From an uncultured Alphaproteobacteria bacterium (GTDB lineage Bacteria > Pseudomonadota > Alphaproteobacteria > RF32 > CAG-239), in assembly GCA_944393725.1 (NCBI GenBank), contig CALYBC010000009.1, positions 146,099 through 210,098 on the forward strand: a stretch of 64,000 nucleotides of DNA. The letters run 5' to 3'. The position numbers and the translations under genes were made by a program. The notes under the pieces are model-generated. The model was not told where the DNA came from. It saw only the letters and a list, made by a program, of their open reading frames with translations, and did no database searches. The stretch's first letter is position 1; the number at the start of each line of letters is the position of its first letter. Below, piece by piece: positions 1 to 64,000 of this stretch.

Positions 1-2
1 TT

Positions 3-341
3 TTAACTAATTATTTGATGACATTTTTGATAATAGGAATTATGTGTGCCGTGAGTGCTTGGGCAGGAGCTTTGTGTTTTAACTATGTCGGTGCTTTTTT
101 ATTATCTTGGGCTTTTTTGGCAATATTATTTGCGGTCAATTTTGATAATTTGATAAACAAAATAATGGCGGTGTTTGTTGATAATTTTAATGCCAGAGTT
201 TTTTCTGATTTTGCGGAAATAGCGGCAAGTCTTGTCAGCGGAGAAATAAAAACGGCCTTTATATTTTATGCCATTGCACTTATTGCGGCAGCATTGTGGG
301 CAAATGTGGTCGCTGTTGAGTATAAAAGGAGTGAAAAATAA
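3..341 (+). CDS. ABC-2 type permease, GldF-like (3' part only)
   Basis: Only the end of this gene is in the window; the frame is open back to the first bases, so the ATG near 18 need not be the start. The visible part has two hydrophobic stretches close together (roughly 18-120) and a last membrane helix just before a short basic tail, as at the C-terminal end of ABC-2 permeases. Its stop overlaps the start of the GldG-like gene (TAATG), and a DUF4340 gene follows. That order matches GldF-GldG-DUF4340 exporter operons, whose ATPase would lie upstream. The substrate is unknown. Confidence 0.65.
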   Translation, partial: LTNYLMTFLIIGIMCAVSAWAGALCFNYVGAFLLSWAFLAILFAVNFDNLINKIMAVFVDNFNARVFSDFAEIAASLVSGEIKTAFIFYAIALIAAALWANVVAVEYKRSEK

Positions 342-2212
342 TGCCGAAGTGGTCAATAAAAATAGTCATGGCCGTGTTTATTGTCGGCATAGTAATTGTG
401 TCAGTGGCGGCCGGCGTGGTCGGAAATTTGGTATTTGGCAACAGTAGTGTCGATGTGACAAAAGAGAAGGTTTACTCTTTGTCGCAACAATCGAAAAAAT
501 TTCTGGATAAGAATAATGATTTTTTGTTCATAAAATTATATGCGGCGGAAAATTTAACGCAAAAAGACCCGAGATGGAAAAAATATTTGGCTCAGGTTAT
601 TAAATTGGCTGAAACATATGAAAAAGAGAGCAATGGCAAAATTAAATTTGCTTTCGTTAAAGTAAAGCCGTTTGCCAATACTCAAGCTGAAGCAGAGAAA
701 GTCGGAATCAAAGAGTTTTCGTATCCAAGCGGAGAAAAATATGCTTATTTCGGAATGGTGCTGGCTAATGAAAAAGGTAAATTTATTACCATACCCAGGT
801 TTAGATTTGAAGATTTTGCATATATTGAAAATTTAATTACTCGAAACCTGTCATGCTTGACAACCAAAGAAAGTAAAAATGTTGGTATAATTTCTCCGGC
901 CTTTAATGTGGCAGCCAAACAAACATATTTTGGAATATCCGAAGAATGGCCGTTTGTGACAGCACTCAGAAAAAACGGCTATAATCCGATTGCACTTGAT
1001 GATGTTTCAAGAGGAATAAATCCTAATTATGATGCCGTGGTTGTGTTTTATCCAATGTCGTTGGATAATTTGACAATTTATTCTATTGATCAATATCTGA
1101 TGAGGGGCGGAAATGTTATAATGTTTCTTGATGCTTTTTCCGAAAATAGATTTGCCGATGCCGATCAGTATACAAATTATGTGAGCGGAATGGATGAGTT
1201 TTTGGAAAATTATGGTATAAAATATTCTGCTGATTTATTGGTGGGAGATAATGAATATAATCGTAACTTGGTGTTGGATGGAGAGAAAATAAATTATCCG
1301 TTGCGACTTGTCGTTACAAAAGAAAATTTTAGTAAGCATAAAATAAATGAAAATATTAATTCATTACAGCTTAATCACAGCGGATTTTTAAAGTATCAGA
1401 ATATGCCAAATCTTACAACCAATGTGTTGTTCACTACTTCGGAAAACAGTGGAATAATGCCGGTTGATAAAATGAGATATCTTGATTATGATGTCTTTGT
1501 TGAAAACTATCAAGCGACAAAACAAAAATATCCTTTGGCAGTGCTGGTTGAAGGTAAATTTAAGTCTATGTTTAATGCTCCAATTTTTAATAATCCGGAA
1601 TTGATTGCAAAAAGTTTGCCTTTCTTGATTATGCCATTGAAAGAAGGAAAACTCTTGATTGTGGCTGATAGTGATATGATGGGTGAAAATTTGTGGAATG
1701 CAAATTATGCAAAAAATCATGATACCAACGGTGAGTTATTTACTTCTGATAATTTGCAATTTTTATTAAACGCTCTTGACTATATGACGGGTGCTGATTA
1801 TGTATCGGTTCCGCTCAGAAAAAGAATGATTAAACAAATGACATGGCTGGTATTTTTACAAGAAATGGCTGCGCAAAAATATGCTCAAGAAAAAAATGAT
1901 GAGCAGAAGAAATTAATCGACGCACAAAAAAAATTGGCCGAGTTGGCCTCTCAGATGAAAATCACAGAATTGAGTTCCGTCAAAAAAATCAAAGAAACAG
2001 AACAGTTGCAGCGAGAATTGGATAGGCATAAAAATAATCTGGAAAAAATCAATTACGATATCGAAAAAGAGTATAATAAACTATTTGCCTCGTTTGTTTG
2101 CTTGTTGATTGTGGTGCTACCTGTGGCGGTTACCTTGCTTTTAGCACTTTTGTACGGAGTATACAGTAAAAATATTGTGAAAAAAGCCATGATGAGGGAT
2201 GATAATGAGTAA
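341..2212 (+). CDS. GldG-family ABC transporter auxiliary protein
   Basis: A 623-residue protein with an N-terminal membrane helix (about residues 7-30), a large extracytoplasmic region typical of the GldG/ABC-type uncharacterised transport family, a charged coiled coil (about 505-575, rich in K, E and Q) and a C-terminal membrane helix (about 583-605). The family accompanies GldF-type permeases in gliding and in other exporters whose cargo is often unknown. It overlaps the permease upstream by one base and the DUF4340 gene downstream by 8 bases, so translation is probably coupled. The family call is from overall architecture and neighbours; gliding itself is not implied. Confidence 0.7.
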   Translation: MPKWSIKIVMAVFIVGIVIVSVAAGVVGNLVFGNSSVDVTKEKVYSLSQQSKKFLDKNNDFLFIKLYAAENLTQKDPRWKKYLAQVIKLAETYEKESNGKIKFAFVKVKPFANTQAEAEKVGIKEFSYPSGEKYAYFGMVLANEKGKFITIPRFRFEDFAYIENLITRNLSCLTTKESKNVGIISPAFNVAAKQTYFGISEEWPFVTALRKNGYNPIALDDVSRGINPNYDAVVVFYPMSLDNLTIYSIDQYLMRGGNVIMFLDAFSENRFADADQYTNYVSGMDEFLENYGIKYSADLLVGDNEYNRNLVLDGEKINYPLRLVVTKENFSKHKINENINSLQLNHSGFLKYQNMPNLTTNVLFTTSENSGIMPVDKMRYLDYDVFVENYQATKQKYPLAVLVEGKFKSMFNAPIFNNPELIAKSLPFLIMPLKEGKLLIVADSDMMGENLWNANYAKNHDTNGELFTSDNLQFLLNALDYMTGADYVSVPLRKRMIKQMTWLVFLQEMAAQKYAQEKNDEQKKLIDAQKKLAELASQMKITELSSVKKIKETEQLQRELDRHKNNLEKINYDIEKEYNKLFASFVCLLIVVLPVAVTLLLALLYGVYSKNIVKKAMMRDDNE

Positions 2213-3161
2213 AAAAAATTGGTTGGTGTTATGTGGTATAATAATTGCCTGTTTGATGATTGCTACATGGGCAATTTGGTTAAAACAAAAAAGTAGTAGC
2301 AGTGATTTGCAAGGAAAGTTGGTCTTTGCCGCAACATACAACGAAGGTAGCAAAGTGGATAAGATTATAATTTCCGCAAAAGGTGAGAATGTAATATTAC
2401 GACAGAAAGATAGCTTTTGGTTGATTGAAAATATCAACGATTATTTTGCTGATTTTAGATTGATTCATTTGTTTTTATCTACGGTAAATAACAGCATGTA
2501 TATGATGAAAATACCCTATAATAAAAATGGTTTTAATGATTACGGGTTGCAAAATCCAGATGAGCAAAATGAAAATAGCGGAATATTGATTAAGACTTAT
2601 GCCGATGGCAAAAAATTAGATGAAGTCATTGTCGGAAAAAAAGCCGAAAATAAAGGCTATTTTTATTTAAGAAAGGTCGGTGATAAAAATATTTGGTTAG
2701 TAGACGGTAATTTTAGTTTGCCGACCAAATCTCGGTCTTGGTTGCTTAATCCGATTTTATCCGTGCCGCAGGATGCGGTAGAAAGTATTACGGTGGCAAA
2801 AAATTATATACAACGGGATAATAAAAATGCTTATTTTTTTAATGAGAAAGGAAAAAAAATAACTGCGGAACCTTTGCTTAATGCTTTGTACGCATTGAAT
2901 ATTGTTAATGCCGTTAAACAAAAGACAAATAATGAACCTGTGCGTGTTATAGATATAATAACTTTTTATGGATTGGAATATATCGTTAAATTATATGAAA
3001 AAGATAAAAAAATATGGGCCGCGATAGATTTAACAACAACATCATTACCAATGTCACAAGTCAAAGAATATGTGCTCGAAAACAGCTTTCTTTATGATGG
3101 CTGGATGTTTGAAATAGCCCCCGGTCAAGCTCATATATTGCGCGATTTTAGATTGGAATAA
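2205..3161 (+). CDS. DUF4340 domain protein
   Basis: A 318-residue protein with one N-terminal membrane helix (about residues 5-24) followed by a soluble region with the repeated beta-rich pattern of DUF4340 proteins, which usually sit beside GldG-like genes. ATG 2205 is preferred over the in-frame ATG at 2199 because the AGGG at 2194-2197 is then correctly spaced. It is the last gene of the exporter operon; 88 bases without a gene follow before msbA. Function is unknown; a periplasmic partner of the exporter is an inference from gene order. Confidence 0.65.
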   Translation: MSKKNWLVLCGIIIACLMIATWAIWLKQKSSSSDLQGKLVFAATYNEGSKVDKIIISAKGENVILRQKDSFWLIENINDYFADFRLIHLFLSTVNNSMYMMKIPYNKNGFNDYGLQNPDEQNENSGILIKTYADGKKLDEVIVGKKAENKGYFYLRKVGDKNIWLVDGNFSLPTKSRSWLLNPILSVPQDAVESITVAKNYIQRDNKNAYFFNEKGKKITAEPLLNALYALNIVNAVKQKTNNEPVRVIDIITFYGLEYIVKLYEKDKKIWAAIDLTTTSLPMSQVKEYVLENSFLYDGWMFEIAPGQAHILRDFRLE

Positions 3162-3249
3162 AAGAATATCTCGTTAAAAAAAATTGCAATTCATAATAAA
3201 TTAAAATAATATCAGTGGCGATAGTAGGTTAAATGTTTTATGGTGATTT

Positions 3250-5013
3250 ATGATAAAAAAAATAAAAGATAAAATAAAAAAATCGCAGATGGTTCGCGAT
3301 TATTCAAAAATGTGGAAATATGTGAAGCCGTACTGGGGCAGGGCACTGTTGGCAATAGTAATAACTATTCCAATCGGTGCGATGGATGCGGTTATTGCGT
3401 GGGCTTTGAAACCATATATGGATGTGGTTATGGTGGAAAAAGGGACACAATATACAGCACTTATTCCGTTGGCGATTATTTTGTTTACTTTGGTGCAAAG
3501 TATATTTAACTATGTGTCTACATACCTAAATACTTGGGTGGGGCAGAAGGTCTCCATGGGGCTAAAATTAGATTTGTTTAGAAAGCTTTTGCACTATAAT
3601 GCTGCCTTTTTTGACAAGAGAAATTCGGGAGAGATTATTTATCGCTTTAATGGTGATGTCGATACAAGTTGCAGCGGATTATTGGCCAATCTTAAATTAT
3701 TTACAACGAGATTGTTTTCATCAATAGCGTTGGTTGCCGTGTTATTTTATAATTCTTGGCAGTTGGCAATCGTAGCTGTAATCGTGCTGGGCGCGGCTTT
3801 GTATCCGTTGATGTTGGTTAAGAAAAAGATTAAGCCAATCGTTGATAAGACAGTCTTTACAGGTTCGGAGGTCGTGACCCATTTTAATGAGACTTTTAGC
3901 GGTAACCGAATTATAGCTTCGTATAATCTTTATGATTATCAAACCGGAAGATTTAAAGATGCATTACAGAAATGCTTTAAACTCGGTATTAAAATGACAC
4001 AACGCACCGGTATTATGTCGCCGATGATGCATTTTATTGTGTCTTTAGGCGTGGCCGCGGTTATTTGGTTGGGCAGTTATTTGATTGTTACGCATGAAAT
4101 AACTGCCGGAAACTTTGTTTCGTTTATTGCCGCACTGATTATGCTATATACTCCGATTAAAAACATCGGAAATAACTACAATGCCGTACAAGTAGCACTA
4201 TTGGCTATGGACAGAGTGTTTGAGCTTTTGGAAGGAACTCCCGATATTATCAATCGAGAGAATCCGGTGATTATGAAAGGGCTTAAAAAAGGTGTCGAGT
4301 ACAAAGATGTTTGCTTTGAATATGAGCAAGGAAAGCCGATATTGAAACACATAAATCTTAAAATCAAAAAAGGTGAAACAATAGCATTTGTCGGTAATTC
4401 CGGAGGCGGTAAGACCACAATGGTGAACTTGCTGCCTAGATTTTATGATGTGTCGTTCGGAGCTGTTTTGTTTGATGGGGTAGATGTAAGAGATATAGAA
4501 TTGGATTCTTTGAGAAATAATATTGCGATAGTCTTTCAAGATAATTTTCTGTTTTCGGGTACTATTCGTGATAATATTATGCTCGGAAACGAAAAAGCCT
4601 CTGAAAAACAAGTTATGGAGGCGGTTAAAAATGCTTGCTTGGATGAGTTTATAGCCGGATTGGATAAAGGGCTTGATACCAATATCGGTGAAAGGGGTGT
4701 GTTACTCTCAGGCGGACAGAAGCAAAGAATCGCCATTGCCAGAGCGTTCTTAAAAAATGCTCCGATTGTTATTTTGGATGAGGCAACATCGGCTTTGGAT
4801 AATAAGTCTGAAGCCGTGGTACAACAAGCAGTCGATAATTTGATGAAAGATAGAACGGTGTTTATTATTGCTCACCGTTTATCAACCGTTAGGAATGCCG
4901 ATAAAATTGCCGTTATCAATTACGGAGAGTTGGTGGAGATTGGTACTCATGACGAGCTCATCGAAAAAGAAGGTTCAATTTATGCTTCGTTGTATCATTC
5001 GCAGTTAAAGTAA
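3250..5013 (+). CDS. msbA: MsbA-like lipid exporter (ABC half-transporter)
   Basis: A 587-residue fused permease-ATPase. The N-terminal half (about 20-320) carries six membrane segments of the exporter type; the C-terminal half has Walker A GNSGGGKTT (about residue 382), the signature LLSGGQKQR (about 485), Walker B IVILDEAT (about 506) and the switch His in IIAHRLST. Length and order fit MsbA, which flips lipid A-core across the inner membrane. KdsA later in the window shows that LPS core sugars are made. It stands alone, with a weak terminator after it. Other lipid or drug exporters of the same family cannot be excluded. Confidence 0.8.
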   Translation: MIKKIKDKIKKSQMVRDYSKMWKYVKPYWGRALLAIVITIPIGAMDAVIAWALKPYMDVVMVEKGTQYTALIPLAIILFTLVQSIFNYVSTYLNTWVGQKVSMGLKLDLFRKLLHYNAAFFDKRNSGEIIYRFNGDVDTSCSGLLANLKLFTTRLFSSIALVAVLFYNSWQLAIVAVIVLGAALYPLMLVKKKIKPIVDKTVFTGSEVVTHFNETFSGNRIIASYNLYDYQTGRFKDALQKCFKLGIKMTQRTGIMSPMMHFIVSLGVAAVIWLGSYLIVTHEITAGNFVSFIAALIMLYTPIKNIGNNYNAVQVALLAMDRVFELLEGTPDIINRENPVIMKGLKKGVEYKDVCFEYEQGKPILKHINLKIKKGETIAFVGNSGGGKTTMVNLLPRFYDVSFGAVLFDGVDVRDIELDSLRNNIAIVFQDNFLFSGTIRDNIMLGNEKASEKQVMEAVKNACLDEFIAGLDKGLDTNIGERGVLLSGGQKQRIAIARAFLKNAPIVILDEATSALDNKSEAVVQQAVDNLMKDRTVFIIAHRLSTVRNADKIAVINYGELVEIGTHDELIEKEGSIYASLYHSQLK

Positions 5014-5022
5014 TTAAGTATG

Positions 5023-5052
5023 AGGTTTGCCGATGAGGGTAAACCTTATTTT
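5023..5052 (+). terminator. Probable terminator after msbA
   Basis: A 9-bp stem (AGGTTTGCC at 5023-5031 with GGTAAACCT at 5038-5046, one G-T pair) and 6-base loop is followed by a broken T tract. The stem fits, but the T run is interrupted. Confidence 0.5.
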
Positions 5053-5110
5053 AATAATTGGACGGTACAATGCAAAATTGTGGTAATTTTTATAAGAAAG
5101 GTCTGTAACA

Positions 5111-7705
5111 ATGACAAATAAAACAGTCAAGACAGCAAAAGATTTGGAAGCCTTGATTAAAAAAGTTAAGGAAGCTCAAAGAGTTTTTGCGACTTTTGAT
5201 CAAGAAACCGTAAATAAAATCTTTAAGGCTGCCGCAACCGCCGCCGATATGGCGCGTATTCCTTTGGCTAAAATGGCCGTCGAAGATACCGGTATGGGTG
5301 TGGTGGAAGACAAGATAATTAAGAATCATTTCGCCTCGGAATATATCTATAATAAATATAAAAATGAAAAAACTTGCGGAATTATAAAATCTGATAAGAC
5401 AAACGGCGTAAAAATCGTGGGCGAGCCGTTGGGAGTTATTGCCGGTGTTGTTCCTACAACCAACCCGACTTCTACGGCTATATTTAAATCTTTGATATGC
5501 TTAAAGACCAGAAATGCAATCATCTTTTCTCCGCATCCGAGAGCTAAAAAATCAACAATCGAGGCAGCTAAAGTTGTATACGAAGCAGCCGTTAAAGCCG
5601 GTGCGCCAGAAAATATTATCGGATGGATTGATGAGCCGTCTATTGAGTTGACTGATTTGTTGATGACGCATCCTGATATTGACGGAATTTTAGCTACCGG
5701 CGGTCCGGGCATGGTTAAGGCTGCTTATTCCTCCGGTAAACCGGCACTGGGCGTCGGGGCCGGTAATGTGCCTGCAATTATCGATGAAACCGCCGATGTA
5801 GAAATGGCCGTTTCTTATATCTTGATGTCTAAAACATTTGATAACGGTATGATTTGTGCTTCGGAGCAGTCAGTCATTGCTTTGAAGCCTGTATATGAAA
5901 AAGTTAAAAAAGAATTTGTATTTAGAGGAGCATATTTGCTTAATGCCAAAGAGGCCGAAAAATTATCAAAAATCATTCTAACTCCTAAGGGGGTAAATCC
6001 GGAGATAGTCGGTCAGCCGGCAGTTAAGATTGCTAAAATGGCAGGAATTAATGTTCCTGAACATACTAAAATACTTTTGGCTGAGCAAACAGTTATTGAT
6101 GTCGCAAATCCTTACGCTCATGAAAAATTGTCTCCGATTTTGACTTTGTATCAGGCAGATGATTTTGAAACCGCAGTAGAAAAAGCTCTGCACTTGGTCG
6201 AATTAGGCGGTATGGGACATACTTCGGTTTTGTATACCGATACCAGAAAGCAAGACAGAGTTGATTATTTTGCAAAGAAACTCCCGACCGGAAGATTATT
6301 GATTAATTCTCCTTCTTCTCAAGGGGGAATCGGCGATTTGTTTAACTTTAGACTTGAACCTTCGTTGACTTTGGGGTGCGGCTCTTGGGGCGGAAACTCC
6401 GTGAGCGAAAATGTGGGGGTTAAACATTTGTTGAATTATAAAACCGTTGCCGAAAGGAGAGAAAATATGTTGTGGTTTAGAGTGCCGCCAAAAATTTATT
6501 TCAAACGCGGGGCAACGGATTTTGCTTTACGCGAATTGGAAGGTAAAAAAAGAGCGTTTATTGTTACCGATCGTTATTTGTTCGATTCGGGAATGGTTAA
6601 TGCTATTACCAATGTGTTGGAAGAATTAAATATTGAATATCAAATTTTCTTTGATGTTAAGCCGGATCCTACAATTTCTACCATTGAAGAAGCTCTGGTT
6701 ATGATTAATGTCTTCAAGCCGGATGTCTTTATTTCATTTGGCGGCGGCTCACCGATGGATGCTGCTAAAATTATGTGGCTTAAATACGAAAGACCTGATA
6801 TTAAATTTGAAGATATTGCAATGCGCTTTATGGATATCAGAAAACGTATTTGTACAATCGGCGATTTGGGACAGAAGGCAATTATGGTCGCTATTCCGAC
6901 TACATCCGGTACCGGTTCGGAAGTTACGCCTTTTGCGGTTATTACCGATGATGAAAACCATGTAAAATATGCTATTGCCGATTATGCGTTAACGCCTAAT
7001 ATGGCAATCGTTGATGCTAACTTTGTTGACAATATGCCCAAAGGCTTAACTTCTGCCGGCGGTATCGATGCTCTTGTGCATGCTATTGAGGCTTATGTGT
7101 CGGTAATGGCAACAAACTTTACCAATTCTGCAGCCTTGGAAGCAGCCAAACAAGTAGTAAGATATTTGCCTCGCGCTTATAAAAACGGAGTTAATGATCC
7201 TATAGCCAGAGAAAAAATGCATCACGCCGCAACTATTGCCGGTATGGCTTTTGCCAATGCTTTCTTAGGCTTGTGCCACTCTATGGCTCATAAACTCGGT
7301 GCAGCATTTAATATTCCGCACGGTATTGCCAATGCATTGCTGATTTGTCAGGTCATTAAATATAATGCTACTGATTGTCCGCGTAAGCAGGCAATCTTCC
7401 CGCAATATAAAATGCCGGAAGCTAAAAAAAGATATGCGCAGATAGCCAGCAACTTAAAACTCAAAGGGAAAACCGATGATGAAAAAGTTGCGGCATTGAT
7501 AGATGCCATTGTTGAGTTGAAAAAGGAAATCGAAATTCCGGCTTCAATCAAAGAATGGGGCATCTCTAAAAAAGATTTTGAAGCCAAACTTGATTGGTTG
7601 GTGGAAAATGCTTTTGATGATCAATGCACGGGAGCAAATCCGGTATATCCGTTAATGGAAGATATCAGAAAAATTTATCTGGATGCTTTTGAAGGTAAAA
7701 TATAA
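5111..7705 (+). CDS. adhE: Bifunctional acetaldehyde/alcohol dehydrogenase AdhE
   Basis: An 864-residue fusion that reduces acetyl-CoA to acetaldehyde and then ethanol, reoxidising two NADH. The N-terminal aldehyde dehydrogenase domain (1 to about 440) has the catalytic Cys in GMICASEQ (about residue 248). The C-terminal iron-dependent alcohol dehydrogenase (about 455-864) has GGGSPMDAAK, SGTGSEVTP and metal-binding His residues around LVHAIEAY, LCHSMAHK and HGIANA. Length equals that of E. coli-type AdhE. RBS AAGAAAGG precedes the ATG. It lies directly upstream of the hydrogenase cluster, placing ethanol and H2 as alternative electron sinks. AdhE usually forms long filaments (spirosomes). 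Confidence 0.97.
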   Translation: MTNKTVKTAKDLEALIKKVKEAQRVFATFDQETVNKIFKAAATAADMARIPLAKMAVEDTGMGVVEDKIIKNHFASEYIYNKYKNEKTCGIIKSDKTNGVKIVGEPLGVIAGVVPTTNPTSTAIFKSLICLKTRNAIIFSPHPRAKKSTIEAAKVVYEAAVKAGAPENIIGWIDEPSIELTDLLMTHPDIDGILATGGPGMVKAAYSSGKPALGVGAGNVPAIIDETADVEMAVSYILMSKTFDNGMICASEQSVIALKPVYEKVKKEFVFRGAYLLNAKEAEKLSKIILTPKGVNPEIVGQPAVKIAKMAGINVPEHTKILLAEQTVIDVANPYAHEKLSPILTLYQADDFETAVEKALHLVELGGMGHTSVLYTDTRKQDRVDYFAKKLPTGRLLINSPSSQGGIGDLFNFRLEPSLTLGCGSWGGNSVSENVGVKHLLNYKTVAERRENMLWFRVPPKIYFKRGATDFALRELEGKKRAFIVTDRYLFDSGMVNAITNVLEELNIEYQIFFDVKPDPTISTIEEALVMINVFKPDVFISFGGGSPMDAAKIMWLKYERPDIKFEDIAMRFMDIRKRICTIGDLGQKAIMVAIPTTSGTGSEVTPFAVITDDENHVKYAIADYALTPNMAIVDANFVDNMPKGLTSAGGIDALVHAIEAYVSVMATNFTNSAALEAAKQVVRYLPRAYKNGVNDPIAREKMHHAATIAGMAFANAFLGLCHSMAHKLGAAFNIPHGIANALLICQVIKYNATDCPRKQAIFPQYKMPEAKKRYAQIASNLKLKGKTDDEKVAALIDAIVELKKEIEIPASIKEWGISKKDFEAKLDWLVENAFDDQCTGANPVYPLMEDIRKIYLDAFEGKI

Positions 7706-7761
7706 ACTGATATTATAAAAAAAATAAAACCCCGTCAATCTTTGTAGAGGAGGATAAGATT

Positions 7762-8004
7762 ATGGCAAATAAAATACAGATTTGTATGGGTAGTTCTTGT
7801 TTTGCAAGAGGAAACAGCAAAAATTTGCAAATCATTACCCAATATCTCAAGGAACATAATCTTGATGTCAAGGTAGAGTTGTCTGGTTTGAGATGCTGTA
7901 ATATGTGTGCTAAAGGTCCTAATCTTACGATTGACGGGGTTGAATATCATAATGTTGATGCCGGTACTTTGGTCGATATTTTAGATAAAGCTTTTAAGGA
8001 GTAA
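7762..8004 (+). CDS. Thioredoxin-like [2Fe-2S] ferredoxin, NuoE/HydC-like (short)
   Basis: An 80-residue protein with the four-Cys pattern of thioredoxin-fold 2Fe-2S proteins: C-x4-C near the N terminus (CMGSSC) and C-x3-C in the middle (CCNMC). It corresponds to the C-terminal domain of NuoE/HydC without the helical N-terminal part. A strong GAGGAGG lies at 7747-7753. It immediately precedes the sensory-type hydrogenase, so it probably passes electrons to or from it. A second, related gene is at 10971. Standalone proteins of this kind are common beside [FeFe]-hydrogenases. Confidence 0.85.
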   Translation: MANKIQICMGSSCFARGNSKNLQIITQYLKEHNLDVKVELSGLRCCNMCAKGPNLTIDGVEYHNVDAGTLVDILDKAFKE

Positions 8005-8010
8005 TGCCGA

Positions 8011-9768
8011 ATGTCCAGCCGCGAACATCCTCTGTTTACCATTAAAAATGATTGTCAGGACTGTTATAAGTGCGTTAGAGAATGTCCGGTTAAGGCAATT
8101 AAAATTGAAGATAATTCGGCGCAGATTGTACCGGAGTTGTGTGTGGCTTGCGGTAAGTGCTATAAAGTTTGTCCGGTCAGAGCTAAGCAAGACCGAGATG
8201 ATGTGCCGAGAGTGAAAAATATGATTGCGGCCGGAGAAAGGGTTTATATATCTTTGGCTCCATCGTGGATTGCAGAGTTTGATAATACCACAAAAGAACA
8301 ACTTCTTACCGCAATAAAAAAGCTTGGATTTAAGGGCGTAAGCGAAACCGCTTTGGGAGCCGAAGAAGTGTCTGCTCATGTGGCCGATTTCTTGGCTGAT
8401 AAAAAAGAGGGCGTTTTCCTTTCAACCGCATGTCCGGCATTTGTTGAGTATATAAACAAGTATATGCCGGAGTTGACTGCTGATTTAACTCCGGTATTGT
8501 CACCGGTTTTGGCTCACTGCAAGTTGATGCGTGACAAATTGGGGCAAGATATTAAAATCGTTTTTGTCGGGCCTTGCATCGCCAAAAAATTTGAGGCCGA
8601 CCGTAATGCTAATTTATTGAACTTGAGTATCTCGTTTAGAGATTTACGGCGTTGGTTTCGCGAAGCCGGAATTAATTATCACACCATAGAAGCCGAAAAC
8701 GGAATAGATTTCATATACAAAAGAGCGGAAGAGGGTAGGTATTATCCCATTGAAGGCGGTATGATAGAAACAATTAAACCATATGGTAAGACTAATCATG
8801 TTTATATGATGCAGTTAACCGGATTGGAAAATATTCAACGCGAGTTGGCAGATATTAAAGGTTCTTTGCCGGATTATCCGATTTTTATTGAATGTCTGGC
8901 TTGTGAAGGCGGATGTGTTAACGGACCTTGTACCCGAAATATAAAATCAGGTTTTGAAAAAAGAGCCAAAGTGCTTAAAGATGCACATAAAACTGATATG
9001 ACGGGAAATAGGATTCCGGAGGAAGATATTTCTAAAAATTATCAAGAAAAGCCCATCGAAAATCATAGTTATACCGAAGAACAGATTAGGCGGGTATTGG
9101 CAATGCTCGGCAAATATACGGTTGAAGATGAAATTAATTGTAATGCCTGCGGTTATGATAATTGCCGAAATTTTGCCAAAGCCATATTGGATGGTAAGGC
9201 TGAGATTGATATGTGTGTATCTCATATTAAACAACAAGCTCAGCGTAAAGCAAATGCCTTGTTAAAATGCATTCCTTCTCCGATTGTCATCGTTAACTCT
9301 AAGCTTTCGATTATGGAGTATAACGATTATTTTGTTAATGAGTTTTGGGATGATGAAGAACATAGCGATATCTATGATAAAAATAATCTAATCGGTGCTA
9401 ATTTACGCGATTTTGTGAGCTTTACCAATTTATTCTCGGCATCGCTCGATTTGGGAGAAGATGTTAAAAGAGAAAATGCTCGCAACAAAAATAAACTCTA
9501 TGATGTTATGGTGTTTAACATTGAGCAAAAACAAGTAGTCGGAGGGGTTATTGAAGATGTTACCAAAGTCGAGATAAAACGCGAAAAAATTGCCGAAAAA
9601 GCTAAGGAAGTTATTGAAAAGAATTTAGCGACCGTGCAACAAATTGCCTGTACTTTAGGTGAACATATGGCCGAAACCGAAGTGTTATTGCGCTCAATTG
9701 CCAAAGACTATGCCGCCGATGATTATGATAAACCAAGTGTGACCATTCGTAATAAAAGGGATGATTAA
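8011..9768 (+). CDS. Putative sensory [FeFe]-hydrogenase with PAS domain (HydS, group C3-like)
   Basis: A 585-residue protein: two 4Fe-4S motifs (about 14-60), hydrogenase H-cluster domain (about 70-370), a CNACGYDNC Cys cluster (about 378-400) and a PAS domain (about 415-510). H-cluster loops are STACP (L1, about 138), GPCIAKK (L2, about 187) and CLACEGGCVNGPC (L3, about 295). L1 has Ala where catalytic group A/B enzymes have the proton-transfer Cys of TSCCP, a substitution expected in group C sensory hydrogenases. The next gene is a SpoIIE-type phosphatase, the hallmark context of group C3 (phosphatase-linked). Likely an H2 or redox sensor that controls the phosphatase; there is no experimental proof for this lineage. 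Confidence 0.85.
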   Translation: MSSREHPLFTIKNDCQDCYKCVRECPVKAIKIEDNSAQIVPELCVACGKCYKVCPVRAKQDRDDVPRVKNMIAAGERVYISLAPSWIAEFDNTTKEQLLTAIKKLGFKGVSETALGAEEVSAHVADFLADKKEGVFLSTACPAFVEYINKYMPELTADLTPVLSPVLAHCKLMRDKLGQDIKIVFVGPCIAKKFEADRNANLLNLSISFRDLRRWFREAGINYHTIEAENGIDFIYKRAEEGRYYPIEGGMIETIKPYGKTNHVYMMQLTGLENIQRELADIKGSLPDYPIFIECLACEGGCVNGPCTRNIKSGFEKRAKVLKDAHKTDMTGNRIPEEDISKNYQEKPIENHSYTEEQIRRVLAMLGKYTVEDEINCNACGYDNCRNFAKAILDGKAEIDMCVSHIKQQAQRKANALLKCIPSPIVIVNSKLSIMEYNDYFVNEFWDDEEHSDIYDKNNLIGANLRDFVSFTNLFSASLDLGEDVKRENARNKNKLYDVMVFNIEQKQVVGGVIEDVTKVEIKREKIAEKAKEVIEKNLATVQQIACTLGEHMAETEVLLRSIAKDYAADDYDKPSVTIRNKRDD

Positions 9769-9771
9769 GAA

Positions 9772-10947
9772 TTGAGCGATTCACTTTTTATTGAAATAGG
9801 CTCTTATCAAGAACATAAAGCTTCCGAAAGTTGTTTCGGTGACGCTATTCTTTCGGAAAAATTGCCCGAGGAGCAAAGAATTATTTCCGTTTTATCTGAT
9901 GGCTTGGGTAGTGGTGTTAAAGCCAATATTCTTTCATCCATGACAACAAGAATGGCAATGAAATTTGTAGAAAGTGATTTGGATTTGGTTCGCTCGGCCG
10001 AGGTTATGATGCAGGCATTACCGGTGTGCCAGATAAGAAAAATAAGCTATGCAACTTTCTCAATAATAGATGCAACTTTGGAAGGAAAAACCCGTATTTA
10101 TGAAATGGATAATCCACAGTGCTTTGTGGTGCGTGATTTTCAACAATACCATCCGGCACATCATGAAATTTCTTCGGAAAATTGGAAAGACAGAGTTATT
10201 AATGTTTATCAATTTGTAGCTAAAGAAGAAGACCGCATCATTATTATGTCGGACGGGGTTACTCAGGCCGGACTGGGTAATCCGAAATATCCTCTGGGCT
10301 GGCAAAGGGATGGAGTGTGGAAATTTATTGAAAATCAGGTGCGGCGACACCCGCATATCTCGGCTAAAGATTTGGCCGAAGCGATAGTGAAAGAAGCTCT
10401 GACCAAAGAAAAAGACGGTAAAGCCGGCGATGATATCAGCTGTGTGGTGGTGTACTACCGAAAACCTCGCAAGTTGTTGCTTTTAAGCGGACCACCGTTT
10501 GATGAAGAAAAAGACCACGAAATTGCTGAAATGATTGATTATTATGACGGTAAAACCGCTATTTGCGGCGGTACAACCGCTAATATAATCGAAAGAGAGC
10601 TTTGTCTTAAATGCGAAATGGATAAAACTTCATTTGATCCTAACATACCGATGGCTTCAATAATGCCCGGAATTGACTTGGTTACCGAGGGTATTCTCAC
10701 TTTGACCGAGGTTTACCGAATGTTAAAAGAAGGAATCGATGAAAACAAAGATAATGCGGCAACCAGATTGGCAAAGCTGTTGCTCGATTCCGATAAGATA
10801 GATTTTGTTATCGGAACCAAAATAAATGAAGCTCATCAGGATCCAAATTTGCCGATGGAGCTTGACATTCGTCGAAATATTGTTAAAAAGATTTTTAGGA
10901 TTTTACAAAGTAAGTTCTTAAAAGAAATTACGGTGAAATATGTTTAA
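9772..10947 (+). CDS. SpoIIE-type PP2C serine phosphatase
   Basis: A 391-residue protein starting at TTG (AAAAGGG at 9754-9760). Its first half (about 1-220) has the SpoIIE/PP2C features SDGLGSGVKA, IIIMSDGVTQAGLG and GDDISCVVV, whose Asp residues bind the two metals. The second half (about 230-391) has a GGTTANI segment and is a separate conserved domain often found in these hydrogenase-linked phosphatases. It starts 3 bases after the sensory hydrogenase stop, so the two are surely co-translated. Inference: it is the output of the H2/redox sensor. Its substrate phosphoprotein is not in the window. Confidence 0.85.
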   Translation: MSDSLFIEIGSYQEHKASESCFGDAILSEKLPEEQRIISVLSDGLGSGVKANILSSMTTRMAMKFVESDLDLVRSAEVMMQALPVCQIRKISYATFSIIDATLEGKTRIYEMDNPQCFVVRDFQQYHPAHHEISSENWKDRVINVYQFVAKEEDRIIIMSDGVTQAGLGNPKYPLGWQRDGVWKFIENQVRRHPHISAKDLAEAIVKEALTKEKDGKAGDDISCVVVYYRKPRKLLLLSGPPFDEEKDHEIAEMIDYYDGKTAICGGTTANIIERELCLKCEMDKTSFDPNIPMASIMPGIDLVTEGILTLTEVYRMLKEGIDENKDNAATRLAKLLLDSDKIDFVIGTKINEAHQDPNLPMELDIRRNIVKKIFRILQSKFLKEITVKYV

Positions 10948-10970
10948 CCCTTAAAAGAAGGATTTGTCCC

Positions 10971-11246
10971 ATGGAAAAAATACAGGTAAAAATCTGTGCC
11001 GGAACTGCTTGCTTCGTAATGGGAGCTCCGCAAATACAGGCTCTGGAGTTTTCAATGCCCGAGGATTTGGTCGATAAAATCGAAGTTACCGAAGTGAGAT
11101 GTATGAATCATTGCTCACAAGGTAAAGGATACAATAAAGGACCATTCGTTGAAATAAACGGAGAAGTTGTTGAAGAAGCTACTATGGAAAAAGTCCTTAC
11201 CAAAATTAGAGATTTGATTGCCAAAGAGGAAGAAGAAAAGTGTTAA
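10971..11246 (+). CDS. Thioredoxin-like [2Fe-2S] ferredoxin
   Basis: A 91-residue relative of the 7762 gene with CAGTAC (C-x4-C) near the N terminus and CMNHC (C-x3-C) in the middle, the ligands of a thioredoxin-fold 2Fe-2S cluster. RBS AAGAAGGA lies just upstream. Its 3' end overlaps the GTG start of the catalytic hydrogenase gene by 7 bases, so it is the probable electron partner of that enzyme. Confidence 0.85.
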   Translation: MEKIQVKICAGTACFVMGAPQIQALEFSMPEDLVDKIEVTEVRCMNHCSQGKGYNKGPFVEINGEVVEEATMEKVLTKIRDLIAKEEEEKC

Positions 11247-12691
11247 TACCTAAGAATTATGCCAACCAGATGCGTAGCCGCATCTTGGTTAAAGTTGTGG
11301 AAAGCTTTTATAAAGACAGATTTGAGAGTGCCGATGAGATTCCGATTGAAATGCGGCCAAAAGATTATGATTCAAGCCGCTGCTGTATCTATAAAGACAG
11401 AGCAATCTTGAAATATCGTATGATGGCGGCGATGGGATTTACTCCGCAAGAGGAAACCAATGAGGCTAAACAGTTGAGAGATTACGGTAAAGATGCTTTG
11501 AAAAGGCAAAATCATGCCAAGAGCTGTTTGGCGGTGATTGATATTGCTTGTTCGGCTTGCGTAAAGTCTCAGTATATGGTTACCGATGCCTGTCGCGGTT
11601 GCTTTGCTCGTCCTTGCGTTATGAATTGTCCTAAGCAAGCAATTTCGATTGTTAACGGCCGTTCGCATATAAATCCCGACCTCTGTGTATCTTGCGGTAA
11701 ATGTTTGGAAGTTTGTCCGTATCATGCCGTAGTTAAGTTGCCGGTGCCTTGTGAAGAGGCTTGCCCGGTAGGTGCTATTCGCAAAGATGAACATGGGGTT
11801 GAGCATATTAACGAAGAAATTTGTATTTCTTGCGGTAAGTGTTTGCAATCTTGTCCGTTCGGAGCAATTGTTGAACGTTCGCAATTAGTAGATGTTTTGA
11901 ATTTAATCCATAACACCGACAAAAAAGTTGTTGCCATGTTGGCTCCGGCCGTTGTAGGACAATTTCCGTTTGAGATAGGCCAAGTGGTCGGGGCTTTGAA
12001 AAAAATCGGTTTTGATGATGTGGTCGAAGTAGCCGCCGGTGCCGATGTTACTTCAAAGAATGAGGCCGCGGAATTTATCGAAAGGATGAAAGAAGGTAAA
12101 AACTTTATGACAACCTCTTGTTGTCCTGCTTATTTCAGGGCGGCGGAAGTTCATATTCCGGAATTGAAACCGTTTGTTTCAAATACTAAGACTCCGATGT
12201 ATTATACAGCAGAAATGCTCAAAAAAGAACAACCGGATTGTGTATCGGTGTTTGTCGGTCCTTGCTTGGCAAAAAGAACCGAGGCCGAATATGATCCAAA
12301 TGTGGATTATGTGCTTACTTTTGAAGAAATCGGTGCAATGTTTGTTGGTGCCGGTGTTGAAATCGGTGATTGTGAACCGGCTCAGTTCGCTAAAGTTTCT
12401 TCGGCTCAAGGTCGTAATTATCCGTTATCGGGCGGTGTGGCCGGTGCTGTCGGAAATTTGGTTGACGGGCAGGTCGATTTTAGACCGGAAAGAATTGACG
12501 GATTGAGCAAAGAAAATATTAAGTTGCTTAAAAAGTATGCGACTAAGGGTTCGGAAAATAACATGATCGAAGTGATGTGCTGCGAAGGTGGATGTGTGGC
12601 AGGGCCGGGTTGTATTGCCCTAGCCAAAAAAGCGGCTCGTCAGGTCGAAACTTATGTTGCTCAGGGAACAAATCAAAAGGATATGAAATAA
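11240..12691 (+). CDS. [FeFe]-hydrogenase, catalytic type (group B-like)
   Basis: A 483-residue enzyme that makes or oxidises H2. The N-terminal third carries several ferredoxin-type Cys clusters, among them CVSCGKCLEVCP and CISCGKCLQSCP. The H-cluster domain has L1 TSCCPAY (about 292, with the proton-transfer Cys present), L2 GPCLAKR (about 340) and L3 CCEGGCVAGPGC (about 448). The L2 form and the extra N-terminal clusters suggest group B. The GTG start overlaps the 2Fe-2S gene. The maturases HydE, HydF and HydG are not in this window and must be elsewhere for the enzyme to be active. Confidence 0.9.
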   Translation: MLIPKNYANQMRSRILVKVVESFYKDRFESADEIPIEMRPKDYDSSRCCIYKDRAILKYRMMAAMGFTPQEETNEAKQLRDYGKDALKRQNHAKSCLAVIDIACSACVKSQYMVTDACRGCFARPCVMNCPKQAISIVNGRSHINPDLCVSCGKCLEVCPYHAVVKLPVPCEEACPVGAIRKDEHGVEHINEEICISCGKCLQSCPFGAIVERSQLVDVLNLIHNTDKKVVAMLAPAVVGQFPFEIGQVVGALKKIGFDDVVEVAAGADVTSKNEAAEFIERMKEGKNFMTTSCCPAYFRAAEVHIPELKPFVSNTKTPMYYTAEMLKKEQPDCVSVFVGPCLAKRTEAEYDPNVDYVLTFEEIGAMFVGAGVEIGDCEPAQFAKVSSAQGRNYPLSGGVAGAVGNLVDGQVDFRPERIDGLSKENIKLLKKYATKGSENNMIEVMCCEGGCVAGPGCIALAKKAARQVETYVAQGTNQKDMK

Positions 12692-12702
12692 TCCTTAAAA
12701 AC

Positions 12703-12736
12703 CAAAAAAACTCCTCGTAAAAACGAGGAGTTTTTT
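12703..12736. terminator. Bidirectional terminator between hydrogenase gene and proS
   Basis: Perfect stem ACTCCTCG/CGAGGAGT flanked by A and T runs, between convergent genes; works for both strands. Confidence 0.9.
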
Positions 12737-12749
12737 ATTGTTATTAAAA

Positions 12750-14267
12750 TTAATAACTTCTGGCGTAGATAACATCCATGGTTGCCGGTTTGCCGGTTAA
12801 AAGACAGGTGCCGGTAGTGCCGGATTGGTTGAAAGGAATGCAACGGATGGTAATCTTCATTTGTTTCAAGATTTCTTCCGTTTCGGGTTCTCCACACCAT
12901 TTACCGCGAACAAAGGCGACCTTGCCTTGGGTGTTGTCTGCAATCCATTCGTTGGCATTGGCAAAGTATTCGGCAAAGGCTTCTTTATCGATGATGTCTT
13001 CGCGGATATTACTCATCAATCTTTTTTGTGCTTTGGTGAACATTGCATGCTGAATGTTTTCTAAGTATTGAGCAGCTTTAGCTACGAATTCGTCTTTAGA
13101 TACGACTTGTTTGCCTTCGGGGGTGTTGATATAAATTCTTTGACGCAACATCAAATTATTGCCTTCAACATCGCGTTTGCCAATTTCCAAGATAATCGGG
13201 GCACCTTTGCGGGTCCATTCCCAGAATTTGTCGATTGAAGACTTATCTCTCTTGTCTAATTTTACTCTGATTTTTTCACCAAAAGGTGTTTGTTTGGCTA
13301 AATCAGACTGTAATTCCTTGATATAACTCATTACCAATTCGCTGTCATCAGGGTTCTTGATTACCGGAATAATTACAATTTGGTAAGGTGCTATTTTGGG
13401 CGGAGTTACCATTCCTTCGTCATCAGCATGGGTCATAATAACACCACCGATTAAGCGGGTAGAAACGCCCCAAGATGTCGTGTAAGCGTATTCTTGCTTA
13501 TTTTCTTTATTTACGAAAGAAATATTGGCCGACTTGGCAAAATTTTGACCTAAGAAATGCGATGTTCCGGCTTGCAGAGCTTTACCATCTTGCATCATGG
13601 CCTCTACGCAATAGGTATCAACGGCTCCGGGAAATTTTTCATGTTCGGGCTTGCGACCGCTTAAGACGGGCATAGCCAGAGTTTGCTCACACAATTCTTT
13701 ATATGCTTCAAGCATGGTCAAGGTTTCTTTTTCGGCTTCTTCGGCTGTCGCGTGAGCGGTATGTCCTTCTTGCCACAAAAATTCTCTGGTTCGTAAAAAT
13801 AAGCGCGGTCTCATTTCCCAACGCACAACATTGGCCCATTGATTGATCAAAACCGGTAAATCGCGATAGGATTTTACCCATTTGGAAAAAGAATCGGCAA
13901 TAATGGCTTCGGAAGTAGGCCGAACAATCAAAGGTTCTTCTAATTTGGAAGAGGGAACCAATTTACCGTTTTCCATGGCCAGACGCGAGTGCGTGACAAC
14001 GGCCATTTCTTTGGCAAAACCATCGACATGTTCGGCTTCTTTTTGGAAAAATGAAAGCGGAATAAACATCGGAAAATAGCAATTTTCGTGGTCGGTAGAT
14101 TTTATTTTTTCATCAAATACATCGCGAATTCTTTCCCAAATGCCATACCCCCAGGGTTTTATTACCATGCATCCCGGAGAAGATGAGTTTTCGGCCATGT
14201 CGGCTTCGGAAACCACGCATTGATACCATTCGGGATAGTTGTCTTTTCTTAATTTTTTTAAACTCAT
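12750..14267 (-). CDS. proS: Prolyl-tRNA synthetase, archaeal/eukaryote-like type
   Basis: A 505-residue class II synthetase that charges tRNA-Pro. Visible motifs include VRPTSEA (motif 2 region), FLRTREFLWQEGHTAHAT and the HXGH-like and proline-binding elements of the archaeal/eukaryotic ProRS type, plus the zinc-binding-type C-terminal extension ending in Tyr (ARSY). The bacterial editing INS domain is not seen between motifs 2 and 3. Most Alphaproteobacteria use a short bacterial ProRS of about 440 residues, so this is an unusual type, probably gained by transfer or retained from an old replacement. The cognate tRNA-Pro gene is at 29731. ATG at 14267 is the only good start. Confidence 0.92.
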   Translation of the reverse strand: MSLKKLRKDNYPEWYQCVVSEADMAENSSSPGCMVIKPWGYGIWERIRDVFDEKIKSTDHENCYFPMFIPLSFFQKEAEHVDGFAKEMAVVTHSRLAMENGKLVPSSKLEEPLIVRPTSEAIIADSFSKWVKSYRDLPVLINQWANVVRWEMRPRLFLRTREFLWQEGHTAHATAEEAEKETLTMLEAYKELCEQTLAMPVLSGRKPEHEKFPGAVDTYCVEAMMQDGKALQAGTSHFLGQNFAKSANISFVNKENKQEYAYTTSWGVSTRLIGGVIMTHADDEGMVTPPKIAPYQIVIIPVIKNPDDSELVMSYIKELQSDLAKQTPFGEKIRVKLDKRDKSSIDKFWEWTRKGAPIILEIGKRDVEGNNLMLRQRIYINTPEGKQVVSKDEFVAKAAQYLENIQHAMFTKAQKRLMSNIREDIIDKEAFAEYFANANEWIADNTQGKVAFVRGKWCGEPETEEILKQMKITIRCIPFNQSGTTGTCLLTGKPATMDVIYARSY

Positions 14268-14485
14268 AATGTTTATTCCTTTTCATAACGTAATGAAATA
14301 CTCACACCCCCATTGGCGCGAGTTTGCCGGCGAAGTATAACACAAGTTTTTATTTTGTGAAGTCTTTTTATTCCTTGTAAAAGCTTATAAAAAAATATGT
14401 GTGAATTTAGAAGAATGTTTTTATAAAATTGTCTTGCCAAGCCAAAAATACTGTATTAGAGTCTTATTTATGACGGATAAGTCAT

Positions 14486-14500
14486 GAGGCTTTTTGCCTC
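14486..14500 (+). promoter_or_regulatory. Hairpin in the cold shock gene leader
   Basis: GAGGC-TTTTT-GCCTC followed by GGTTTTT, about 35 bases before the cold shock gene start. It could be a leader structure influencing translation at low temperature or a weak attenuator; the sequence does not decide. Confidence 0.35.
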
Positions 14501-14533
14501 GGTTTTTAACCTGTTTTTTGAAGGATTTTTGAT

Positions 14534-14749
14534 ATGGCAACAGGAACTGTTAAATGGTTTAATAAGAAAAAAGGCTATGGTTTTATTACTCCCGATGAAG
14601 GCGGAAATGATGTATTTGTTCATATTACCGCTGTTAAGGCCGCGGGAATGTTTACCTTGCATGAGGGTGCAAAAGTAAGTTATGAGCTGAAAACAGAAAG
14701 AGAAAAAACTGTTGCCGGCGATTTGAAATTGCTTGAGGCTGCCGAATAA
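14534..14749 (+). CDS. Cold shock domain protein
   Basis: A 71-residue single cold shock domain with both RNA-binding motifs: KKGYGFI (RNP1) and DVFVHI (RNP2). It begins MATGTVKWFNKKKGYG as most CspA-family proteins do. It acts as an RNA chaperone. GAAGGA lies 8 bases before the ATG. It is a single-gene unit with its own terminator. The gap 14268-14533 upstream contains its promoter region and the hairpin at 14486. Confidence 0.95.
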   Translation: MATGTVKWFNKKKGYGFITPDEGGNDVFVHITAVKAAGMFTLHEGAKVSYELKTEREKTVAGDLKLLEAAE

Positions 14750-14767
14750 CAGCTTTGAGACTTTATT

Positions 14768-14801
14768 AAAACCCCCGTTCTTAATTTAGAGCGGGGGTTT
14801 T
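14768..14801. terminator. Bidirectional terminator between csp and rubrerythrin
   Basis: Stem AAAACCCCCG with CGGGGGTTTT around a 14-base loop, between convergent genes; A and T runs on both sides. Confidence 0.88.
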
Positions 14802-14820
14802 GAGCTTTGATTACAAGCAA

Positions 14821-15360
14821 TTAGAATTGTTCTTGCAATTCAAAGAAATAAGCTTGCGGGTGATCACAAACCGGGCATTTGGCCGGTGCAGACGGAGATT
14901 CTACACGGTGACCACAGTTAGCACATTCCCAAATAACTCTGGTCGGACGTTCGAAGATTTTGCCTTCTTCCAAAGATTTTAGTAATGCTTGATATCTTTC
15001 TTCATGGCCTTTTTCGATTTTGCCTACCAACTCAAACAGAGCGGCAATCTTTTCAAAGCCTTCTTCCTTGGCTTCTTTGGCCATACGAGCGTACATATCT
15101 GTCCATTCGTAGTTTTCACCGGCAGCAGCATCTTTTAAGTTGGTCAAGGTTGAGGGAACTTCACCGCCGTGCAACAATTTGAACCAAATTTTGGCATGTT
15201 CTTTTTCATTGTTGGCTGTTTGCTCAAATTTGTCGGCAATGATGTTGTAGCCTTCTTTTTTGGCTTTGGAAGCATAGTAGGTGTATTTGTTGCGAGCTTG
15301 CGATTCGCCGGCAAATGCTTCCATCAAGTTTTTTTCGGTCTTTGAACCTTTGAGTTCCAT
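14821..15360 (-). CDS. rbr: Rubrerythrin
   Basis: A 179-residue peroxide-reducing protein of anaerobes. The N-terminal four-helix domain carries the diiron ligands in [17 protein letters not shown] and [10 protein letters not shown]; the C-terminal rubredoxin-like domain has CANCGH and CPVCDHP as Fe(SCys)4 ligands. The Fur-family gene lies 18 bases upstream on the same strand, so both are probably one operon controlled by the box at 15783. RBS AAAGGAG precedes the ATG. Confidence 0.95.
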
Positions 15361-15378
15361 AAGTTTTCTCCTTTAATG

Positions 15379-15771
15379 TTAGTTGTTTGAGTTCTTTAGA
15401 CAGTCGGGGCAAAGTCCGGAAAATGAGATTTCCATATCCTCAACCGTCAAACCTTGCTGCTTTAGAATGCTTTGCTTTATTTCCGGTATGATATTGGCTT
15501 TAATATCGAAAATTTTGGAGCATTTTGAGCATACAAAATGATAATGCTTTTCGGTGCAATAATCAAAATGAGACACATTGTCTATATAATCAAGCTTTTT
15601 TATTATTCCATTTTCTGTCAGCTGATTGAGATTGCGATATATGGTCGCAAGACTTATGTCTGGCAACAGCTCTTTTACTAAAGCAAAAACTTGCTCTGCG
15701 GTTGGATGGCAGGGGTTGTTTTGCAAGACCTCCAGTATTAAAGAGCGTTGTTTGGAATATTTCATATTCAT
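15379..15771 (-). CDS. Fur family regulator, PerR-like
   Basis: A 130-residue metal-dependent repressor: winged-helix DNA-binding domain (about 1-80, with LATIYRNLNQL as recognition helix), the His-rich HYHFVCSKC metal region and a second CPDC zinc site. Both CxxC pairs of the structural zinc site are present. Its operon partner is rubrerythrin and the divergent gene is a flavodiiron protein, so a peroxide/oxidative stress role (PerR-like) is more likely than iron uptake control, but this cannot be read from the sequence. It probably represses itself through the box immediately upstream. Confidence 0.88.
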   Translation of the reverse strand: MNMKYSKQRSLILEVLQNNPCHPTAEQVFALVKELLPDISLATIYRNLNQLTENGIIKKLDYIDNVSHFDYCTEKHYHFVCSKCSKIFDIKANIIPEIKQSILKQQGLTVEDMEISFSGLCPDCLKNSNN

Positions 15772-15782
15772 TTCCTGTGCAT

Positions 15783-15805
15783 AAAAATGATAATGATTAT
15801 TAGTT
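15783..15805. promoter_or_regulatory. Fur/PerR box in divergent promoter
   Basis: Contains TGATAATGATTATTA, close to the classical GATAATGATAATCATTATC Fur consensus, in the 115-bp gap between the Fur-family gene (leftward) and the flavodiiron gene (rightward). It is placed to control both. Confidence 0.8.
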
Positions 15806-15886
15806 CTAAAAAAAATATTTTATCTTGTCAATCAAAATAAAAAGATTATCTTATCAGCAATGGCTTAATTTTTGAGGAGAATACAG

Positions 15887-17068
15887 ATGAATGCTGTCGA
15901 AATAAAAAAAGATGTATACTGGGTCGGTGTTAAAGATTGGAATTTGAGAGAATTTCATGGTTATAACACTCCGGACGGTTCAACCTATAACAGCTATTTA
16001 ATTATGGATGAAAAAATTACTTTGGTTGACGGAGTTAAGGCTTATTTAACTCATGAACAAATTGCCAGAGTAAAATCCATGGTCGATTTTTCAAAGATAT
16101 CTTATGTGGTGGTAAACCATGTCGAACAAGACCACTCGGGCAGTATTCCGGAGATTATGAAACTTGCTCCGCAAGCCGTTATTGTTACCAACTCGGCCGG
16201 TAAAATGGCTTTGGAAGCTCATTTTGATACAACCGGTTGGCAATATTATATTATTAAAACCGGAGACAGTCTAAATATCGGAAAACGCAATTTGAGCTTT
16301 TTGACAACGCCGATGTTGCATTGGCCGGATTCAATGATGACTTATGTGGCCGAAGATAAATTGTTGTTGCCTAACGACGGGTTTGGTCAACATTTGTGCT
16401 GTGAAGCTTTATTGGTCAAAGATTATCCGAATGATTTGGTTATGAAAGCGGCAAAAAGCTATTATGCAAATATCTTGCTTCCTTACGGACAACAAGCCGA
16501 GAAAGCCTTATCCGCTGCCGGTGAGATGAAACTTGATATTGATATGATCGCGCCGTCTCACGGTTTGATTTGGTCAGGAAAAGAAGAGGTTAATCAGATA
16601 CTTGGGGCATATGCTTCTTGGGCTAAGGGAGAGACAAACCATAAAGCCGTTATCGTTTACGATACAATGTGGGGTGCTACCGCTAAATTGGCCGAAACCG
16701 CTATGGCAGAATTCCAAGATGCCGGTATCAATGTAGTAAAACATAATTTGGGAATCAGCCATATTTCCGATGTCATTACCGATGTGTTGGATGCAGAATA
16801 TGTATTAATCGGTAATCCTACTCTTAATAACCAGATGTTTCCGAGAGTTGCCGCCTTTGTTACTTATATGAAAGGATTGGCTCCGAAAGGTAAGAAAGGT
16901 TTGGCTTTTGGTTCTTACGGATGGCGTCCGGGAGTGGCTAAAGAAATCAAACAAGTTATGGATGATTTGGGCTGGAAAACCGCAGATGTATTTGAAGAAA
17001 AATATACGCCGAAATCTGATGTGTTGAGCCAATTTGCTCAAAGAGTAAAAGAGTTTATCAATCTTTGA
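15887..17068 (+). CDS. Flavodiiron protein (FprA family)
   Basis: A 393-residue cytoplasmic O2/NO reductase. The N-terminal metallo-beta-lactamase-like domain has diiron ligands in HVEQDHSGS, the His of TPMLHWPDS and a late His in APSHGLIW; the C-terminal flavodoxin domain (about 250-393) has the FMN loop DTMWGATAKLAE. The ATG at 15887 is chosen because GAGGAG lies at 15874-15879; an in-frame TTG at 15872 overlaps that site. It is divergent from the Fur-family/rubrerythrin pair and shares the Fur box, giving one oxygen/peroxide defence module. No fused rubredoxin domain is present; the rubredoxin partner must be elsewhere. Confidence 0.95.
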   Translation: MNAVEIKKDVYWVGVKDWNLREFHGYNTPDGSTYNSYLIMDEKITLVDGVKAYLTHEQIARVKSMVDFSKISYVVVNHVEQDHSGSIPEIMKLAPQAVIVTNSAGKMALEAHFDTTGWQYYIIKTGDSLNIGKRNLSFLTTPMLHWPDSMMTYVAEDKLLLPNDGFGQHLCCEALLVKDYPNDLVMKAAKSYYANILLPYGQQAEKALSAAGEMKLDIDMIAPSHGLIWSGKEEVNQILGAYASWAKGETNHKAVIVYDTMWGATAKLAETAMAEFQDAGINVVKHNLGISHISDVITDVLDAEYVLIGNPTLNNQMFPRVAAFVTYMKGLAPKGKKGLAFGSYGWRPGVAKEIKQVMDDLGWKTADVFEEKYTPKSDVLSQFAQRVKEFINL

Positions 17069-17089
17069 TAAATTGAATAATGTACTTGA

Positions 17090-17136
17090 AAAAATATGTC
17101 CGTGAGGTAAACTCCATCTCATGGACATATTTTTTT
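17090..17136 (+). terminator. Strong terminator after the flavodiiron gene
   Basis: A 15-bp stem (AAATATGTCCGTGAG with CTCATGGACATATTT, one G-T pair) with an 11-base loop followed by T residues. It ends just before the kdsA ribosome binding site, so kdsA needs its own promoter or read-through. Confidence 0.88.
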
Positions 17137-17150
17137 ATAAAGAGGTAAAA

Positions 17151-17999
17151 ATGGAGCAAAAAACTGTTAAAATCGGCAATTTTGAAATCGGAAATCGGTT
17201 ACCGTTTTCTTTGTTGTGCGGGCCTTGCCAAATTGAAAGCAAACAACACGCCATTGATATATGCGGTGCCATGTGCGAAATTACCAAGGAATTGAACATA
17301 AATTACATTTTTAAGGCTTCTTTTGATAAGGCAAACCGAACCTCTATTAACGGAGCCAGAGGTGTGGGCTTGGACAAAGGAATGGAAACTTTTGATGAAA
17401 TAAAAAAAATCTATAACAATATTCCGATTGTTACCGATGTGCACGAAACCTGGCAGTGTGAAAAAGTGGCAGAACATGTAGATATGCTCCAGATACCGGC
17501 TTTCTTGTGCCGTCAAACCGATTTGGTGGTCGCCGCGGCAAAAACACAAAAGGTAGTTAATATCAAAAAAGGTCAGTTTTTAGCTCCGTGGGATGTCAAA
17601 AATTTGGTACAAAAAGTTACCGATTCCGGAAACAACAGAGTATGCATTACCGAACGAGGAACATCATTCGGATATAATACCTTGGTGGTGGATATGAGAG
17701 GCTTCCCGCAGATGGCTAAAGATACCGGATTTCCGGTTATATTTGATGCTACACACTCGGTACAACAACCGGGAGGTAAAGGATCTTCTACCGGAGGACA
17801 AAGAGAGTTTGCCCCGGTGTTGGCCAGAGCGGCAATTGCCGTGGGCGTAGGCGGATTGTTTATCGAAACTCACGAAAATCCTGACAAGGCATTGTCCGAT
17901 GGTCCCAATACCATTGCATTGAAAGATATGAAACCAATGCTGACATATCTTAAAGAATATGATGCCTTGACTAAATCTAAGGTAAGCGATTTTTACTAA
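17151..17999 (+). CDS. kdsA: 3-deoxy-8-phosphooctulonate synthase
   Basis: A 282-residue enzyme that condenses phosphoenolpyruvate with arabinose 5-phosphate to KDO 8-phosphate for the LPS core. Seen: LLCGPCQIES at the N terminus, FKASFDKANRTS, TDVHE, IPAFLCRQTD, the FDATHSVQQPG loop and the late HENPD, all typical of KdsA. ATG 17151 is used because AAAGAGG precedes it; the in-frame ATG at 17121 lies inside the preceding terminator. recO starts 2 bases after its stop. With MsbA it indicates a lipid A-KDO outer membrane. Confidence 0.95.
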   Translation: MEQKTVKIGNFEIGNRLPFSLLCGPCQIESKQHAIDICGAMCEITKELNINYIFKASFDKANRTSINGARGVGLDKGMETFDEIKKIYNNIPIVTDVHETWQCEKVAEHVDMLQIPAFLCRQTDLVVAAAKTQKVVNIKKGQFLAPWDVKNLVQKVTDSGNNRVCITERGTSFGYNTLVVDMRGFPQMAKDTGFPVIFDATHSVQQPGGKGSSTGGQREFAPVLARAAIAVGVGGLFIETHENPDKALSDGPNTIALKDMKPMLTYLKEYDALTKSKVSDFY

Positions 18000-18001
18000 A
18001 A

Positions 18002-18721
18002 ATGCAGTTTATTGACGAAGGATATATCATAAAGTGTCGCAAGCATGGTGAGAAATCTTTAATAATCACCGTTTTGTGCAAAAATTACGGTAAAGTGTGC
18101 GGTTATGTTAAAAACGCCATGACTAAAAAAAATATGGCGGTGTTTCAACCGGGAAATCTGGTTAAAATCGATGCTTGGTCCAGAGTTGATGACAATATGT
18201 TGTTGCTTAAGGTTGATCTAATTAAACCTTGTGCAGTCAATTTTATAACCAGCGCCGATAAACTCAAAGCCTTATCTTGTTTTTGTACGTTGTCGGATAT
18301 TTGTTTGCCCGAATTGCAACCTCTGGACAGGTTTTATTATTGGGTTGAGAGTTTTGTTAATCTGATACTTGAAGAAAATTGGGTAACTCATTATTGTTTC
18401 TTTGAATATGGGCTTTTAGAGTTTTTGGGGGTGGGACTCGATTTATCGGAATGTGCCGCTACCGGAACGACCGAGAATCTTGAGTTTGTTTCGCCCAAAA
18501 CAGGTAAAGCCGTATGTTACGAAGCCGGACTGCCGTATAAAGATAGATTGTTTAAATATCCGCATTTCATTGTAGAACAAAATTTTGCTCCGGCACCGTC
18601 GGAAATGGCTGATTTGCTAAAGTTAACAGAGTTTTTCCTCAATAAAAACTTTTTTGCAATTCATAACTTGAAATTTCCGGAATGCCGTGATAATTTGGCA
18701 GAAATTGTAGAGAAATTATAG
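18002..18721 (+). CDS. recO: DNA repair protein RecO
   Basis: A 239-residue protein with the N-terminal OB-fold (about 1-80) and helical C-terminal domain of RecO, which loads RecA with RecR onto SSB-coated single strands in recombinational repair. The opening [22 protein letters not shown] is typical of the family. The usual zinc-finger Cys cluster is not evident. It lies between kdsA and parC with almost no spacing, suggesting one transcript. Confidence 0.85.
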
Positions 18722-18729
18722 GATTTGCA

Positions 18730-20952
18730 ATGCCTGAAATTGAAGAAAAAATAAAAACCGTATCTTTGGCCGAAGAACTTAGTAATCGCTACCTTTCTTA
18801 TGCGATGTCTACCATCGTGGCTCGTTCGCTGCCTGATGTGCGTGACGGCTTGAAGCCGGTGCATCGTCGTCTTTTGTATGCTATGCGCCAGTTGCACCTT
18901 GATCCTAAATCAGGTTTTAAAAAGTGCGCCAGAGTGGTCGGTGATGTTATCGGTAAATATCACCCGCACGGTGATAGTGCGGTATATGGTGCCATGTGTC
19001 GTTTGGCTCAAGATTTTTCGGTCAGATATCCTTTGGTGGACGGGCAGGGCAACTTTGGTAATATAGACGGGGACAGTCCGGCGGCAATGCGTTATACCGA
19101 GGCAAGACTTACGGAGTTTGCCATTGCCTTGATGGAAGGTCTTAATGAAGATGCCGTTGATTTTATGGATACTTATGACGGCGAAGAACAAGAGCCTGTC
19201 GTTATGCCCGGTGCAGTTCCTAATTTGCTTTGCAACGGTTCGAGCGGTATTGCAGTCGGTATGGCTACAAATATACCACCGCATAATCTGGCAGAAGTTT
19301 GTGATGCTTTATTGCTGATGATTGAAAAGCCTGATTGCTCAATCGAAAGTTTGGTGCGCAAAATAAAGGGTCCGGATTTTCCGACCGGAGGAATTATCGT
19401 TGATAAATTTGCAACCATTCTTGATGCTTATACCACCGGAAAAGGAAACTTTAGAATCAGAGCAAAGTGGCAAAAAGAAGATTTAGGAATGGGTCAATAC
19501 CAAATCGTGGTTACCGAAATTCCGTATCAGGTCATAAAGTCAAAGCTTATTGAAAAAATAGCCATTTTGTTGCAAGAAAAGAAACTTCCGTTGCTTAATG
19601 ATGTCAGAGATGAATCGGCACAAGATGTCAGAATCGTATTGGAACCTAAAAATCGCAATGTCGATGCCAATATGTTGATGGAACTCTTGTTTAAGCAGAC
19701 CGAATTAGAAGCTAAGTTCAACATGAATATGAATGTGCTTGATTCCGACGGTGTTCCCAGAGTAATGAGCATTGCCGAAGTATTAAGAGAGTTCTTAAAT
19801 CATCGCTTGATTGTTTTGGAAAGACGCACCAAGTATCGTTTGCAAAAGATTATCAACCGTTTGGAAATACTTTCGGGGTATTTGATAGCTTATCTTAATT
19901 TGGATGAGGTTATTCATATTATTCGCAACGAAGATGAACCTAAGCCTAAATTAATGGAAAAATTTAAGCTTTCTGATGTGCAGGCTGAATCAATACTTAA
20001 TATGAAATTGAGAAACTTACGCAAGCTTGAAGAAGCCGACATCAGAAAAGAGTTTGATGACTTAACGGCAGAAAAACAAGAGCTTGATGCTTTGTTGGCG
20101 GATGAAAATCTGCGTTGGCAAAAAGTAGCAGAAGAAATCAAAGCAATCAGAGAAAAATTTGGTAAAAAGACGGCTCTGGGGCGTCGCAGAACCGAATTTG
20201 CCGAAGTTGATGTCGAGAATATTGATATTTCAATCGAAGCTTTGGTCGAAAAAGAGCCTATTACCATAATATTGTCGGAAAAAGGGTGGATAAGAGCCAT
20301 GAAAGGTCATATCCCCTTGAATGAAGAATTTAAGTTTAAGGATGATGATTGCTTGCTTAAGGCTATCCATGCGCAGACCACCGATAAGATAATTTTGTTT
20401 GATACCGTGGGTAAGTTCTATAATATCAACGCTTGTGATGTTCCTTCGGGGCGTGGTTTCGGACAACCTTTAAGATTAATGGTCGATTTAGGTAATAATG
20501 ATAATATTACCGAAATGTTTGTATTTGAGCCCAAAGCTTCTTATCTTATTGCTTCGGACAAAGGGTATGGCTTTATTGTCGATGAGAACCATCTTATTGC
20601 TCAAACCCGCCAAGGACGCAAGATTATGAATGTGGCCGAAGGAGAGAAGACATTATTCTGCAAAAAAGTGGTCGGCGATATGGTGGCTATGATTGGTGAT
20701 AATCGGAAAATATTGGTATTTAAAATGGAAGAAATTCCGACTATTGCTCGCGGACGCGGCGTGTGTTTGCAAAAATATAAAGACGGTGGCTTGAGCGATA
20801 TCCAAATCTTTAATCAAGAAGACGGTTTTAGTTATAATCGTGCCGGAGGTGTCAGTGTTGAAAAAGATTTACTTACATGGCTTGGTCACAGAGCTCAGGT
20901 CGGAAAGCTTGCTCCGTTTGGCTTTTCTAAGGATAATAAGTTTTTGAAATAG
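18730..20952 (+). CDS. parC: DNA topoisomerase IV subunit A
   Basis: A 740-residue type IIA topoisomerase subunit that decatenates daughter chromosomes with ParE. The breakage-reunion domain has [21 protein letters not shown] [22 protein letters not shown] and the active-site Tyr in [10 protein letters not shown] (about residue 120). The long helical arm follows, then a beta-pinwheel C-terminal region (about 500-740). The length and lack of a clear GyrA box favour ParC over GyrA. The start is ATG 18730, 8 bases after recO. Confidence 0.93.
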
Positions 20953-20954
20953 CT

Positions 20955-21137
20955 ATGGAAGGTGTTTTGTTTGAATATGTGAGATACGGTACTTCGGTAA
21001 AGGTTACGGCGATTGAACCGCAAACCAAAATTGAGGCCGTGGTCATCGTTCCGGCAGATATTCCGGAGGCACAAATGCAGGCTCGGGCTTTGCAAAAGCT
21101 GCTATATATTTTGAATAAAAAAATAGATGAAAATTGA
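20955..21137 (+). CDS. Small conserved protein, DUF6898-like
   Basis: A 60-residue soluble protein starting 2 bases after the parC stop. It begins MEGVLFEYVRYGTSVKVTAI and includes a VIVPAD segment, resembling the small alphaproteobacterial DUF6898 family (recalled, not searched). The function is not known. Part of the kdsA-recO-parC transcript by spacing. Confidence 0.6.
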   Translation: MEGVLFEYVRYGTSVKVTAIEPQTKIEAVVIVPADIPEAQMQARALQKLLYILNKKIDEN

Positions 21138-21205
21138 AATCTCTGTGGATAAAAAACCATAACCTGATGATTGTGTTTCCAATTTTAAAAAATTTTTTTA
21201 TAATG

Positions 21206-21237
21206 CCCCCGAGAACTTGTTTCTCGGGGAATTTTTT
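21206..21237 (+). terminator. Terminator after the parC operon
   Basis: Stem CCCCGAGAA with TTCTCGGGG, 5-base loop, then AATTTTTT. It lies just before the next RBS and rules out upstream in-frame starts for the coiled-coil gene. Confidence 0.85.
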
Positions 21238-21250
21238 ATGGGGAAAACTA

Positions 21251-24200
21251 ATGTCGGACAAGACTACTGACAAGGCTGCCGCTTTGCCGCAATTTATGAA
21301 AGAAAATACAAATTCTTTTGAAATTGAAGAAAAAGAATCTTGGCTTAATCAAAATTTACATAAGTTAATGATTGCAATCAGCATTATCTGGTTTGCCGTC
21401 GTGTTAATTTATGTTACTCAATTTTTCGGGTGGTCAAATCTGTTTTTGATGATGCCGGATGAATTTGGAGGCTTTTTGGCCGGAGTAACGTTGCCTTTGG
21501 CTATAATTTGGGTGGTGATGGCCTATATTGATCGTGGCTCGGCTTTTAATAAAGAAGCTAAATTCTTGCGTGCTTATATGAACCAATTAGTTTACCCTGA
21601 AGACGGTGCTCCCCAAACTGCCAAGGCTATGGCTGATGCAATTCGCTCACAAGTCGTTGAGCTGCAACAAGTTTCTAAATTAGCTCATGAACAGACTTCC
21701 CAGATTAAAGATGCTATTAAAGAAAATGTTGATGATTTTGCCAAGCTGGTTGCCAAATTAGATAATTATTCTTCCAAAACAATCGTGGAACTTAGTGACG
21801 GGGTTAAGTTCTTAACTGCAAATTTTGAAAATATTTTGAGCAGAGCACAAACATCAACGCAAAATTTGGCTCAGATAAATCGTGAATTTATTAACGGAGG
21901 AAATGATATAGAAGAGGTCTTGGGGCGGATGTTTGCCAAAATCGTTCCTTGCCTTAATGAAATTAAAGAAACTTCCGAATCTTTAAGAAGTGTTACCGAT
22001 AATTCGTCAGAAGATATTGTAAAAGCGAATGAAAATTTGCAAGCCTATATCGAAAAAACAAATGTTTCTATGGCTGCAATGCGGAATTTGCTGGAGGCTC
22101 AAATCGGTGCTTTGAAACAAGTGGCTGATAAAACAAAATCTAACAGTGATGAAATGAAATCTGTTTTGGCCGGAGAACTCAGTGAATTTGATGAAATTAT
22201 TCAAAAACACGGACAAAAACTTAATCAAGTACTTATTGAGGCCGAAAAATCCGCTAAAGAAAAAACCGATGATCTGGCGAAAGCCGCTTTGGCTAATATC
22301 GGAATTATCAATAATTCCATTAAAAACGGAATGGATGGTATAGGTGATGCCGTGGGAGTGCAAATCGGCAGAATGGATGAAGCCTTGGTCAAAAATAATC
22401 GTGATATTGCGGCGTTTATCAAGTCTTTGGAAGACAAGGCCGAAAATATCAATAAAAAGTTTGCCGCTCATGGCGAGTTGGTGGCTCAAGAGCTTGACAA
22501 ACTCATGGTCAGAAGTGCTAATTTGGAAGAGGCTATTGCAATGAGAGTAGCTAACCTTGGCGGTATCTCCGAAAAAGCAATAACTTCAATCAAACAGGTT
22601 GATGATGCCTTGAGTGCTAATGTAGCTAATTTAGATGAAAAAGTTTTGGCGGCAAATAATGATATTTTGTCTTATACCGCTACTTTACAAGAAAAGACTT
22701 CCGATTTTGAGAGAATTTCCGGTGATAGTGCCGATAAAGTTTTGGATTTGACCGAGGTATTGAACAAAAGGTATGAATACTTGCAAAAGGTTACGGCTGA
22801 TGGGTTGAAGCAATTACAAAGTGCCGATAAAGAAATTAATTCGGCAACCGAAAATTTGATTGTACAGACGGCTCAATCAGTAGAGAATATTAACAAAGTG
22901 TCGGAAATTATGCAGAAAAACACCAATAACCTCAATGAGGCTTCTTCGGTAGTGGTTATGCAAAGCCAAGTCAGTGAAGCATCATTGTCTCAGCAGCAGA
23001 AACTTATTACCGACACTGCTGCTCGTGTTGAAGGAATTAAAAATGAGCTTAAACGGCAGATTAATGAATTATCTTCGGCTTCCGGTGAGCTGGAAAAAGA
23101 TGCCGCTAAGTTGCTTGATAATGTTAAAGCTAATATTGCTAAAATGCTTTCGCAGTGTAATGACGCCATAAATAAGAGCAGAGCCATAAACGATAATTTG
23201 TCGGAGCAGGCAAATATGTTTGATACTTCGGCAAACAGAACCATGGCAAAAGTTACGCAATTTGAAACGACTTTACTTAAACAGTCTCAAAATATGGAAA
23301 CTTTGGCTAAAACCATTGCCGAAAAATCAGAGGAAATCGGTAAAACTTTGGATATACATACCGTGAAATTATCCGATACCTCAAACGAAACAGTTTCTAT
23401 GTTGTCTGCATCCATAGCTGATTTTGAAACCAAAAGTGACAATATTTACAGCGTTTCGCAAAATGCGGCTGAATTGATTCAAAAAACCATAACCGGCTTG
23501 GATGATAAAATGGCCACGCTGACAATGCTGCTTAAACAGCAAGAAGGTGATTTTTATGAATATTGTGCCAAAGTGCAGGAAAATGCCGATAAAATGGCCG
23601 ATGTTTTACGGAAACAAATCTCCGGTGTCGAGGACGGAGCCGATAAGCTATTTGCAAAGTTGGTGATATTAGAAGATGATACCGGCAGAAGAGCTGACGC
23701 GATCGCGGAAAGTTCGCAGAAATCATTCGATAAGCTGACAGAAATAGAAAAATCGTTAGCCGACAAGCATGATTTAATTGAAAAAACAGTGGATTTTGCT
23801 TTGGATAAAATGAAAAATGCCAATGAACTGATTGAAAACGGACTGGAAAAATTTGGAAATTCGGTCGAAGGAATAAAGGAAACTACTACCGACACAATTA
23901 AAGGTCTTCGTGAAAATTCTACTCAACTTAAAGATATACACGAAACGGTCCTTAAAGAAGGTGAGGTATTACAGCATAATCTGGAAAGTCAGATTAAATA
24001 TGCAGAGAATGCCGGTGTTAAGTTGTCATCACAAAATAAGAATATCGCCGATATGTTGGAAATGCAGAAAAACAGCATTACCGAAGTGGTGAACACCTTA
24101 GCTACTCAAGCAAGATTAGGGGAGGCTTCTTTAGCCCAACAATATAAATATCTTACCGATGCAACCGTTGAAGCGACAGCCAAATTGCAAGAAATTAATG

Positions 24201-25417
24201 CCGTATTTAATGGTAATACCGGTGAGATTTTTGAAACAACCAATAAGCTTTCTTATGAATTTGAAGTATTAAGTGATAGATTGCTGAAAGCCTGTGATGC
24301 CATTAATAAAGCATCAAAGGATTCAATTAAAAATGTTGATCAAATAAGTTTGAGACTTAATCAGTGTAGTGAAGAGCTGGATACAACTATCTATCATTCA
24401 GTAGAAAATATCGGAAGTGTGTTTAACGAATATGAAAAATATGTTGCCGGTTTTAATACTATAACTTCAGAAACTTCTACCGGTGTTGTTGAGGTTAATA
24501 ATCTGATTTCGGCCCAAAGCGACAAAATGCTCAAGATATCAAATGATGCCAAAAAATTAATTGATTGCTTTAATAATGTTTTGAGTGATATTGCTAATCA
24601 GCTATCTAATAAAGCTAATGAGGCTTATGATAAAGTAAATGGCTTGGGACAAGACCTTAAAAAACTTGGAATGGAAATGGATGATGCGGCTAAGCTTAGT
24701 GCTACGCATTTGGAAAAATCAAGTGATAAAATGCGTGCAACAATTAACGAAGTTGCTTCTAATGCCGAAAGAATTTCGAATACAATACTGTCTTCGGGAG
24801 AAGTATTTATAAAACAATCCGATGCATTGACTGCAATTGCCGATGAAACCGCGGCTAAAGTTAATAACAGTATTGAAAACATGGTTAATGCCGGAAAAGT
24901 TTTTGAAAAACAAGGTGAAGAAATCGTAAAAAGCAGTATCAGGTTTAATGATACCGTCAATACCCAGACCCAAATTCTGAGTGAATGTTCCGGAAAGGCC
25001 GAAAAAGCCTTGCGAGCATTGACAAATAAATATAAAGATATTGATGTAGATACTTTCTTGAAAGATGCCGGAAAAATCATATTTTCTCTGGAGAATGTTT
25101 CGGTCGATATCAACCGTTTGCTCAATCCTAAAGACGAAGAAGATTTGTGGAAAAAGTTTTATAGCGGCGACACCCAAATATTTGTACGAACAATAGCTAA
25201 AAACATGACTAACGCACAAGTAGCGGCTTTGCGTAAAGAGTTAGAAAAAAATGCCGAGTTGCGTCGGTTAGTGGGGTTGTACTTAAGCGAGTTTGAAGGA
25301 TTGGTTGAGAAATCAAAGAACCATGAATATTCGGCGGCCTTGATGGCTGTTATATCAGGTGCTGATCTGGGTAGACTGTATTATGTACTGGCAAAAGCTC
25401 TTAATAAACTAAATTAA
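21251..25417 (+). CDS. Giant membrane-anchored coiled-coil protein, unknown function
   Basis: A 1388-residue protein not recognised as a named family. After a short cytoplasmic start there are two membrane helices (about 40-62 and 72-95), then about 1200 residues rich in A, N, E, K, S and D with heptad-like spacing and many repeated units of the type found in methyl-accepting receptors and apolipoprotein-like proteins. The last 110 residues (about 1275-1388) look globular. ATG 21251 is chosen: GGGGAAAA precedes it and the upstream reading frame runs through a terminator. It may be a polar or cell-shape scaffold; this is only inference from architecture. A small gene follows at 25437. Confidence 0.75.
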   Translation: MSDKTTDKAAALPQFMKENTNSFEIEEKESWLNQNLHKLMIAISIIWFAVVLIYVTQFFGWSNLFLMMPDEFGGFLAGVTLPLAIIWVVMAYIDRGSAFNKEAKFLRAYMNQLVYPEDGAPQTAKAMADAIRSQVVELQQVSKLAHEQTSQIKDAIKENVDDFAKLVAKLDNYSSKTIVELSDGVKFLTANFENILSRAQTSTQNLAQINREFINGGNDIEEVLGRMFAKIVPCLNEIKETSESLRSVTDNSSEDIVKANENLQAYIEKTNVSMAAMRNLLEAQIGALKQVADKTKSNSDEMKSVLAGELSEFDEIIQKHGQKLNQVLIEAEKSAKEKTDDLAKAALANIGIINNSIKNGMDGIGDAVGVQIGRMDEALVKNNRDIAAFIKSLEDKAENINKKFAAHGELVAQELDKLMVRSANLEEAIAMRVANLGGISEKAITSIKQVDDALSANVANLDEKVLAANNDILSYTATLQEKTSDFERISGDSADKVLDLTEVLNKRYEYLQKVTADGLKQLQSADKEINSATENLIVQTAQSVENINKVSEIMQKNTNNLNEASSVVVMQSQVSEASLSQQQKLITDTAARVEGIKNELKRQINELSSASGELEKDAAKLLDNVKANIAKMLSQCNDAINKSRAINDNLSEQANMFDTSANRTMAKVTQFETTLLKQSQNMETLAKTIAEKSEEIGKTLDIHTVKLSDTSNETVSMLSASIADFETKSDNIYSVSQNAAELIQKTITGLDDKMATLTMLLKQQEGDFYEYCAKVQENADKMADVLRKQISGVEDGADKLFAKLVILEDDTGRRADAIAESSQKSFDKLTEIEKSLADKHDLIEKTVDFALDKMKNANELIENGLEKFGNSVEGIKETTTDTIKGLRENSTQLKDIHETVLKEGEVLQHNLESQIKYAENAGVKLSSQNKNIADMLEMQKNSITEVVNTLATQARLGEASLAQQYKYLTDATVEATAKLQEINAVFNGNTGEIFETTNKLSYEFEVLSDRLLKACDAINKASKDSIKNVDQISLRLNQCSEELDTTIYHSVENIGSVFNEYEKYVAGFNTITSETSTGVVEVNNLISAQSDKMLKISNDAKKLIDCFNNVLSDIANQLSNKANEAYDKVNGLGQDLKKLGMEMDDAAKLSATHLEKSSDKMRATINEVASNAERISNTILSSGEVFIKQSDALTAIADETAAKVNNSIENMVNAGKVFEKQGEEIVKSSIRFNDTVNTQTQILSECSGKAEKALRALTNKYKDIDVDTFLKDAGKIIFSLENVSVDINRLLNPKDEEDLWKKFYSGDTQIFVRTIAKNMTNAQVAALRKELEKNAELRRLVGLYLSEFEGLVEKSKNHEYSAALMAVISGADLGRLYYVLAKALNKLN

Positions 25418-25436
25418 AATAGAAAGTTGTTGAAAA

Positions 25437-25754
25437 TTGGCTTATTCAAAGATAGATAATTATGTTGCTTCTTTACAACGGCAAGTTGCTGATATTGCAG
25501 GAAAAGTTAAAAAAATGCAAAATTCGGCAAGTTTTGAGCCGGCAGAAGAATATAATTATTCTTTGGGAGTAGAAAATATAGCATATACTCCGGTGAAGGC
25601 AGAAGTGTTTTCCGGCACTTTGGGGCAGATGGATAATGCTGATTGCGGATATGCAGCCGAGTCATACCAAGCCGTAGCCACGACAAAAGAAAAATCGCCG
25701 ATAGTTGAGGGGTTGATTTTTAATAATAACAAGAAATTTGATTTTAGAGTGTAG
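25437..25754 (+). CDS. Small hypothetical protein
   Basis: A 105-residue protein starting at TTG 25437, 19 bases after the giant coiled-coil gene and 4 bases before the dus start. The N-terminal third looks helical and charged; the rest is polar with no recognised motif and one Cys. The frame is open in a tight gene string, but the RBS is weak. It may work with the coiled-coil protein. Product unknown. Confidence 0.5.
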   Translation: MAYSKIDNYVASLQRQVADIAGKVKKMQNSASFEPAEEYNYSLGVENIAYTPVKAEVFSGTLGQMDNADCGYAAESYQAVATTKEKSPIVEGLIFNNNKKFDFRV

Positions 25755-25758
25755 CGGT

Positions 25759-26742
25759 ATGATAAATGGCTTGAATAGTAATGTTTTCTTGGCTCCGATG
25801 GCCGGTATCACCGATAAACCGATGCGAAAAATGGTCAATTCGTTCGGCAATGGGAATATTGTTTCGGAAATGGTTGCCATTAATGCTTTATCTCGAAAAA
25901 ATCCTAAAACATACAGAATCGCAGATGTCAGAGATGAAAATTATCCGGTAATCGTGCAGTTGGTCGGAAATGACCCGAAAATTTTTGTTTCGGCGGTTGA
26001 GTTGATTGAAGAATTGGGGGCTTATTCCATCGATATTAACATGGGGTGTCCGGTAAAAAAAATTGTGGCTAATAAGTCGGGTTCATATCTGATGAAAGAC
26101 ATGGAGTTGGCTGCAAAAATCATAAAAACCGTGAGAAATACAACAAAGTTGCCGGTGAGTGTAAAATTTAGAAAAGGTTGGGATCACAACAGTATTAATG
26201 CCGTAAATTTTGCCAAAATGTGTGAGGATTGCGGGGCAGATTATGTTACAGTTCACGGACGGACGCGTTCTGATTTCTATTCAGGCACGGCTGACTGGGA
26301 TATTATTGCCAAAGTCAAACAGTCGGTGAAAATTCCGGTGATTGGTAACGGTGATGTTGATACTCCAGAAAAGGCAAAAGAAATGCTTGAATATACGAAA
26401 GCTGACGGGGTTATGATCGGAAGAGCCGCTCTTGGGTGCCCGTGGCTTATTGCACAAGTGCATAATTATTTACATAATCAAGAAAATAATTTTACTGTTA
26501 ATGTAGATTTAATAAAAGCCACCTTGCTTACTCATATAAATGAATTAGCAAATTATTATGGTGAAAAATTAGCTTTAGCATTATCCAGAAAATATGTGTG
26601 CTGGTATTCTAAAAACATGCGTGATGCCAAAAAATTTAGAGAAATATATATGAAGTTGGCTAATTTTGAAAATGCATTGCAGGAAATTGATAAATTTTTT
26701 GTGACTGATAATTTTGTAAACAGTGAGGAGGCCGACAGATGA
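25759..26742 (+). CDS. dusB: tRNA-dihydrouridine synthase (DusB type)
   Basis: A 327-residue flavoenzyme that reduces uridine to dihydrouridine in tRNA D-loops. The TIM barrel opens FLAPMAGITDKPMRK; the catalytic Cys is in NMGCPVKKIV; FMN-binding HGRTRSDFYSG and GNGDV and GRAALGCPW follow. ATG 25759 follows the preceding stop by 4 bases; a TTG at 25738 is less likely because it overlaps that gene. In other Alphaproteobacteria dusB (nifR3) precedes ntrBCYX and trkA; here trkA overlaps its stop directly. Confidence 0.92.
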   Translation: MINGLNSNVFLAPMAGITDKPMRKMVNSFGNGNIVSEMVAINALSRKNPKTYRIADVRDENYPVIVQLVGNDPKIFVSAVELIEELGAYSIDINMGCPVKKIVANKSGSYLMKDMELAAKIIKTVRNTTKLPVSVKFRKGWDHNSINAVNFAKMCEDCGADYVTVHGRTRSDFYSGTADWDIIAKVKQSVKIPVIGNGDVDTPEKAKEMLEYTKADGVMIGRAALGCPWLIAQVHNYLHNQENNFTVNVDLIKATLLTHINELANYYGEKLALALSRKYVCWYSKNMRDAKKFREIYMKLANFENALQEIDKFFVTDNFVNSEEADR

Positions 26743-28094
26743 GAATAATTGTTTGCGGTGCCGGAAATCTTGGCAAAAGTGTGGTTAGTTACTTGGTAAA
26801 AGGAAACAATGATATCGTTGTTATTGATGATAATCAACGCAATTTGGATGAAGTGGCAAAAGAATTCGATGTATTGCCCATATTAGGTAAACCTTCACAT
26901 CCCGATGTTTTGGAAAGAGCAGGGGCTAAAGACTGTGATATGATTTTGGCCGTCAGCGACGTTGATGAAGTGAATATGATTGTTTGTCAACTGGCGTATA
27001 CTTTGTTTGCAATTCCTAAAAAAATTGCGGCAATTAACAGCAAAACTTTTTTGGATCCGTTATGGGGAATGCTTTATAATGATAATCATTTGCCGATTGA
27101 TTTATTGATATCCCCGGATATTGATATTGCTGATAATATATTAAAAATTTTGAAATATCCAGGGTGTTCGGGGATTATTTCGGTGCTAAATGAAAAGTAC
27201 TGTATTTTAACCATAAATATAAAAGAAAATTGTCCTTTCTTAAACGCAGAACTTATACAAGTATCTCGTCATGACGGCATTGATATCGGATTTGTTAATA
27301 TTATAAGAAATAATCAAAGCTTTTTACCTGATATGTATGAAACTCTGCAAGTAAACGATGAAGTTAATATATTGATAAAAACTTCTGATATTTATGGCGT
27401 TATAAGTGCCTTTGGTCTGGAAAAACCAACAAATGAAAGATTGGTGATTTTTGGCGGTAATGAAATAGCCGAATATATTGGCGATAAGATAGAAAATGAT
27501 GACACAATTACCTCTTGTCGCTTGATTGAAGAAGATATTGATAATGCTCAGCGGTTGGCAAAAAAATTAAATCATGTGGTGGTTATACATGGAGAAATGA
27601 TGAGCGATGTTATCTTAAAAGAAGCTGAAATTAATCGTGCAGATGCGGCTATTGCATTAACAGATAATGATAAAGATAATCTTTTGGCAGCACTACTTGC
27701 TTCAAAAAACGGTGTGTTGACAACAATTTCGGTAATTAATACTCCATCATATAATAATCTGATGTTTAGTGTTACCGATAATATATTGATTGACAGGAGT
27801 GCCGTTACAATATCAAAAATATTAAAAGAAATCAGAACAGCAAAGCTTAAAAAGGCTTATTCCGTGTCCAGAGAACAAGGAGAAATTTGGGAAATAAAGC
27901 TAAGTGAAGGAATGATCTGCTGTAATAAAAAAATCGGTGAACTTAATATGGCTAAAAATTGTCGTGTTTTTGCCATATTACGCGGTGATGATTTGATCCT
28001 TCCGGATCAGATTACCAAATTGGAAGTGGATGATTTGATATTGGTGTATGTCGATTCAACAGCCGTAAAACAATCTGAACAAATTTTTTCGTAA
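26739..28094 (+). CDS. trkA: Trk potassium uptake regulatory protein TrkA
   Basis: A 451-residue peripheral protein with two RCK modules. The first Rossmann domain starts IIVCGAGNLGKSVVSYL; a second starts LVIFGGNEIAEYIGD (about 230); each is followed by a TrkA-C domain. It binds NAD(H) and gates a TrkH/G potassium channel, which is not in the window. The ATG overlaps the dusB stop by 4 bases. Some glycines are less regular than in enteric TrkA. Confidence 0.9.
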   Translation: MRIIVCGAGNLGKSVVSYLVKGNNDIVVIDDNQRNLDEVAKEFDVLPILGKPSHPDVLERAGAKDCDMILAVSDVDEVNMIVCQLAYTLFAIPKKIAAINSKTFLDPLWGMLYNDNHLPIDLLISPDIDIADNILKILKYPGCSGIISVLNEKYCILTINIKENCPFLNAELIQVSRHDGIDIGFVNIIRNNQSFLPDMYETLQVNDEVNILIKTSDIYGVISAFGLEKPTNERLVIFGGNEIAEYIGDKIENDDTITSCRLIEEDIDNAQRLAKKLNHVVVIHGEMMSDVILKEAEINRADAAIALTDNDKDNLLAALLASKNGVLTTISVINTPSYNNLMFSVTDNILIDRSAVTISKILKEIRTAKLKKAYSVSREQGEIWEIKLSEGMICCNKKIGELNMAKNCRVFAILRGDDLILPDQITKLEVDDLILVYVDSTAVKQSEQIFS

Positions 28095-28173
28095 AAAACT
28101 TTGACAGAGAAAGAAAAATAATATTAAATAAAGGAAATTTGAGATAAATAATAAATAAAAAGGGATTAATTCT

Positions 28174-28389
28174 ATGAGTACAAATCAAGAAATCGAAACA
28201 AAATTTCTCAATAAACTTAAGTCAGAAGAAGTATCCGTGACCGTATTTTTGGTAAATGGGGTTAAACTGCAAGGCATAATTACTTGGTTTGATGATACTT
28301 CCTTGTTGTTGCGTCGTGACGGGCATACACAGTTGGTGTATAAGCATGCAGTTTCGACGATAATGCCGGGCGATCCGGTTGATCTCTAG
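28174..28389 (+). CDS. hfq: RNA chaperone Hfq
   Basis: A 71-residue Sm-like protein; it forms a hexameric ring that pairs small RNAs with mRNAs. The Sm1 region has [19 protein letters not shown] and Sm2 has [10 protein letters not shown], near the YKHAISTI of well-known Hfq proteins. It is short, lacking a long C-terminal tail, as in Alphaproteobacteria. AAAAAGGGATTAATTCT provides its RBS region. hflX follows after 10 bases, as in most Proteobacteria. Confidence 0.95.
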
Positions 28390-28399
28390 GTCTTGAAAT

Positions 28400-29682
28400 T
28401 TGCCTCGTAAAGAAAATGTAAAGGCAGCCGTCGTTTTTCTTGATGTGGATGGCGTGAAGCTGTCTTTATCACCTGAAAACAGATTGCAAGAAGCCGCTGG
28501 CTTGGCGGCCGCAGTCGGGCTTGATGTTGTATTCAAAGAAATTGTCAAGCTTAAGGCAATTAAGCCGGCGACTTTTATAGGACAAGGGGTAATAGACCGC
28601 CTTATTGTGTTGATTGATGACCTTAAAATAGATTTGATAATCTTTGATACGGCACTTTCTCCAATACAACAAAGAAATTTGGAAAAAAAATTACAAGTAA
28701 AGGTTATTGATAGAACTGCTCTAATTCTTGAAATTTTCGGAGAACGCGCTCAAACCAAAGAAGGTAAGCTACAAGTTGAGCTTGCTCATTTAACCTATCA
28801 GCGCAGTAGGTTGGTTAGAAGCTGGACACACTTGGAACGGCAACGCGGAGGAGCCGGATTTTTGGGAGGTCCCGGGGAAACGCAAATTGAGTTGGATCGC
28901 CGAATTATTGATGAAAAAATATTAAGAATTAAACAAGATTTGGAAAAAGTTAAGAAAACCAGATTGTTACATCGTAATGCCAGAAAAAGAGTGCCTTATC
29001 CGGTGGTGGCTTTAGTCGGCTATACAAACGCCGGAAAATCTACGCTTTTTAACAAATTATCAGATAGTGATGTATTGGCAAAAGATTTGCTGTTTGCGAC
29101 TTTAGATCCTACGATGAGAAAGGTCATCTACCATCGGGAAAAGAAATAATTTTATCTGACACGGTGGGATTTATATCTGATTTGCCACATGAACTTATAA
29201 TGGCTTTTAGAGCAACATTGGAAGAAGTGGTGGCGGCCGATTTAATTGTTCATGTGCGAGATATTGCTGCAAAAAACACTAAAGAACAGTGTGTGGATGT
29301 GCTTAAAGTGTTAGAAAATTTGGGATTTGAAGATATAAAAAATTCTAACAAGTATATTGAAGTGCTAAATAAAACTGATTTGCTGACAGACAACAGAAAA
29401 GCTGAAACAGCAAAAAAAGCCAAAGAAAATCAAATTATGATTTCTGCCGTTACCGGTGATGGTTTGGGGAGTTTGGTATCGGCAATCAACAAAAAATTGT
29501 CTTCGGGTTATGTGGTTGCGACGCTTAAGGTGGCTGCGGCTGACGGGAAAAAAGCTGCTTGGTTGTATGATAATGCCGAAGTTTTGGAAAAAACGCTAAA
29601 AGGAGAGACTTGGTTTATAAAAATTGCGGCTGAACCGGCAATTATGGCAAAAATTGAGGGTAAATTTGCAAATAATAAATAA
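28400..29682 (+). pseudogene. hflX: GTPase HflX, split by a frameshift
   Basis: Two frames together give a complete HflX, a ribosome-splitting and heat-stress GTPase. The first (28400 TTG to 29149) has the N-terminal HflX domain, the GGPGETQ region and G1 GYTNAGKSTLFN. The second (29164-29682) has G3 DTVGF (its start at TCT GAC ACG lies in the shifted frame), NKTD (G4) and the C terminus. In the shifted frame the bridge reads LPSGKEIILSDTVG from about 29128. A one-base loss near 29124-29128, after the MRKV codons, restores the family sequence. No slippery heptamer is visible. Either the gene is dead, or the base loss is a sequencing/assembly error. Confidence 0.85.
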
Positions 29683-29730
29683 AAATGCTTGCTTTAATAA
29701 AAATTATGGTTTAGAAGGTTAGGTGTTTTA

Positions 29731-29807
29731 CGGGACTTAGCTCAGCCTGGTAGAGCGCTTGCTTTGGGAGCAAGATGTCGTTGGTTCGAATCCAATAGTC
29801 CCGACCA
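29731..29807 (+). tRNA. tRNA-Pro (UGG)
   Basis: A 77-nt cloverleaf: acceptor CGGGACT pairs with AGTCCCG, D-arm with AGCTCAGCCTGGTAGAGC, anticodon loop TTTGGGA giving anticodon UGG, T-arm with GGTTCGAATCC, and an encoded CCA at 29805-29807. Confidence 0.97.
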
Positions 29808-29977
29808 AAGTTTGAAGTAAAAAATAATTATTTGTACTATTGGATGAGAACCAACGGGCGTTGGTTCGACTACAAGGAATAGGCGAGACGCGGGTATCGC
29901 CGATTTTGTTTTTTATAAAAACAAAAATTCCGCAGAGGCAACTTTAGTAATCCAATAGTCCCGACCAAAGTTTGAAG
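29789..29977 (+). repeat. Duplicated tRNA-Pro 3' end with palindromic filler
   Basis: A perfect 29-bp direct repeat occurs at 29789-29817 (the T-arm/acceptor end and the bases after it) and 29949-29977. Between them, 29837-29856 is an inverted copy of the T-arm (18 of 20 bases match), 29848-29865 forms a palindrome (AACCAACG GG CGTTGGTT), and 29913-29937 contains an imperfect T-rich/A-rich hairpin. The layout is that of an attachment-site duplication or a small palindromic repeat inserted at the tRNA. No gene is seen in 29808-30030. Confidence 0.8.
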
Positions 29978-30030
29978 AAGAGTTTTACTTTATTGGTGAG
30001 ACTCTTATTTTTGTATGAAGGGTGTAGTAA

Positions 30031-30348
30031 TTGAAAGTTTTTCAGAGAAAAAAAGAAGATTTTATCTGCTCTAATTGTGGAGCAAAAGTTAAAGGCAACG
30101 GATATACCAATCATTGTCCGGAGTGCTTATATTCAAAGCATGTAGATATTAATCCGGGTGATAGGGCTTGCGAATGCGGGGGATTGATGGAGCCGGTGGA
30201 TGTGGAACTAAAGGACGGAAAGTATGTGTTGTTGCATCGGTGCTTAAAATGCGGATTTGAACGTAAAAATAAAATATCTCCCGAAGATAATTTTGATAAA
30301 GTAATTGCGTTAGTAAAAGAAAAAACTCAGAGATTGAAACATAATTAA
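30031..30348 (+). CDS. RNHCP domain protein
   Basis: A 105-residue zinc-ribbon protein starting at TTG 30031 (AAGGGTG at 30018-30024). It contains CSNCGAKV, TNHCPECLYSKHVD, CECGG and HRCLKCGF, the CxxC pairs of the RNHCP family, named for its conserved RNHCP-like motif (here TNHCP). Probably a nucleic-acid or ribosome-associated protein; the role is not established. A single-gene unit ending in its own terminator. Confidence 0.8.
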   Translation: MKVFQRKKEDFICSNCGAKVKGNGYTNHCPECLYSKHVDINPGDRACECGGLMEPVDVELKDGKYVLLHRCLKCGFERKNKISPEDNFDKVIALVKEKTQRLKHN

Positions 30349-30375
30349 AAAAGCCGTCTTTAGTGACGGCTTTTT
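30347..30375. terminator. Bidirectional terminator
   Basis: AAAAAGCCGTC ... GACGGCTTTTT stem-loop between convergent genes (RNHCP gene and CNNM gene). Confidence 0.9.
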
Positions 30376-30379
30376 AATG

Positions 30380-31408
30380 CTAAAGGCTTATTCCCTTTTG
30401 TTTGCAACGATTGTTCCATTTTAGTTTGGCATAAACCTGCATATCGGTGATGGTGTCTGTTTCGTCGACAATTTCTTTGCCAAGAATGGTCTCAATGATA
30501 TCCTCAAGGGTTATAATACCAATCCAGTTGCCGAGTTGGTCAACAACCATTGCCATATGATTGTGGTCTTCTATCATGGCCGAAAGGACATCTTGTAAAC
30601 GAGCCTCGGGGAGAAACGAACGCATTTCTCGGGCGTATTTGTCAACTTTATCATCATCTTTGGCTTTGTATGAGCTTGATTTATGAATATACCCTTTGAA
30701 TAACTTTTTCTTTTCGTCAACCAGCGGAAATCTTGAGAAAGGGGTGGTAGATAAAAATTTATCAAAATCTTTAATTTTGGTCCCCGGTGCAACGGTATGC
30801 ACAACGGTGCGAGGCGTCATAACATCACGCAAATCTACCTGTTTGAGGTTTAGGGTGTTGATAATAATTTTGTATTCAATATCATCAACGATTTTGGAAG
30901 CCTGTCCCATTTTGGCGAGGGCTTTTATTTCTTCTTTGATGTTAGAACAATCATCATTGGTGGTAAACCATCGCGTAATTAATGTCGAAAGCCAGATAAA
31001 CGGCTTCATAATCCAAATCATACCGATAAGTGTCGGCACCATAATCGGAACTAAATTTTTCCAATATTTGGCACCGATAGATTTTGGTAATATTTCAGAG
31101 GTGGTCAGAATTAAAAAAGTCATGATACCACTGGCCCAACCAACATAAGCTTGTCCATAAAGAGAGGCCACTTGTGCACCAACTCCGGTAGCACCGACAG
31201 TGTGAGCTATGGTATTTAATGATAAAATAGCAGCCAAGGGCTCATCAATATTTTCTTTTAGGTGAGAAACTTTTTTAAATAAAGTGGGATTTTTATCTTC
31301 CATCTGAGCAATATAACTCGGAACAATGGAAAGTAGGGCGGCTTCCAACACCGAACACAAGAATGAAACCGCTATTGCCACAATGGCAAAAGTTAATAAA
31401 ATAAACAT
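30380..31408 (-). CDS. CNNM/hemolysin C-family protein, short form
   Basis: A 342-residue membrane protein: DUF21/CNNM domain (about 1-165, with at least three membrane helices) and a pair of CBS domains (about 190-330, beginning VMTPRTVVHTV and ending IIGIITLEDIIETILGKEI-like). The CorC_HlyC C-terminal domain found in longer relatives is missing. Such proteins are implicated in Mg2+/Co2+ transport. It ends near the shared terminator at 30347 and starts about 190 bases from the divergent 31598 gene. Confidence 0.85.
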   Translation of the reverse strand: MFILLTFAIVAIAVSFLCSVLEAALLSIVPSYIAQMEDKNPTLFKKVSHLKENIDEPLAAILSLNTIAHTVGATGVGAQVASLYGQAYVGWASGIMTFLILTTSEILPKSIGAKYWKNLVPIMVPTLIGMIWIMKPFIWLSTLITRWFTTNDDCSNIKEEIKALAKMGQASKIVDDIEYKIIINTLNLKQVDLRDVMTPRTVVHTVAPGTKIKDFDKFLSTTPFSRFPLVDEKKKLFKGYIHKSSSYKAKDDDKVDKYAREMRSFLPEARLQDVLSAMIEDHNHMAMVVDQLGNWIGIITLEDIIETILGKEIVDETDTITDMQVYAKLKWNNRCKQKGISL

Positions 31409-31530
31409 ATTATCCTTATTAATTGTTAATGTTGTTTCTTTAATAACAGCTTTTTTTACAAAAATAAAGCATAAATATCTATAATTGTTATATTTGTTGA
31501 TGAATTTGTTACACTTTTGTTACAAAATCC

Positions 31531-31559
31531 TTGTGTTAAGATAAGTAATGTGTTACAAT
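31531..31559 (+). promoter_or_regulatory. Candidate sigma-70-type promoter for 31598
   Basis: TTGTGT, 17-base spacer, TACAAT at 31554-31559, about 39 bases before the ATG. Fits consensus spacing; not tested. Confidence 0.45.
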
Positions 31560-31597
31560 ACATTTATTAGGATAAACCTTCATTATAGGAGGGTATT

Positions 31598-31963
31598 ATG
31601 ATGAAAAATATTAAGTCGCAAGGGCTTAAATTTCTTGAAGAAATGCAAAAGCCGATTACTTCTAAAGAGCAAATATTTGAGGCTTTGTTTGAGGCTTGCG
31701 GTGTAGGCGATGATTTGAATACCAAACATGTGTTCTTTCAGGAGGTAATTATAAGGTTTAATGCTTCTAAGGCAGTTGCGGTGATAGCCAATCATTTGCC
31801 TTATGAAAATGAAAGCCATTATGTTGATGTCGCTCTTAACACATACATTAAGGCCGGTTTTGATATGCGAGATTTTGATAAGGATCTGCAGAAATATAAG
31901 GAAAAATTCTGGTTTTTATATCCGCATTTGGTTGCAAAGCAAGATTTGTATGCCAATGCTTAA
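31598..31963 (+). CDS. Hypothetical protein of about 121 residues
   Basis: A soluble, helical-looking 121-residue protein with a perfect AGGAGGG at 31587-31593 and a good promoter upstream and strong terminator downstream, so it is a real single-gene unit and probably well expressed. It has one conserved-looking Cys (EACGVGDD) and many aromatic and charged residues near the C terminus. No family is recognised. Confidence 0.75.
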   Translation: MMKNIKSQGLKFLEEMQKPITSKEQIFEALFEACGVGDDLNTKHVFFQEVIIRFNASKAVAVIANHLPYENESHYVDVALNTYIKAGFDMRDFDKDLQKYKEKFWFLYPHLVAKQDLYANA

Positions 31964-31970
31964 AACAAGA

Positions 31971-32014
31971 CGAATTCCCGCTTTTTCTCTCCTTTTGAGC
32001 GGGAATTCGCTTTT
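31971..32014. terminator. Terminator between convergent genes
   Basis: CGAATTCCCGCT at 31971-31982 pairs with AGCGGGAATTCG at 31998-32009, then TTTTT. Serves the 31598 gene and probably the leftward TPR-methyltransferase gene. Confidence 0.88.
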
Positions 32015-33768
32015 TAAAAAGCTTCAAATATAATTCCGTTTACCGGGATGTGATTTTCATAACGCAAAACCTGTTCGTGCAACCTTACGCTATTGTAATT
32101 ATTTGACTGTAGCAGATTTTTTATATAATTGGGATTGTGCTTAAATCTTCCGTTCTTTTGAATTTGGTATTGCGGAATGTTATTATCCGTTTCAACGCTA
32201 AAAATGACTTTTTTACCATTGCAAAGCTTGATGAATTCTTCTAAATCACCAAAATAAACGAGAACATCAGCGGCAATTATTAAATCAAAATCTTTTCGGC
32301 TCTTCAAAAAATCACAAATATCTGATTTTATCAGTTCATTATAAACATTTTTCGTTGCCGCTTGTTTTAACATCTGTGATGAAATATCTACTCCTATTAT
32401 ATAATTCGAAATAGTTTTAACAGCTTTACCGATAAGCCCCGAACCACACCCAAAATCCACAATACGACCTTGAAAATCTCCGATAATTCTTCTAATAGCC
32501 AGCGGAGTTGAATACTCCAAATTTTGCATAACCAGTTCGTAATTATCAGCAAAATTGTCAAAAAGCTTTTCATTATAAACTTTATTATCGACAAAGTTGT
32601 CTCCTTTCATAATAGCTCGCAAATGTTGGGCATAAATACTGTCAGGATATGATTTTACCCAATTATTTGCTATTTCCAGAGCTTTATCTTCATCTTGACG
32701 CGAAAGCAGAATGATACATTCGGTAATATTTAAGGAAATTGCCGTTTGTGTGCTGTCAAGTTGTAGGGCATTAAAGAAAAGGCCTAAGGCTTCTTCATAT
32801 TCTCCCATATCTTTTAATATCAACCCTATGTTATTACATACTTCGGCTGATTTTGGGTTTATTATAACAGCTTTACGGTACTCTTCAAGAGCTTCCGATA
32901 ATCTTTTTTGCCTATACATCATCTCGGCATAATTGTTATGCAGGGCAAATTCATTCGGTATTATCTCGGCCAATTTTCGGTAGCGAATTTCTGCTTCGTT
33001 AAAATTATTCTCTTGGCTTAGTATGTTGGCTAAATGAAATTTAGCTTGAGTATTATTGTCGTTGAGAAATTCGGCTTTTATAAACGCTGATTTGGCTTTC
33101 TCTGTTTGGTGCCAAGCTTCGTAAATCAGACCTTTTAAGGTGAGAATACTGTCATAATTAGAAGATATGCTATAAGCCTTTTCAATATATTCAATAGCTT
33201 GATTATACTCGCGGTTGTTGTATGAAAGCCACGATAAATCATACCAAACAAGGGCATTGTCGGGATATTGTTGAGCTAAATAGGTTAATTGTTTTTTTGC
33301 TTTTTCAGGATTATCTATGCGGTAACTGTTGGCTCTGTTTATTATGGCCTCAATATAATCAGGCTTTATAGACAGCACCTTATCCCAATACTCGCGGGCT
33401 GTCTCCAAATTACCTAAAATTTCATGTATATTAGCTATTTCATCGTAGGTTTCTTTGACTTCCGGAGCCAGTTTCAGTACTTTGGCATAATTTTGCAGGG
33501 CTTCGGTATATTTTTGCTGTAATTTTTGCGAAAAAGCTAAGTTGTAGTAATAACCGGCATTTTCTTTTCCGTTACGAATGGCCGCAGAAAAATAGGAGCA
33601 GGCCTCGTCATGATAACCTTTATTCTGAGCTATCAGACCAAGCATATTTAATACATCAGAATTATCGGGAGAGGCTTCTAAAATTTGCCTTAGATTGTTT
33701 TCGGCAGAGCCGAAATCTCCATTATCAAACTGCCTTAAAGCCTCAACAAATAAATCATTGTAAGACAT
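32014..33768 (-). CDS. TPR-repeat SAM-dependent methyltransferase
   Basis: A 584-residue protein. Residues 1 to about 390 are about ten tetratricopeptide repeats (for example GDFGSAENNLRQILEASPDN). The C-terminal part (about 410-584) is a class I methyltransferase with motif I VDFGCGSGLIG and VDISS as the SAM acidic site. Proteins of this layout occur in Alphaproteobacteria with little functional data. It may modify a protein or lipid partner recruited by the TPR domain. Stands alone, leftward, from rpsD. Confidence 0.85.
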   Translation of the reverse strand: MSYNDLFVEALRQFDNGDFGSAENNLRQILEASPDNSDVLNMLGLIAQNKGYHDEACSYFSAAIRNGKENAGYYYNLAFSQKLQQKYTEALQNYAKVLKLAPEVKETYDEIANIHEILGNLETAREYWDKVLSIKPDYIEAIINRANSYRIDNPEKAKKQLTYLAQQYPDNALVWYDLSWLSYNNREYNQAIEYIEKAYSISSNYDSILTLKGLIYEAWHQTEKAKSAFIKAEFLNDNNTQAKFHLANILSQENNFNEAEIRYRKLAEIIPNEFALHNNYAEMMYRQKRLSEALEEYRKAVIINPKSAEVCNNIGLILKDMGEYEEALGLFFNALQLDSTQTAISLNITECIILLSRQDEDKALEIANNWVKSYPDSIYAQHLRAIMKGDNFVDNKVYNEKLFDNFADNYELVMQNLEYSTPLAIRRIIGDFQGRIVDFGCGSGLIGKAVKTISNYIIGVDISSQMLKQAATKNVYNELIKSDICDFLKSRKDFDLIIAADVLVYFGDLEEFIKLCNGKKVIFSVETDNNIPQYQIQKNGRFKHNPNYIKNLLQSNNYNSVRLHEQVLRYENHIPVNGIIFEAF

Positions 33769-33987
33769 ATTTCCACCTTTATTGCCACTTATATTATGCC
33801 TTATATCAGATTAATCTGAAAAATCCAGAAAAATTATAAAAAATGCTTGATTTTGATAAAAGATTGGTATACATTGCCATCACTTCCGAGAAGGCAGATT
33901 GCTGAAAATGCAGTCTCGTTCGGCTTGAAATATGAGTGCGGACTATCGGGACAATAATCGTAATTAATAAATGTAAGGTGTATAATA

Positions 33988-34599
33988 ATGAAAAGTATCG
34001 TTTCTGCTAAAAAGAAAAAAGAAAGACAATACGGCGTAATTTGGGGCGCTCCCAACAGTTCCGTCGCTAAGAGAGAATATGCTCCCGGTCAACATGGTCA
34101 AAGAAGAAAAAAACCAACTGATTATGGTGAGCAACTTTCCGCAAAACAAAAATTGAAAACATATTATGGTAATGTTTCGGAAAAACAGTTTCATAAGTAC
34201 TATGTAGAGGCTGTTCGTCGTTCTGGCGATGCCGCCGAAAACTTGATCGGTATCTTGGAATCTCGCTTGGACAATATAGTTTATAAGGCTAAGTTCGTTC
34301 CGACTATCTTTGCCGCTCGTCAGTTTGTTAACCATGGCCATGTTACCGTTAACGGCAAAAAAGTTAACATCCCTTCTTACATGCTTAAGGCTGGCGATGT
34401 AGTTGAAGTAAGAGAAAAATCTAAGCAGTTGCCTATAGTTGTTGCTGCCTTGGAGTCTTCTTCTCGTGATGTTCCGGCTTATGTTGAATTGGATGCTAAA
34501 AAAGCTGTTGCTAAATATGCTTTCGTGCCTAAGTTTGAAGATATTCCTTATGCTTCGCTTATGGAACCGAATTTGGTTATCGAATTCTACTCAAGATAA
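33988..34599 (+). CDS. rpsD: Small ribosomal subunit protein uS4
   Basis: A 203-residue protein of the 30S subunit that nucleates 16S rRNA folding. It has the S4 RNA-binding domain ([37 protein letters not shown]) at about 90-160. It is a stand-alone gene, as in Alphaproteobacteria, with its own terminator. The 219-bp gap before it includes a likely promoter (TATACA near 33868) and a leader with partial self-complementarity, which could be the site of autoregulation; that is not shown. Confidence 0.96.
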
Positions 34600-34618
34600 T
34601 AGAATTTATCCAATTTAT

Positions 34619-34656
34619 AAAATCCTCAGAAGTTGTGCAAACTCTGAGGATTTTTG
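34619..34656 (+). terminator. Terminator after rpsD
   Basis: AAATCCTCAGA and TCTGAGGATTT pair around GTTGTGCAAAC-type loop, followed by TTGTTTT. Confidence 0.88.
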
Positions 34657-34727
34657 TTTTAAATATGTAATTTATCGTTTATCATCGCAACTAGCTGAAA
34701 GTTTTGATTGAAAATAAGGATTGTGAT

Positions 34728-37550
34728 ATGGATGATATTCTTCTCGATGACCCTCGTAGAGCCTCGGCAAAAAGAGTTTTAGAAGCTCAAAAACAAGAAA
34801 AATTAAAACCCAGAAGAACTTTTGGTCAATATCTTTTTGATTTAATAGTGAACACTGTGGCTTGTTTCGTTTTGCTCGCCATCAATTTTACTCTGTTCGC
34901 AAATTCGGGAAATTATAATATATTCGGTGCTTCAGCGATCTTAAATCAAGAAGTTATTCTTATATATGCAGCCTTATTATTTGTAAGTTTTGCCATAACT
35001 TTTGTGCTGTCTTTTTCAAAAAACTTGCAAAATGCTTTACCGGCAATTATTGCCGCATTATTCGTAATTGCCGTAATAAATCAGTTTGCTACCTTTGAAA
35101 AACATTCTACTTTACTGTTATTGCTGGGTAATTTTTTTAGTGAAAGCACTAATAATCTACTCTATGAGTATTCTTTTGAAATTATCGGAATCGCTGTATT
35201 CTTAATGGCTTTTCTGCTGATTACTTTCTTAAAAAGAGCATATAGATTATATCTGGTGTTGGCATTGTGTGCCGCTTTGGCTTGGATTGTTAGTGAAGCT
35301 TATTTTAATACTTCACAAACTTATTTTAAAACAACAGCTTCGGCTCCGGCTTTGAGAGCACAAAACAGCGGAAAAACATTATTGTTTTTATCGTTTAATA
35401 ATATGACTTCGCCCAATAATTTACGGAGATTGGCCGGTGATGACGGCAAAAATGTCGAAATGTACAAAACATTCAACAATATGTTAGGAGTATTAGCTCA
35501 AAATGGTTTTGTGTTATACCCCAATGCTTTGTTGCCGGTTGTCGAACATCCTTTTTATAATTTGGTAAAATTATACAATCCTAATGAAAATAAAGATCCG
35601 TCGGCTTTTATTCAAAATGTGGCTTTACAAGATGATTATTTGGACTTTACCAGCTTGCAGTACGATAAAATGAGAATGAAAAAAAGTTCTCTTTATGAAC
35701 TGCTGCGTAAGAAAAATTATAACATCAATGTATATCAAACCAGAGAACTGGATACTTGTTATGTCGATAATAAACTTGCAGTAGTGTCTTGTAAGGATAA
35801 AATAAATTATCCTTTTGCGCTTAATGACAATAACTTTAAATTGGCAGACAAAACATTGTTGCTGGCTACACAATGGTTGGAATCTACAGGCTTTGTCAGT
35901 TCACTGAATGTACCACTAAAGTTTTTGTCGTATATTTTGCCGGTGAAACCTTTGGCCGTAAAGCCAAATGAAGTATATGCCGTAAATGCATTCAGAGTCT
36001 TTGATCAAATTGCCGATGATATGGATCGTAAAAAAGGAAATCAAGCCTATTTTGCAGTTATAGATTTGCCATCGGATAATTTTGTTTATGATGAGTTTTG
36101 TCAATTCAAAAAAGTAGAAGATTGGGTCGGCGAAAAGGGAGAAACATTTGCAGATACTTCTTTAACAAATAAACAAAAGGCTTATGCTAATCAGCTTAAC
36201 TGCGTAATCGGTTCTTTGGAGTATTTGTTACGCAGGTTAGATAAAAGCGGACAAATAGGTGCTACGACCATAGTATTGGCCGGTTTGGATAATCCGCAAG
36301 AATTATTGCCTAAAGAAATTGAGTATTATCCGAAATTACAGGCGGAAAGACAAACTTTGTTGGCGGTAAAGCCAGAAGAAAATTATAAGTTTTCGGCAGA
36401 TTACAGCGTTTGTAAAGCAGATGAAATATTAAATTCACACTTTTTCTCCGGAAAATGCAAGGAATTTTCCGATCTGGAAACTACAGATAAGAATTTGGAA
36501 AAGATTAGAGAAGAAATAAATCAGCAAAAATTTGATGCTTCAACACTGGCAAAAGCAAAAGATAACTTTAATGAGTGGTTTAAGTCTTGGGTGGCCAACA
36601 ATCAAAATGGAAATAATTTTGATTATCAAGCCATTAACTCATTAAATGATAATAATGTGGCAACATTTAAACCTAAATCTCAGATGGTGGTTGAAGATAT
36701 CGTCAATATAGAAACTGAAATATCAGCTGATGAGGTGATAAAATCAGAAGAAGATGTTGCTAAAAAGCAAGGAAATCTTATGCCGACACAAGAACCTGTT
36801 CCGGTCGTCGAAATAACAAAAACACTTGCCGAAACAAGTAATGAAATAACTGATGAAGTGTCAAATCCGGTTGAGAATGTTAATGTTGCGACAAAAAGTG
36901 ATAATGTAGTTACACCTGATGCTCCATCTGTGGATGAGAGCATTACTGACACAAAAATTAAGGAAACAGTAAATCAAATTGCAGACGAGCCTATAGAAAA
37001 TAAAATGTCGGAAGCTGTTGAAGGTATTGAGGAGAAAGCCTCGACTCAACCTGATGAGGATATAGTTGAAAAAACTCAAGCCGTTGAAGATGTCAAAGCA
37101 ACAGAAGTGGTGCCGGAAACTTTGTTCGATGAGATCCCACAAGCAGAACAACCGCAAGCCTCTGTAAACGTTGATAACGCAAAAATTGAAGTGTTAACGA
37201 AAGACCAAAATGTCGTTGAAACTGTTCCGGTAGCAGCCGATAAAAAAGCGGAGGTTATCTCAACAAAAGAAGATATTATAAATAAAGCAAAACAAGCTTT
37301 TGAAAACAAACAAAAAACGGAGCAACAAAAGAAAGAAGAAATTAGAAAAAAGGTGAAATATTTATCGGATAATATTGAAGAATTGTCAAAAAATCAAGAA
37401 TTTAGACAAGTCTTAGAAGCTCCTGTAGCTCAGGGAAGCAATTTGTCACCGCAAGAATTGAAAAAACAATATCATAAAAATTTAATTGAAGCGGCAGATA
37501 AAGCAAAAAACGACATGAATATAGAAGTAAAAGTCATTGAAAATAAATAA
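34728..37550 (+). CDS. Membrane protein with sulfatase-like periplasmic domain and acidic tail
   Basis: A 940-residue protein. After a basic N terminus come about five membrane helices (35-205), then a long extracytoplasmic region (about 210-610) with the general layout of alkaline-phosphatase-superfamily membrane transferases: LLFLSFNNM near its start, YFAVIDLPSD and a late VLAGLDNP where active enzymes have a metal-binding SDHG. The metal site is therefore altered, so it may be inactive. The last 300 residues are Glu/Val/Thr-rich and low in complexity, ending in a short charged coiled coil. ATG 34728 is preferred (AAGGA 7-8 bases upstream) over TTG 34704. yejE begins 17 bases later. Family call is tentative. 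Confidence 0.55.
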   Translation: MDDILLDDPRRASAKRVLEAQKQEKLKPRRTFGQYLFDLIVNTVACFVLLAINFTLFANSGNYNIFGASAILNQEVILIYAALLFVSFAITFVLSFSKNLQNALPAIIAALFVIAVINQFATFEKHSTLLLLLGNFFSESTNNLLYEYSFEIIGIAVFLMAFLLITFLKRAYRLYLVLALCAALAWIVSEAYFNTSQTYFKTTASAPALRAQNSGKTLLFLSFNNMTSPNNLRRLAGDDGKNVEMYKTFNNMLGVLAQNGFVLYPNALLPVVEHPFYNLVKLYNPNENKDPSAFIQNVALQDDYLDFTSLQYDKMRMKKSSLYELLRKKNYNINVYQTRELDTCYVDNKLAVVSCKDKINYPFALNDNNFKLADKTLLLATQWLESTGFVSSLNVPLKFLSYILPVKPLAVKPNEVYAVNAFRVFDQIADDMDRKKGNQAYFAVIDLPSDNFVYDEFCQFKKVEDWVGEKGETFADTSLTNKQKAYANQLNCVIGSLEYLLRRLDKSGQIGATTIVLAGLDNPQELLPKEIEYYPKLQAERQTLLAVKPEENYKFSADYSVCKADEILNSHFFSGKCKEFSDLETTDKNLEKIREEINQQKFDASTLAKAKDNFNEWFKSWVANNQNGNNFDYQAINSLNDNNVATFKPKSQMVVEDIVNIETEISADEVIKSEEDVAKKQGNLMPTQEPVPVVEITKTLAETSNEITDEVSNPVENVNVATKSDNVVTPDAPSVDESITDTKIKETVNQIADEPIENKMSEAVEGIEEKASTQPDEDIVEKTQAVEDVKATEVVPETLFDEIPQAEQPQASVNVDNAKIEVLTKDQNVVETVPVAADKKAEVISTKEDIINKAKQAFENKQKTEQQKKEEIRKKVKYLSDNIEELSKNQEFRQVLEAPVAQGSNLSPQELKKQYHKNLIEAADKAKNDMNIEVKVIENK

Positions 37551-37567
37551 TTGTTTTGGAGATATTT

Positions 37568-38608
37568 GTGGCAAATCGAGTTAAAACACGGGGTAAATCC
37601 ACAACCAATAGCAAAACTTTGGCTTTTAGAAAAAACAAAAGAGCAACCATATCTTTGTGTATTTTTGCCGTGTTGTTTATTTTGAGCTTGTTAGCAGAAG
37701 TTATTGCTAATGATAAGCCGCTGCTGGTGAAATACAACGGGGATTGGTATTTTCCTTTTTTATTTGAGTATAACGAACAGATTTTCGGCGGAGATTTTCC
37801 AACTGCAACAGATTATCAAGATCCGTTAATTTTTAATAATATCAAAAAAAACGGGGATATGTGGTTTACCATTATTCCTTATTCTTTCAATACGGTAGAT
37901 TATCAAATTGATGTGCCGACGCCATCGGCTCCCGATAAAAAACATTGGTTGGGAACCGATGATGAGGGAAGGGATATCTTAGCTAGAATACTTTATGGCA
38001 TTAGGCTGTCGGTAATTTTTGCTTTTGTACTTACGGCTATATCTTCGTTAATAGGTATCACCATTGGAGCTATTCAGGGGTATTTTGGCGGAAAAACTGA
38101 CATCGTAATTCAAAGATTTATCGAAATTTGGGAAGCATTACCGCAACTTTTTATTTTAATTATTATTGCCAGCGTATTTACGCCCAATTTCTGGATATTG
38201 CTAGCTATTATGCTATTGTTTAGCTGGACATCTTTGGTCGGGGTAGTGAGAGCAGAATTTCTTAGAGTACGCAATTTTGAATTTGTTAAAGCGGCAAAAG
38301 CTTTGGGTGTTAGTGATACAAGAATAATGTTTAAGCATATTTTGCCAAACGCATTGGTCGCGACCATAACTTATATTCCGTTTATTCTTTCCGAAGCGAT
38401 TGTGGCTTTAACAGCTCTTGATTTTTTAGGCCTCGGCTTGTCTCATGAATATCCGTCGCTTGGCGATTTGGTTAGACAAGGAAAAGACAACCTACAGGCA
38501 CCGTGGATAGGAATATCTATCTTTGTAGTTTTGTCGCTGTTACTCACGATTTTGGTCTTTATAGGCGAGGGAATTCGAGATATGCTTGATACGCGGAGGA
38601 ATAAATAA
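37568..38608 (+). CDS. yejE: Oligopeptide ABC transporter permease, YejE-like
   Basis: A 346-residue inner-membrane permease with the DppC/YejE layout: one N-terminal helix (about 28-45), a periplasmic loop containing [11 protein letters not shown], then five helices and the EAA-loop ([21 protein letters not shown]). GTG 37568 follows a GGAG at 37558-37561. It overlaps the ATPase start (TAATG). YejE works with YejB, YejF and a YejA binding protein in peptide and microcin C-type uptake; YejA and YejB genes are not adjacent here. Confidence 0.85.
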
Positions 38609-40239
38609 TGCCTCTGTTGGAAATAAAAAATCTAACCCTTGGCTTCCATACCAACGAAGGAAATAAATATAAGGTCGTAAAAAATGTTTCGTTCAATCTG
38701 GAAAAAGGCGAAATTCTGGGTGTTGTTGGGGAATCAGGTTCGGGTAAATCAATCACCGCTTTATCAATATTAGGATTATTACCGTACCCAAAAGCTTTTC
38801 ATTCACCGGAAAGCTCAATAAAATTTAACGGCATTGAACTTCTGGATAATAAAAATATTCGTGATTTTCGCGGCGGTAAAATCGGCTTTGTATTTCAAGA
38901 ACCGATGTCAAGCCTAAATCCTTTGCATAAAGTAGGGCGCCAAATTGTTGAAAACATTTTAATGCATCAAAGTATCAGCTACAAAAGAGCTAAAGCACAA
39001 GCATTAAGGCTTTTGAAAATTACCGGAATTAAAAATCAGAAAGAAAAATTTGATGCCTATCCTCATGAATTATCAGGAGGTCAACGACAAAGGGTTATGA
39101 TTGCAATGGCTATTGCAAATAAACCGGACATTTTGATTGCTGACGAACCTACAACCGCTCTAGATGTAACAATAGCTGCACAGATACTCGATACTTTAAT
39201 GCAGCTTAAAAAGACCATGGGAATGTCAATTATTTTGATTAGCCATGACTTGAGTGTGATACGCAAGGTTGCAGATAGAGTTTTGGTGATGAAAAGCGGT
39301 AAAATAGTTGAGCAAGGGAGTAGTGATGATATATTTTACCATCCTAAGAATAGTTATACAAAAGCTTTAATATATTCTTCCAATGTCTTGAAAAAATACA
39401 ATAATGTAAAATCAGAATATGCGTGTGATATCAAAAATTTAATTGTTAAATACCCTATTGTTAAAAACTTCTGGGGCAAGGTGACAGAATATTTATTTGC
39501 AGTTAATAATGTGTCTTTGAAGCTAAAAAAAGGAAAGACGCTCGGTGTAGTCGGGGAGTCAGGTTCCGGTAAAACGACATTAGCTATGGCGGTTGCAAAT
39601 CTTGTTAAATATGAAGGAGATGTTTTTATCGGCGGTAACAATATCAAAGAAATACCCAATAAATTATTGCGTAAGAAAGTGCAAATCGTATTTCAAGATC
39701 CGTATAATTCCCTAAACCCTCGAATGACAGTCAGGGAGATTGTAGGCGAGGGGCTGGAAGTACATTTTAAAAACGAAAGTAAATTCAACAAATTAAAACG
39801 GATTAAAAAAGTTCTTTCTGAGGTAGGACTTAAAGGAAATGCGGCTGATAAATATCCACACGAATTTTCCGGCGGACAAAGGCAAAGAATTGCCATCGCT
39901 CGAGCATTGATAGTGGAGCCGGAAATTTTGATATTGGATGAGCCAACATCTGCTCTTGATGTAACAATAGCAGCGCAAATATTAAAACTTTTGCAGAAAA
40001 TTCAAGAAACAAGAGGGATTTCTTATCTGTTTATATCTCATGATATGCGGGCGGTCAGAGCCTTGGCCGATGATATTGCGGTTATGAAAGATGGTAAAGT
40101 TCTGGAAATAAACTCGGCTATTAATATATTTAATCATCCGTTTAATTGTTATACAAAATCTTTAATAAAAGCGGCAAATATCACTAAAGGGAAAAAACAT
40201 GGAAATCGAGCAGTTAATAAAAATCTGCGGCAAAATTAA
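38608..40239 (+). CDS. yejF: Oligopeptide ABC transporter ATPase with two domains, YejF-like
   Basis: A 543-residue ATPase with two fused ABC domains: Walker A GESGSGKS (about 42) and GESGSGKT (about 315), signatures LSGGQRQR and FSGGQRQR, and Walker B with DEPTTALD and DEPTSALD. This is the YejF form. It ends with an overlap of 41 bases with the HD hydrolase gene. It powers the YejE permease; its missing YejB partner must be encoded elsewhere or be dispensable. Confidence 0.9.
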
Positions 40240-40753
40240 AGATGTAAAAAGAACCGGTTGGAAATACAAAAATGTAAACTCTCCGGAATCTGATGCCGAT
40301 CACAGTTTTGGGGTGGCGCTATTAGTGATGTTGCTTACGCCTAAACATTTAGATTTACTAAAATCAATTAAAATGGCGCTAATTCATGATTTACCAGAGA
40401 TCTATGCAGGGGATGTTACACCACATGACAGTATATCGCCGGAAATCAAACAGAAAAATGAGATACTTGCCATTAATAAGATAAGTCAAGAGCTTGAATT
40501 TCCGGAATTAACAAAGTTGTTTGCGGAGTTTGAAAAACAGAAAACAGTTGAAGCAAAGTGGGTTAAGGCTTTAGACAAACTGGAAACGGTTATGACAGCA
40601 AAATACTATGATGACAATCATCGCACCCAAGAGACTTTGATTAATGAATTTTCGGCTTATGCCGAAGCTCAAATAGATAAAATAGATTGCAAAGAAACAG
40701 AGATTATTAAAAATATTTTGAATAAATTGACTAAAGGAGATAAAAATGAGTAA
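40199..40753 (+). CDS. HD-domain hydrolase, YfbR-like
   Basis: A 184-residue HD phosphohydrolase. Metal ligands are visible in DADHSFG and [11 protein letters not shown], with a late Asp in KALDKLE. The nearest described relatives are 5'-nucleotidase YfbR and related HD proteins, which remove the phosphate from deoxynucleotides. It overlaps yejF by 41 bases and its own 3' end overlaps the next gene by 8, so it is part of the same transcript. Confidence 0.75.
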
Positions 40754-41090
40754 AACAAAAACTTATTTTATGATATTGGCAGTAGCAGCAATTGTTGTTG
40801 CCGTGGGCTACATAATGAATATTGCCGCAATAAAATCTTTTTCAACAATGTGCTTTAATTATGCCGGAGATAATTGGGTATCAGTAACTGCTGCCGTTTG
40901 TGCCTTCGTTTTTCTGGGAAATAAAAACTATTGGCTCATTTTATTGGCTTGTGCGGTTGTCGCTGCTTTGATTACACAGCTTGTAATAATCGGGCAGGGT
41001 ATTGGAATTATGACTTTGGCTGCTCGTTGTGTGGCTTTCTTGAGTATAGCATTCTTAATGAATTTCGTTAAACTGCTGATTAACAAATAA
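40746..41090 (+). CDS. Small integral membrane protein
   Basis: A 114-residue protein with four hydrophobic helices (about 7-27, 38-55, 58-77, 80-105). No family is recognised. It is last in the yej-HD operon and ends at a terminator; the function is unknown. Confidence 0.65.
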   Translation: MSKTKTYFMILAVAAIVVAVGYIMNIAAIKSFSTMCFNYAGDNWVSVTAAVCAFVFLGNKNYWLILLACAVVAALITQLVIIGQGIGIMTLAARCVAFLSIAFLMNFVKLLINK

Positions 41091-41091
41091 A

Positions 41092-41112
41092 AAAGGCTCT
41101 TTACGAGCCTTT
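41092..41112. terminator. Bidirectional terminator
   Basis: AAAGGCTC TTTAC GAGCCTTT with flanking A and T runs, between convergent genes. Confidence 0.9.
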
Positions 41113-41114
41113 CT

Positions 41115-41903
41115 TTATTCATCGTCATCTTCCCAAGCCTGAACCAGATTAAGCGACATTTGTAAATCTTCCGGATAGCCGGTTGCCGTCTCTAGAGATA
41201 TAATGGTAGAATTATCTTTTAATTTGCTTTGCAGTAGGTTTTCATAATCGACATTGCCTTCGCCGATTACAACATTTCTTTTTAATTCGGCATCGTAATC
41301 TTTAATATGAAAATAGAAGCATTTATTTATTAAATCTTGCAAATCCTGAGGGATAAAATTATCTTCCATGGCAATGGTGTTGCCAATATTCAACAAAGGA
41401 AAGATGTTGGAAAATCCATATAATTCAAATAGTTGATGCATTGATTTAATAGTGGAAATATTGCAGCCGGCATCGTTTTCCAACAGCAAACTAATGCCTC
41501 TTTCTAAAGCCATTTGGCTATAAACATCGAGTTTTTTGCCTAAATCTTCAAGAGATATGTTGTCATCTTTGAGGTATGAGTATATGCGAATATTGGCAGC
41601 GCCCAAGATATCGGCTATATCCATTAATTTGGTAAAATATTCTGCTTCATCAACACTTTGTCCGCAAATATTTAAAGGAGTTCCTTCGTGCCAGCTTAAG
41701 AAAGGTGAGGCGATAGTTGAAACCAATATTCCGGCTTGAGCAATTTGACCGGCAATCTGGCTGATTTTATCAAGTGACAAATCACAAATATTTTTTCCGT
41801 CAATATTGCGTAATTCGATATATCGAAGATTATTCTTTTGAGCAAAACGCAGTGCATCGTCTATATTTGATGAATATTCATCATTGATAAAACACAAATC
41901 CAT
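41115..41903 (-). CDS. Sugar phosphate isomerase/epimerase-like TIM-barrel protein
   Basis: A 262-residue protein of the AP endonuclease family 2/xylose isomerase-like barrel fold. Metal-type residues sit in LLLENDAG, in LLNIGNT, in FHIKDYD and in SLETATGYP; the usual Glu-Asp-His-Glu set is largely present. Substrate is not predictable from sequence. Nearest neighbours are a convergent operon and a broken acetyltransferase. Confidence 0.8.
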   Translation of the reverse strand: MDLCFINDEYSSNIDDALRFAQKNNLRYIELRNIDGKNICDLSLDKISQIAGQIAQAGILVSTIASPFLSWHEGTPLNICGQSVDEAEYFTKLMDIADILGAANIRIYSYLKDDNISLEDLGKKLDVYSQMALERGISLLLENDAGCNISTIKSMHQLFELYGFSNIFPLLNIGNTIAMEDNFIPQDLQDLINKCFYFHIKDYDAELKRNVVIGEGNVDYENLLQSKLKDNSTIISLETATGYPEDLQMSLNLVQAWEDDDE

Positions 41904-41963
41904 AGCTTATCATCCTTTGCTGATTAACAATTAGGGCAAAGTTAGAACCAATATAAAGAAAAA

Positions 41964-42523
41964 TCAAGCATTTTTTAGTTTGGCAAATACCAATTTATCG
42001 TAAAATTTCCCATTGTTATAGATAGCTTTGCGCAGAGTACCTTCGAAAACATAATGATTGCGTTTGGCAACATTGACAGAGGGGATATTTTCTTTTTGCA
42101 TTGTAATTTCAATGCGGTTCATACCCAAAGAAAATGCGGCATTTTCAATTAATTTAACAGCACCGCTCATATATCCGCGGCCGTTATATTCTTCTGCAAG
42201 CCAATAGAGCCGATTTCGCCTTGGTAATTTTCGTAGTCAATGTTGTGAATATCTATTGAACCGATGGCTTTGCCGGTGGCTTTCAAAACAATAGAGTAGG
42301 CGTAATTTTCACCTTTTTGCCATTTGTCGGTAAACATATCGGTAGCGGAGTTACAATCCTGCAGAGAATTAGTTTTATCAACCCAAGAAATAAATTTTCG
42401 CAGAAAATTACGATTTTTATCTGTTTCCAGCCATAAATCTTCGTCGTATTGATAATTGTTACGAGCAACCAATTTAATCACATCATTTTCCAATGTTTCC
42501 GGCATTATAAAATTTTCCAACAT
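41964..42523 (-). pseudogene. GNAT N-acetyltransferase (RimJ/RimL-like), frameshifted
   Basis: Reading from ATG 42523 the first part ends after EIGSIGLQK, whereas in another frame the sequence continues YWLAEEYNGRGYMSGAV, the usual acetyl-CoA loop of RimJ/RimL-like proteins, and reads to 41964. Removing two bases near 42206-42211 joins both frames. The gene is therefore a recent pseudogene or contains a sequencing error. It is the last host gene before the dif-like site at 42659. Confidence 0.85.
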
Positions 42524-42658
42524 TTTGAATAATCTCCATTGTAAAAATATTGTAATTTTTGTCAATTATATAACAATATGTTGATTTTGCAAGAATATTT
42601 TTTTGCGCGAATTTTGTTGTCCTTATTGAGGGTAGTCATATTTTATATATAAATATAT

Positions 42659-42686
42659 TTGTCGCATAATATATATTATGTATACT
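42659..42686 (+). other. dif-like site, left prophage boundary (attL)
   Basis: A 28-bp site with 11-bp arms around the 6-bp centre TATATA (42670-42675). It matches E. coli dif at 20 of 28 positions, including the run CGCATAAT and TATATTATGT. Its right half, 42670-42684, is repeated at 50333-50347. Reading: XerC arm from the host, XerD arm from the element. The gap 42524-42788 contains this site, the promoter-side of the pseudogene and, from 42683, the split codons of the phage regulator. Confidence 0.85.
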
Positions 42687-42802
42687 TTGGCGTGACTGTA
42701 GCCTTTGGTATCGTTGGCTTAATGAGTATTATAACTTTGTTAATATTTGATTGTTATGTAAACTCAAAACATTATAAGGTTATCAAAAATGATAGTATAT
42801 AA
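42683..42802 (+). other. Detached 3' end of the phage HTH regulator gene
   Basis: From 42683 the sequence reads in frame with the HTH gene if 50345 is joined to 42683: 39 codons then TAA at 42800-42802. The peptide includes a hydrophobic stretch FGVTVAFGIVGLMSIITLL and ends VIKNDSI. In the integrated state it has no start of its own. The TAA overlaps the ATG of the next gene (42789), as expected of an intact two-gene operon. Confidence 0.75.
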
Positions 42803-43262
42803 CGATATTGAAGATTTGGCTAGAATAAAAAATGCTGTTTGTGATGAATTTTTTAATGTGAAAAAATCCATTGATATAGTACAAAAAAATCTTGATTTAC
42901 TTTATTTGTATACCTCAAAAAATGAACAAGATAAGCGTAAACAAAATCCTTATATTGTTAAGACTGTCATCAAACACATGGCTAATGGCATGAATAAACA
43001 TGATGCTATGATTTTAGCGGCTGAAGAATTGATGATTGACATTAAGCGCGTTGAAAGCGTTTATTGGCAACAAAACCGCTATATGTCGGCAATAAATTTA
43101 TTTGCCAAGCGTTATTTTTGTGAAAAACTAAAAAAAGCCGGATTTACAGCTAAAGAGATAGCCAACTTATTGGGTATAAGTGAAAATCATGTTTTTAAGT
43201 TAATGCGCTCTACAATAGATTTTTGGTTTCTAGATAATAAAAAAAATAAAGCCGGCAGTTAA
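42789..43262 (+). CDS. Phage regulatory protein with C-terminal HTH
   Basis: A 157-residue protein. The C-terminal part (about 110-140) has the sigma-region-4-like helix-turn-helix FTAKEIANLLGISENHVFKLM; the N-terminal half is helical, with many charged residues. AAGG lies upstream of the ATG. In the circular form of the element it follows the HTH regulator gene with a 14-base overlap; in the integrated form it lies next to attL, cut off from that gene's promoter. A likely activator or antirepressor of the late operon; only inference. Confidence 0.7.
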   Translation: MIVYNDIEDLARIKNAVCDEFFNVKKSIDIVQKNLDLLYLYTSKNEQDKRKQNPYIVKTVIKHMANGMNKHDAMILAAEELMIDIKRVESVYWQQNRYMSAINLFAKRYFCEKLKKAGFTAKEIANLLGISENHVFKLMRSTIDFWFLDNKKNKAGS

Positions 43263-43275
43263 CCGGCTTTTTTTA
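43248..43275. terminator. Terminator between converging phage operons
   Basis: AAAGCCGG CAGTTAA CCGGCTTT then TTTT; the loop contains the stop of the 42789 gene. It is placed to end both that gene and the leftward late operon. Confidence 0.85.
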
Positions 43276-43279
43276 GTGT

Positions 43280-43459
43280 CTAAAATAGACTTAGTTGTTT
43301 ATTTGTCTTTTTTTTATGTTTTTTAATCGGTTTCTTGGCCGTTTTTTTGGCCTTGTGGCGTTTTTTGCGTAAAATGGCCGCCCTTTCCTCATCTGAATCA
43401 TCTAAAGACGCCCAAAAAGCTTTTTTCCACCGTATAGCCTCTTTTTTCCAATCGACCAT
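43280..43459 (-). CDS. Small highly basic phage protein
   Basis: 59 residues; ATG 43459 is chosen over an in-frame start at 43471 because it directly follows the stop of the preceding small gene. The C-terminal half is almost all Lys/Arg/His (KKRHKAKKTAKKPIKKHKK), as in DNA-condensing or virion core proteins. It is the last gene of the late operon. Not recognised as a named family. Confidence 0.65.
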   Translation of the reverse strand: MVDWKKEAIRWKKAFWASLDDSDEERAAILRKKRHKAKKTAKKPIKKHKKKTNKQLSLF

Positions 43460-43460
43460 G

Positions 43461-43601
43461 CTAACCGCCAATCAGCGCGGTTAACACGCTCAAAATAGCC
43501 TCCGGTGCTGATAGCGTGCCGGCAAGAATACCGGCAACAGCTGTGGCAACACCTGCCCAAAAGCCTTTGTTTTTCAATTTGTTTAAGATTTGAACCAACA
43601 T
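43461..43601 (-). CDS. Small phage membrane protein (holin-like?)
   Basis: 46 residues, starting ATG at 43601 within the 3' end of the preceding gene, GAGGAG upstream. N-terminal basic part (MLVQILNKLKNKG) followed by one or two hydrophobic segments rich in Ala and Gly (VATAVAGILAGTLSA). Its small size, membrane helix and place near the lysin suggest a holin or a virion membrane protein. It is too short to appear on standard length cut-offs. Confidence 0.6.
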   Translation of the reverse strand: MLVQILNKLKNKGFWAGVATAVAGILAGTLSAPEAILSVLTALIGG

Positions 43602-43735
43602 TTATCTTGCTCCTCTCTGATGTCTGTTAACTCTTTTTCTATAAGCGCACAACGCTTATCAAATTTGCTATATAGCAACAAAACGGCTATTAAAGTCGGG
43701 CTATTTCCTAACAAATTGATAAGCAACTCTTGCAT
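43583..43735 (-). CDS. Small phage protein with N-terminal membrane helix
   Basis: 50 residues, starting at ATG 43735 (overlapping the previous stop as TAATG). One hydrophobic stretch (LLINLLGNSPTLIAVLLLY) then a charged helix (KRCALIEKELTDIREEQDK) and a CW pair. The layout, a membrane segment plus a coiled coil, recalls spanin- or holin-like lysis proteins. Overlaps the next gene by 19 bases. Function unknown. Confidence 0.6.
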   Translation of the reverse strand: MQELLINLLGNSPTLIAVLLLYSKFDKRCALIEKELTDIREEQDKCWFKS

Positions 43736-43914
43736 TATTTCGTACTCCGCCAAATCCAAAAGGCAGCAACACCGGCAGCGGCCATAATCGCCTTATCCCA
43801 CCATGAAAAAGACGGTGTGTTTTGGCTAACTACCGGCGTTTCGGTTTCTTTTTCATATACTATACCGGTTAAAACTCCGGCAAGTGCTGAAACTCCTATC
43901 CAAATAAGTGGCAT
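43735..43914 (-). CDS. Small phage membrane protein
   Basis: 59 residues from ATG 43914, preceded by AAAAGGGGG; an in-frame longer start at 43983 has no RBS. Two hydrophobic helices (PLIWIGVSALAGVLTGIVY and AIMAAAGVAAFWIW) with a polar hinge. Sits directly after the lysin gene in the late operon, so a holin or an internal membrane protein is plausible. Confidence 0.6.
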   Translation of the reverse strand: MPLIWIGVSALAGVLTGIVYEKETETPVVSQNTPSFSWWDKAIMAAAGVAAFWIWRSTK

Positions 43915-43925
43915 TATTCCCCCTT

Positions 43926-44408
43926 TTAAGCGTAAAATGTATGGTTTCCTATTGTTGCAACTTGTTCCATTTTTCCGGCCCAACTCGGAATTGTGGACAA
44001 TGAATCAAGAGCCAAATAATTGGTTGCTCCATTGGTGATATCTGGCAAAAATCCCTCATATGCAAGCAATGCAAGTTGTTTTGCTAGTGCAAAATAACTA
44101 TCACTTTCATCGACAGCTAACATTGGACCGTAATTCGGATCATCAGCGTTCCAAACGCTGAATTGGCTTTTTTTGGTACATACTTCTTTAGGTGTCGCAC
44201 CGTACCAACTGCCAGCCTTGACACGATTCATAATAACATTAATCACGGCTTGCATACCCTCTTTTCCCTCGCCTCTAGCCTCTCCCCATGCTGTGCGTGC
44301 CATATAATCAATTTGCTCGTCTTTATCTGTAAGTGCCATTTTTCCACCTCTAAAAATCAAATATCCGCCTAAAAGCGAAATTAAGGTTATGCCGACGGGG
44401 TTATTCAT
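43926..44408 (-). CDS. Cell wall hydrolase, SleB family
   Basis: 160 residues: a short N-terminal membrane helix (about 5-22, signal-anchor type), then a SleB-type catalytic domain with DYMARTAWGEARGEG (catalytic Glu of WGEARGEG), VINVIMNRVK and FSVWN. It hydrolyses glycan strands of peptidoglycan. In the phage late operon it can serve for host entry (virion-bound, via the membrane anchor) or lysis. Clear family call; the role in the virus is inferred. Confidence 0.85.
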   Translation of the reverse strand: MNNPVGITLISLLGGYLIFRGGKMALTDKDEQIDYMARTAWGEARGEGKEGMQAVINVIMNRVKAGSWYGATPKEVCTKKSQFSVWNADDPNYGPMLAVDESDSYFALAKQLALLAYEGFLPDITNGATNYLALDSLSTIPSWAGKMEQVATIGNHTFYA

Positions 44409-44745
44409 TGCTCAAACTTGCCTCTAACTCGTTAATCCTTGCGCGCCATTGTTGCCGCTGGCTGATTAAATCAGCATATTCTTCCGGAGTTGCTGCGCCC
44501 TCGGCAATTTTGATAACGGCATAATCTGAGGCCGCCAGCTTTGATTTTAACTCTGATATTTCTTCCATGTAGATGTTTTTTTGAGGCTTTTCCGGAGCAT
44601 ATCCGGATAAATACCAGAGGCCATTATATGCTTGTTCAACATCCTGCTCGGTCATACCGATTGATTTGTAGAATGGAATATTTGTACCTAAACCAACACT
44701 GCAAACTTTAGTTTCTTCATTTTCTACTTTAGCATATTTTTTCAT
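44401..44745 (-). CDS. Phage structural/assembly protein with C-terminal coiled coil
   Basis: 114 residues. The N-terminal half resembles small tail fibre-associated proteins (KVCSVGLGTN, EQAYNGLWYLSGYAPEKP); the C-terminal half is a helical segment (EISELKSKLAAS, RQQWRARINELEASL). Its place just after the probable spike proteins suggests a role in host attachment structures. It overlaps the lysin gene by 8 bases. Confidence 0.6.
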   Translation of the reverse strand: MKKYAKVENEETKVCSVGLGTNIPFYKSIGMTEQDVEQAYNGLWYLSGYAPEKPQKNIYMEEISELKSKLAASDYAVIKIAEGAATPEEYADLISQRQQWRARINELEASLSNE

Positions 44746-44749
44746 CTGT

Positions 44750-45049
44750 TTATTTCCCTAAACACGGACAAAAACTGGTAACTCCCGTATTAATTATCGT
44801 TCCCTTTGGTGCTGGAATCCAACCAGAAACATCCCCTTCTCCATTGCCAACGCCAATCATCATAGCACTTAAATTAGCTGGATATGTGATATTAGAAGTT
44901 GTAAGATTTCTGTTAGTATGTAAATAAATGTTTACCCAGCCATCGGTTGGTGCTGTAAACGGTTTTGTTCCCGATATAGCAGCTGAATAATCCGGCAAGC
45001 CATAATCAGGTTGCGTTGGATTATTTAAACTTGTTCCAAACTGTACCAT
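44750..45049 (-). CDS. Probable phage spike or fibre-tip protein
   Basis: 99 residues rich in Gly, Thr, Asn and Pro, with a beta-rich fibre-like sequence (KPFTAPTDGWVNIYLHT, WIPAPKGTIINTG), as in receptor-binding tips of phage fibres. The ATG overlaps the stop of the 189-residue gene (TAATG). The C terminus has a CPC motif. Recognised only by composition and place. Confidence 0.55.
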   Translation of the reverse strand: MVQFGTSLNNPTQPDYGLPDYSAAISGTKPFTAPTDGWVNIYLHTNRNLTTSNITYPANLSAMMIGVGNGEGDVSGWIPAPKGTIINTGVTSFCPCLGK

Positions 45050-45618
45050 TATGCAAAACTCCCCACAGCTACAGTTTTCGCCTCTGTGCCGTAAAGCACT
45101 AACGGCACACCAAGAGAATATTCAAAAGTACCTTGAGCTTGCAGCTGCAAACCGTCTGTGCCGGTACCGCCAATATAAACGATATCATCGCCGGTATTTT
45201 GAATAATAACTTTTTGTGCTGCCGGAATTTCTAAAATTCCGGTGTCATCAAAAGTAAATGTTTTTACGGAAAAGCTTGTATATTGCGCTGATGTGGTTTG
45301 CACCGTTCCGGTAACAGTTAACCGGCTGTCATCAAAATATCCAATACCTACCCCAACCGATAAAACAAGCGGAGTTTCGGAATCATTGAATATTTGAGCA
45401 TAAGGGATAATTGTATCAAACTTAATGCCTAGACCAGTTTCAAAAACAGTATCCATTTGATTGGTTGACCATGCAACCTTAAATTTTTGGTTAGCGGATA
45501 AACATCTGAAGTAGTTAAACGGATTGTTAAGCGTATATACACCATTTGCCGGAAGCTCAATAGTAAACTCACGGTATGAACTTTGTTGTCTGCCATTATT
45601 TATTGGTTGCCAATCCAT
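45049..45618 (-). CDS. Probable phage minor capsid/penton-like protein
   Basis: 189 residues almost without helix-formers: strands rich in Thr, Val, Phe and Gly throughout, including YREFTIELPANGVYTL and VIIQNTGDDIVYIGGTG. This is a typical jelly-roll or beta-sandwich composition and could be a penton or spike base. One Cys. It follows the small membrane proteins in the late operon. No named family. Confidence 0.55.
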   Translation of the reverse strand: MDWQPINNGRQQSSYREFTIELPANGVYTLNNPFNYFRCLSANQKFKVAWSTNQMDTVFETGLGIKFDTIIPYAQIFNDSETPLVLSVGVGIGYFDDSRLTVTGTVQTTSAQYTSFSVKTFTFDDTGILEIPAAQKVIIQNTGDDIVYIGGTGTDGLQLQAQGTFEYSLGVPLVLYGTEAKTVAVGSFA

Positions 45619-45619
45619 T

Positions 45620-45982
45620 TTATAAACCTTTCAAAATACGAGGTGCCATAACAATTGCCAAAATGCCGGCACCAACCATTAGTACCGGTTTGAGTTGCTG
45701 AATTATACCGGTTGTTTCTGAATATGCCGACTGATAACCGGCCGCCACTTGCTGAATTGATTGTCCGGCTAGATTGGAGTTTGCCGCGGTTGCCGTATTG
45801 GCCATGCTTTCCACACTTTCAAGAAAAGCTTGCATATCCTCGCCCCACATACCATTAACAGTAACATCACCGGTTGATTGAATATTACCGGTCGATAAAT
45901 CACCAATGCTTGATGATGTCGTTGTTGTCGTATTGGTTGTTGTGCTGCTTGAGCTTGATTTTGAACCGCCAAAAAGCCCCAT
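45620..45982 (-). CDS. Phage virion membrane protein with Ser/Thr-rich N terminus
   Basis: 120 residues: an N-terminal run of Ser and Thr (GSKSSSSSTTTNTTTTTSS), a helical middle region and a C-terminal membrane helix (PVLMVGAGILAIVMAPRIL). Resembles in layout the small inner-membrane proteins of PM2/PRD1-type virions. One base separates it from the 189-residue gene. Confidence 0.6.
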   Translation of the reverse strand: MGLFGGSKSSSSSTTTNTTTTTSSSIGDLSTGNIQSTGDVTVNGMWGEDMQAFLESVESMANTATAANSNLAGQSIQQVAAGYQSAYSETTGIIQQLKPVLMVGAGILAIVMAPRILKGL

Positions 45983-45985
45983 TTT

Positions 45986-46171
45986 TTACCTCTTAAACAT
46001 ACGCCAAATTAAAAAACCAATGCCGGCAAGGGCAAGCATTTTGACAAGCCCTATGCCGCCACCTGATGAATTAAAAATAGCACCGTTTTTTATCGAACCG
46101 CCGGTCGCTGCTGCTGATGACTGGCTTGATAAATCACCGCTAATATCTAATGGTATTGCACCTGATGCCAT
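45986..46171 (-). CDS. Small phage membrane protein, 61 residues
   Basis: A Gly/Ser-rich N terminus and a C-terminal membrane helix (VKMLALAGIGFLIWRMF) ending in basic residues. One of several single-helix proteins between the capsid gene and the penton-like gene; likely a virion membrane component. No family recognised. Confidence 0.65.
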   Translation of the reverse strand: MASGAIPLDISGDLSSQSSAAATGGSIKNGAIFNSSGGGIGLVKMLALAGIGFLIWRMFKR

Positions 46172-46178
46172 TTTTACC

Positions 46179-46451
46179 TCACATTAATTTTTTTACGCCT
46201 AAGCCTACCGCTAACAGACCAAGCGTTCCGCCGATAATCCACAAAATTGAATTGGTTGAAATTTCCAAATCGCCAATTTTGATAGTGTCGGCGGAATCTT
46301 GTCGCTGTTGTGCTTGGTTAAGGCCGGCAAGCTGCCCTTGCAAATAGGCAGTTTCCTCGGAATCAGCCGAAGAACCGTTAAAAGCATTATAAATATCTGC
46401 TGCCGATTTACCGGTTTCGGTTAATCCTGATAAAATTTCCGACCATTCCAT
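46179..46451 (-). CDS. Small phage membrane protein, 90 residues
   Basis: An acidic/polar helical N-terminal region (about 1-60, rich in Gln, Ala, Asp) and a C-terminal membrane helix (ILWIIGGTLGLLAVGLGV) ending in KKLM. It follows the capsid gene by 12 bases. Likely part of the internal virion membrane or its contact with the capsid. No family recognised. Confidence 0.65.
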   Translation of the reverse strand: MEWSEILSGLTETGKSAADIYNAFNGSSADSEETAYLQGQLAGLNQAQQRQDSADTIKIGDLEISTNSILWIIGGTLGLLAVGLGVKKLM

Positions 46452-46463
46452 TGGTTACCTCGC

Positions 46464-47399
46464 TTAAGCTGCTGTTGTCGGCAAAGTGTCCAATGCCAAC
46501 AAAGTGGTTGAGTTTACAAGCTTGCTAATTCTGTCCGGACAGTTATGAACTTTCAAAACCGGCATATCATAAGAGGTTGTCGGTGCTTGGCTGAAAGTTG
46601 TTCTAACTGATAATTCCGAAGTTACATCTTGGACTAACAAACCGGAGTTTGCTGTTCCGTCCATGTAGTTATGAATAAATGCTCCGGAAATTGTGCCGTA
46701 TCCTTCAAGATTATTCATTGCGTTATTAGTTGCAATGCTTATGTTTCTTGCAACATTCACATTGTTAACCAAGGTTTCTCCGCTTGAAATAGTACCGCCG
46801 CCAGGGTATGCAATCGCCAGCAAGAACAAATCTTTTGCGTTTTTGGGTAAGGTATTAACTTGTGATTGTCCAACGGCAGCAAAAGACTGAACATTGTTAT
46901 TGAATTGAATATAGGTGTCGTTCCAATCTGCCTCAACATTTTTGCGGATTGAATACAAATTTACATCGGTAATATCTGTTACTTCTGTTCCGGCAAAAAT
47001 CTGAACCACCAACGAGCTGATTTTTTTAGACGGGTCGGTGTTGCCAAGTTTACCGCAACGCCAAGCAAATTCATCACGCAAAACACCGGCTTGATAGAGC
47101 AAGCGGCCGAGGTTAAGCGAAAATACATTCACTAAGGTTGATTGCTGAACTCTGGTGCCAAGATAGCTATAAAGGTCAACAATTTGTGATAATTTTACAT
47201 CAACTGCATTCATTCCGTTAATCAAAACAACAACACGCTCAATTGATGATTTGCAGTTAGCCAAAGTTGCCGGTGCACCGTTGTTGGTAAATTCAATAAT
47301 CAAATCGCGAATAACATCATAAGTGTTTACATTGAACGGCGTCATTGAACCGGCCGTAATCGGTTTTGATTCTTCAAAGTTTCTGATAGGTGTCTGCAT
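46464..47399 (-). CDS. Candidate major capsid protein (double jelly-roll type)
   Basis: 311 residues, the largest structural gene in the element. No signal or membrane helix. Sequence is rich in Asn, Thr, Ser and Val, with alternating hydrophobic residues typical of jelly-roll strands through two similar-length halves. Length fits double-jelly-roll capsid proteins of PM2 or FLiP type (about 270-320). The packaging ATPase is the next large gene upstream and single-helix membrane proteins follow, the order expected of such viruses. RBS TAGGAG precedes the ATG. The family is inferred; no enzyme motif is visible. Confidence 0.7.
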   Translation of the reverse strand: MQTPIRNFEESKPITAGSMTPFNVNTYDVIRDLIIEFTNNGAPATLANCKSSIERVVVLINGMNAVDVKLSQIVDLYSYLGTRVQQSTLVNVFSLNLGRLLYQAGVLRDEFAWRCGKLGNTDPSKKISSLVVQIFAGTEVTDITDVNLYSIRKNVEADWNDTYIQFNNNVQSFAAVGQSQVNTLPKNAKDLFLLAIAYPGGGTISSGETLVNNVNVARNISIATNNAMNNLEGYGTISGAFIHNYMDGTANSGLLVQDVTSELSVRTTFSQAPTTSYDMPVLKVHNCPDRISKLVNSTTLLALDTLPTTAA

Positions 47400-47410
47400 T
47401 TGTCAAACTC

Positions 47411-47497
47411 CTATTTGCTGGTAAGTTTAGTTGAAATCCAGTTGTAAGCAAATACGCCTACAACAACAGCTGCAGCCATTTTAACCATGCTTTTCAT
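47411..47497 (-). CDS. 28-residue phage membrane peptide
   Basis: ATG 47497 follows TAAGGAG with good spacing; reads MKSMVKMAAAVVVGVFAYNW and eight more residues. One membrane helix with a basic start. It lies directly before the capsid gene and after the ATPase-MCP gap, so it is first in the structural operon. Tiny membrane peptides are typical of PM2-like virions. Confidence 0.6.
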   Translation of the reverse strand: MKSMVKMAAAVVVGVFAYNWISTKLTSK

Positions 47498-47556
47498 TGT
47501 GTTAGCTCCTTATGGTAAAGTTAAAAAAAATCTATACAGTAAGAGCCTAAACAAAA

Positions 47557-47623
47557 AATCGTGTAAATGTCAAAAATGCTAAGTATTTGATTTTACACGA
47601 TTGTTGTTCTATATACGTACGTA
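47557..47623 (-). promoter_or_regulatory. Probable control region of the structural operon
   Basis: An 11-bp inverted repeat (AATCGTGTAAA at 47557-47567, TTTACACGATT at 47592-47602) with a perfect minus-strand TTGACA at 47568-47573 in its loop; the -10 is poor, suggesting activator dependence. TACGTACGTA at 47614-47623 also occurs at the early promoter (49964). Could also act as terminator for the ATPase gene. Confidence 0.5.
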
Positions 47624-47630
47624 GAAAAAT

Positions 47631-48308
47631 TCATCTATGCACAAAAATTTTATTTCCGGACTTGTAAACATATTGAAAATTATCCAATCCGGCGAAAGTT
47701 TGCCGATATTCACGGCCTAAAATCTTAAGCCCAACATCAATATCAGCCGGCTCGCTATGCCTAAATAAATAAACTGCTGAACAGTTAGCACGAAAAACAT
47801 TGTCGATTAGGTGCATACGCTGAGATAGTCCGACAATGTGGATTCCGGTATGACGGCCACGACAACACAAGTTTTTAAATCCGTTTTTAGGATTTTTCAA
47901 ACTTGCTCCGGTCGGAAATGACAAATCAAGCTCATCAACAACAAGCGTAATGTGTGCCGCATGGCTAAAGCCAAATCCTGATTGAATATTCATCAACCAA
48001 TTTGAAATATCGCTTAGCTGCTGTTCTTCATTTCCGACCGCCGGAAAATAAACGAGTTTAAAACCGCGGCTAAATTTTAGCCTAATTTGCCGGCAAAGCT
48101 CCGGAAATGTGCAAATAACGCTGTAACCGTCTTTTTGCAATCTCCGGACATCATCGGCCAAAGGCTCGAAAAATATAACGCGGTTTAATCCTTTGATTAA
48201 TTCTCTGGCCTTGGTTGTTTTTCCGCAACCCGACGCCCCAAAAATCCCCACCCTTTGGGCTTGTCCGCTTTCTGCATAGCTCTCAATCTGATTTTTTCTT
48301 TTAGCCAT
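47631..48308 (-). CDS. Phage packaging ATPase (FtsK-HerA/A32-like)
   Basis: 225 residues with Walker A GASGCGKTT (about 25), Walker B HITLVVDELD (about 125) and a later Gln/Arg-containing sensor in GLSQRMH. No membrane helix, unlike filamentous-phage Zot proteins. The fold class and size fit the genome-packaging ATPases of double-jelly-roll viruses (PM2 P9, PRD1 P9). ATG 48308 (AAAAGGT upstream) is preferred over ATG 48344, which overlaps the previous gene by more. It lies just before the capsid gene across a 231-bp control region. Confidence 0.8.
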   Translation of the reverse strand: MAKRKNQIESYAESGQAQRVGIFGASGCGKTTKARELIKGLNRVIFFEPLADDVRRLQKDGYSVICTFPELCRQIRLKFSRGFKLVYFPAVGNEEQQLSDISNWLMNIQSGFGFSHAAHITLVVDELDLSFPTGASLKNPKNGFKNLCCRGRHTGIHIVGLSQRMHLIDNVFRANCSAVYLFRHSEPADIDVGLKILGREYRQTFAGLDNFQYVYKSGNKIFVHR

Positions 48309-48733
48309 ATTTTTACCTTTTCTGCCAATGAAATGCCTGTCCAATTCATAACGATTGCATTAGTTTCGCAAGCCGCAAAAATGCTGATAAGTGCAAAATC
48401 ATGCAAAAGTTGTGTCTTTCTATCAATCAAAAACCGCAAAAAACGGTATCTTTGAGCCATTTCATAAACTTTGCCGGCTGCCAATTGTTGGCCTTGTGAG
48501 CGTAAGGCCTCGAAAGTGTCAAGGCTAGTTTCCGGACTTTTTAAGAAAATCAAAAATTCATTAAATGCCGCCTCAAATTCACCGCGCGAATAATAACGCT
48601 CATCAATCGTCGTCATCGTCGGTGAGCCAATCGGCAAGCCATCCGCGGCCGCTTGGCTGTCTTGGTTGAACTCCGGAGTTTCCGGCAAGTTGTCCGTTTG
48701 TCCGTCCGTTAACTGTATTTCTTCCTCTGTCAT
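48197..48733 (-). CDS. Phage protein of unknown function
   Basis: 178 residues. Acidic, low-complexity N terminus (about 1-45), then a helical part with one moderately hydrophobic segment (LLHDFALISIFAACETNAIV) and a basic C terminus. ATG 48733 follows AAAGGAG well. It overlaps the zinc-ribbon gene by 131 bases and the ATPase gene by 112, each in another frame. Possibly an accessory to packaging. Not recognised. Confidence 0.65.
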   Translation of the reverse strand: MTEEEIQLTDGQTDNLPETPEFNQDSQAAADGLPIGSPTMTTIDERYYSRGEFEAAFNEFLIFLKSPETSLDTFEALRSQGQQLAAGKVYEMAQRYRFLRFLIDRKTQLLHDFALISIFAACETNAIVMNWTGISLAEKVKIWLKEKIRLRAMQKADKPKGWGFLGRRVAEKQPRPEN

Positions 48734-48998
48734 TTTCAATCACTCCTTTAGCTTCTTGTTTTTCAAAAGTTTTTTCGTTTGTATTGGCGGCTTTAATTGG
48801 CAAAATATGCAAATTAGCCTCGACAATATCTTTGCCGGCCGCTAATTTTGCCAGCCACTCACGCGACTTTTTGCCGTTAAAATGTGTTGCACAACCTCGG
48901 TCGCAGAAAATATAAAGCTTGCGGTTTTTATTTACTCGCACCTCTTGCCCCTCTTCCCCACAAACCGGACATCTTGTAAGACCTATTACCTCAGGCAT
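48603..48998 (-). CDS. Phage zinc-ribbon protein
   Basis: 131 residues with an N-terminal zinc ribbon: CPVCGEEG then CDRGC (CxxC...CxxxC), about residues 10-38, followed by a Gly/Asn/Arg-rich linker and a very acidic tail (DDDDD). Zinc ribbon plus acidic tail suggests a DNA- or polymerase-binding accessory. GAGG precedes the ATG. The region coding for its tail is also used by the next gene. Confidence 0.65.
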   Translation of the reverse strand: MPEVIGLTRCPVCGEEGQEVRVNKNRKLYIFCDRGCATHFNGKKSREWLAKLAAGKDIVEANLHILPIKAANTNEKTFEKQEAKGVIENDRGRNTVNGRTNGQLAGNSGVQPRQPSGRGWLADWLTDDDDD

Positions 48999-49016
48999 TT
49001 TTTCCTCACTTTCCCC

Positions 49017-49826
49017 TTAAATTACTTCCTCATTTGGATAATGTTGATTGTAATCAACTACTTGTGCGACAATGCCAAGGCTGGCCAAATAGTCGACAAC
49101 CTCGGAGGCTCGCACCGCCTCAATAAGACTGTATTTTGATTTTTTTCTTAAACCGTACTGATTACCGACCTTAAAAAACTCTAAATCGGCCGCTACATCC
49201 TTAAAATTGGCCTTTATACCCTCAACCAAGGATTTGTCGTCATTGGCCGCTTGAGTTTCAACCTGCACTTTCCTTGCCGATTCTTGATTTGGCATTGACC
49301 GACCGGCGGCAACGTCCGCCGGTGCTATATGATGAATTGGATTTTTTTTATCAGGGGTGCACTCGATTGCACTCCCGTTATTTATAAGTTTTAAATTTAA
49401 ATTTAAATCTTTATTAAGGGTGCTATCAGTTGCACTCCCGATTGCTTTAAATTGCACTCCCGATTGCTTTAAATTGCACTCCCGATTTTCTGACTGGGAG
49501 TGCACTCGAGTGCACTCCCGCCCGTTTTGGATAGCTCCGCCAAGCCCACCAAAACATACTCGTAAAATTGACGAGTAACGCCTATTGTTGCGTATTATAC
49601 GCTCAATGTATCCCATTTTTTCTAATCTATCGACTAAATTTATACATTGACGGCGTGATAAACAGCTAAATTCGGCTAAACTGTCATATCCGGTTTTTGA
49701 TTCTCCGTTTTCATCGGATAACCAAATTAAAACACCAAGCAATATTTTTTCGCTTGATGATAGTTTTTTGCTTGTTAGCCACTCTATAGGAATTGCTGAA
49801 AATTGATATTTGATTTTATTAGACAT
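49017..49826 (-). CDS. Winged-helix replication initiator (Rep)
   Basis: 269 residues. The N-terminal domain (about 10-90) is a winged helix: SSSEKILLGVLIWLSD, LAEFSCLSRRQCINLVDRLEKMGYIER, the type seen in phage replisome organisers and plasmid Rep proteins. The middle region is polar and, at DNA level, holds an iteron cluster. The C-terminal part (about 200-269) is a second, smaller domain. No rolling-circle His-hydrophobic-His or Tyr motif is seen, so theta-type initiation is more likely than rolling circle. Its promoter has a TATAAT at 49866-49871 (minus strand) inside nested palindromes. Confidence 0.75.
   Translation of the reverse strand: MSNKIKYQFSAIPIEWLTSKKLSSSEKILLGVLIWLSDENGESKTGYDSLAEFSCLSRRQCINLVDRLEKMGYIERIIRNNRRYSSILRVCFGGLGGAIQNGRECTRVHSQSENRECNLKQSGVQFKAIGSATDSTLNKDLNLNLKLINNGSAIECTPDKKNPIHHIAPADVAAGRSMPNQESARKVQVETQAANDDKSLVEGIKANFKDVAADLEFFKVGNQYGLRKKSKYSLIEAVRASEVVDYLASLGIVAQVVDYNQHYPNEEVI
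49357..49520. other. Iterons and AT-rich element within rep (candidate origin)
   Basis: TTGCACTCCCG occurs at 49367, 49430, 49452 and 49474; the last three are exactly 22 bp apart. A perfect 24-bp palindrome is centred on CTCGAG at 49496-49519 (each arm GGGAGTGCACTC), and a degenerate one at about 49356-49377. The AT-rich stretch 49388-49416 (TTTAAATTTAAATTTAAAT) lies beside them as a possible unwinding element. All lie inside the rep coding sequence, as in some iteron origins. Confidence 0.75.
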
Positions 49827-49844
49827 GGCGGTGTCTTCCTATTA

Positions 49845-49973
49845 AGGTTATATGATTGTCTAACCATTATAAACATTTTATCGGTTAGATATAAATATAA
49901 CCTATACATTAAAAGGTTAAAAAATAGTTGTCAAATATAAAAATATATGTTATGTATAAGTCCTACGTACGTA
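49845..49973. promoter_or_regulatory. Divergent phage promoter-operator region
   Basis: Two concentric inverted repeats share the centre 49874: AGGTTATAT (49845) with ATATAACCT (49895), and TCTAACC (49859) with GGTTAGA (49883). They cover the minus-strand -10 TATAAT of rep. Rightward, TTGTCA (49928-49933), 17 bases, TATGTA (49951) give a promoter for the HTH gene. TACGTACGTA at 49964-49973 covers its start. Arrangement of a repressor-controlled switch. Confidence 0.7.
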
Positions 49974-49991
49974 CATACATAGAGGTTAAAA

Positions 49992-50381
49992 ATGAAAAAC
50001 TTTACTGATTATGCTGAAAAAGCTATTAGCCGTTTTGGGTTAAGTGGATACAATAACCTTGCTCGTGAAATTGGTGTAACTAAATGTGTCATGTCTCAAT
50101 TTAGACATAATAAAGCTACACCATCAGACGAAACTTTTTTAAAAATTGTTGAGCTTGCCGGTATGCCCAAAGAAGAAGCTTTAATTGACCTCAATTTGTG
50201 GCGTTCTAAAGATAAACCCGAACTGCAAAAAGTATGGCAACGCCTCTCAAAAATGATTGGTTGCTATGCTGCTCCGTTGTTGTTTTTGCTTAATATTCCT
50301 TTTGCTGCGCCAATCTTGCTATCGTCTTTTGTTATATATTATGTATATTTAAAAGCAAGGAAAATTGACGCTGAGGCGTAA
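49992..50381 (+). CDS. Phage HTH regulator, C terminus replaced by host DNA
   Basis: 129 residues as integrated. The N-terminal helix-turn-helix (about 20-55: NLAREIGVTKCVMSQFRHNKA) is Cro/CI-like, as in DUF3693-type phage proteins. A hydrophobic region follows (about 80-115: GCYAAPLLFLLNIPFAAPILL...). Codons up to 50345 belong to the phage; the last about 11 (LKARKIDAEA) are host. In the excised circle it reads on into 42683-42802, giving 157 residues with another membrane segment. AGAGG precedes the ATG. Probable repressor of rep and the late operon, possibly membrane-bound. Confidence 0.8.
   Translation: MKNFTDYAEKAISRFGLSGYNNLAREIGVTKCVMSQFRHNKATPSDETFLKIVELAGMPKEEALIDLNLWRSKDKPELQKVWQRLSKMIGCYAAPLLFLLNIPFAAPILLSSFVIYYVYLKARKIDAEA
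50322..50349 (+). other. Right prophage boundary (attR)
   Basis: Aligned with the dif-like site at 42659, this copy keeps the centre TATATA (50333-50338) and the XerD-side TTATGTATA (50339-50347) but has a degenerate XerC arm. It lies inside the HTH gene. Confidence 0.75.
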
Positions 50382-50412
50382 TCGGTATAATTTTACATTA
50401 TTTCTTTTGTAG

Positions 50413-51330
50413 CTATCGTCCTGTAGATTTGTTCTTGTTTATCATTATCATTGCTGTATGCTGATTGTCTATCAGGTACATTCCTGAATTTTTGCGGAAA
50501 GCAATGTAATAGCCTAACATCTCATTCATTTCACTTTCTGACGCATTGCGCGCCAACATTTTATCTTTTACATTTTTCCATGACAAATCTATATAATTAA
50601 GAGATTCTTTGTTTAGATAGCTCTCACGGGATTTTATAATTCCGCTTATTATTCCTTCTTCGCTCGGGTTTTCGACCTTGTCAGTATCATAAAAATTTTC
50701 AAAAATGCGATTGTAGATGCTTACCTTATCTGCTATGCCTTCTTTATGCATTTTGGCCACGACCGCCGGTAATATCTCGTAGGCTTTGTCGTGGGTTGCC
50801 ATGGTTACCGGAAAGCCTACTCCGAAATTTTTAATTTGTTCTTCTCTTCTGGAAAACATTGAAACTTCACTTATATATCTGTGTACGCCTAATGCTGTGC
50901 ATTCTATTCTGTAGCCTGCATCTTTTACCTTTAGCAATGTTCCCATTTTCCAATCATTGGGATTGGATAAAATACTATCTATTTGTATGTTTAGTTTATT
51001 GTTAATACAATCATTTACAAGCTTTTCTCGAGCCCAAGACATGTCTGCTTTGCTGATAAACGGATATTCAACCGGATTTTCGCGCAATAACTTATCGGCG
51101 TACGGCAATAATATTCTTATGTCATCACCGCCAAAACGGACAGGCTCCGGACTTATATTTTGTGAACATTTTATTGCCGCCGTCGTTTTGCCGGCTCCGG
51201 GTTGGCCGGTGAGTAACACAAATGTCGGTTTATCGCTGATTTTTTTACCTTCTAAAAACATCGGCGCGACAACCTGGTCATACCATATTTCGCGTTGCTT
51301 ATCATTTAGAACATAAATATTGTCACTCAT
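50413..51330 (-). CDS. Zeta toxin family kinase
   Basis: 305 residues with Walker A GQPGAGKTT (about 41-49) and downstream GGDDIR, matching zeta/PezT-type kinases that phosphorylate UDP-N-acetylglucosamine and block wall synthesis. ATG overlaps the stop of the small helical gene (ATGA). It ends only 32 bases from the HTH gene. The operon also contains queH, a peptidase and a phosphatase, an unusual setting for a toxin. It may be a housekeeping zeta-like kinase instead. Confidence 0.75.
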   Translation of the reverse strand: MSDNIYVLNDKQREIWYDQVVAPMFLEGKKISDKPTFVLLTGQPGAGKTTAAIKCSQNISPEPVRFGGDDIRILLPYADKLLRENPVEYPFISKADMSWAREKLVNDCINNKLNIQIDSILSNPNDWKMGTLLKVKDAGYRIECTALGVHRYISEVSMFSRREEQIKNFGVGFPVTMATHDKAYEILPAVVAKMHKEGIADKVSIYNRIFENFYDTDKVENPSEEGIISGIIKSRESYLNKESLNYIDLSWKNVKDKMLARNASESEMNEMLGYYIAFRKNSGMYLIDNQHTAMIMINKNKSTGR

Positions 51331-51578
51331 TGCCGCCCCTCTTTTTGCTGTAAGAATTTTTGTAGTAACGGTAAATATATGCTTTTTACCTTGTTTATAA
51401 GTTCTATTTCTGACAAATACCTGATGTCTTTTTTAATTTGTTGCATCTTACGCCGACATTCTTCTTTTTCATTTTCATCATTTAACATAATAATCGAATA
51501 TTCGCGATATAGTGATAGCAATACAAAGTTTGCTTCCGCCGTGTTTGATATTTCTTTTTCGATTATATTTATATCCAT
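51327..51578 (-). CDS. Small helical protein, candidate antitoxin
   Basis: 83 residues, nearly all helical and highly charged (EKEECRRKMQQIKKDIRYL). ATG 51578 with GGAAAG upstream is preferred over an ATG at 51593 without an RBS. It directly precedes and overlaps the zeta-type kinase, the place of an epsilon antitoxin, and has the right size for a three-helix bundle. No sequence family is recognised. Confidence 0.6.
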   Translation of the reverse strand: MDINIIEKEISNTAEANFVLLSLYREYSIIMLNDENEKEECRRKMQQIKKDIRYLSEIELINKVKSIYLPLLQKFLQQKEGRQ

Positions 51579-52153
51579 CCGATTACTTTCCATCTGTCAT
51601 TTTCTTTGCGTATGTGCAATATCGAGCCGTTTTTTACTTCCGTAGCCGGTTGGCCTAAGGATGTAAGAGTTTGTGACAACATTATGCCGTGAGATGAAAC
51701 AGCCATAATCTTATACTTATCTTTACCGGCCCAATCATTAAGACCGGCGAATATGCGCTGTCTGACCTGAAGTCTGGTTTCTCCTTGTGGATAGCTGACA
51801 TTATCGGCATCAGCATCGAGGCTATGCATTTTATCAAAAATTTCGGGATATTTTGCTTTTATATCGAGGTAGTGCATGCCTTCCACCACGCCGACATTAA
51901 CCTCTATAAATCGCTTATCAACTTCTATCGGCACTTGCAAGCTTTGGTTGGCTAAATTTGCAGTCTGGACGGCTCTTTGCAAAGGGGAAGTGATTATTAT
52001 TTCAACTCCTTTGTCGGATAATTTGTGCCCTATTTCTTCTGCCTGACTTCTGCCTAACTCGGTTAAGACCGAATCATTGGTCTGGCCTTGGGTGCGGCCT
52101 GCTATATTATAAGTACTTTGCCCATGACGGAATATGTAAAAATCCTTTGTCAT
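51569..52153 (-). CDS. Histidine phosphatase (phosphoglycerate mutase-like)
   Basis: 194 residues, branch 1 histidine phosphatase. RHGQSTYN (about 9-16) holds the phospho-His; further active-site residues lie in SPLQRAVQTA, VNVGVVEGM and VSSHGIML. Its gene overlaps the peptidase gene by 4 bases and the small helical gene slightly, so it is one operon. It may be a metabolite phosphatase such as CobC or GpmB type; not resolvable. Confidence 0.85.
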   Translation of the reverse strand: MTKDFYIFRHGQSTYNIAGRTQGQTNDSVLTELGRSQAEEIGHKLSDKGVEIIITSPLQRAVQTANLANQSLQVPIEVDKRFIEVNVGVVEGMHYLDIKAKYPEIFDKMHSLDADADNVSYPQGETRLQVRQRIFAGLNDWAGKDKYKIMAVSSHGIMLSQTLTSLGQPATEVKNGSILHIRKENDRWKVIGWI

Positions 52154-53073
52154 TTCAGCACCCTAGCGTATTCTTTTCTTATAGTTTTATATATCTTTTT
52201 GCCGCTATGTCCACGTTCGGCAACAATAATCAAACGCGAATTTATCAATTTTTTGCTTAGTTCCCACGCGGCTTTGACCGGACATACGAAATCCAAGCGG
52301 TTATGGATAATAAGAGCCGGTATATTTTTAATTTTTTCTATGTTCTTCATAATTTCATCTTCTTTTACGAAGAAATCTCCGGCACTGTAGTGCATATATA
52401 TTCTTTGTGAATTCAATTCTTTTTCAGATAATTCTTTATTTTGAGCAAATTGGGGATCAAGACTACCGCATACGCGCTCGTAATAGCCGTAATGATTGGC
52501 GGCATCCAACTGGTCTTCTGTATTAACAGATTGGATTAACTTGTTGTAATAATCCCTTATTTTTCCTTTTGATTTTTCTTCCATATATTCAACAAAATCC
52601 GGATAAAAATTGCCGTTACCGACAAATTCCCACTCCCTACTCGCTTTATTAGCCAAAAATATTTGTGATAATAGTAAACCAGACACTTTATCAGGATTTC
52701 TTTCAGCCCACAACAATGCTAAAGTCGACCCCCAAGAGCCACCCCATAAGATAACTTTTTGCTCTAATTTCAAATAATTATATAGTCTGTCTACATCGTT
52801 TAACAAGTCTGTCGTCGTGTTATTTTCTATCTTACCGGCCGGTATTGAGCGTCCGCTTCCTCTCTGGTCGAACATTATTACTCGATACTTCTTCAAATCG
52901 GCTATCTTAGCCCTCGCTGCCTTGAAGCTACCCCCCGGACCGCCGTGAAATACAATTACCGGCACCCCTTTCGGATTGCCAAATTCCGCATAATATACCA
53001 AATGGCCGTTTTCTTCCGGCAAAAAACCACTATTGAACGGTTTGGGTTCAAAAAATTTACTCCAAAACATCAT
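52150..53073 (-). CDS. pip: Proline iminopeptidase (alpha/beta hydrolase)
   Basis: 307 residues. HGGPGG (oxyanion region), DQRGSGRS, nucleophile elbow GGSWGS with catalytic Ser (about 112), Asp in NRLDFVCP and His in ERGHSGKK give the S33 catalytic triad. It removes N-terminal proline from peptides. It overlaps queH by 17 bases and the phosphatase by 4 bases in one leftward operon. Confidence 0.88.
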   Translation of the reverse strand: MMFWSKFFEPKPFNSGFLPEENGHLVYYAEFGNPKGVPVIVFHGGPGGSFKAARAKIADLKKYRVIMFDQRGSGRSIPAGKIENNTTTDLLNDVDRLYNYLKLEQKVILWGGSWGSTLALLWAERNPDKVSGLLLSQIFLANKASREWEFVGNGNFYPDFVEYMEEKSKGKIRDYYNKLIQSVNTEDQLDAANHYGYYERVCGSLDPQFAQNKELSEKELNSQRIYMHYSAGDFFVKEDEIMKNIEKIKNIPALIIHNRLDFVCPVKAAWELSKKLINSRLIIVAERGHSGKKIYKTIRKEYARVLK

Positions 53074-53605
53074 TATCTCCTTTTCTTGGCTTACATCCGC
53101 AATAATCTTGATTATACAGTCCCAAATCTTTTATTAACTGCTGTCTTAGCTCTTGCATACCACCTTTGCGCCCTTCTATCTCTATGTAAGGTAATCCGGC
53201 TTTAGCTGCTTCTTCATGAGCTACTCGGTTAACTTGGGCTAAATCTTTGTATCTTGAAACGCCCAGAACACTGGCTACGGCATCAAAACCGTTTTCTTTA
53301 GCATAGCGAAAGGCTCTTCTTAATCTCATCCCAAAACATATTGAACATCTCTCACCTCTTTCGGGTAAATCTTCCATACCTTTGGTCAGCTCACACCATT
53401 TGTCATTGTCATATTCAAGTTCGGTAAACTTTACTTCGTATTGTTTGCACACCTTTTCATTTTCATCACATCTTTTTCTGTATTCCGCAAAGGGTCTGAT
53501 ATTAGGATTGTAAAACAATACCTCAAAATCCGCTCCATCCTCGGCTAATTTTTTTATAACCGCACAAGAACAAGGGGCACAGCATGACAGCAAAATAAAA
53601 CGCAT
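53057..53605 (-). CDS. queH: Epoxyqueuosine reductase QueH
   Basis: 182 residues, formerly DUF208. LSCCAPCSCAV, RCSICFGMRLRR and YCGCKPRK hold the Cys pairs for its iron-sulfur and zinc sites. It performs the last step of queuosine synthesis in tRNA, the non-homologous alternative to QueG, and is typical of anaerobes because it needs no cobalamin. First gene of the leftward operon. Confidence 0.9.
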   Translation of the reverse strand: MRFILLSCCAPCSCAVIKKLAEDGADFEVLFYNPNIRPFAEYRKRCDENEKVCKQYEVKFTELEYDNDKWCELTKGMEDLPERGERCSICFGMRLRRAFRYAKENGFDAVASVLGVSRYKDLAQVNRVAHEEAAKAGLPYIEIEGRKGGMQELRQQLIKDLGLYNQDYCGCKPRKGDNDVLE

Positions 53606-53679
53606 TTTTCTTGATTTCCTTTCTTTTCGAGATTATAAAATTTACAAAAGTTTATGCAACTTATATTTGAAGGTTATCA

Positions 53680-54402
53680 ATGGAAAAATTTAATAACATT
53701 CTTATTCTTACCGGCGCAGGAATTTCGGCAGAATCCGGATTAGCAACATTTAGAGCCGCCAACGGATTGTGGAATAATCACAAAGTTGAAGATGTGGCTA
53801 CTATCGAAGCCTTTCAACGAAATCCTCAATATGTACACGAGTTCTATAATGACCTGAAAAAAGAGTTGCAAAAGGCTAAGCCTAATCCGGCTCATTTGGC
53901 TATAACTCGTCTGCAAAATGAGTACAAAGATGCAAACATCAATATAGTCACACAAAATGTTGATACCTTGCATGAAAAAGCCGGAAACCATAATGTTTGG
54001 CATGTCCACGGGCAAATTAATCAAGCGGTTTGCCTAAACTGCGGACATATTATTGAAACTTTTGCCGATGTCGATACCGAGACCATCTGCCCAAATTGTC
54101 AGGTTCAGGGAATGATGAAGCCTAATATCGTCTTTTTCGGAGAAAACTTACTTTATATGGATAAAGTTGATAATCTGCTCAGAGATTGCGACCTTTTCTT
54201 ATCGATAGGTACTTCCGGTGTGGTATTTCCGGCGGCAGCTTTTGTGCAAACAGCCAAATATCATGGAGCCAAAACCTTTGAATTTAATCTTGAGATGACT
54301 TCAAATAATTATTACTTTGACAGACATATCTTCGGTCCGGCCGGAACTACCCTGCCCGCATTTGTTGATGAGATGATTAATTCAATCAAAACCGCCGATT
54401 AG
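53680..54402 (+). CDS. cobB: NAD-dependent protein deacylase, sirtuin
   Basis: 240 residues. GAGISAESGLATFR binds NAD; TQNVDTLHEKAG has the catalytic region with HVHGQ holding the active His; CLNCGH and CPNCQ bind zinc. Class III sirtuin, probably desuccinylase/deacetylase CobB. Its 3' end overlaps the converging galE by 17 bases. Confidence 0.93.
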   Translation: MEKFNNILILTGAGISAESGLATFRAANGLWNNHKVEDVATIEAFQRNPQYVHEFYNDLKKELQKAKPNPAHLAITRLQNEYKDANINIVTQNVDTLHEKAGNHNVWHVHGQINQAVCLNCGHIIETFADVDTETICPNCQVQGMMKPNIVFFGENLLYMDKVDNLLRDCDLFLSIGTSGVVFPAAAFVQTAKYHGAKTFEFNLEMTSNNYYFDRHIFGPAGTTLPAFVDEMINSIKTAD

Positions 54403-55357
54403 TTTCCCAATTCCATGCGGTGCGGATAATATCTTCTATTTTGGTATATTTTGCTTTCCAGCCTAAAACTTTTTCTGCCAGCCTGTTATCGGCATATAGT
54501 ACTGCCGGATCGCCGGTGCGCCTTGCGGCAATAACCGTCGGACATTCTTTGCCGCTTACTTCTTCTGCCGCTTTAATAATCTCTTTAACCGAAGTGGCTA
54601 CCCCGGTACCAAGATTTATAAATCCTTGATATTCATCCAGTTTTTCTACGGCCAACATATGAGCTTTGGCTAAGTCGTTGACATGAATATAATCTCTTAA
54701 ACAAGTGCCGTCTTTGGTATCGTAATCATCACCATAGATTTTTATATTCTCTCTCTTACCCATTATTGCTTGCAAGACTATCGGAATTAGATGGCTTTCG
54801 GGATTATGGCTTTCGCCTATTAAACCGCTTTCATCGGCTCCGGCTGCATTAAAATACCTCAAAGCTATGTACTTTAACCCATAGGCTTTTTGATAGTCTT
54901 GAAATATTTTTTCTATGGTTAATTTGGTCTGTCCGTAAGGATTTATCGGAGATTGCGGATGTTTTTCATCTATCGGAGTATATTGCGGGTTGCCATAAGT
55001 GGCACAGGTGCTGGAAAAAACTATTTTATTGACATTATTATTCCTCATGACATCAAGCAAATTAAGCGTCCCGATAACATTGTTGCGATAATATTTGGCC
55101 GGATTTTCAACACTTTCTCCTACTAATGAATAGGCTGCAAAATGAATAACCGCATCGACTTTATTGTTTTTAAAAATCTCTTCCAGTGAGTCTTTATCCA
55201 ATAAATCGGCTTTTATTAAATCGGCATCCAAAACCGCTTCTTTATGTCCACAAGATAAATTGTCAACGGCAAAAGCATCATAGCCGTGCTCTCTTAAATA
55301 CTTTAGCGTATGTGAGCCTATGTATCCGGCTCCGCCCATTACCATTATTCTTTCCAT
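54386..55357 (-). CDS. galE: UDP-glucose 4-epimerase
   Basis: 323 residues of extended short-chain dehydrogenase type: GGAGYIGSHT at the N terminus binds NAD; the catalytic SSTCATYG and YGQTKLTIEK (Tyr-x3-Lys) are present; RYFNAAGAD and LRDYIHVNDLA are the usual GalE motifs. Provides UDP-galactose for surface sugars. Single gene, leftward. Confidence 0.95.
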   Translation of the reverse strand: MERIMVMGGAGYIGSHTLKYLREHGYDAFAVDNLSCGHKEAVLDADLIKADLLDKDSLEEIFKNNKVDAVIHFAAYSLVGESVENPAKYYRNNVIGTLNLLDVMRNNNVNKIVFSSTCATYGNPQYTPIDEKHPQSPINPYGQTKLTIEKIFQDYQKAYGLKYIALRYFNAAGADESGLIGESHNPESHLIPIVLQAIMGKRENIKIYGDDYDTKDGTCLRDYIHVNDLAKAHMLAVEKLDEYQGFINLGTGVATSVKEIIKAAEEVSGKECPTVIAARRTGDPAVLYADNRLAEKVLGWKAKYTKIEDIIRTAWNWETNRRF

Positions 55358-55520
55358 TACACACTCCTTGGCATAAAATTTAAGTATTTGTAGTCTAAGT
55401 AATATTTTATTTTTTGTAAAGTTAGCAAAATTGTATTTTATTGTGATAAATTACTTTACATTTTATTTTTAAGGGGTTAAAAATCCACTGTTTGTTTTGA
55501 TGCTAGTTATGGTGAAATAA

Positions 55521-56912
55521 ATGATAAAAGATTTAACCAGAGGAAATCCGATAAAACTTATTATTCTTTTTGCTTTGCCGGTTTTGTTGGGCAATATTTT
55601 TCAACAACTTTTTCAAATTTCAGATATTCTTATTGTCGGAAGATTGCTGGGAGTTAAATCTTTGGCCGCAGTCGGCTCTTCAGCTCCGATTTTCTTTATG
55701 TTTCTTATGATTGCATTCGGATTTACCGCCGGTCTTACCATTATCACGGCTCAGAGATTTGGGGCTCGTGATGTGCGAGGTATTAAATCATCCGTTTTTC
55801 ATTCTTTGATTGCTTCAATAGCCCTGAGTATGATAATTTCTGCTGCCTTGATATTCTTTTTGCGCCCCTTGCTAAAATTGATGAATGTGCCTGCAGAAAT
55901 TATGGAAGAAGCCCATATTTTTATGCTCATATTGGGACTTTCAATTACATTTATTGTGCTCTATAACCTATTATCAGGATTTATCAGAGCTTTGGGAGAT
56001 TCAAAAACGCCGCTGTATTTCTTAATAGTATCTTCCATACTTAACATTGCACTTAATTTCTTTTTTATTTATAATCTAAAACTCGGTGTTGCCGGTTCTG
56101 CCTGCGGAACTTTCTGCTCAATGATTATTACAGTTATTGCCTGTATTGTGTTTATTGCCAAAAAATTTCCATTACTTAAAATATCTCGTAAAGATTGTCA
56201 TTATAATCATAAATTTATGATGGAACATCTTAAAGTGGCTGCTCCAATGGCCTTACAGTTCTCAATATTGGCCTTGAGCATGATGATAATCCAGAGCGTT
56301 TGTAACTCATTTGGTACTGATGTTATTGCCGGTTTTACCGCTGCAATGCGTATTGAACAACTTTCAACCCAACCATTATTTGCTTTAGGCATTGCATTTG
56401 CCACCTTCTCGGCACAAAATTACGGAGCAGCACTCATCAGAAGAATCCGTCAAGGGGTGCGTCAAGCTTTGTTGGCTTGCTTGGTTTTGAGTATTATAAT
56501 AACTCTTAGCGTCAGATTTTACGGTGCTCACTTTGTTTCAGCCTTTATTGACGGCGGCGATATGAATATTATCAATATCGGTGAACAATATCTGATGATC
56601 AGCTCTTATTTTTACTTCTGCCTTTCTTGCATATTCATTGCTCGTAATGCTCTGCAAGGAATGGGAAAAACCAATATTCCGCTTATCTCGGGAATTGTTG
56701 AGCTTTTGGTCAGAGCTTTTGCCGCAATCTATTTGGCAAAGAATATCGGCTATGTCGGCATATTCTGGGCCGGTCCGATTGCTTGGTTGGGCGGTGCTTT
56801 GGTGGTTTGTACCGGGTACTTTTATATAATATCTAAGCTCAACCCAACCGAAATGCGTAAAATATTCTTAAAAAAACATATGTTAAAATATCATAATGAC
56901 CCTCTGTCATAA
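55521..56912 (+). CDS. MATE family efflux transporter
   Basis: 463 residues with 12 membrane helices in two MatE halves (about 10-200 and 240-430), opening TRGNPIKLIILFALPVLLGN as the DinF/NorM-like branch does. Exports drugs or metabolites with Na+ or H+. The 163-bp gap upstream holds its promoter; UDG follows 18 bases after. Confidence 0.9.
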   Translation: MIKDLTRGNPIKLIILFALPVLLGNIFQQLFQISDILIVGRLLGVKSLAAVGSSAPIFFMFLMIAFGFTAGLTIITAQRFGARDVRGIKSSVFHSLIASIALSMIISAALIFFLRPLLKLMNVPAEIMEEAHIFMLILGLSITFIVLYNLLSGFIRALGDSKTPLYFLIVSSILNIALNFFFIYNLKLGVAGSACGTFCSMIITVIACIVFIAKKFPLLKISRKDCHYNHKFMMEHLKVAAPMALQFSILALSMMIIQSVCNSFGTDVIAGFTAAMRIEQLSTQPLFALGIAFATFSAQNYGAALIRRIRQGVRQALLACLVLSIIITLSVRFYGAHFVSAFIDGGDMNIINIGEQYLMISSYFYFCLSCIFIARNALQGMGKTNIPLISGIVELLVRAFAAIYLAKNIGYVGIFWAGPIAWLGGALVVCTGYFYIISKLNPTEMRKIFLKKHMLKYHNDPLS

Positions 56913-56930
56913 TCTTATTGGGAGTTAGCG

Positions 56931-57572
56931 ATGACTTTTTGCCCGCCTGATAAATCTTGTAATAAATGCCCGAGATTGTTAGATTTTAGGCGGATTAATG
57001 TTAAAAAATTTCCTACATACTTTAACGCTCCGGTACCTCCGTTTGGCAATCTTGATGCCGAAATTCTTGTTATCGGACTTGCTCCGGGGCTTAACGGAGC
57101 TAATCAGACCGGCAGACCTTTTACTAATGATTATGCCGGTGATGTCTTGTACCCTATTTTGAAGAAACATGGCTTAGCTAAAGGTAACTATGGCAAAAGA
57201 GCCGATGACGGTTTCGAGCTGGTTAATACCAGAATTACCAATTCGGTGAAATGCGTGCCGCCGCAAAATAAAGTTACCGGTGATGAAATAAAAGCTTGCG
57301 GAACATATTTGATTGAAGAAATTAAGAATATGCCAAATTTAAAACTGGTGCTGACCTTGGGCAGTGTGGCTCATAATGCGGTTTTAGGTGTTTTGGGCTA
57401 TAAAAAAGCAGCTTTCAAATTTGCTCACGGCTCAATTCATAAGCTTGATAAGCATAACCTCATTATGTTAAATTCCTATCATACTTCGCGATATAACATA
57501 AATACCGGCGTTTTGACTTATCAAATGTTTGATGATATTGTCAAAAAAGCTTGTGAAATTATTAAAGCTTAG
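56931..57572 (+). CDS. Uracil-DNA glycosylase, family 5 (UDGb)
   Basis: 213 residues. Motif 1 GLAPGLNGANQTGRPF is the family 5 signature (family 4 has GEAPG), and motif 2 HTSRYN is at about 190. Early Cys residues (C5, C10, C13 region) and a later CGTYL fit the 4Fe-4S cluster. It removes uracil and other deaminated bases. It overlaps the rnfA end (convergent) by 4 bases. Confidence 0.88.
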   Translation: MTFCPPDKSCNKCPRLLDFRRINVKKFPTYFNAPVPPFGNLDAEILVIGLAPGLNGANQTGRPFTNDYAGDVLYPILKKHGLAKGNYGKRADDGFELVNTRITNSVKCVPPQNKVTGDEIKACGTYLIEEIKNMPNLKLVLTLGSVAHNAVLGVLGYKKAAFKFAHGSIHKLDKHNLIMLNSYHTSRYNINTGVLTYQMFDDIVKKACEIIKA

Positions 57573-58144
57573 TAAGAAATTCCGGCAAATCCCATAAAAG
57601 CCATTGATAATAAAGCTGCCGATATCAATACTATCGGAGTGCCTTTTAGTGCCTGGGGAATATCTGTCCTATCAAGCCGTTCTCTGATCCCGGCAAAAAT
57701 AACTATTGCTAAAGTAAAACCAATGGCCGAGGCTAAGGTATAGCAGATTCCGGCAATCAAAGTATAATTTTTCTGAATAGTTAAAAGAGCAATACCCAAA
57801 ACCGCACAGTTTGTGGTTATCAAAGGCAAAAATATTCCCAAGGACTGATACAACGCCGGAGAGGTCTTTTTAATTACCAATTCAACCATCTGTACCAACG
57901 AAGCTATTACCAAAATAAAAGTAACCGTTGTCATAAACTTTAAGTCATATGGCTGCAAAAAAGTATAGTAAATCAAATAAGTAACCGTGGTAGCTAAAGT
58001 CATGACAAACATAACCGCAAAGCCCATGCCCAAAGCGGTTGATATTCTTTTTGATACTCCCAAAAATGGGCAAATACCTAAAAATTGCGACAATATGATG
58101 TTGTTTACGAAAATTGCGGTAATAAATATCATCAGATATGACAT
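57569..58144 (-). CDS. rnfA: Rnf complex subunit RnfA
   Basis: 191 residues, six membrane helices. Opens ILSQFLGICPFLGVSKR, including the Cys that with RnfE binds a 2Fe-2S cluster in the membrane. Last gene of the operon. RnfA and RnfE form the core across which the electron and ion paths run. Overlaps the UDG gene by 4 bases at its 3' end. Confidence 0.95.
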   Translation of the reverse strand: MSYLMIFITAIFVNNIILSQFLGICPFLGVSKRISTALGMGFAVMFVMTLATTVTYLIYYTFLQPYDLKFMTTVTFILVIASLVQMVELVIKKTSPALYQSLGIFLPLITTNCAVLGIALLTIQKNYTLIAGICYTLASAIGFTLAIVIFAGIRERLDRTDIPQALKGTPIVLISAALLSMAFMGFAGISY

Positions 58145-58146
58145 GG

Positions 58147-58743
58147 CTACTTAACTCCTCGTATTTTGTTAACCACAATTATAATTCCGGCTAAGGCTAA
58201 AAATGCTCCGGGAGGCATTATAAACAACAGCATGGGATGTGCTTCTTCACCGACAAATGACCAGCCGAAAATAGAACCGTTGCCTAAGATCTCTCTGATG
58301 GCACCCAAAGTGGTTAAAGCAAAAGTAAAGCCTATTCCCATACCTACGGCGTCTAGAAACGACTGCCAAATACTGTTTTTGGAGGCAAAGGCTTCGGCTC
58401 GTCCCAATATTATGCAATTTACCACAATTAACGGAATATATATGCCTAAAGCCTGATATAATGCAGGCATATAGGCTTGCATAAGCATTTCTATCACCGT
58501 CACAAAAGAAGCTATTATAACGATAAAGCTTGGAATTCTCACAATGTCCGGTATCAATCGCTTGACTGCCGAAATTCCAATGTTTGACATAATCAGTACA
58601 AATGCCGTGGCAAGTCCCATGCCCAAACCATTGAGAGCAGAGGTTGAAACACCCAAAGTCGGACACATACCCAAAAGCATTACAAATGTTGGATTTTCTT
58701 TGAAAATTCCGCGAGTTAAATTTGACATACTTACACTATTCAT
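58147..58743 (-). CDS. rnfE: Rnf complex subunit RnfE
   Basis: 198 residues, six membrane helices, homologous to RnfA with [11 protein letters not shown] holding the Cys ligand. ATG 58743 (AGGGAAT upstream) overlaps the rnfG stop; longer in-frame starts lie inside rnfG. Part of the membrane core. Confidence 0.93.
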
Positions 58744-59329
58744 CTGTAGTATTCCCTGTCGTAAAATTGCTAAAGGCATCATAGGCTCTTTCCAAAGCTT
58801 TAATTACGGCTCGTGAGCTTATGGTGGCTGCGGTTACGGCATCGATATCTCCGCCGTCTTGTTTTACTTTCATAATTTGGTGAGCCGGATAAAAACCCGA
58901 AAACTGTTCTTTGAATTTTGGCTCATCAACTTTACTGCCCAATCCCGGAGTTTCTTGACTGGAAATGACCTTAAAAGTCTTAATTGAGCCGTCGACATTG
59001 AAGCCGGCCATAATCTCCAGTCTGCCGCCAAATCCGGTGTTGGTATAGCTTTTGATGGCTACCGAATTTAACTTGCCGTCTTTACGGGCCGGATACATGG
59101 TCAATTTGTGCTTTTTATTTTTGGTGGTGATTTTCATTTGTTCACTAAACGGATTATTGTCAAACTCATTAACAACCTCGGATATAGCTTGTAATTCTTG
59201 TCTATCTTTGGCTGCTTTTATCGGCTCCAATGTCTTTTCGTGAATATAGCCCAAAATATATGCCGAAAGGCACGAAATCGTAACCAAAGTTATAACCGGA
59301 GATAAAATTGTTTGTTTTTTCTTAGACAT
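58736..59329 (-). CDS. rnfG: Rnf complex subunit RnfG
   Basis: 197 residues: an N-terminal membrane helix (about 7-25) and a periplasmic FMN-binding domain with VTAATISSR, whose Thr is the site of covalent FMN attachment by ApbE. ATG 59329 overlaps the rnfD stop (TAATG), with GGAGAG upstream; the longer frame from 59350 lies inside rnfD. apbE is the first gene of the same operon. Confidence 0.94.
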
Positions 59330-60318
59330 TACTTTTTCTCTCCATAACAACGTTGAATTGCATACTTATCTATCAGCGGGACCAGAGCATTCATTATCAA
59401 TATGGCAAAAGATACTCCTTCGGGATAGGCACTGAAAGCCCTGATGATAACCGTCAACAAACCACAACCCACAGCAAAAATTATCTGCCCTTTTACCGTC
59501 ATCGGAGAAGTGGTGTAGTCGGTTGCCATAAAAATAGCTCCCAACATCAATCCACCGGAAAGCAAATGGGCCAAAGGTAAGAATTTGGCATCTCCGGTAG
59601 CAAAATACAATACGGCAGTCATTATAAATACCGTTCCCAAATAATATACCGGTATATGCCAGGTGATAACTCTGCGATAGAGCATATAGCCAAATCCAAG
59701 CAGCAACGCCAAAGCCGAAACCTCACCGATACAACCTCCGACATTACCTAAAAACATATCTAGGTAGCTGGGTAAATCCGAGATTGAGTACATTTTTGAG
59801 GATGCCGATGATGAAACATCAATACTTTTTAACATTCTTAAGGTCGTGGCTCCGGTTTCGCCGTCGGGGCTGACCATTTGTAAAAAGTAAGGAACCGGCC
59901 AAACCGTCATTTGTACCGGAAATGAAATAAATAAGAACACCCTACCTACCAAAGCCGGATTAAATATATTTTTTCCCAATCCGCCAAAGCACATCTTGGC
60001 AACGATTATAGCCATAAAACAACCGATTAATATCATCCAACAAGGCATACTAGACGGCAGGTTATAAGCCAACAACAAACCGGTTATGATAGCAGAATAG
60101 TCTGTGGTTGTGTTTTTACTTTTTAACCAATAGCGGCAAGCCAAATATTCAAACAAGACACAACCGGCAACCGAGGTTAATATAACCCTTAGAGCATCTA
60201 TTCCGAAAAACATAATGGCCGCAACCGCGGCGGGCATTAAGGCAATTACGACATCAAGCATCAAAGATTGAGTGTCTCTTGAAGTTTGAACATGAGGATT
60301 GGTAGATATTTTTAACAT
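59329..60318 (-). CDS. rnfD: Rnf complex subunit RnfD
   Basis: 329 residues, about nine membrane helices. TGATTLRML (about 165) carries the Thr for FMN linkage, and FNPALVGRVFLF and TDYTTSPM are family motifs. Involved in ion movement. Immediately follows rnfC. Confidence 0.95.
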   Translation of the reverse strand: MLKISTNPHVQTSRDTQSLMLDVVIALMPAAVAAIMFFGIDALRVILTSVAGCVLFEYLACRYWLKSKNTTTDYSAIITGLLLAYNLPSSMPCWMILIGCFMAIIVAKMCFGGLGKNIFNPALVGRVFLFISFPVQMTVWPVPYFLQMVSPDGETGATTLRMLKSIDVSSSASSKMYSISDLPSYLDMFLGNVGGCIGEVSALALLLGFGYMLYRRVITWHIPVYYLGTVFIMTAVLYFATGDAKFLPLAHLLSGGLMLGAIFMATDYTTSPMTVKGQIIFAVGCGLLTVIIRAFSAYPEGVSFAILIMNALVPLIDKYAIQRCYGEKK

Positions 60319-60319
60319 G

Positions 60320-61642
60320 TTATTTCTTTCTTATCTCTTGTTTGGCAATTTTACAATAATCAAGAATTGGAATATTGGCCGGGCATACATAGGAACAACA
60401 TCCACACTCAATACAATCACCTGCATGAAGCTTACGCATATGCTCGACCGTATCATTAAAACTTACGGCTTGTTTGATAGCAAACGGTCGCAATCCTGCC
60501 GGACACGCTAAAGCACACTTACCGCATCTGATGCATGAAGAGGCTTCTTTTTTGCTAAACTCTCCATCTTGCAACAACAAAACTCCAGAAGTAGTCTTGG
60601 TAACCGGAGCAGATAGGTTAACAACGGCATTTCCCATCATGGGACCGCCCACAACTACCTTATGGACATTTTCATTTAGGCCGCCGCTTTGTTCAATCAG
60701 TGATGATATCGGGGTACCAATTCTTACCAGGTAATTACCGGGGTGTTTGCAACCATCGCCTGATACCGTGACAACTCTTTCAAACAATGGCTTATTCTTT
60801 AACACGGCTTCGTAAACCGCGAAAACCGTTCCGACATTTTGAACAATACAGCCAATATCAATCGGAAGTTTGCCTAAAGGTAACTCTTGTCCGGTAATGG
60901 CTTTAATTAGTTGTTTTTCTCCGCCTTGGGGATATTTGGTCTTACAAATTTTGACATTAACGCCGATATAGAGCTTGCTCAAAGCGGTTAGTATCTCTAT
61001 GGCTCTCGGCTTATTTTCATCTATTGCTATTACGGCATTTTGAATTCCCAGAGCTCTATTTAGGACTCGGGCTCCCATGATTATCTGCTCGGCCTTTTCT
61101 ACCATAAGTCTATCATCGGCGGTCAAAAACGGTTCACATTCAATGCCGTTGACTATTAAAATATTAGCTTTTTTACCTTCGGGAATGGTGGTTTTTATCG
61201 GGGTAGGATACCCTGCTCCGCCCATACCGACAATGCCGGCCGAACGAATTTTGGCAATGATTTCGTCGGGAGTTAAATTTATTTCTTTTTCGACATCTTC
61301 ACTACGGTCGATATCTTCTTCCCAGCTATCGCCTTCAACCTTGACGGTTATCATTTTTTCTTCATAACCGCTGGCACCCGGCAAATCCTCGATTTTGGTT
61401 ACTTCTCCAGAGACCGAAGAATGGACATCGGCCGAGACAATACCGTCGGCATCAGCCAACAGCGTACCGACCCGTACTTTATCTCCTTTGGCGACCAGAA
61501 TTTTGGCCGGAGAACCGATATGTTGTTTTATCGGAATAGTCACAAATTCGGGAATGTCAGCATTAACTATCGGACAATCAGTCGTAATCTTGTGTTTGGC
61601 AAGGTGAATTCCGCCCATCGGGAAAGTAAACTTTTTAGTCAT
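60320..61642 (-). CDS. rnfC: Rnf complex subunit RnfC
   Basis: 440 residues, cytoplasmic. GMGGAGYPTPIKT binds FMN/NADH; NGIECEPFLTADDRLM is a family motif; two 4Fe-4S sites CIRCGKCALACP and CIECGCCSYVCP (about 370-425) pass electrons between NAD(H) and RnfB. Strong AAGGAGAG before the ATG. Confidence 0.96.
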   Translation of the reverse strand: MTKKFTFPMGGIHLAKHKITTDCPIVNADIPEFVTIPIKQHIGSPAKILVAKGDKVRVGTLLADADGIVSADVHSSVSGEVTKIEDLPGASGYEEKMITVKVEGDSWEEDIDRSEDVEKEINLTPDEIIAKIRSAGIVGMGGAGYPTPIKTTIPEGKKANILIVNGIECEPFLTADDRLMVEKAEQIIMGARVLNRALGIQNAVIAIDENKPRAIEILTALSKLYIGVNVKICKTKYPQGGEKQLIKAITGQELPLGKLPIDIGCIVQNVGTVFAVYEAVLKNKPLFERVVTVSGDGCKHPGNYLVRIGTPISSLIEQSGGLNENVHKVVVGGPMMGNAVVNLSAPVTKTTSGVLLLQDGEFSKKEASSCIRCGKCALACPAGLRPFAIKQAVSFNDTVEHMRKLHAGDCIECGCCSYVCPANIPILDYCKIAKQEIRKK

Positions 61643-62465
61643 GAATTCTCTCCTTATAGATTATGGCACCGGTGGGGCAATTGTCGGCCAATTCTTTGCC
61701 AAGTGCGCCGGCATCCAACTCCGGTGGAATATATGACAGATTATTTTCGACCTTAATAGCCTCATTTATCTTACTGCATTTCATGCAGCCAATACATGCT
61801 TTTGTGCAATTTTTGCGAGCGACAGCACCCTTTTGTTTGTTACGACAAGCAACATAAACCATTCCACCGGCTTGACTTTGTCTTCTGATTTCAAATAGGC
61901 CGCGTGGGCAAACCTTAACGCAAGCACCGCAAGAAACACATCTCCTGGTGTCAACCTCCGGCATTCCGGTTTCTTTATTAAGCGTTAACGCACCAAATTT
62001 GCAAGCTTTTATACAATCGCCCAAATGCAAACAGCCATCGGGGCAACCACTTTGGCCGCTGGATATGCGATTGGCTATACGACAAGAACTTACCGCATCA
62101 TATTCAACCTTTACCGGAGCATTTTTACAACTGCCCTGACATCTTAAAACTGCAACACTGGGCACTCTATCGGTGGCGGCATACCCTTTGAGCGAGGCAA
62201 TTTTTTGCATAACCGCAGCTCCGCCGACCGGACAATATAAATTAGCAAAAGATGATTCATCTGAACGAGCACAAGCCGTAGCAAAATCGGCACATCCGGC
62301 CTTACCGCAGGCACCGCAGTTGACTTGGGGTAAGGCTGCGGCTATTTTGATAACCATTTCGTCGGTCCTGACGGCAAATTTTTTTGATATCAAATACAGA
62401 ACTGTCGCCGCCACAAAAGCTATTCCGCCTAAAATATATATGTTAGATAATATCAAATCATCCAT
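61635..62465 (-). CDS. rnfB: Rnf complex subunit RnfB
   Basis: 276 residues: N-terminal membrane helix (about 5-25), a 4Fe-4S motif CGACGKAGC with a more distant Cys, and further ferredoxin sites including CLHLGDCIKACKF, CVSCGACVKVCP and CTKACIGCMKC. Accepts electrons from ferredoxin. Overlaps rnfC by 8 bases. rnfB precedes rnfC here, unlike Clostridium, where it is last. Confidence 0.95.
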   Translation of the reverse strand: MDDLILSNIYILGGIAFVAATVLYLISKKFAVRTDEMVIKIAAALPQVNCGACGKAGCADFATACARSDESSFANLYCPVGGAAVMQKIASLKGYAATDRVPSVAVLRCQGSCKNAPVKVEYDAVSSCRIANRISSGQSGCPDGCLHLGDCIKACKFGALTLNKETGMPEVDTRRCVSCGACVKVCPRGLFEIRRQSQAGGMVYVACRNKQKGAVARKNCTKACIGCMKCSKINEAIKVENNLSYIPPELDAGALGKELADNCPTGAIIYKERIHD

Positions 62466-62480
62466 TGAGTAAGGCCTTCT

Positions 62481-62891
62481 TTAGTGTTTCTTTGTTATCT
62501 TGAATTGATTGTTTGAAAATATCTTTCTGCTCACAGAGGATAAACCAAAATAATAAGGAATCAAGATAATTATGCCAAATATTCCGCATATAATCTCATC
62601 AAATCCTGAACCATAGAGTCCAAAAACCGTAGCTAAAAATAAAACCAGCGGCAAAATGTAACCATAAATCAACGAAAGTATACAACTTTTGTAATCTGTT
62701 GATATTATTACAGTCTCACCCACCTCATAACTTTCTTGCGGATTATTAATCCAAAGTATTTTCTCTGCTTTATCATCGTGACATAATTTGTGTGCCGCAC
62801 AACTGCCGCAAGCCGAAGCTTGCTTTACAGCAACTCCGATTTTGTTTTTTTCAGCTGTTTTAACTACTGCTTCACATGATATTTCGGTCAT
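62481..62891 (-). CDS. SoxR-reducing system protein RseC-like
   Basis: 136 residues: N-terminal Cys-rich region with CGSCAAHKLC (about 30-40) and two membrane helices (about 75-95 and 100-120). The family (RseC/RsxC operon) is often linked to Rnf/Rsx. ATG 62891 overlaps the apbE end. It lies between apbE and rnfB with 15 bases to rnfB. Confidence 0.82.
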   Translation of the reverse strand: MTEISCEAVVKTAEKNKIGVAVKQASACGSCAAHKLCHDDKAEKILWINNPQESYEVGETVIISTDYKSCILSLIYGYILPLVLFLATVFGLYGSGFDEIICGIFGIIILIPYYFGLSSVSRKIFSNNQFKITKKH

Positions 62892-63888
62892 CACTAATCA
62901 CCGCCTGAGCCGCCTTTGAATAGTGCGGCTTGAATTCATTATCGAAAATAATTGCTTTGATATTATATTTATCGGCAAAAGCCAAACCTTCTTGTAAATT
63001 CATAGACATTAAGGCCGTGGCATAAGCGTCGGCATACATACAAGAATCATGAAAAACACTCGCGGAAAGTATATCAACTTCTGTCGGATAGCCATCTTTG
63101 GAAGATATGGTGTGAGCTATTTTTTTGCCTTTTTCATAGTAAAAATTACGATAGTTGCCGGATGTCGCTACTGCCATATCACTCAACGAGATTACCATGA
63201 TATTGTCTTTTTTACCGCTTGCCGGCCAATTTATTCCGATATTCCACGGTTCACCTTTATGGTTGCGGTAACCTTTGGCTCTCACCTCACCGCCGATTTC
63301 TATAACATAGTTTTCATAGCCTTCATTACCTAACAGTTCAGCCACTTTATCAACTCCATACCCTTTGGCTATTGCCGAAAGATTGATGACAGTGGCGGAA
63401 TTTTCCTTTTTTAGCCATGAATAATCAGCTGCAAACTCAATTTTATCAAGGCCCGAAATCTTTAGTGCTTCTTTTATTTCCAAAGCCTCTGGATTTTTGT
63501 GCTTACCGGCACCGAATCCCCACATATCAATCAATTTTCCGAGCGAAACATCAAATGCTCCGCCGGATTCTTGATAAACTTGTGATGCGGCTTGCATTAC
63601 CCGACTTAGTTCCGGAGACAAATTTATCTCTTTACCTGATGTTGCTTGGTTGATTTGTGAGATCTCGCTTGTTTTATCAAAAACCGACATCTGGGAGTTT
63701 ACATCAGCCAGTACTTTATTTACTTTGTGCGGTAAAGCATCATCTTTTAAATCGGATAATATTTTTATCTGATAATATGTTCCGAAAATCTTGCCGTTGA
63801 TAACAATATACGGGGACAAACCACGGTAAATCATCGCAACAATTACCCCGATAATCAAAACAAATACCATATATCGTAAAAAACGCAT
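62872..63888 (-). CDS. apbE: FAD:protein FMN transferase ApbE
   Basis: 338 residues. One N-terminal membrane helix (about 7-25), then the ApbE fold: FGTYYQIKI, NLSAIAKGYGVD, EIGGEVRAKGY and the metal-site DSCMYADAYATALM near the end. It attaches FMN to Thr of RnfG and RnfD in the same operon. ATG 63888 follows AAGGA; the longer frame from 63969 lacks an RBS. Confidence 0.93.
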   Translation of the reverse strand: MRFLRYMVFVLIIGVIVAMIYRGLSPYIVINGKIFGTYYQIKILSDLKDDALPHKVNKVLADVNSQMSVFDKTSEISQINQATSGKEINLSPELSRVMQAASQVYQESGGAFDVSLGKLIDMWGFGAGKHKNPEALEIKEALKISGLDKIEFAADYSWLKKENSATVINLSAIAKGYGVDKVAELLGNEGYENYVIEIGGEVRAKGYRNHKGEPWNIGINWPASGKKDNIMVISLSDMAVATSGNYRNFYYEKGKKIAHTISSKDGYPTEVDILSASVFHDSCMYADAYATALMSMNLQEGLAFADKYNIKAIIFDNEFKPHYSKAAQAVISDDRNIM

Positions 63889-64000
63889 ATTTATCCTTGC
63901 ATAATTTTGAAGTTGCTTTTTACAAATTATAAAATTTGTTTTATATTTATCGGCAGTTGCTGTCAACAACCTAATTCAACAAGGAAAAGTGTTATGATAA

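Follow-up and report, generated by a model that had tools for sequence, protein, structure and literature searches.

Provirus and attachment sites

The window analyzed here, a 64,000-nucleotide stretch of a contig from an uncultured alphaproteobacterium, carries a provirus whose ends, genes and predicted control elements are collected in Table 1. The exact direct repeat TATATATTATGTATA is found at 42670-42684 and 50333-50347 and extends to 18 bp at 94%. An earlier reading made from the DNA alone (here called the sequence-only reading) had pointed to a 15-bp repeat at 42670 and 50333, which proved to be exact at both positions and to belong to a dif-like att pair. Over 24 bp, the right att differs from the left att at 5 positions, every one of them in the first arm. 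In the congeneric genome G064, which represents an empty site with a single intact dif, the joined host flanks align in one piece (locus L028; 1,640 columns, 86%).

A dif-like site (≤5 mismatches) lies beside the zeta-toxin-like flanking gene in 12 of 19 genus loci, the window's own included, and the GC skew changes sign at ~42 to 44 kb, where the provirus is inserted. Skew change and genus loci indicate that the insertion site is the chromosome's dif, at the putative terminus. Because the empty site, the genus loci, the skew and five further proviruses of the same geometry agree, we regard the att pair as real and not as a mere 15-bp AT-rich repeat; a chance repeat is excluded by the empty site in the relative. 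A tRNA or other known RNA at the attachment site was also rejected, as the sole tRNA of the window is at 29731 and no Rfam match was obtained over 42000-51500.

A 120-base probe for the circle junction matched only as two separate halves in the element's own assembly and gave one 26-base match, in G059, and no free circle in 35 genus genomes. No recombinase was detected among the 18 element proteins scanned. As candidates for the host XerC and XerD, the own assembly contains 1 Phage_integrase gene, and 31 of the 35 genus genomes contain at least 2.

Table 1. Features of the provirus and its boundaries (positions in the window)
Feature	Position	Strand	Evidence or remark
Provirus, 7,663 bp	42683..50345	.	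att pair and empty site in G064
Left att, complete dif-like site GTCGCATAATATATATTATGTATA	42661..42684	+	Identical site alone in G064
Phage-coded tail of HTH gene in the circle, 39 codons plus stop	42683..42802	+	Hydrophobic, then basic end
Second predicted regulator, 157 aa	42789..43262	+	Next after HTH gene in the circle
Cell wall hydrolase, SleB type	43926..44408	-	Hydrolase_2, E 2e-18
Capsid candidate	46464..47399	-	Sub-threshold match to PM2 coat domain P2_N
Second TACGTACGTA	47614..47623	.	215 bp upstream of capsid-candidate start
Packaging-ATPase-like protein	47631..48344	-	PHROG 2666, E 1e-18
Replication-initiation-like protein	49017..49826	-	Divergent from HTH gene
HTH promoter (predicted)	49916..49956	+	Conserved block GTTAAAAAATAGTTGTCAA at 49916-49934
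Palindrome TACGTACGTA, possible operator	49964..49973	.	Below HTH promoter
HTH regulator gene, integrated form, 129 aa	49992..50381	+	PHROG 638, E 4e-13
Right att, dif-like, first arm divergent	50324..50347	+	Within 3' part of HTH gene
Host-side end of integrated HTH gene, 11 codons plus stop	50346..50381	+	YLKARKIDAEA

Likely virus type

Judged from its gene sequences, the provirus is likely PM2-like (Vinavirales), that is, a tailless dsDNA phage. The match of the capsid candidate to P2_N had an E value of 0.0064 and 16.6 bits against a threshold of 25. Scans of IMG/VR, for which the queries were the capsid candidate, the HTH protein and alignments of HTH and of ATPase sequences, returned zero confirmed relatives. 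In the phage collection, the capsid candidate had no match and the ATPase a single weak one, in Vibrio phage PG21; a scan of genome contigs yielded one locus, L009. A dif scan of PG21 (24 bp, ≤7 mismatches) was empty. By eye only, and uncounted, a degenerate dif-like site can be seen in PG21 between the HTH gene and the next gene.

Two predicted forms of the HTH regulator

When 50345 is joined to 42683, as in the excised circle, the HTH frame continues for 39 codons up to the TAA at 42800-42802, and the resulting gene and the one that starts with the ATG at 42789 overlap by 14 bp. The 157-residue circle form claimed in the sequence-only reading is thus borne out by an open frame across the joint, and its integrated form of 129 residues with about 11 host codons turned out to carry exactly 11. 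The claim that integration disconnects the second gene from the promoter is supported by the anatomy of the locus, which recurs in relatives. A membrane-like segment is present in both the free and the integrated forms; the tail alone therefore does not decide membrane attachment. The stretch before the att core looks signal-peptide-like in places. For the homologue P0067, the structure model is confident for the HTH part only.

The predicted HTH promoter consists of TTGTCA (49928-49933), a 17-base gap and TATGTA (49951-49956); it is absent from the list of a consensus promoter scan, and its conserved block is kept in four proviruses. Palindromes resembling TACGTACGTA are found in three proviruses both at the HTH promoter and 196 to 215 bp upstream of the capsid gene. 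For the second predicted regulator, the HTH matches at the C terminus were weak and did not reach Pfam cut-offs.

On balance, we consider it probable that integration both swaps the tail of the regulator and cuts the second gene off the common promoter, likely as a lytic/lysogenic switch. Here, the att pair, the empty site, both frames, the gene order of the circle and its recurrence are read directly from the sequences, and the swap would be what controls lysogeny and immunity.

Recurrence in related proviruses and homologues

The att core lies inside the HTH gene in six of the eight att pairs read, which come from three bacterial families. In these six elements, the HTH protein measures 157/129, 153/133, 152/124, 160/139, 160/124 and 184/178 aa (circle/integrated), and the gene next in the circle is in every case a predicted second regulator. 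In the other two elements, L020 and L021, the att pair is dif-like and an HTH gene is missing near both ends, so integration can proceed without the switch. Each has a gene, of 149 or 142 aa, beside one att.

The distance from the circle stop to the start of the next gene is -14, -7, +14, -25, -8 and +29 bp, respectively. That circle stop and next start are at most 29 bp apart in all six elements, with an overlap in four, also suits a reading in which the tail does little, the open frame through attP couples translation of the second regulator and integration only disconnects the second gene. The strong differences in tail sequence among elements would fit as well (the tail in the window visibly resembles none of the other five in sequence), as would the gene that L020 and L021 retain without an HTH gene. 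However, coupling needs none of the 18 to 39 codons that the phage tails add past the core, and these tails fall into few characters: they are either basic and amphipathic (L017, L018, P0065, P0067 and P0068; p 0.002 to 0.036) or strongly hydrophobic (the window, P0089 and P0129). We therefore rate coupling alone as a serious but rather unlikely explanation and retain the combined tail swap and operon cut as the preferred reading.

The swap could also be functionless drift, with an attP that long lay just past the HTH gene until the gene ran into it. Sites in such a position exist: in L067, a dif-like site lies 24 bp past the HTH stop, and in corticovirus PM2 the HTH gene gp c (which we take to be P16) is followed on the same strand by a dif-like site and then by gp a. 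In PM2, 75 bases separate the stop of this gene from the site; the gene is without membrane segment or tail, and its product gave a weak profile match to the window's regulator family (E 4e-4, probability 34%). Furthermore, host tails are evidently tolerated. Nevertheless, the phage-side frame is open for 178 codons, a length reached in 0 of 3,000 shuffles (mean 71.8), whereas the host-side frame, with 39 open codons and a shuffle mean of 78.8, is not open beyond chance; each element by itself gives a weak test (p 0.016 to 0.44). The layout also spans several reading frames and both dif orientations, and yet five of the six circle forms measure 152 to 160 aa. Drift as the sole cause hence appears quite improbable to us, and the proposed switch is kept.

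Among the homologues, a dif-core-like translation at the end was found in 113 of 129 among the matches listed, compared with a shuffle mean of 30.6. The sorting into long and short forms was corrected for P0026 and P0029 (not long tails) and for P0096 (core). For the same types, long as well as short forms are present in public protein sets, and one variable region occurs with differing tails and one tail on differing regions. A 157-residue long form was sought in relatives, and none of the window's own type was present among the matches listed. Contigs of 7.0 to 8.5 kb carry the homologues P0010, P0059, P0065, P0067, P0068, P0082, P0089 and P0129. Speaking against the switch, short forms also occur on contigs of this length, namely four by the motif rule plus P0033 (a motif miss, 7,455 bp); P0006, P0014, P0102 and P0128 are short forms on such contigs. 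The rule that a long form marks a free phage was discarded, since long tails are also located on contigs of >10 kb.

Comparison with known systems

Among mycobacteriophages other than BPs, several, including Brujita and Giles, carry attP in the repressor gene and show integration-dependent immunity. In BPs, too, attP lies inside the repressor gene, and the integrated form is the shorter one (136 to 103 aa) (PMC4557955). As here, attP is within the regulator ORF and the C terminus is altered on integration. BPs uses its own integrase, whereas no such enzyme was found in the scanned proteins and no integrase lies beside the regulator in our element; the ssrA-like tag and the active short form of BPs are demonstrated, whereas both forms are known here from sequence alone. 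By analogy, the free-form tail might be a degradation signal that makes the long form unstable and leaves the integrated form stable and repressing. The length changes in the same direction as in BPs, and the last residues of many free tails are small or non-polar (LNYA, CQYA, HSPA and NDSI are examples), but inspection by eye revealed no common ssrA-like ending, and the tail, which comes after a likely membrane segment, may lie outside the cytoplasm. We consider a degradation signal unlikely.

Dif-like integration, with host XerCD proposed as the recombinase, has been described for the tailless phages Jorvik and NO16, with no integrase predicted in Jorvik (PMC10589892, PMC9966536). An attP within a regulator gene is not mentioned in the accessible portions of these papers; Jorvik has a non-coding region that separates attP from the HTH gene gp1, whereas attP here is inside the HTH gene. 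Vinavirales clade A prophages (proposed Mestraviridae) have alphaproteobacterial hosts, a SleB-type hydrolase, a P16-like regulator and, in the P15 locus, TR_Z1, a regulator specific to the clade (PMC9502842). Host, hydrolase, P16-like regulator and a predicted second regulator are likewise features of our element, and its second gene may, from gene order, be TR_Z1. In the part of that report available, the way in which most clade A prophages integrate is called unclear, and neither dif nor a split regulator is mentioned (PMC9502842).

The closest layout is that of filamentous phages. In phiRSS0 and XacF1, a dif attP falls within an HTH regulator gene or at its 3' end, integration is by host XerCD and no integrase is reported (PMC3816273, PMC4471427, PMC4076744). 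The phiRSS0 gene is ORF13, whose product changes from 156 to 130 aa on integration, for which a two-state hypothesis was put forward (PMC3816273); in XacF1 it is ORF12 (PMC4076744). XacF1 ORF12 has the order HTH, hydrophobic stretch, in-frame dif core (YIMR) and further tail, with a 4-bp overlap with the next gene. Both XacF1 ORF12 and ORF11 of the filamentous phage VCY have PHROG 638 as best match, as does the window's regulator, and share its layout. PHROG 638 also matches L070 (E 3e-20) and P0067 (E 3e-15). With PHROG 638, an in-frame dif core near the 3' end and a phage-coded tail, the window's regulator is of the phiRSS0/XacF1 type, phiRSS0 being compared by its published description only. 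phiRs551 was dropped as a precedent because it relies on its own resolvase (PMC5608472).

These phages are filamentous ssDNA viruses (Inoviridae) with unrelated structural genes, whereas the element here is likely a tailless dsDNA phage. The sequence-only reading, in which this element evolved the same logic as the mycobacteriophages, was too narrow, as the layout is common to a group of dif-integrating phages. Its claim of novelty, made for tailless dif-integrating phages, narrows: an attP that recombines by Xer within a regulator gene is already published for filamentous phiRSS0 and XacF1, and our literature search found no report of this arrangement for tailless phages. Since PHROG 638 is the best match for the window, XacF1 ORF12 and VCY ORF11, a shared cassette appears to fit better than separate invention. 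Tentatively, and with less than even confidence, we suggest that a cassette of HTH domain, membrane segment, dif core, swappable tail and coupled gene is common to Vinavirales and Inoviridae and reads the integration state, with Xer setting lysis-lysogeny by rewriting the repressor's end at the membrane and cutting the operon.

Proposed mechanism and significance

Host Xer recombinases are predicted to perform the crossing-over. In the free form, an HTH protein of ~152 to 160 residues (184 in one relative), presumably the repressor, would be inserted into the membrane through its membrane-like segment, end in a basic or hydrophobic last helix and be co-translated with the second regulator. The integrated form would differ only in its tail, an arbitrary one supplied by the host. 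Because it must work with any tail that the host supplies, its lysogenic (repressing) activity should be tail-independent, and the phage tail would serve the free state, where it most likely weakens or relocates repression; the second regulator would promote lytic genes.

To our knowledge, hardly anything is known about lysogeny control in tailless temperate phages. A dif attP in a regulator gene is familiar from filamentous phages, and what appears to be new is its occurrence in likely tailless phages, for which the locus provides a concrete model: a dif-like attP in the regulator gene, two protein forms and an operon cut by integration. The regulator family with its embedded recombination site links the likely tailless phages to filamentous ones from another realm, and perhaps one cassette is common to these unrelated phages. 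If true, the chromosome-dimer resolution system would itself set the lysis-lysogeny state.

Integration site and gene content of the provirus

The window forms part of contig C9 of its genome, and its GC skew reverses around 42-44 kb, as expected at a chromosome terminus. An integrated element of 7,663 bp had been proposed in the sequence-only reading, and this was borne out by a pair of dif-like sites and by a congeneric genome (G064) in which the host flanks are uninterrupted and carry a single intact dif-like site. The joined window flanks align with G064 over 1,640 columns (86%).

Features of the provirus and the adjoining host region in the window
Feature	Position	Size	Remarks
Complete dif-like site	42661-42684		left element end
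Provirus	42683-50345	7,663 bp	bounded by two dif-like sites
Repeats of type GTGCACTC	49347-49533		inside replication-like gene; families D1 and D2
dif-like site, first arm divergent	50324-50347		right element end
Zeta-toxin-like kinase gene	50413-51330		adjoins dif-like site; Pfam E 7e-26

The element carries genes for one protein resembling a replication initiator and another resembling a packaging ATPase, for a cell wall hydrolase of the SleB type, and for a capsid candidate whose match to the PM2 coat domain falls below threshold. This gene set appears compatible with Vinavirales clade A as outlined in an excerpt of PMC9502842. Of 20 proteins scanned, 18 belong to the element, and no recombinase was found among these. 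The repeats in the replication-like gene could be iterons. The adjoining zeta-toxin-like kinase has a match in 19 of 35 genus genomes, with E <1e-80 in 16 of the 19. The window's own assembly contains a single Phage_integrase-family gene, compared with at least two in 31 of the 35 genus genomes; assembly gaps are a likely cause.

Predicted exchange of the HTH protein's C terminus on integration

As the sequence-only reading had also claimed, the att core (the repeat common to both element ends) lies inside the HTH gene, so that integration would swap the protein's tail, i.e., the residues beyond the core. The integrated gene encodes 129 amino acids with 11 codons past the junction. In the joined circle its frame extends to 157 amino acids and runs over the start codon (ATG) of the following gene, with an overlap of 14 bp. 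Among eight att pairs examined (window and loci L016, L017, L018, L020, L021, L070, L071), the HTH frame crosses the core in six. These come from three host families, one comprising the window, L016, L017 and L018, and one each for L070 and L071. The layout is more widespread than the sequence-only reading knew. In the order window, L016, L017, L018, L070, L071, circle and integrated forms measure 157/129, 153/133, 152/124, 160/139, 160/124 and 184/178 amino acids, the L070 att pair being imperfect (TATACRTTATGCGRC) and paired by eye and the L071 start being picked by its HTH domain (a longer GTG start gives 214/208). Relative to the start of the next gene, of 135-192 amino acids, the circle stop is at -14, -7, +14, -25, -8 and +29 bp. 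Site orientation is opposite to the window's in L016 and L018, among others. In L020 and L021, no HTH frame crosses the core and no HTH gene occurs among ORFs of at least 60 amino acids near both ends; a replication-like gene adjoins one att and a 149- or 142-amino-acid gene the other, and their capsid candidates share 36-38% identity with the window's.

Eight further loci (L062-L069) were retrieved with the HTH profile. A dif-like core forms the end of the HTH gene in L062, L066, L064 (which is the L070 provirus) and L068 (the L071 provirus); L065 shows this less clearly, and L067 has a dif-like site 24 bp past the stop. Phage genes of the same kind lie close to the HTH gene in L062, L064, L065 and L068 by inspection. 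L069 was not convincing as a homologue. In PM2, a dif-like site, already noted in PMC9966536, lies 75 bases past the stop of gp c.

Open frames were compared with dinucleotide shuffles of 120 bases (n = 3,000). The phage-side frame has 178 open codons in total versus a shuffled mean of 71.8, a value reached by 0 of 3,000 shuffles (Fisher combined p = 0.003; single elements from 0.016 in the window up to 0.44 in L071). The host-side frame has 39 versus 78.8, reached by 2,806 of 3,000.

Tails vary among homologues

A dif-core-like translation was present in the C-terminal part of 113 of 129 homologues among the matches listed (120 of 162, plus 9 new ones among 120 of 191), compared with a mean of 30.6 and a maximum of 44 over 200 rounds of shuffled C termini. 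Inspection of the other 16 showed near variants in some (YVLCDN, FVMDR) and a truncated sequence in P0116. One variable region is followed by different tails in P0001, ending LKARKIDAEA, and P0003, ending YYVY, the tail expected from the host flank at the empty site of G064. Further pairs with a common variable region and different tails are P0010/P0021, P0056/P0025, P0094/P0098, P0097/P0086 and P0119/P0103; conversely, P0094, P0111 and P0109, with two variable-region types, all end YIMRQIFIM. Such exchange of tails and variable regions is what host-supplied tails would predict.

Domains of the homologues seem to have been reshuffled around a conserved EEALIDLNLWRSK stretch. One variable region (e.g., GCALLVSILNSQNIEKNQ) was found behind several N termini, i.e., different HTH domains. 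P0109, on a contig of 115,549 bases, ends in three consecutive dif-core-like translations (GYIMRQ, DIMRL, YIMRQ), suggestive of dif-like sites that are nested or repeated.

A motif rule initially classed 37 tails as long (20 or more residues) or lying on 7.0-8.5 kb contigs were 9 of these 37 long tails and 4 of the 76 shorter tails (p = 0.009); for contigs >10 kb the numbers were 12 and 36, respectively (p = 0.16). After revision of the classes (P0026 and P0029 moved, P0096 dropped), the counts were 9/34 versus 4/78 (p = 0.0025) and 10/34 versus 38/78 (p = 0.065). Our guess is that the 7.0-8.5 kb contigs with long tails are free circles.

Membrane-like stretch and tail properties

Of 128 homologues, 92 have a hydrophobic pre-core stretch; a hydrophobic HTH part occurs in 3 of 129. 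Fifteen phage-side or small-contig tails were compared with shuffles for amphipathicity. Order beyond shuffles was found in L017, L018, P0065, P0067 and P0068 (p = 0.002-0.036) and nearly so in L070 (p = 0.058). The tails of L016, L071, P0059, P0082 and P0010 are basic without significant amphipathicity (p = 0.11-0.84), those of the window, P0089 and P0129 are strongly hydrophobic, and that of P0092 belongs to neither class. For long tails on contigs >10 kb, one of eight tested (taken from 12 listed) was amphipathic (P0112, p = 0.014).

An AlphaFold2 model of the long form of P0067, built with 38 sequences, is confident for the HTH part (block means about 90-94 up to residue 70). A helix at 76-101 extends into the hydrophobic stretch, pLDDT drops below 50 at 107-124, and the helix at 123-156, which spans the dif-coded part and tail, is of low confidence. 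The hydrophobic stretch often has a signal-peptide-like end, e.g., NTANADP, CFADN or SYAANH (P0041, P0059, P0094, and others). Putative cleavage before the dif core would, if it occurs, release the tail into the periplasm.

Control region

The HTH gene is preceded by block GTTAAAAAATAGTTGTCAA, which the window, L016 and L018 share without a change, which has three changes in L017, and which is absent from the list of a generic promoter scan. Directly below it lies a TAYGTA(A)YGTA palindrome in the window, L017 and L018; L016 has TTACGTAACGTTA there, off the pattern. The pattern recurs upstream of the capsid start at 215 bp (window), 214 bp (L016) and about 196 bp (L018), and was not found there in L017. 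The whole-element pattern count was above 200 of 200 shuffles in the window only, and was reached in 27 (L016), 25 (L017) and 5 (L018) of 200. This would fit a repressor that controls both its own promoter and the capsid operon.

Relation to known systems

According to excerpts of the papers cited here, mycobacteriophage BPs has attP within its repressor gene, the free form (136 amino acids, ssrA-like tag) being inactive and the integrated form (103 amino acids) active (PMC4557955). In filamentous phage phiRSS0, ORF13 carries a dif repeat at its 3' end and is shortened by integration from 156 to 130 amino acids (PMC3816273, PMC4471427), and its author proposed differing action of the two forms (PMC3816273). 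In XacF1, the possible regulator ORF12 contains attP (PMC4076744).

We found that XacF1 ORF12 and ORF11 of filamentous phage VCY each consist of an HTH part, an in-frame dif core (YIMR and YILC, respectively) and a tail overlapping the next gene. Both resemble the window regulator in PHROG 638, in-frame core and further tail. PHROG 638 is the best match of these two, the window regulator, L070, P0067, P0089 and P0094, and is second to 4441 for PM2 gp c and PG21. The HTH-family profile matched both VCY ORF11 (68 columns, E 3e-10) and XacF1 ORF12 (31 columns, E 2e-6).

Jorvik and NO16, both tailless, integrate at dif according to excerpts of PMC10589892 and PMC9966536; these excerpts make no mention of attP within a regulator gene, nor do those of PMC11630473 and PMC9719478. 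The novelty claimed in the sequence-only reading holds in part: no earlier report of the layout for tailless phages was found in the one open-access library searched, but the novelty in principle is lower because the excerpted work on filamentous phage proposed the same logic in 2013. The anatomy claimed in that reading was borne out; the regulatory function of the tail swap is putative. It is conceivable, if rather doubtful, that one cassette common to Vinavirales and Inoviridae (HTH domain, membrane segment, dif core, exchangeable tail and coupled gene) reads the integration state, and that Xer-driven rewriting would thereby set the lysis-lysogeny state.
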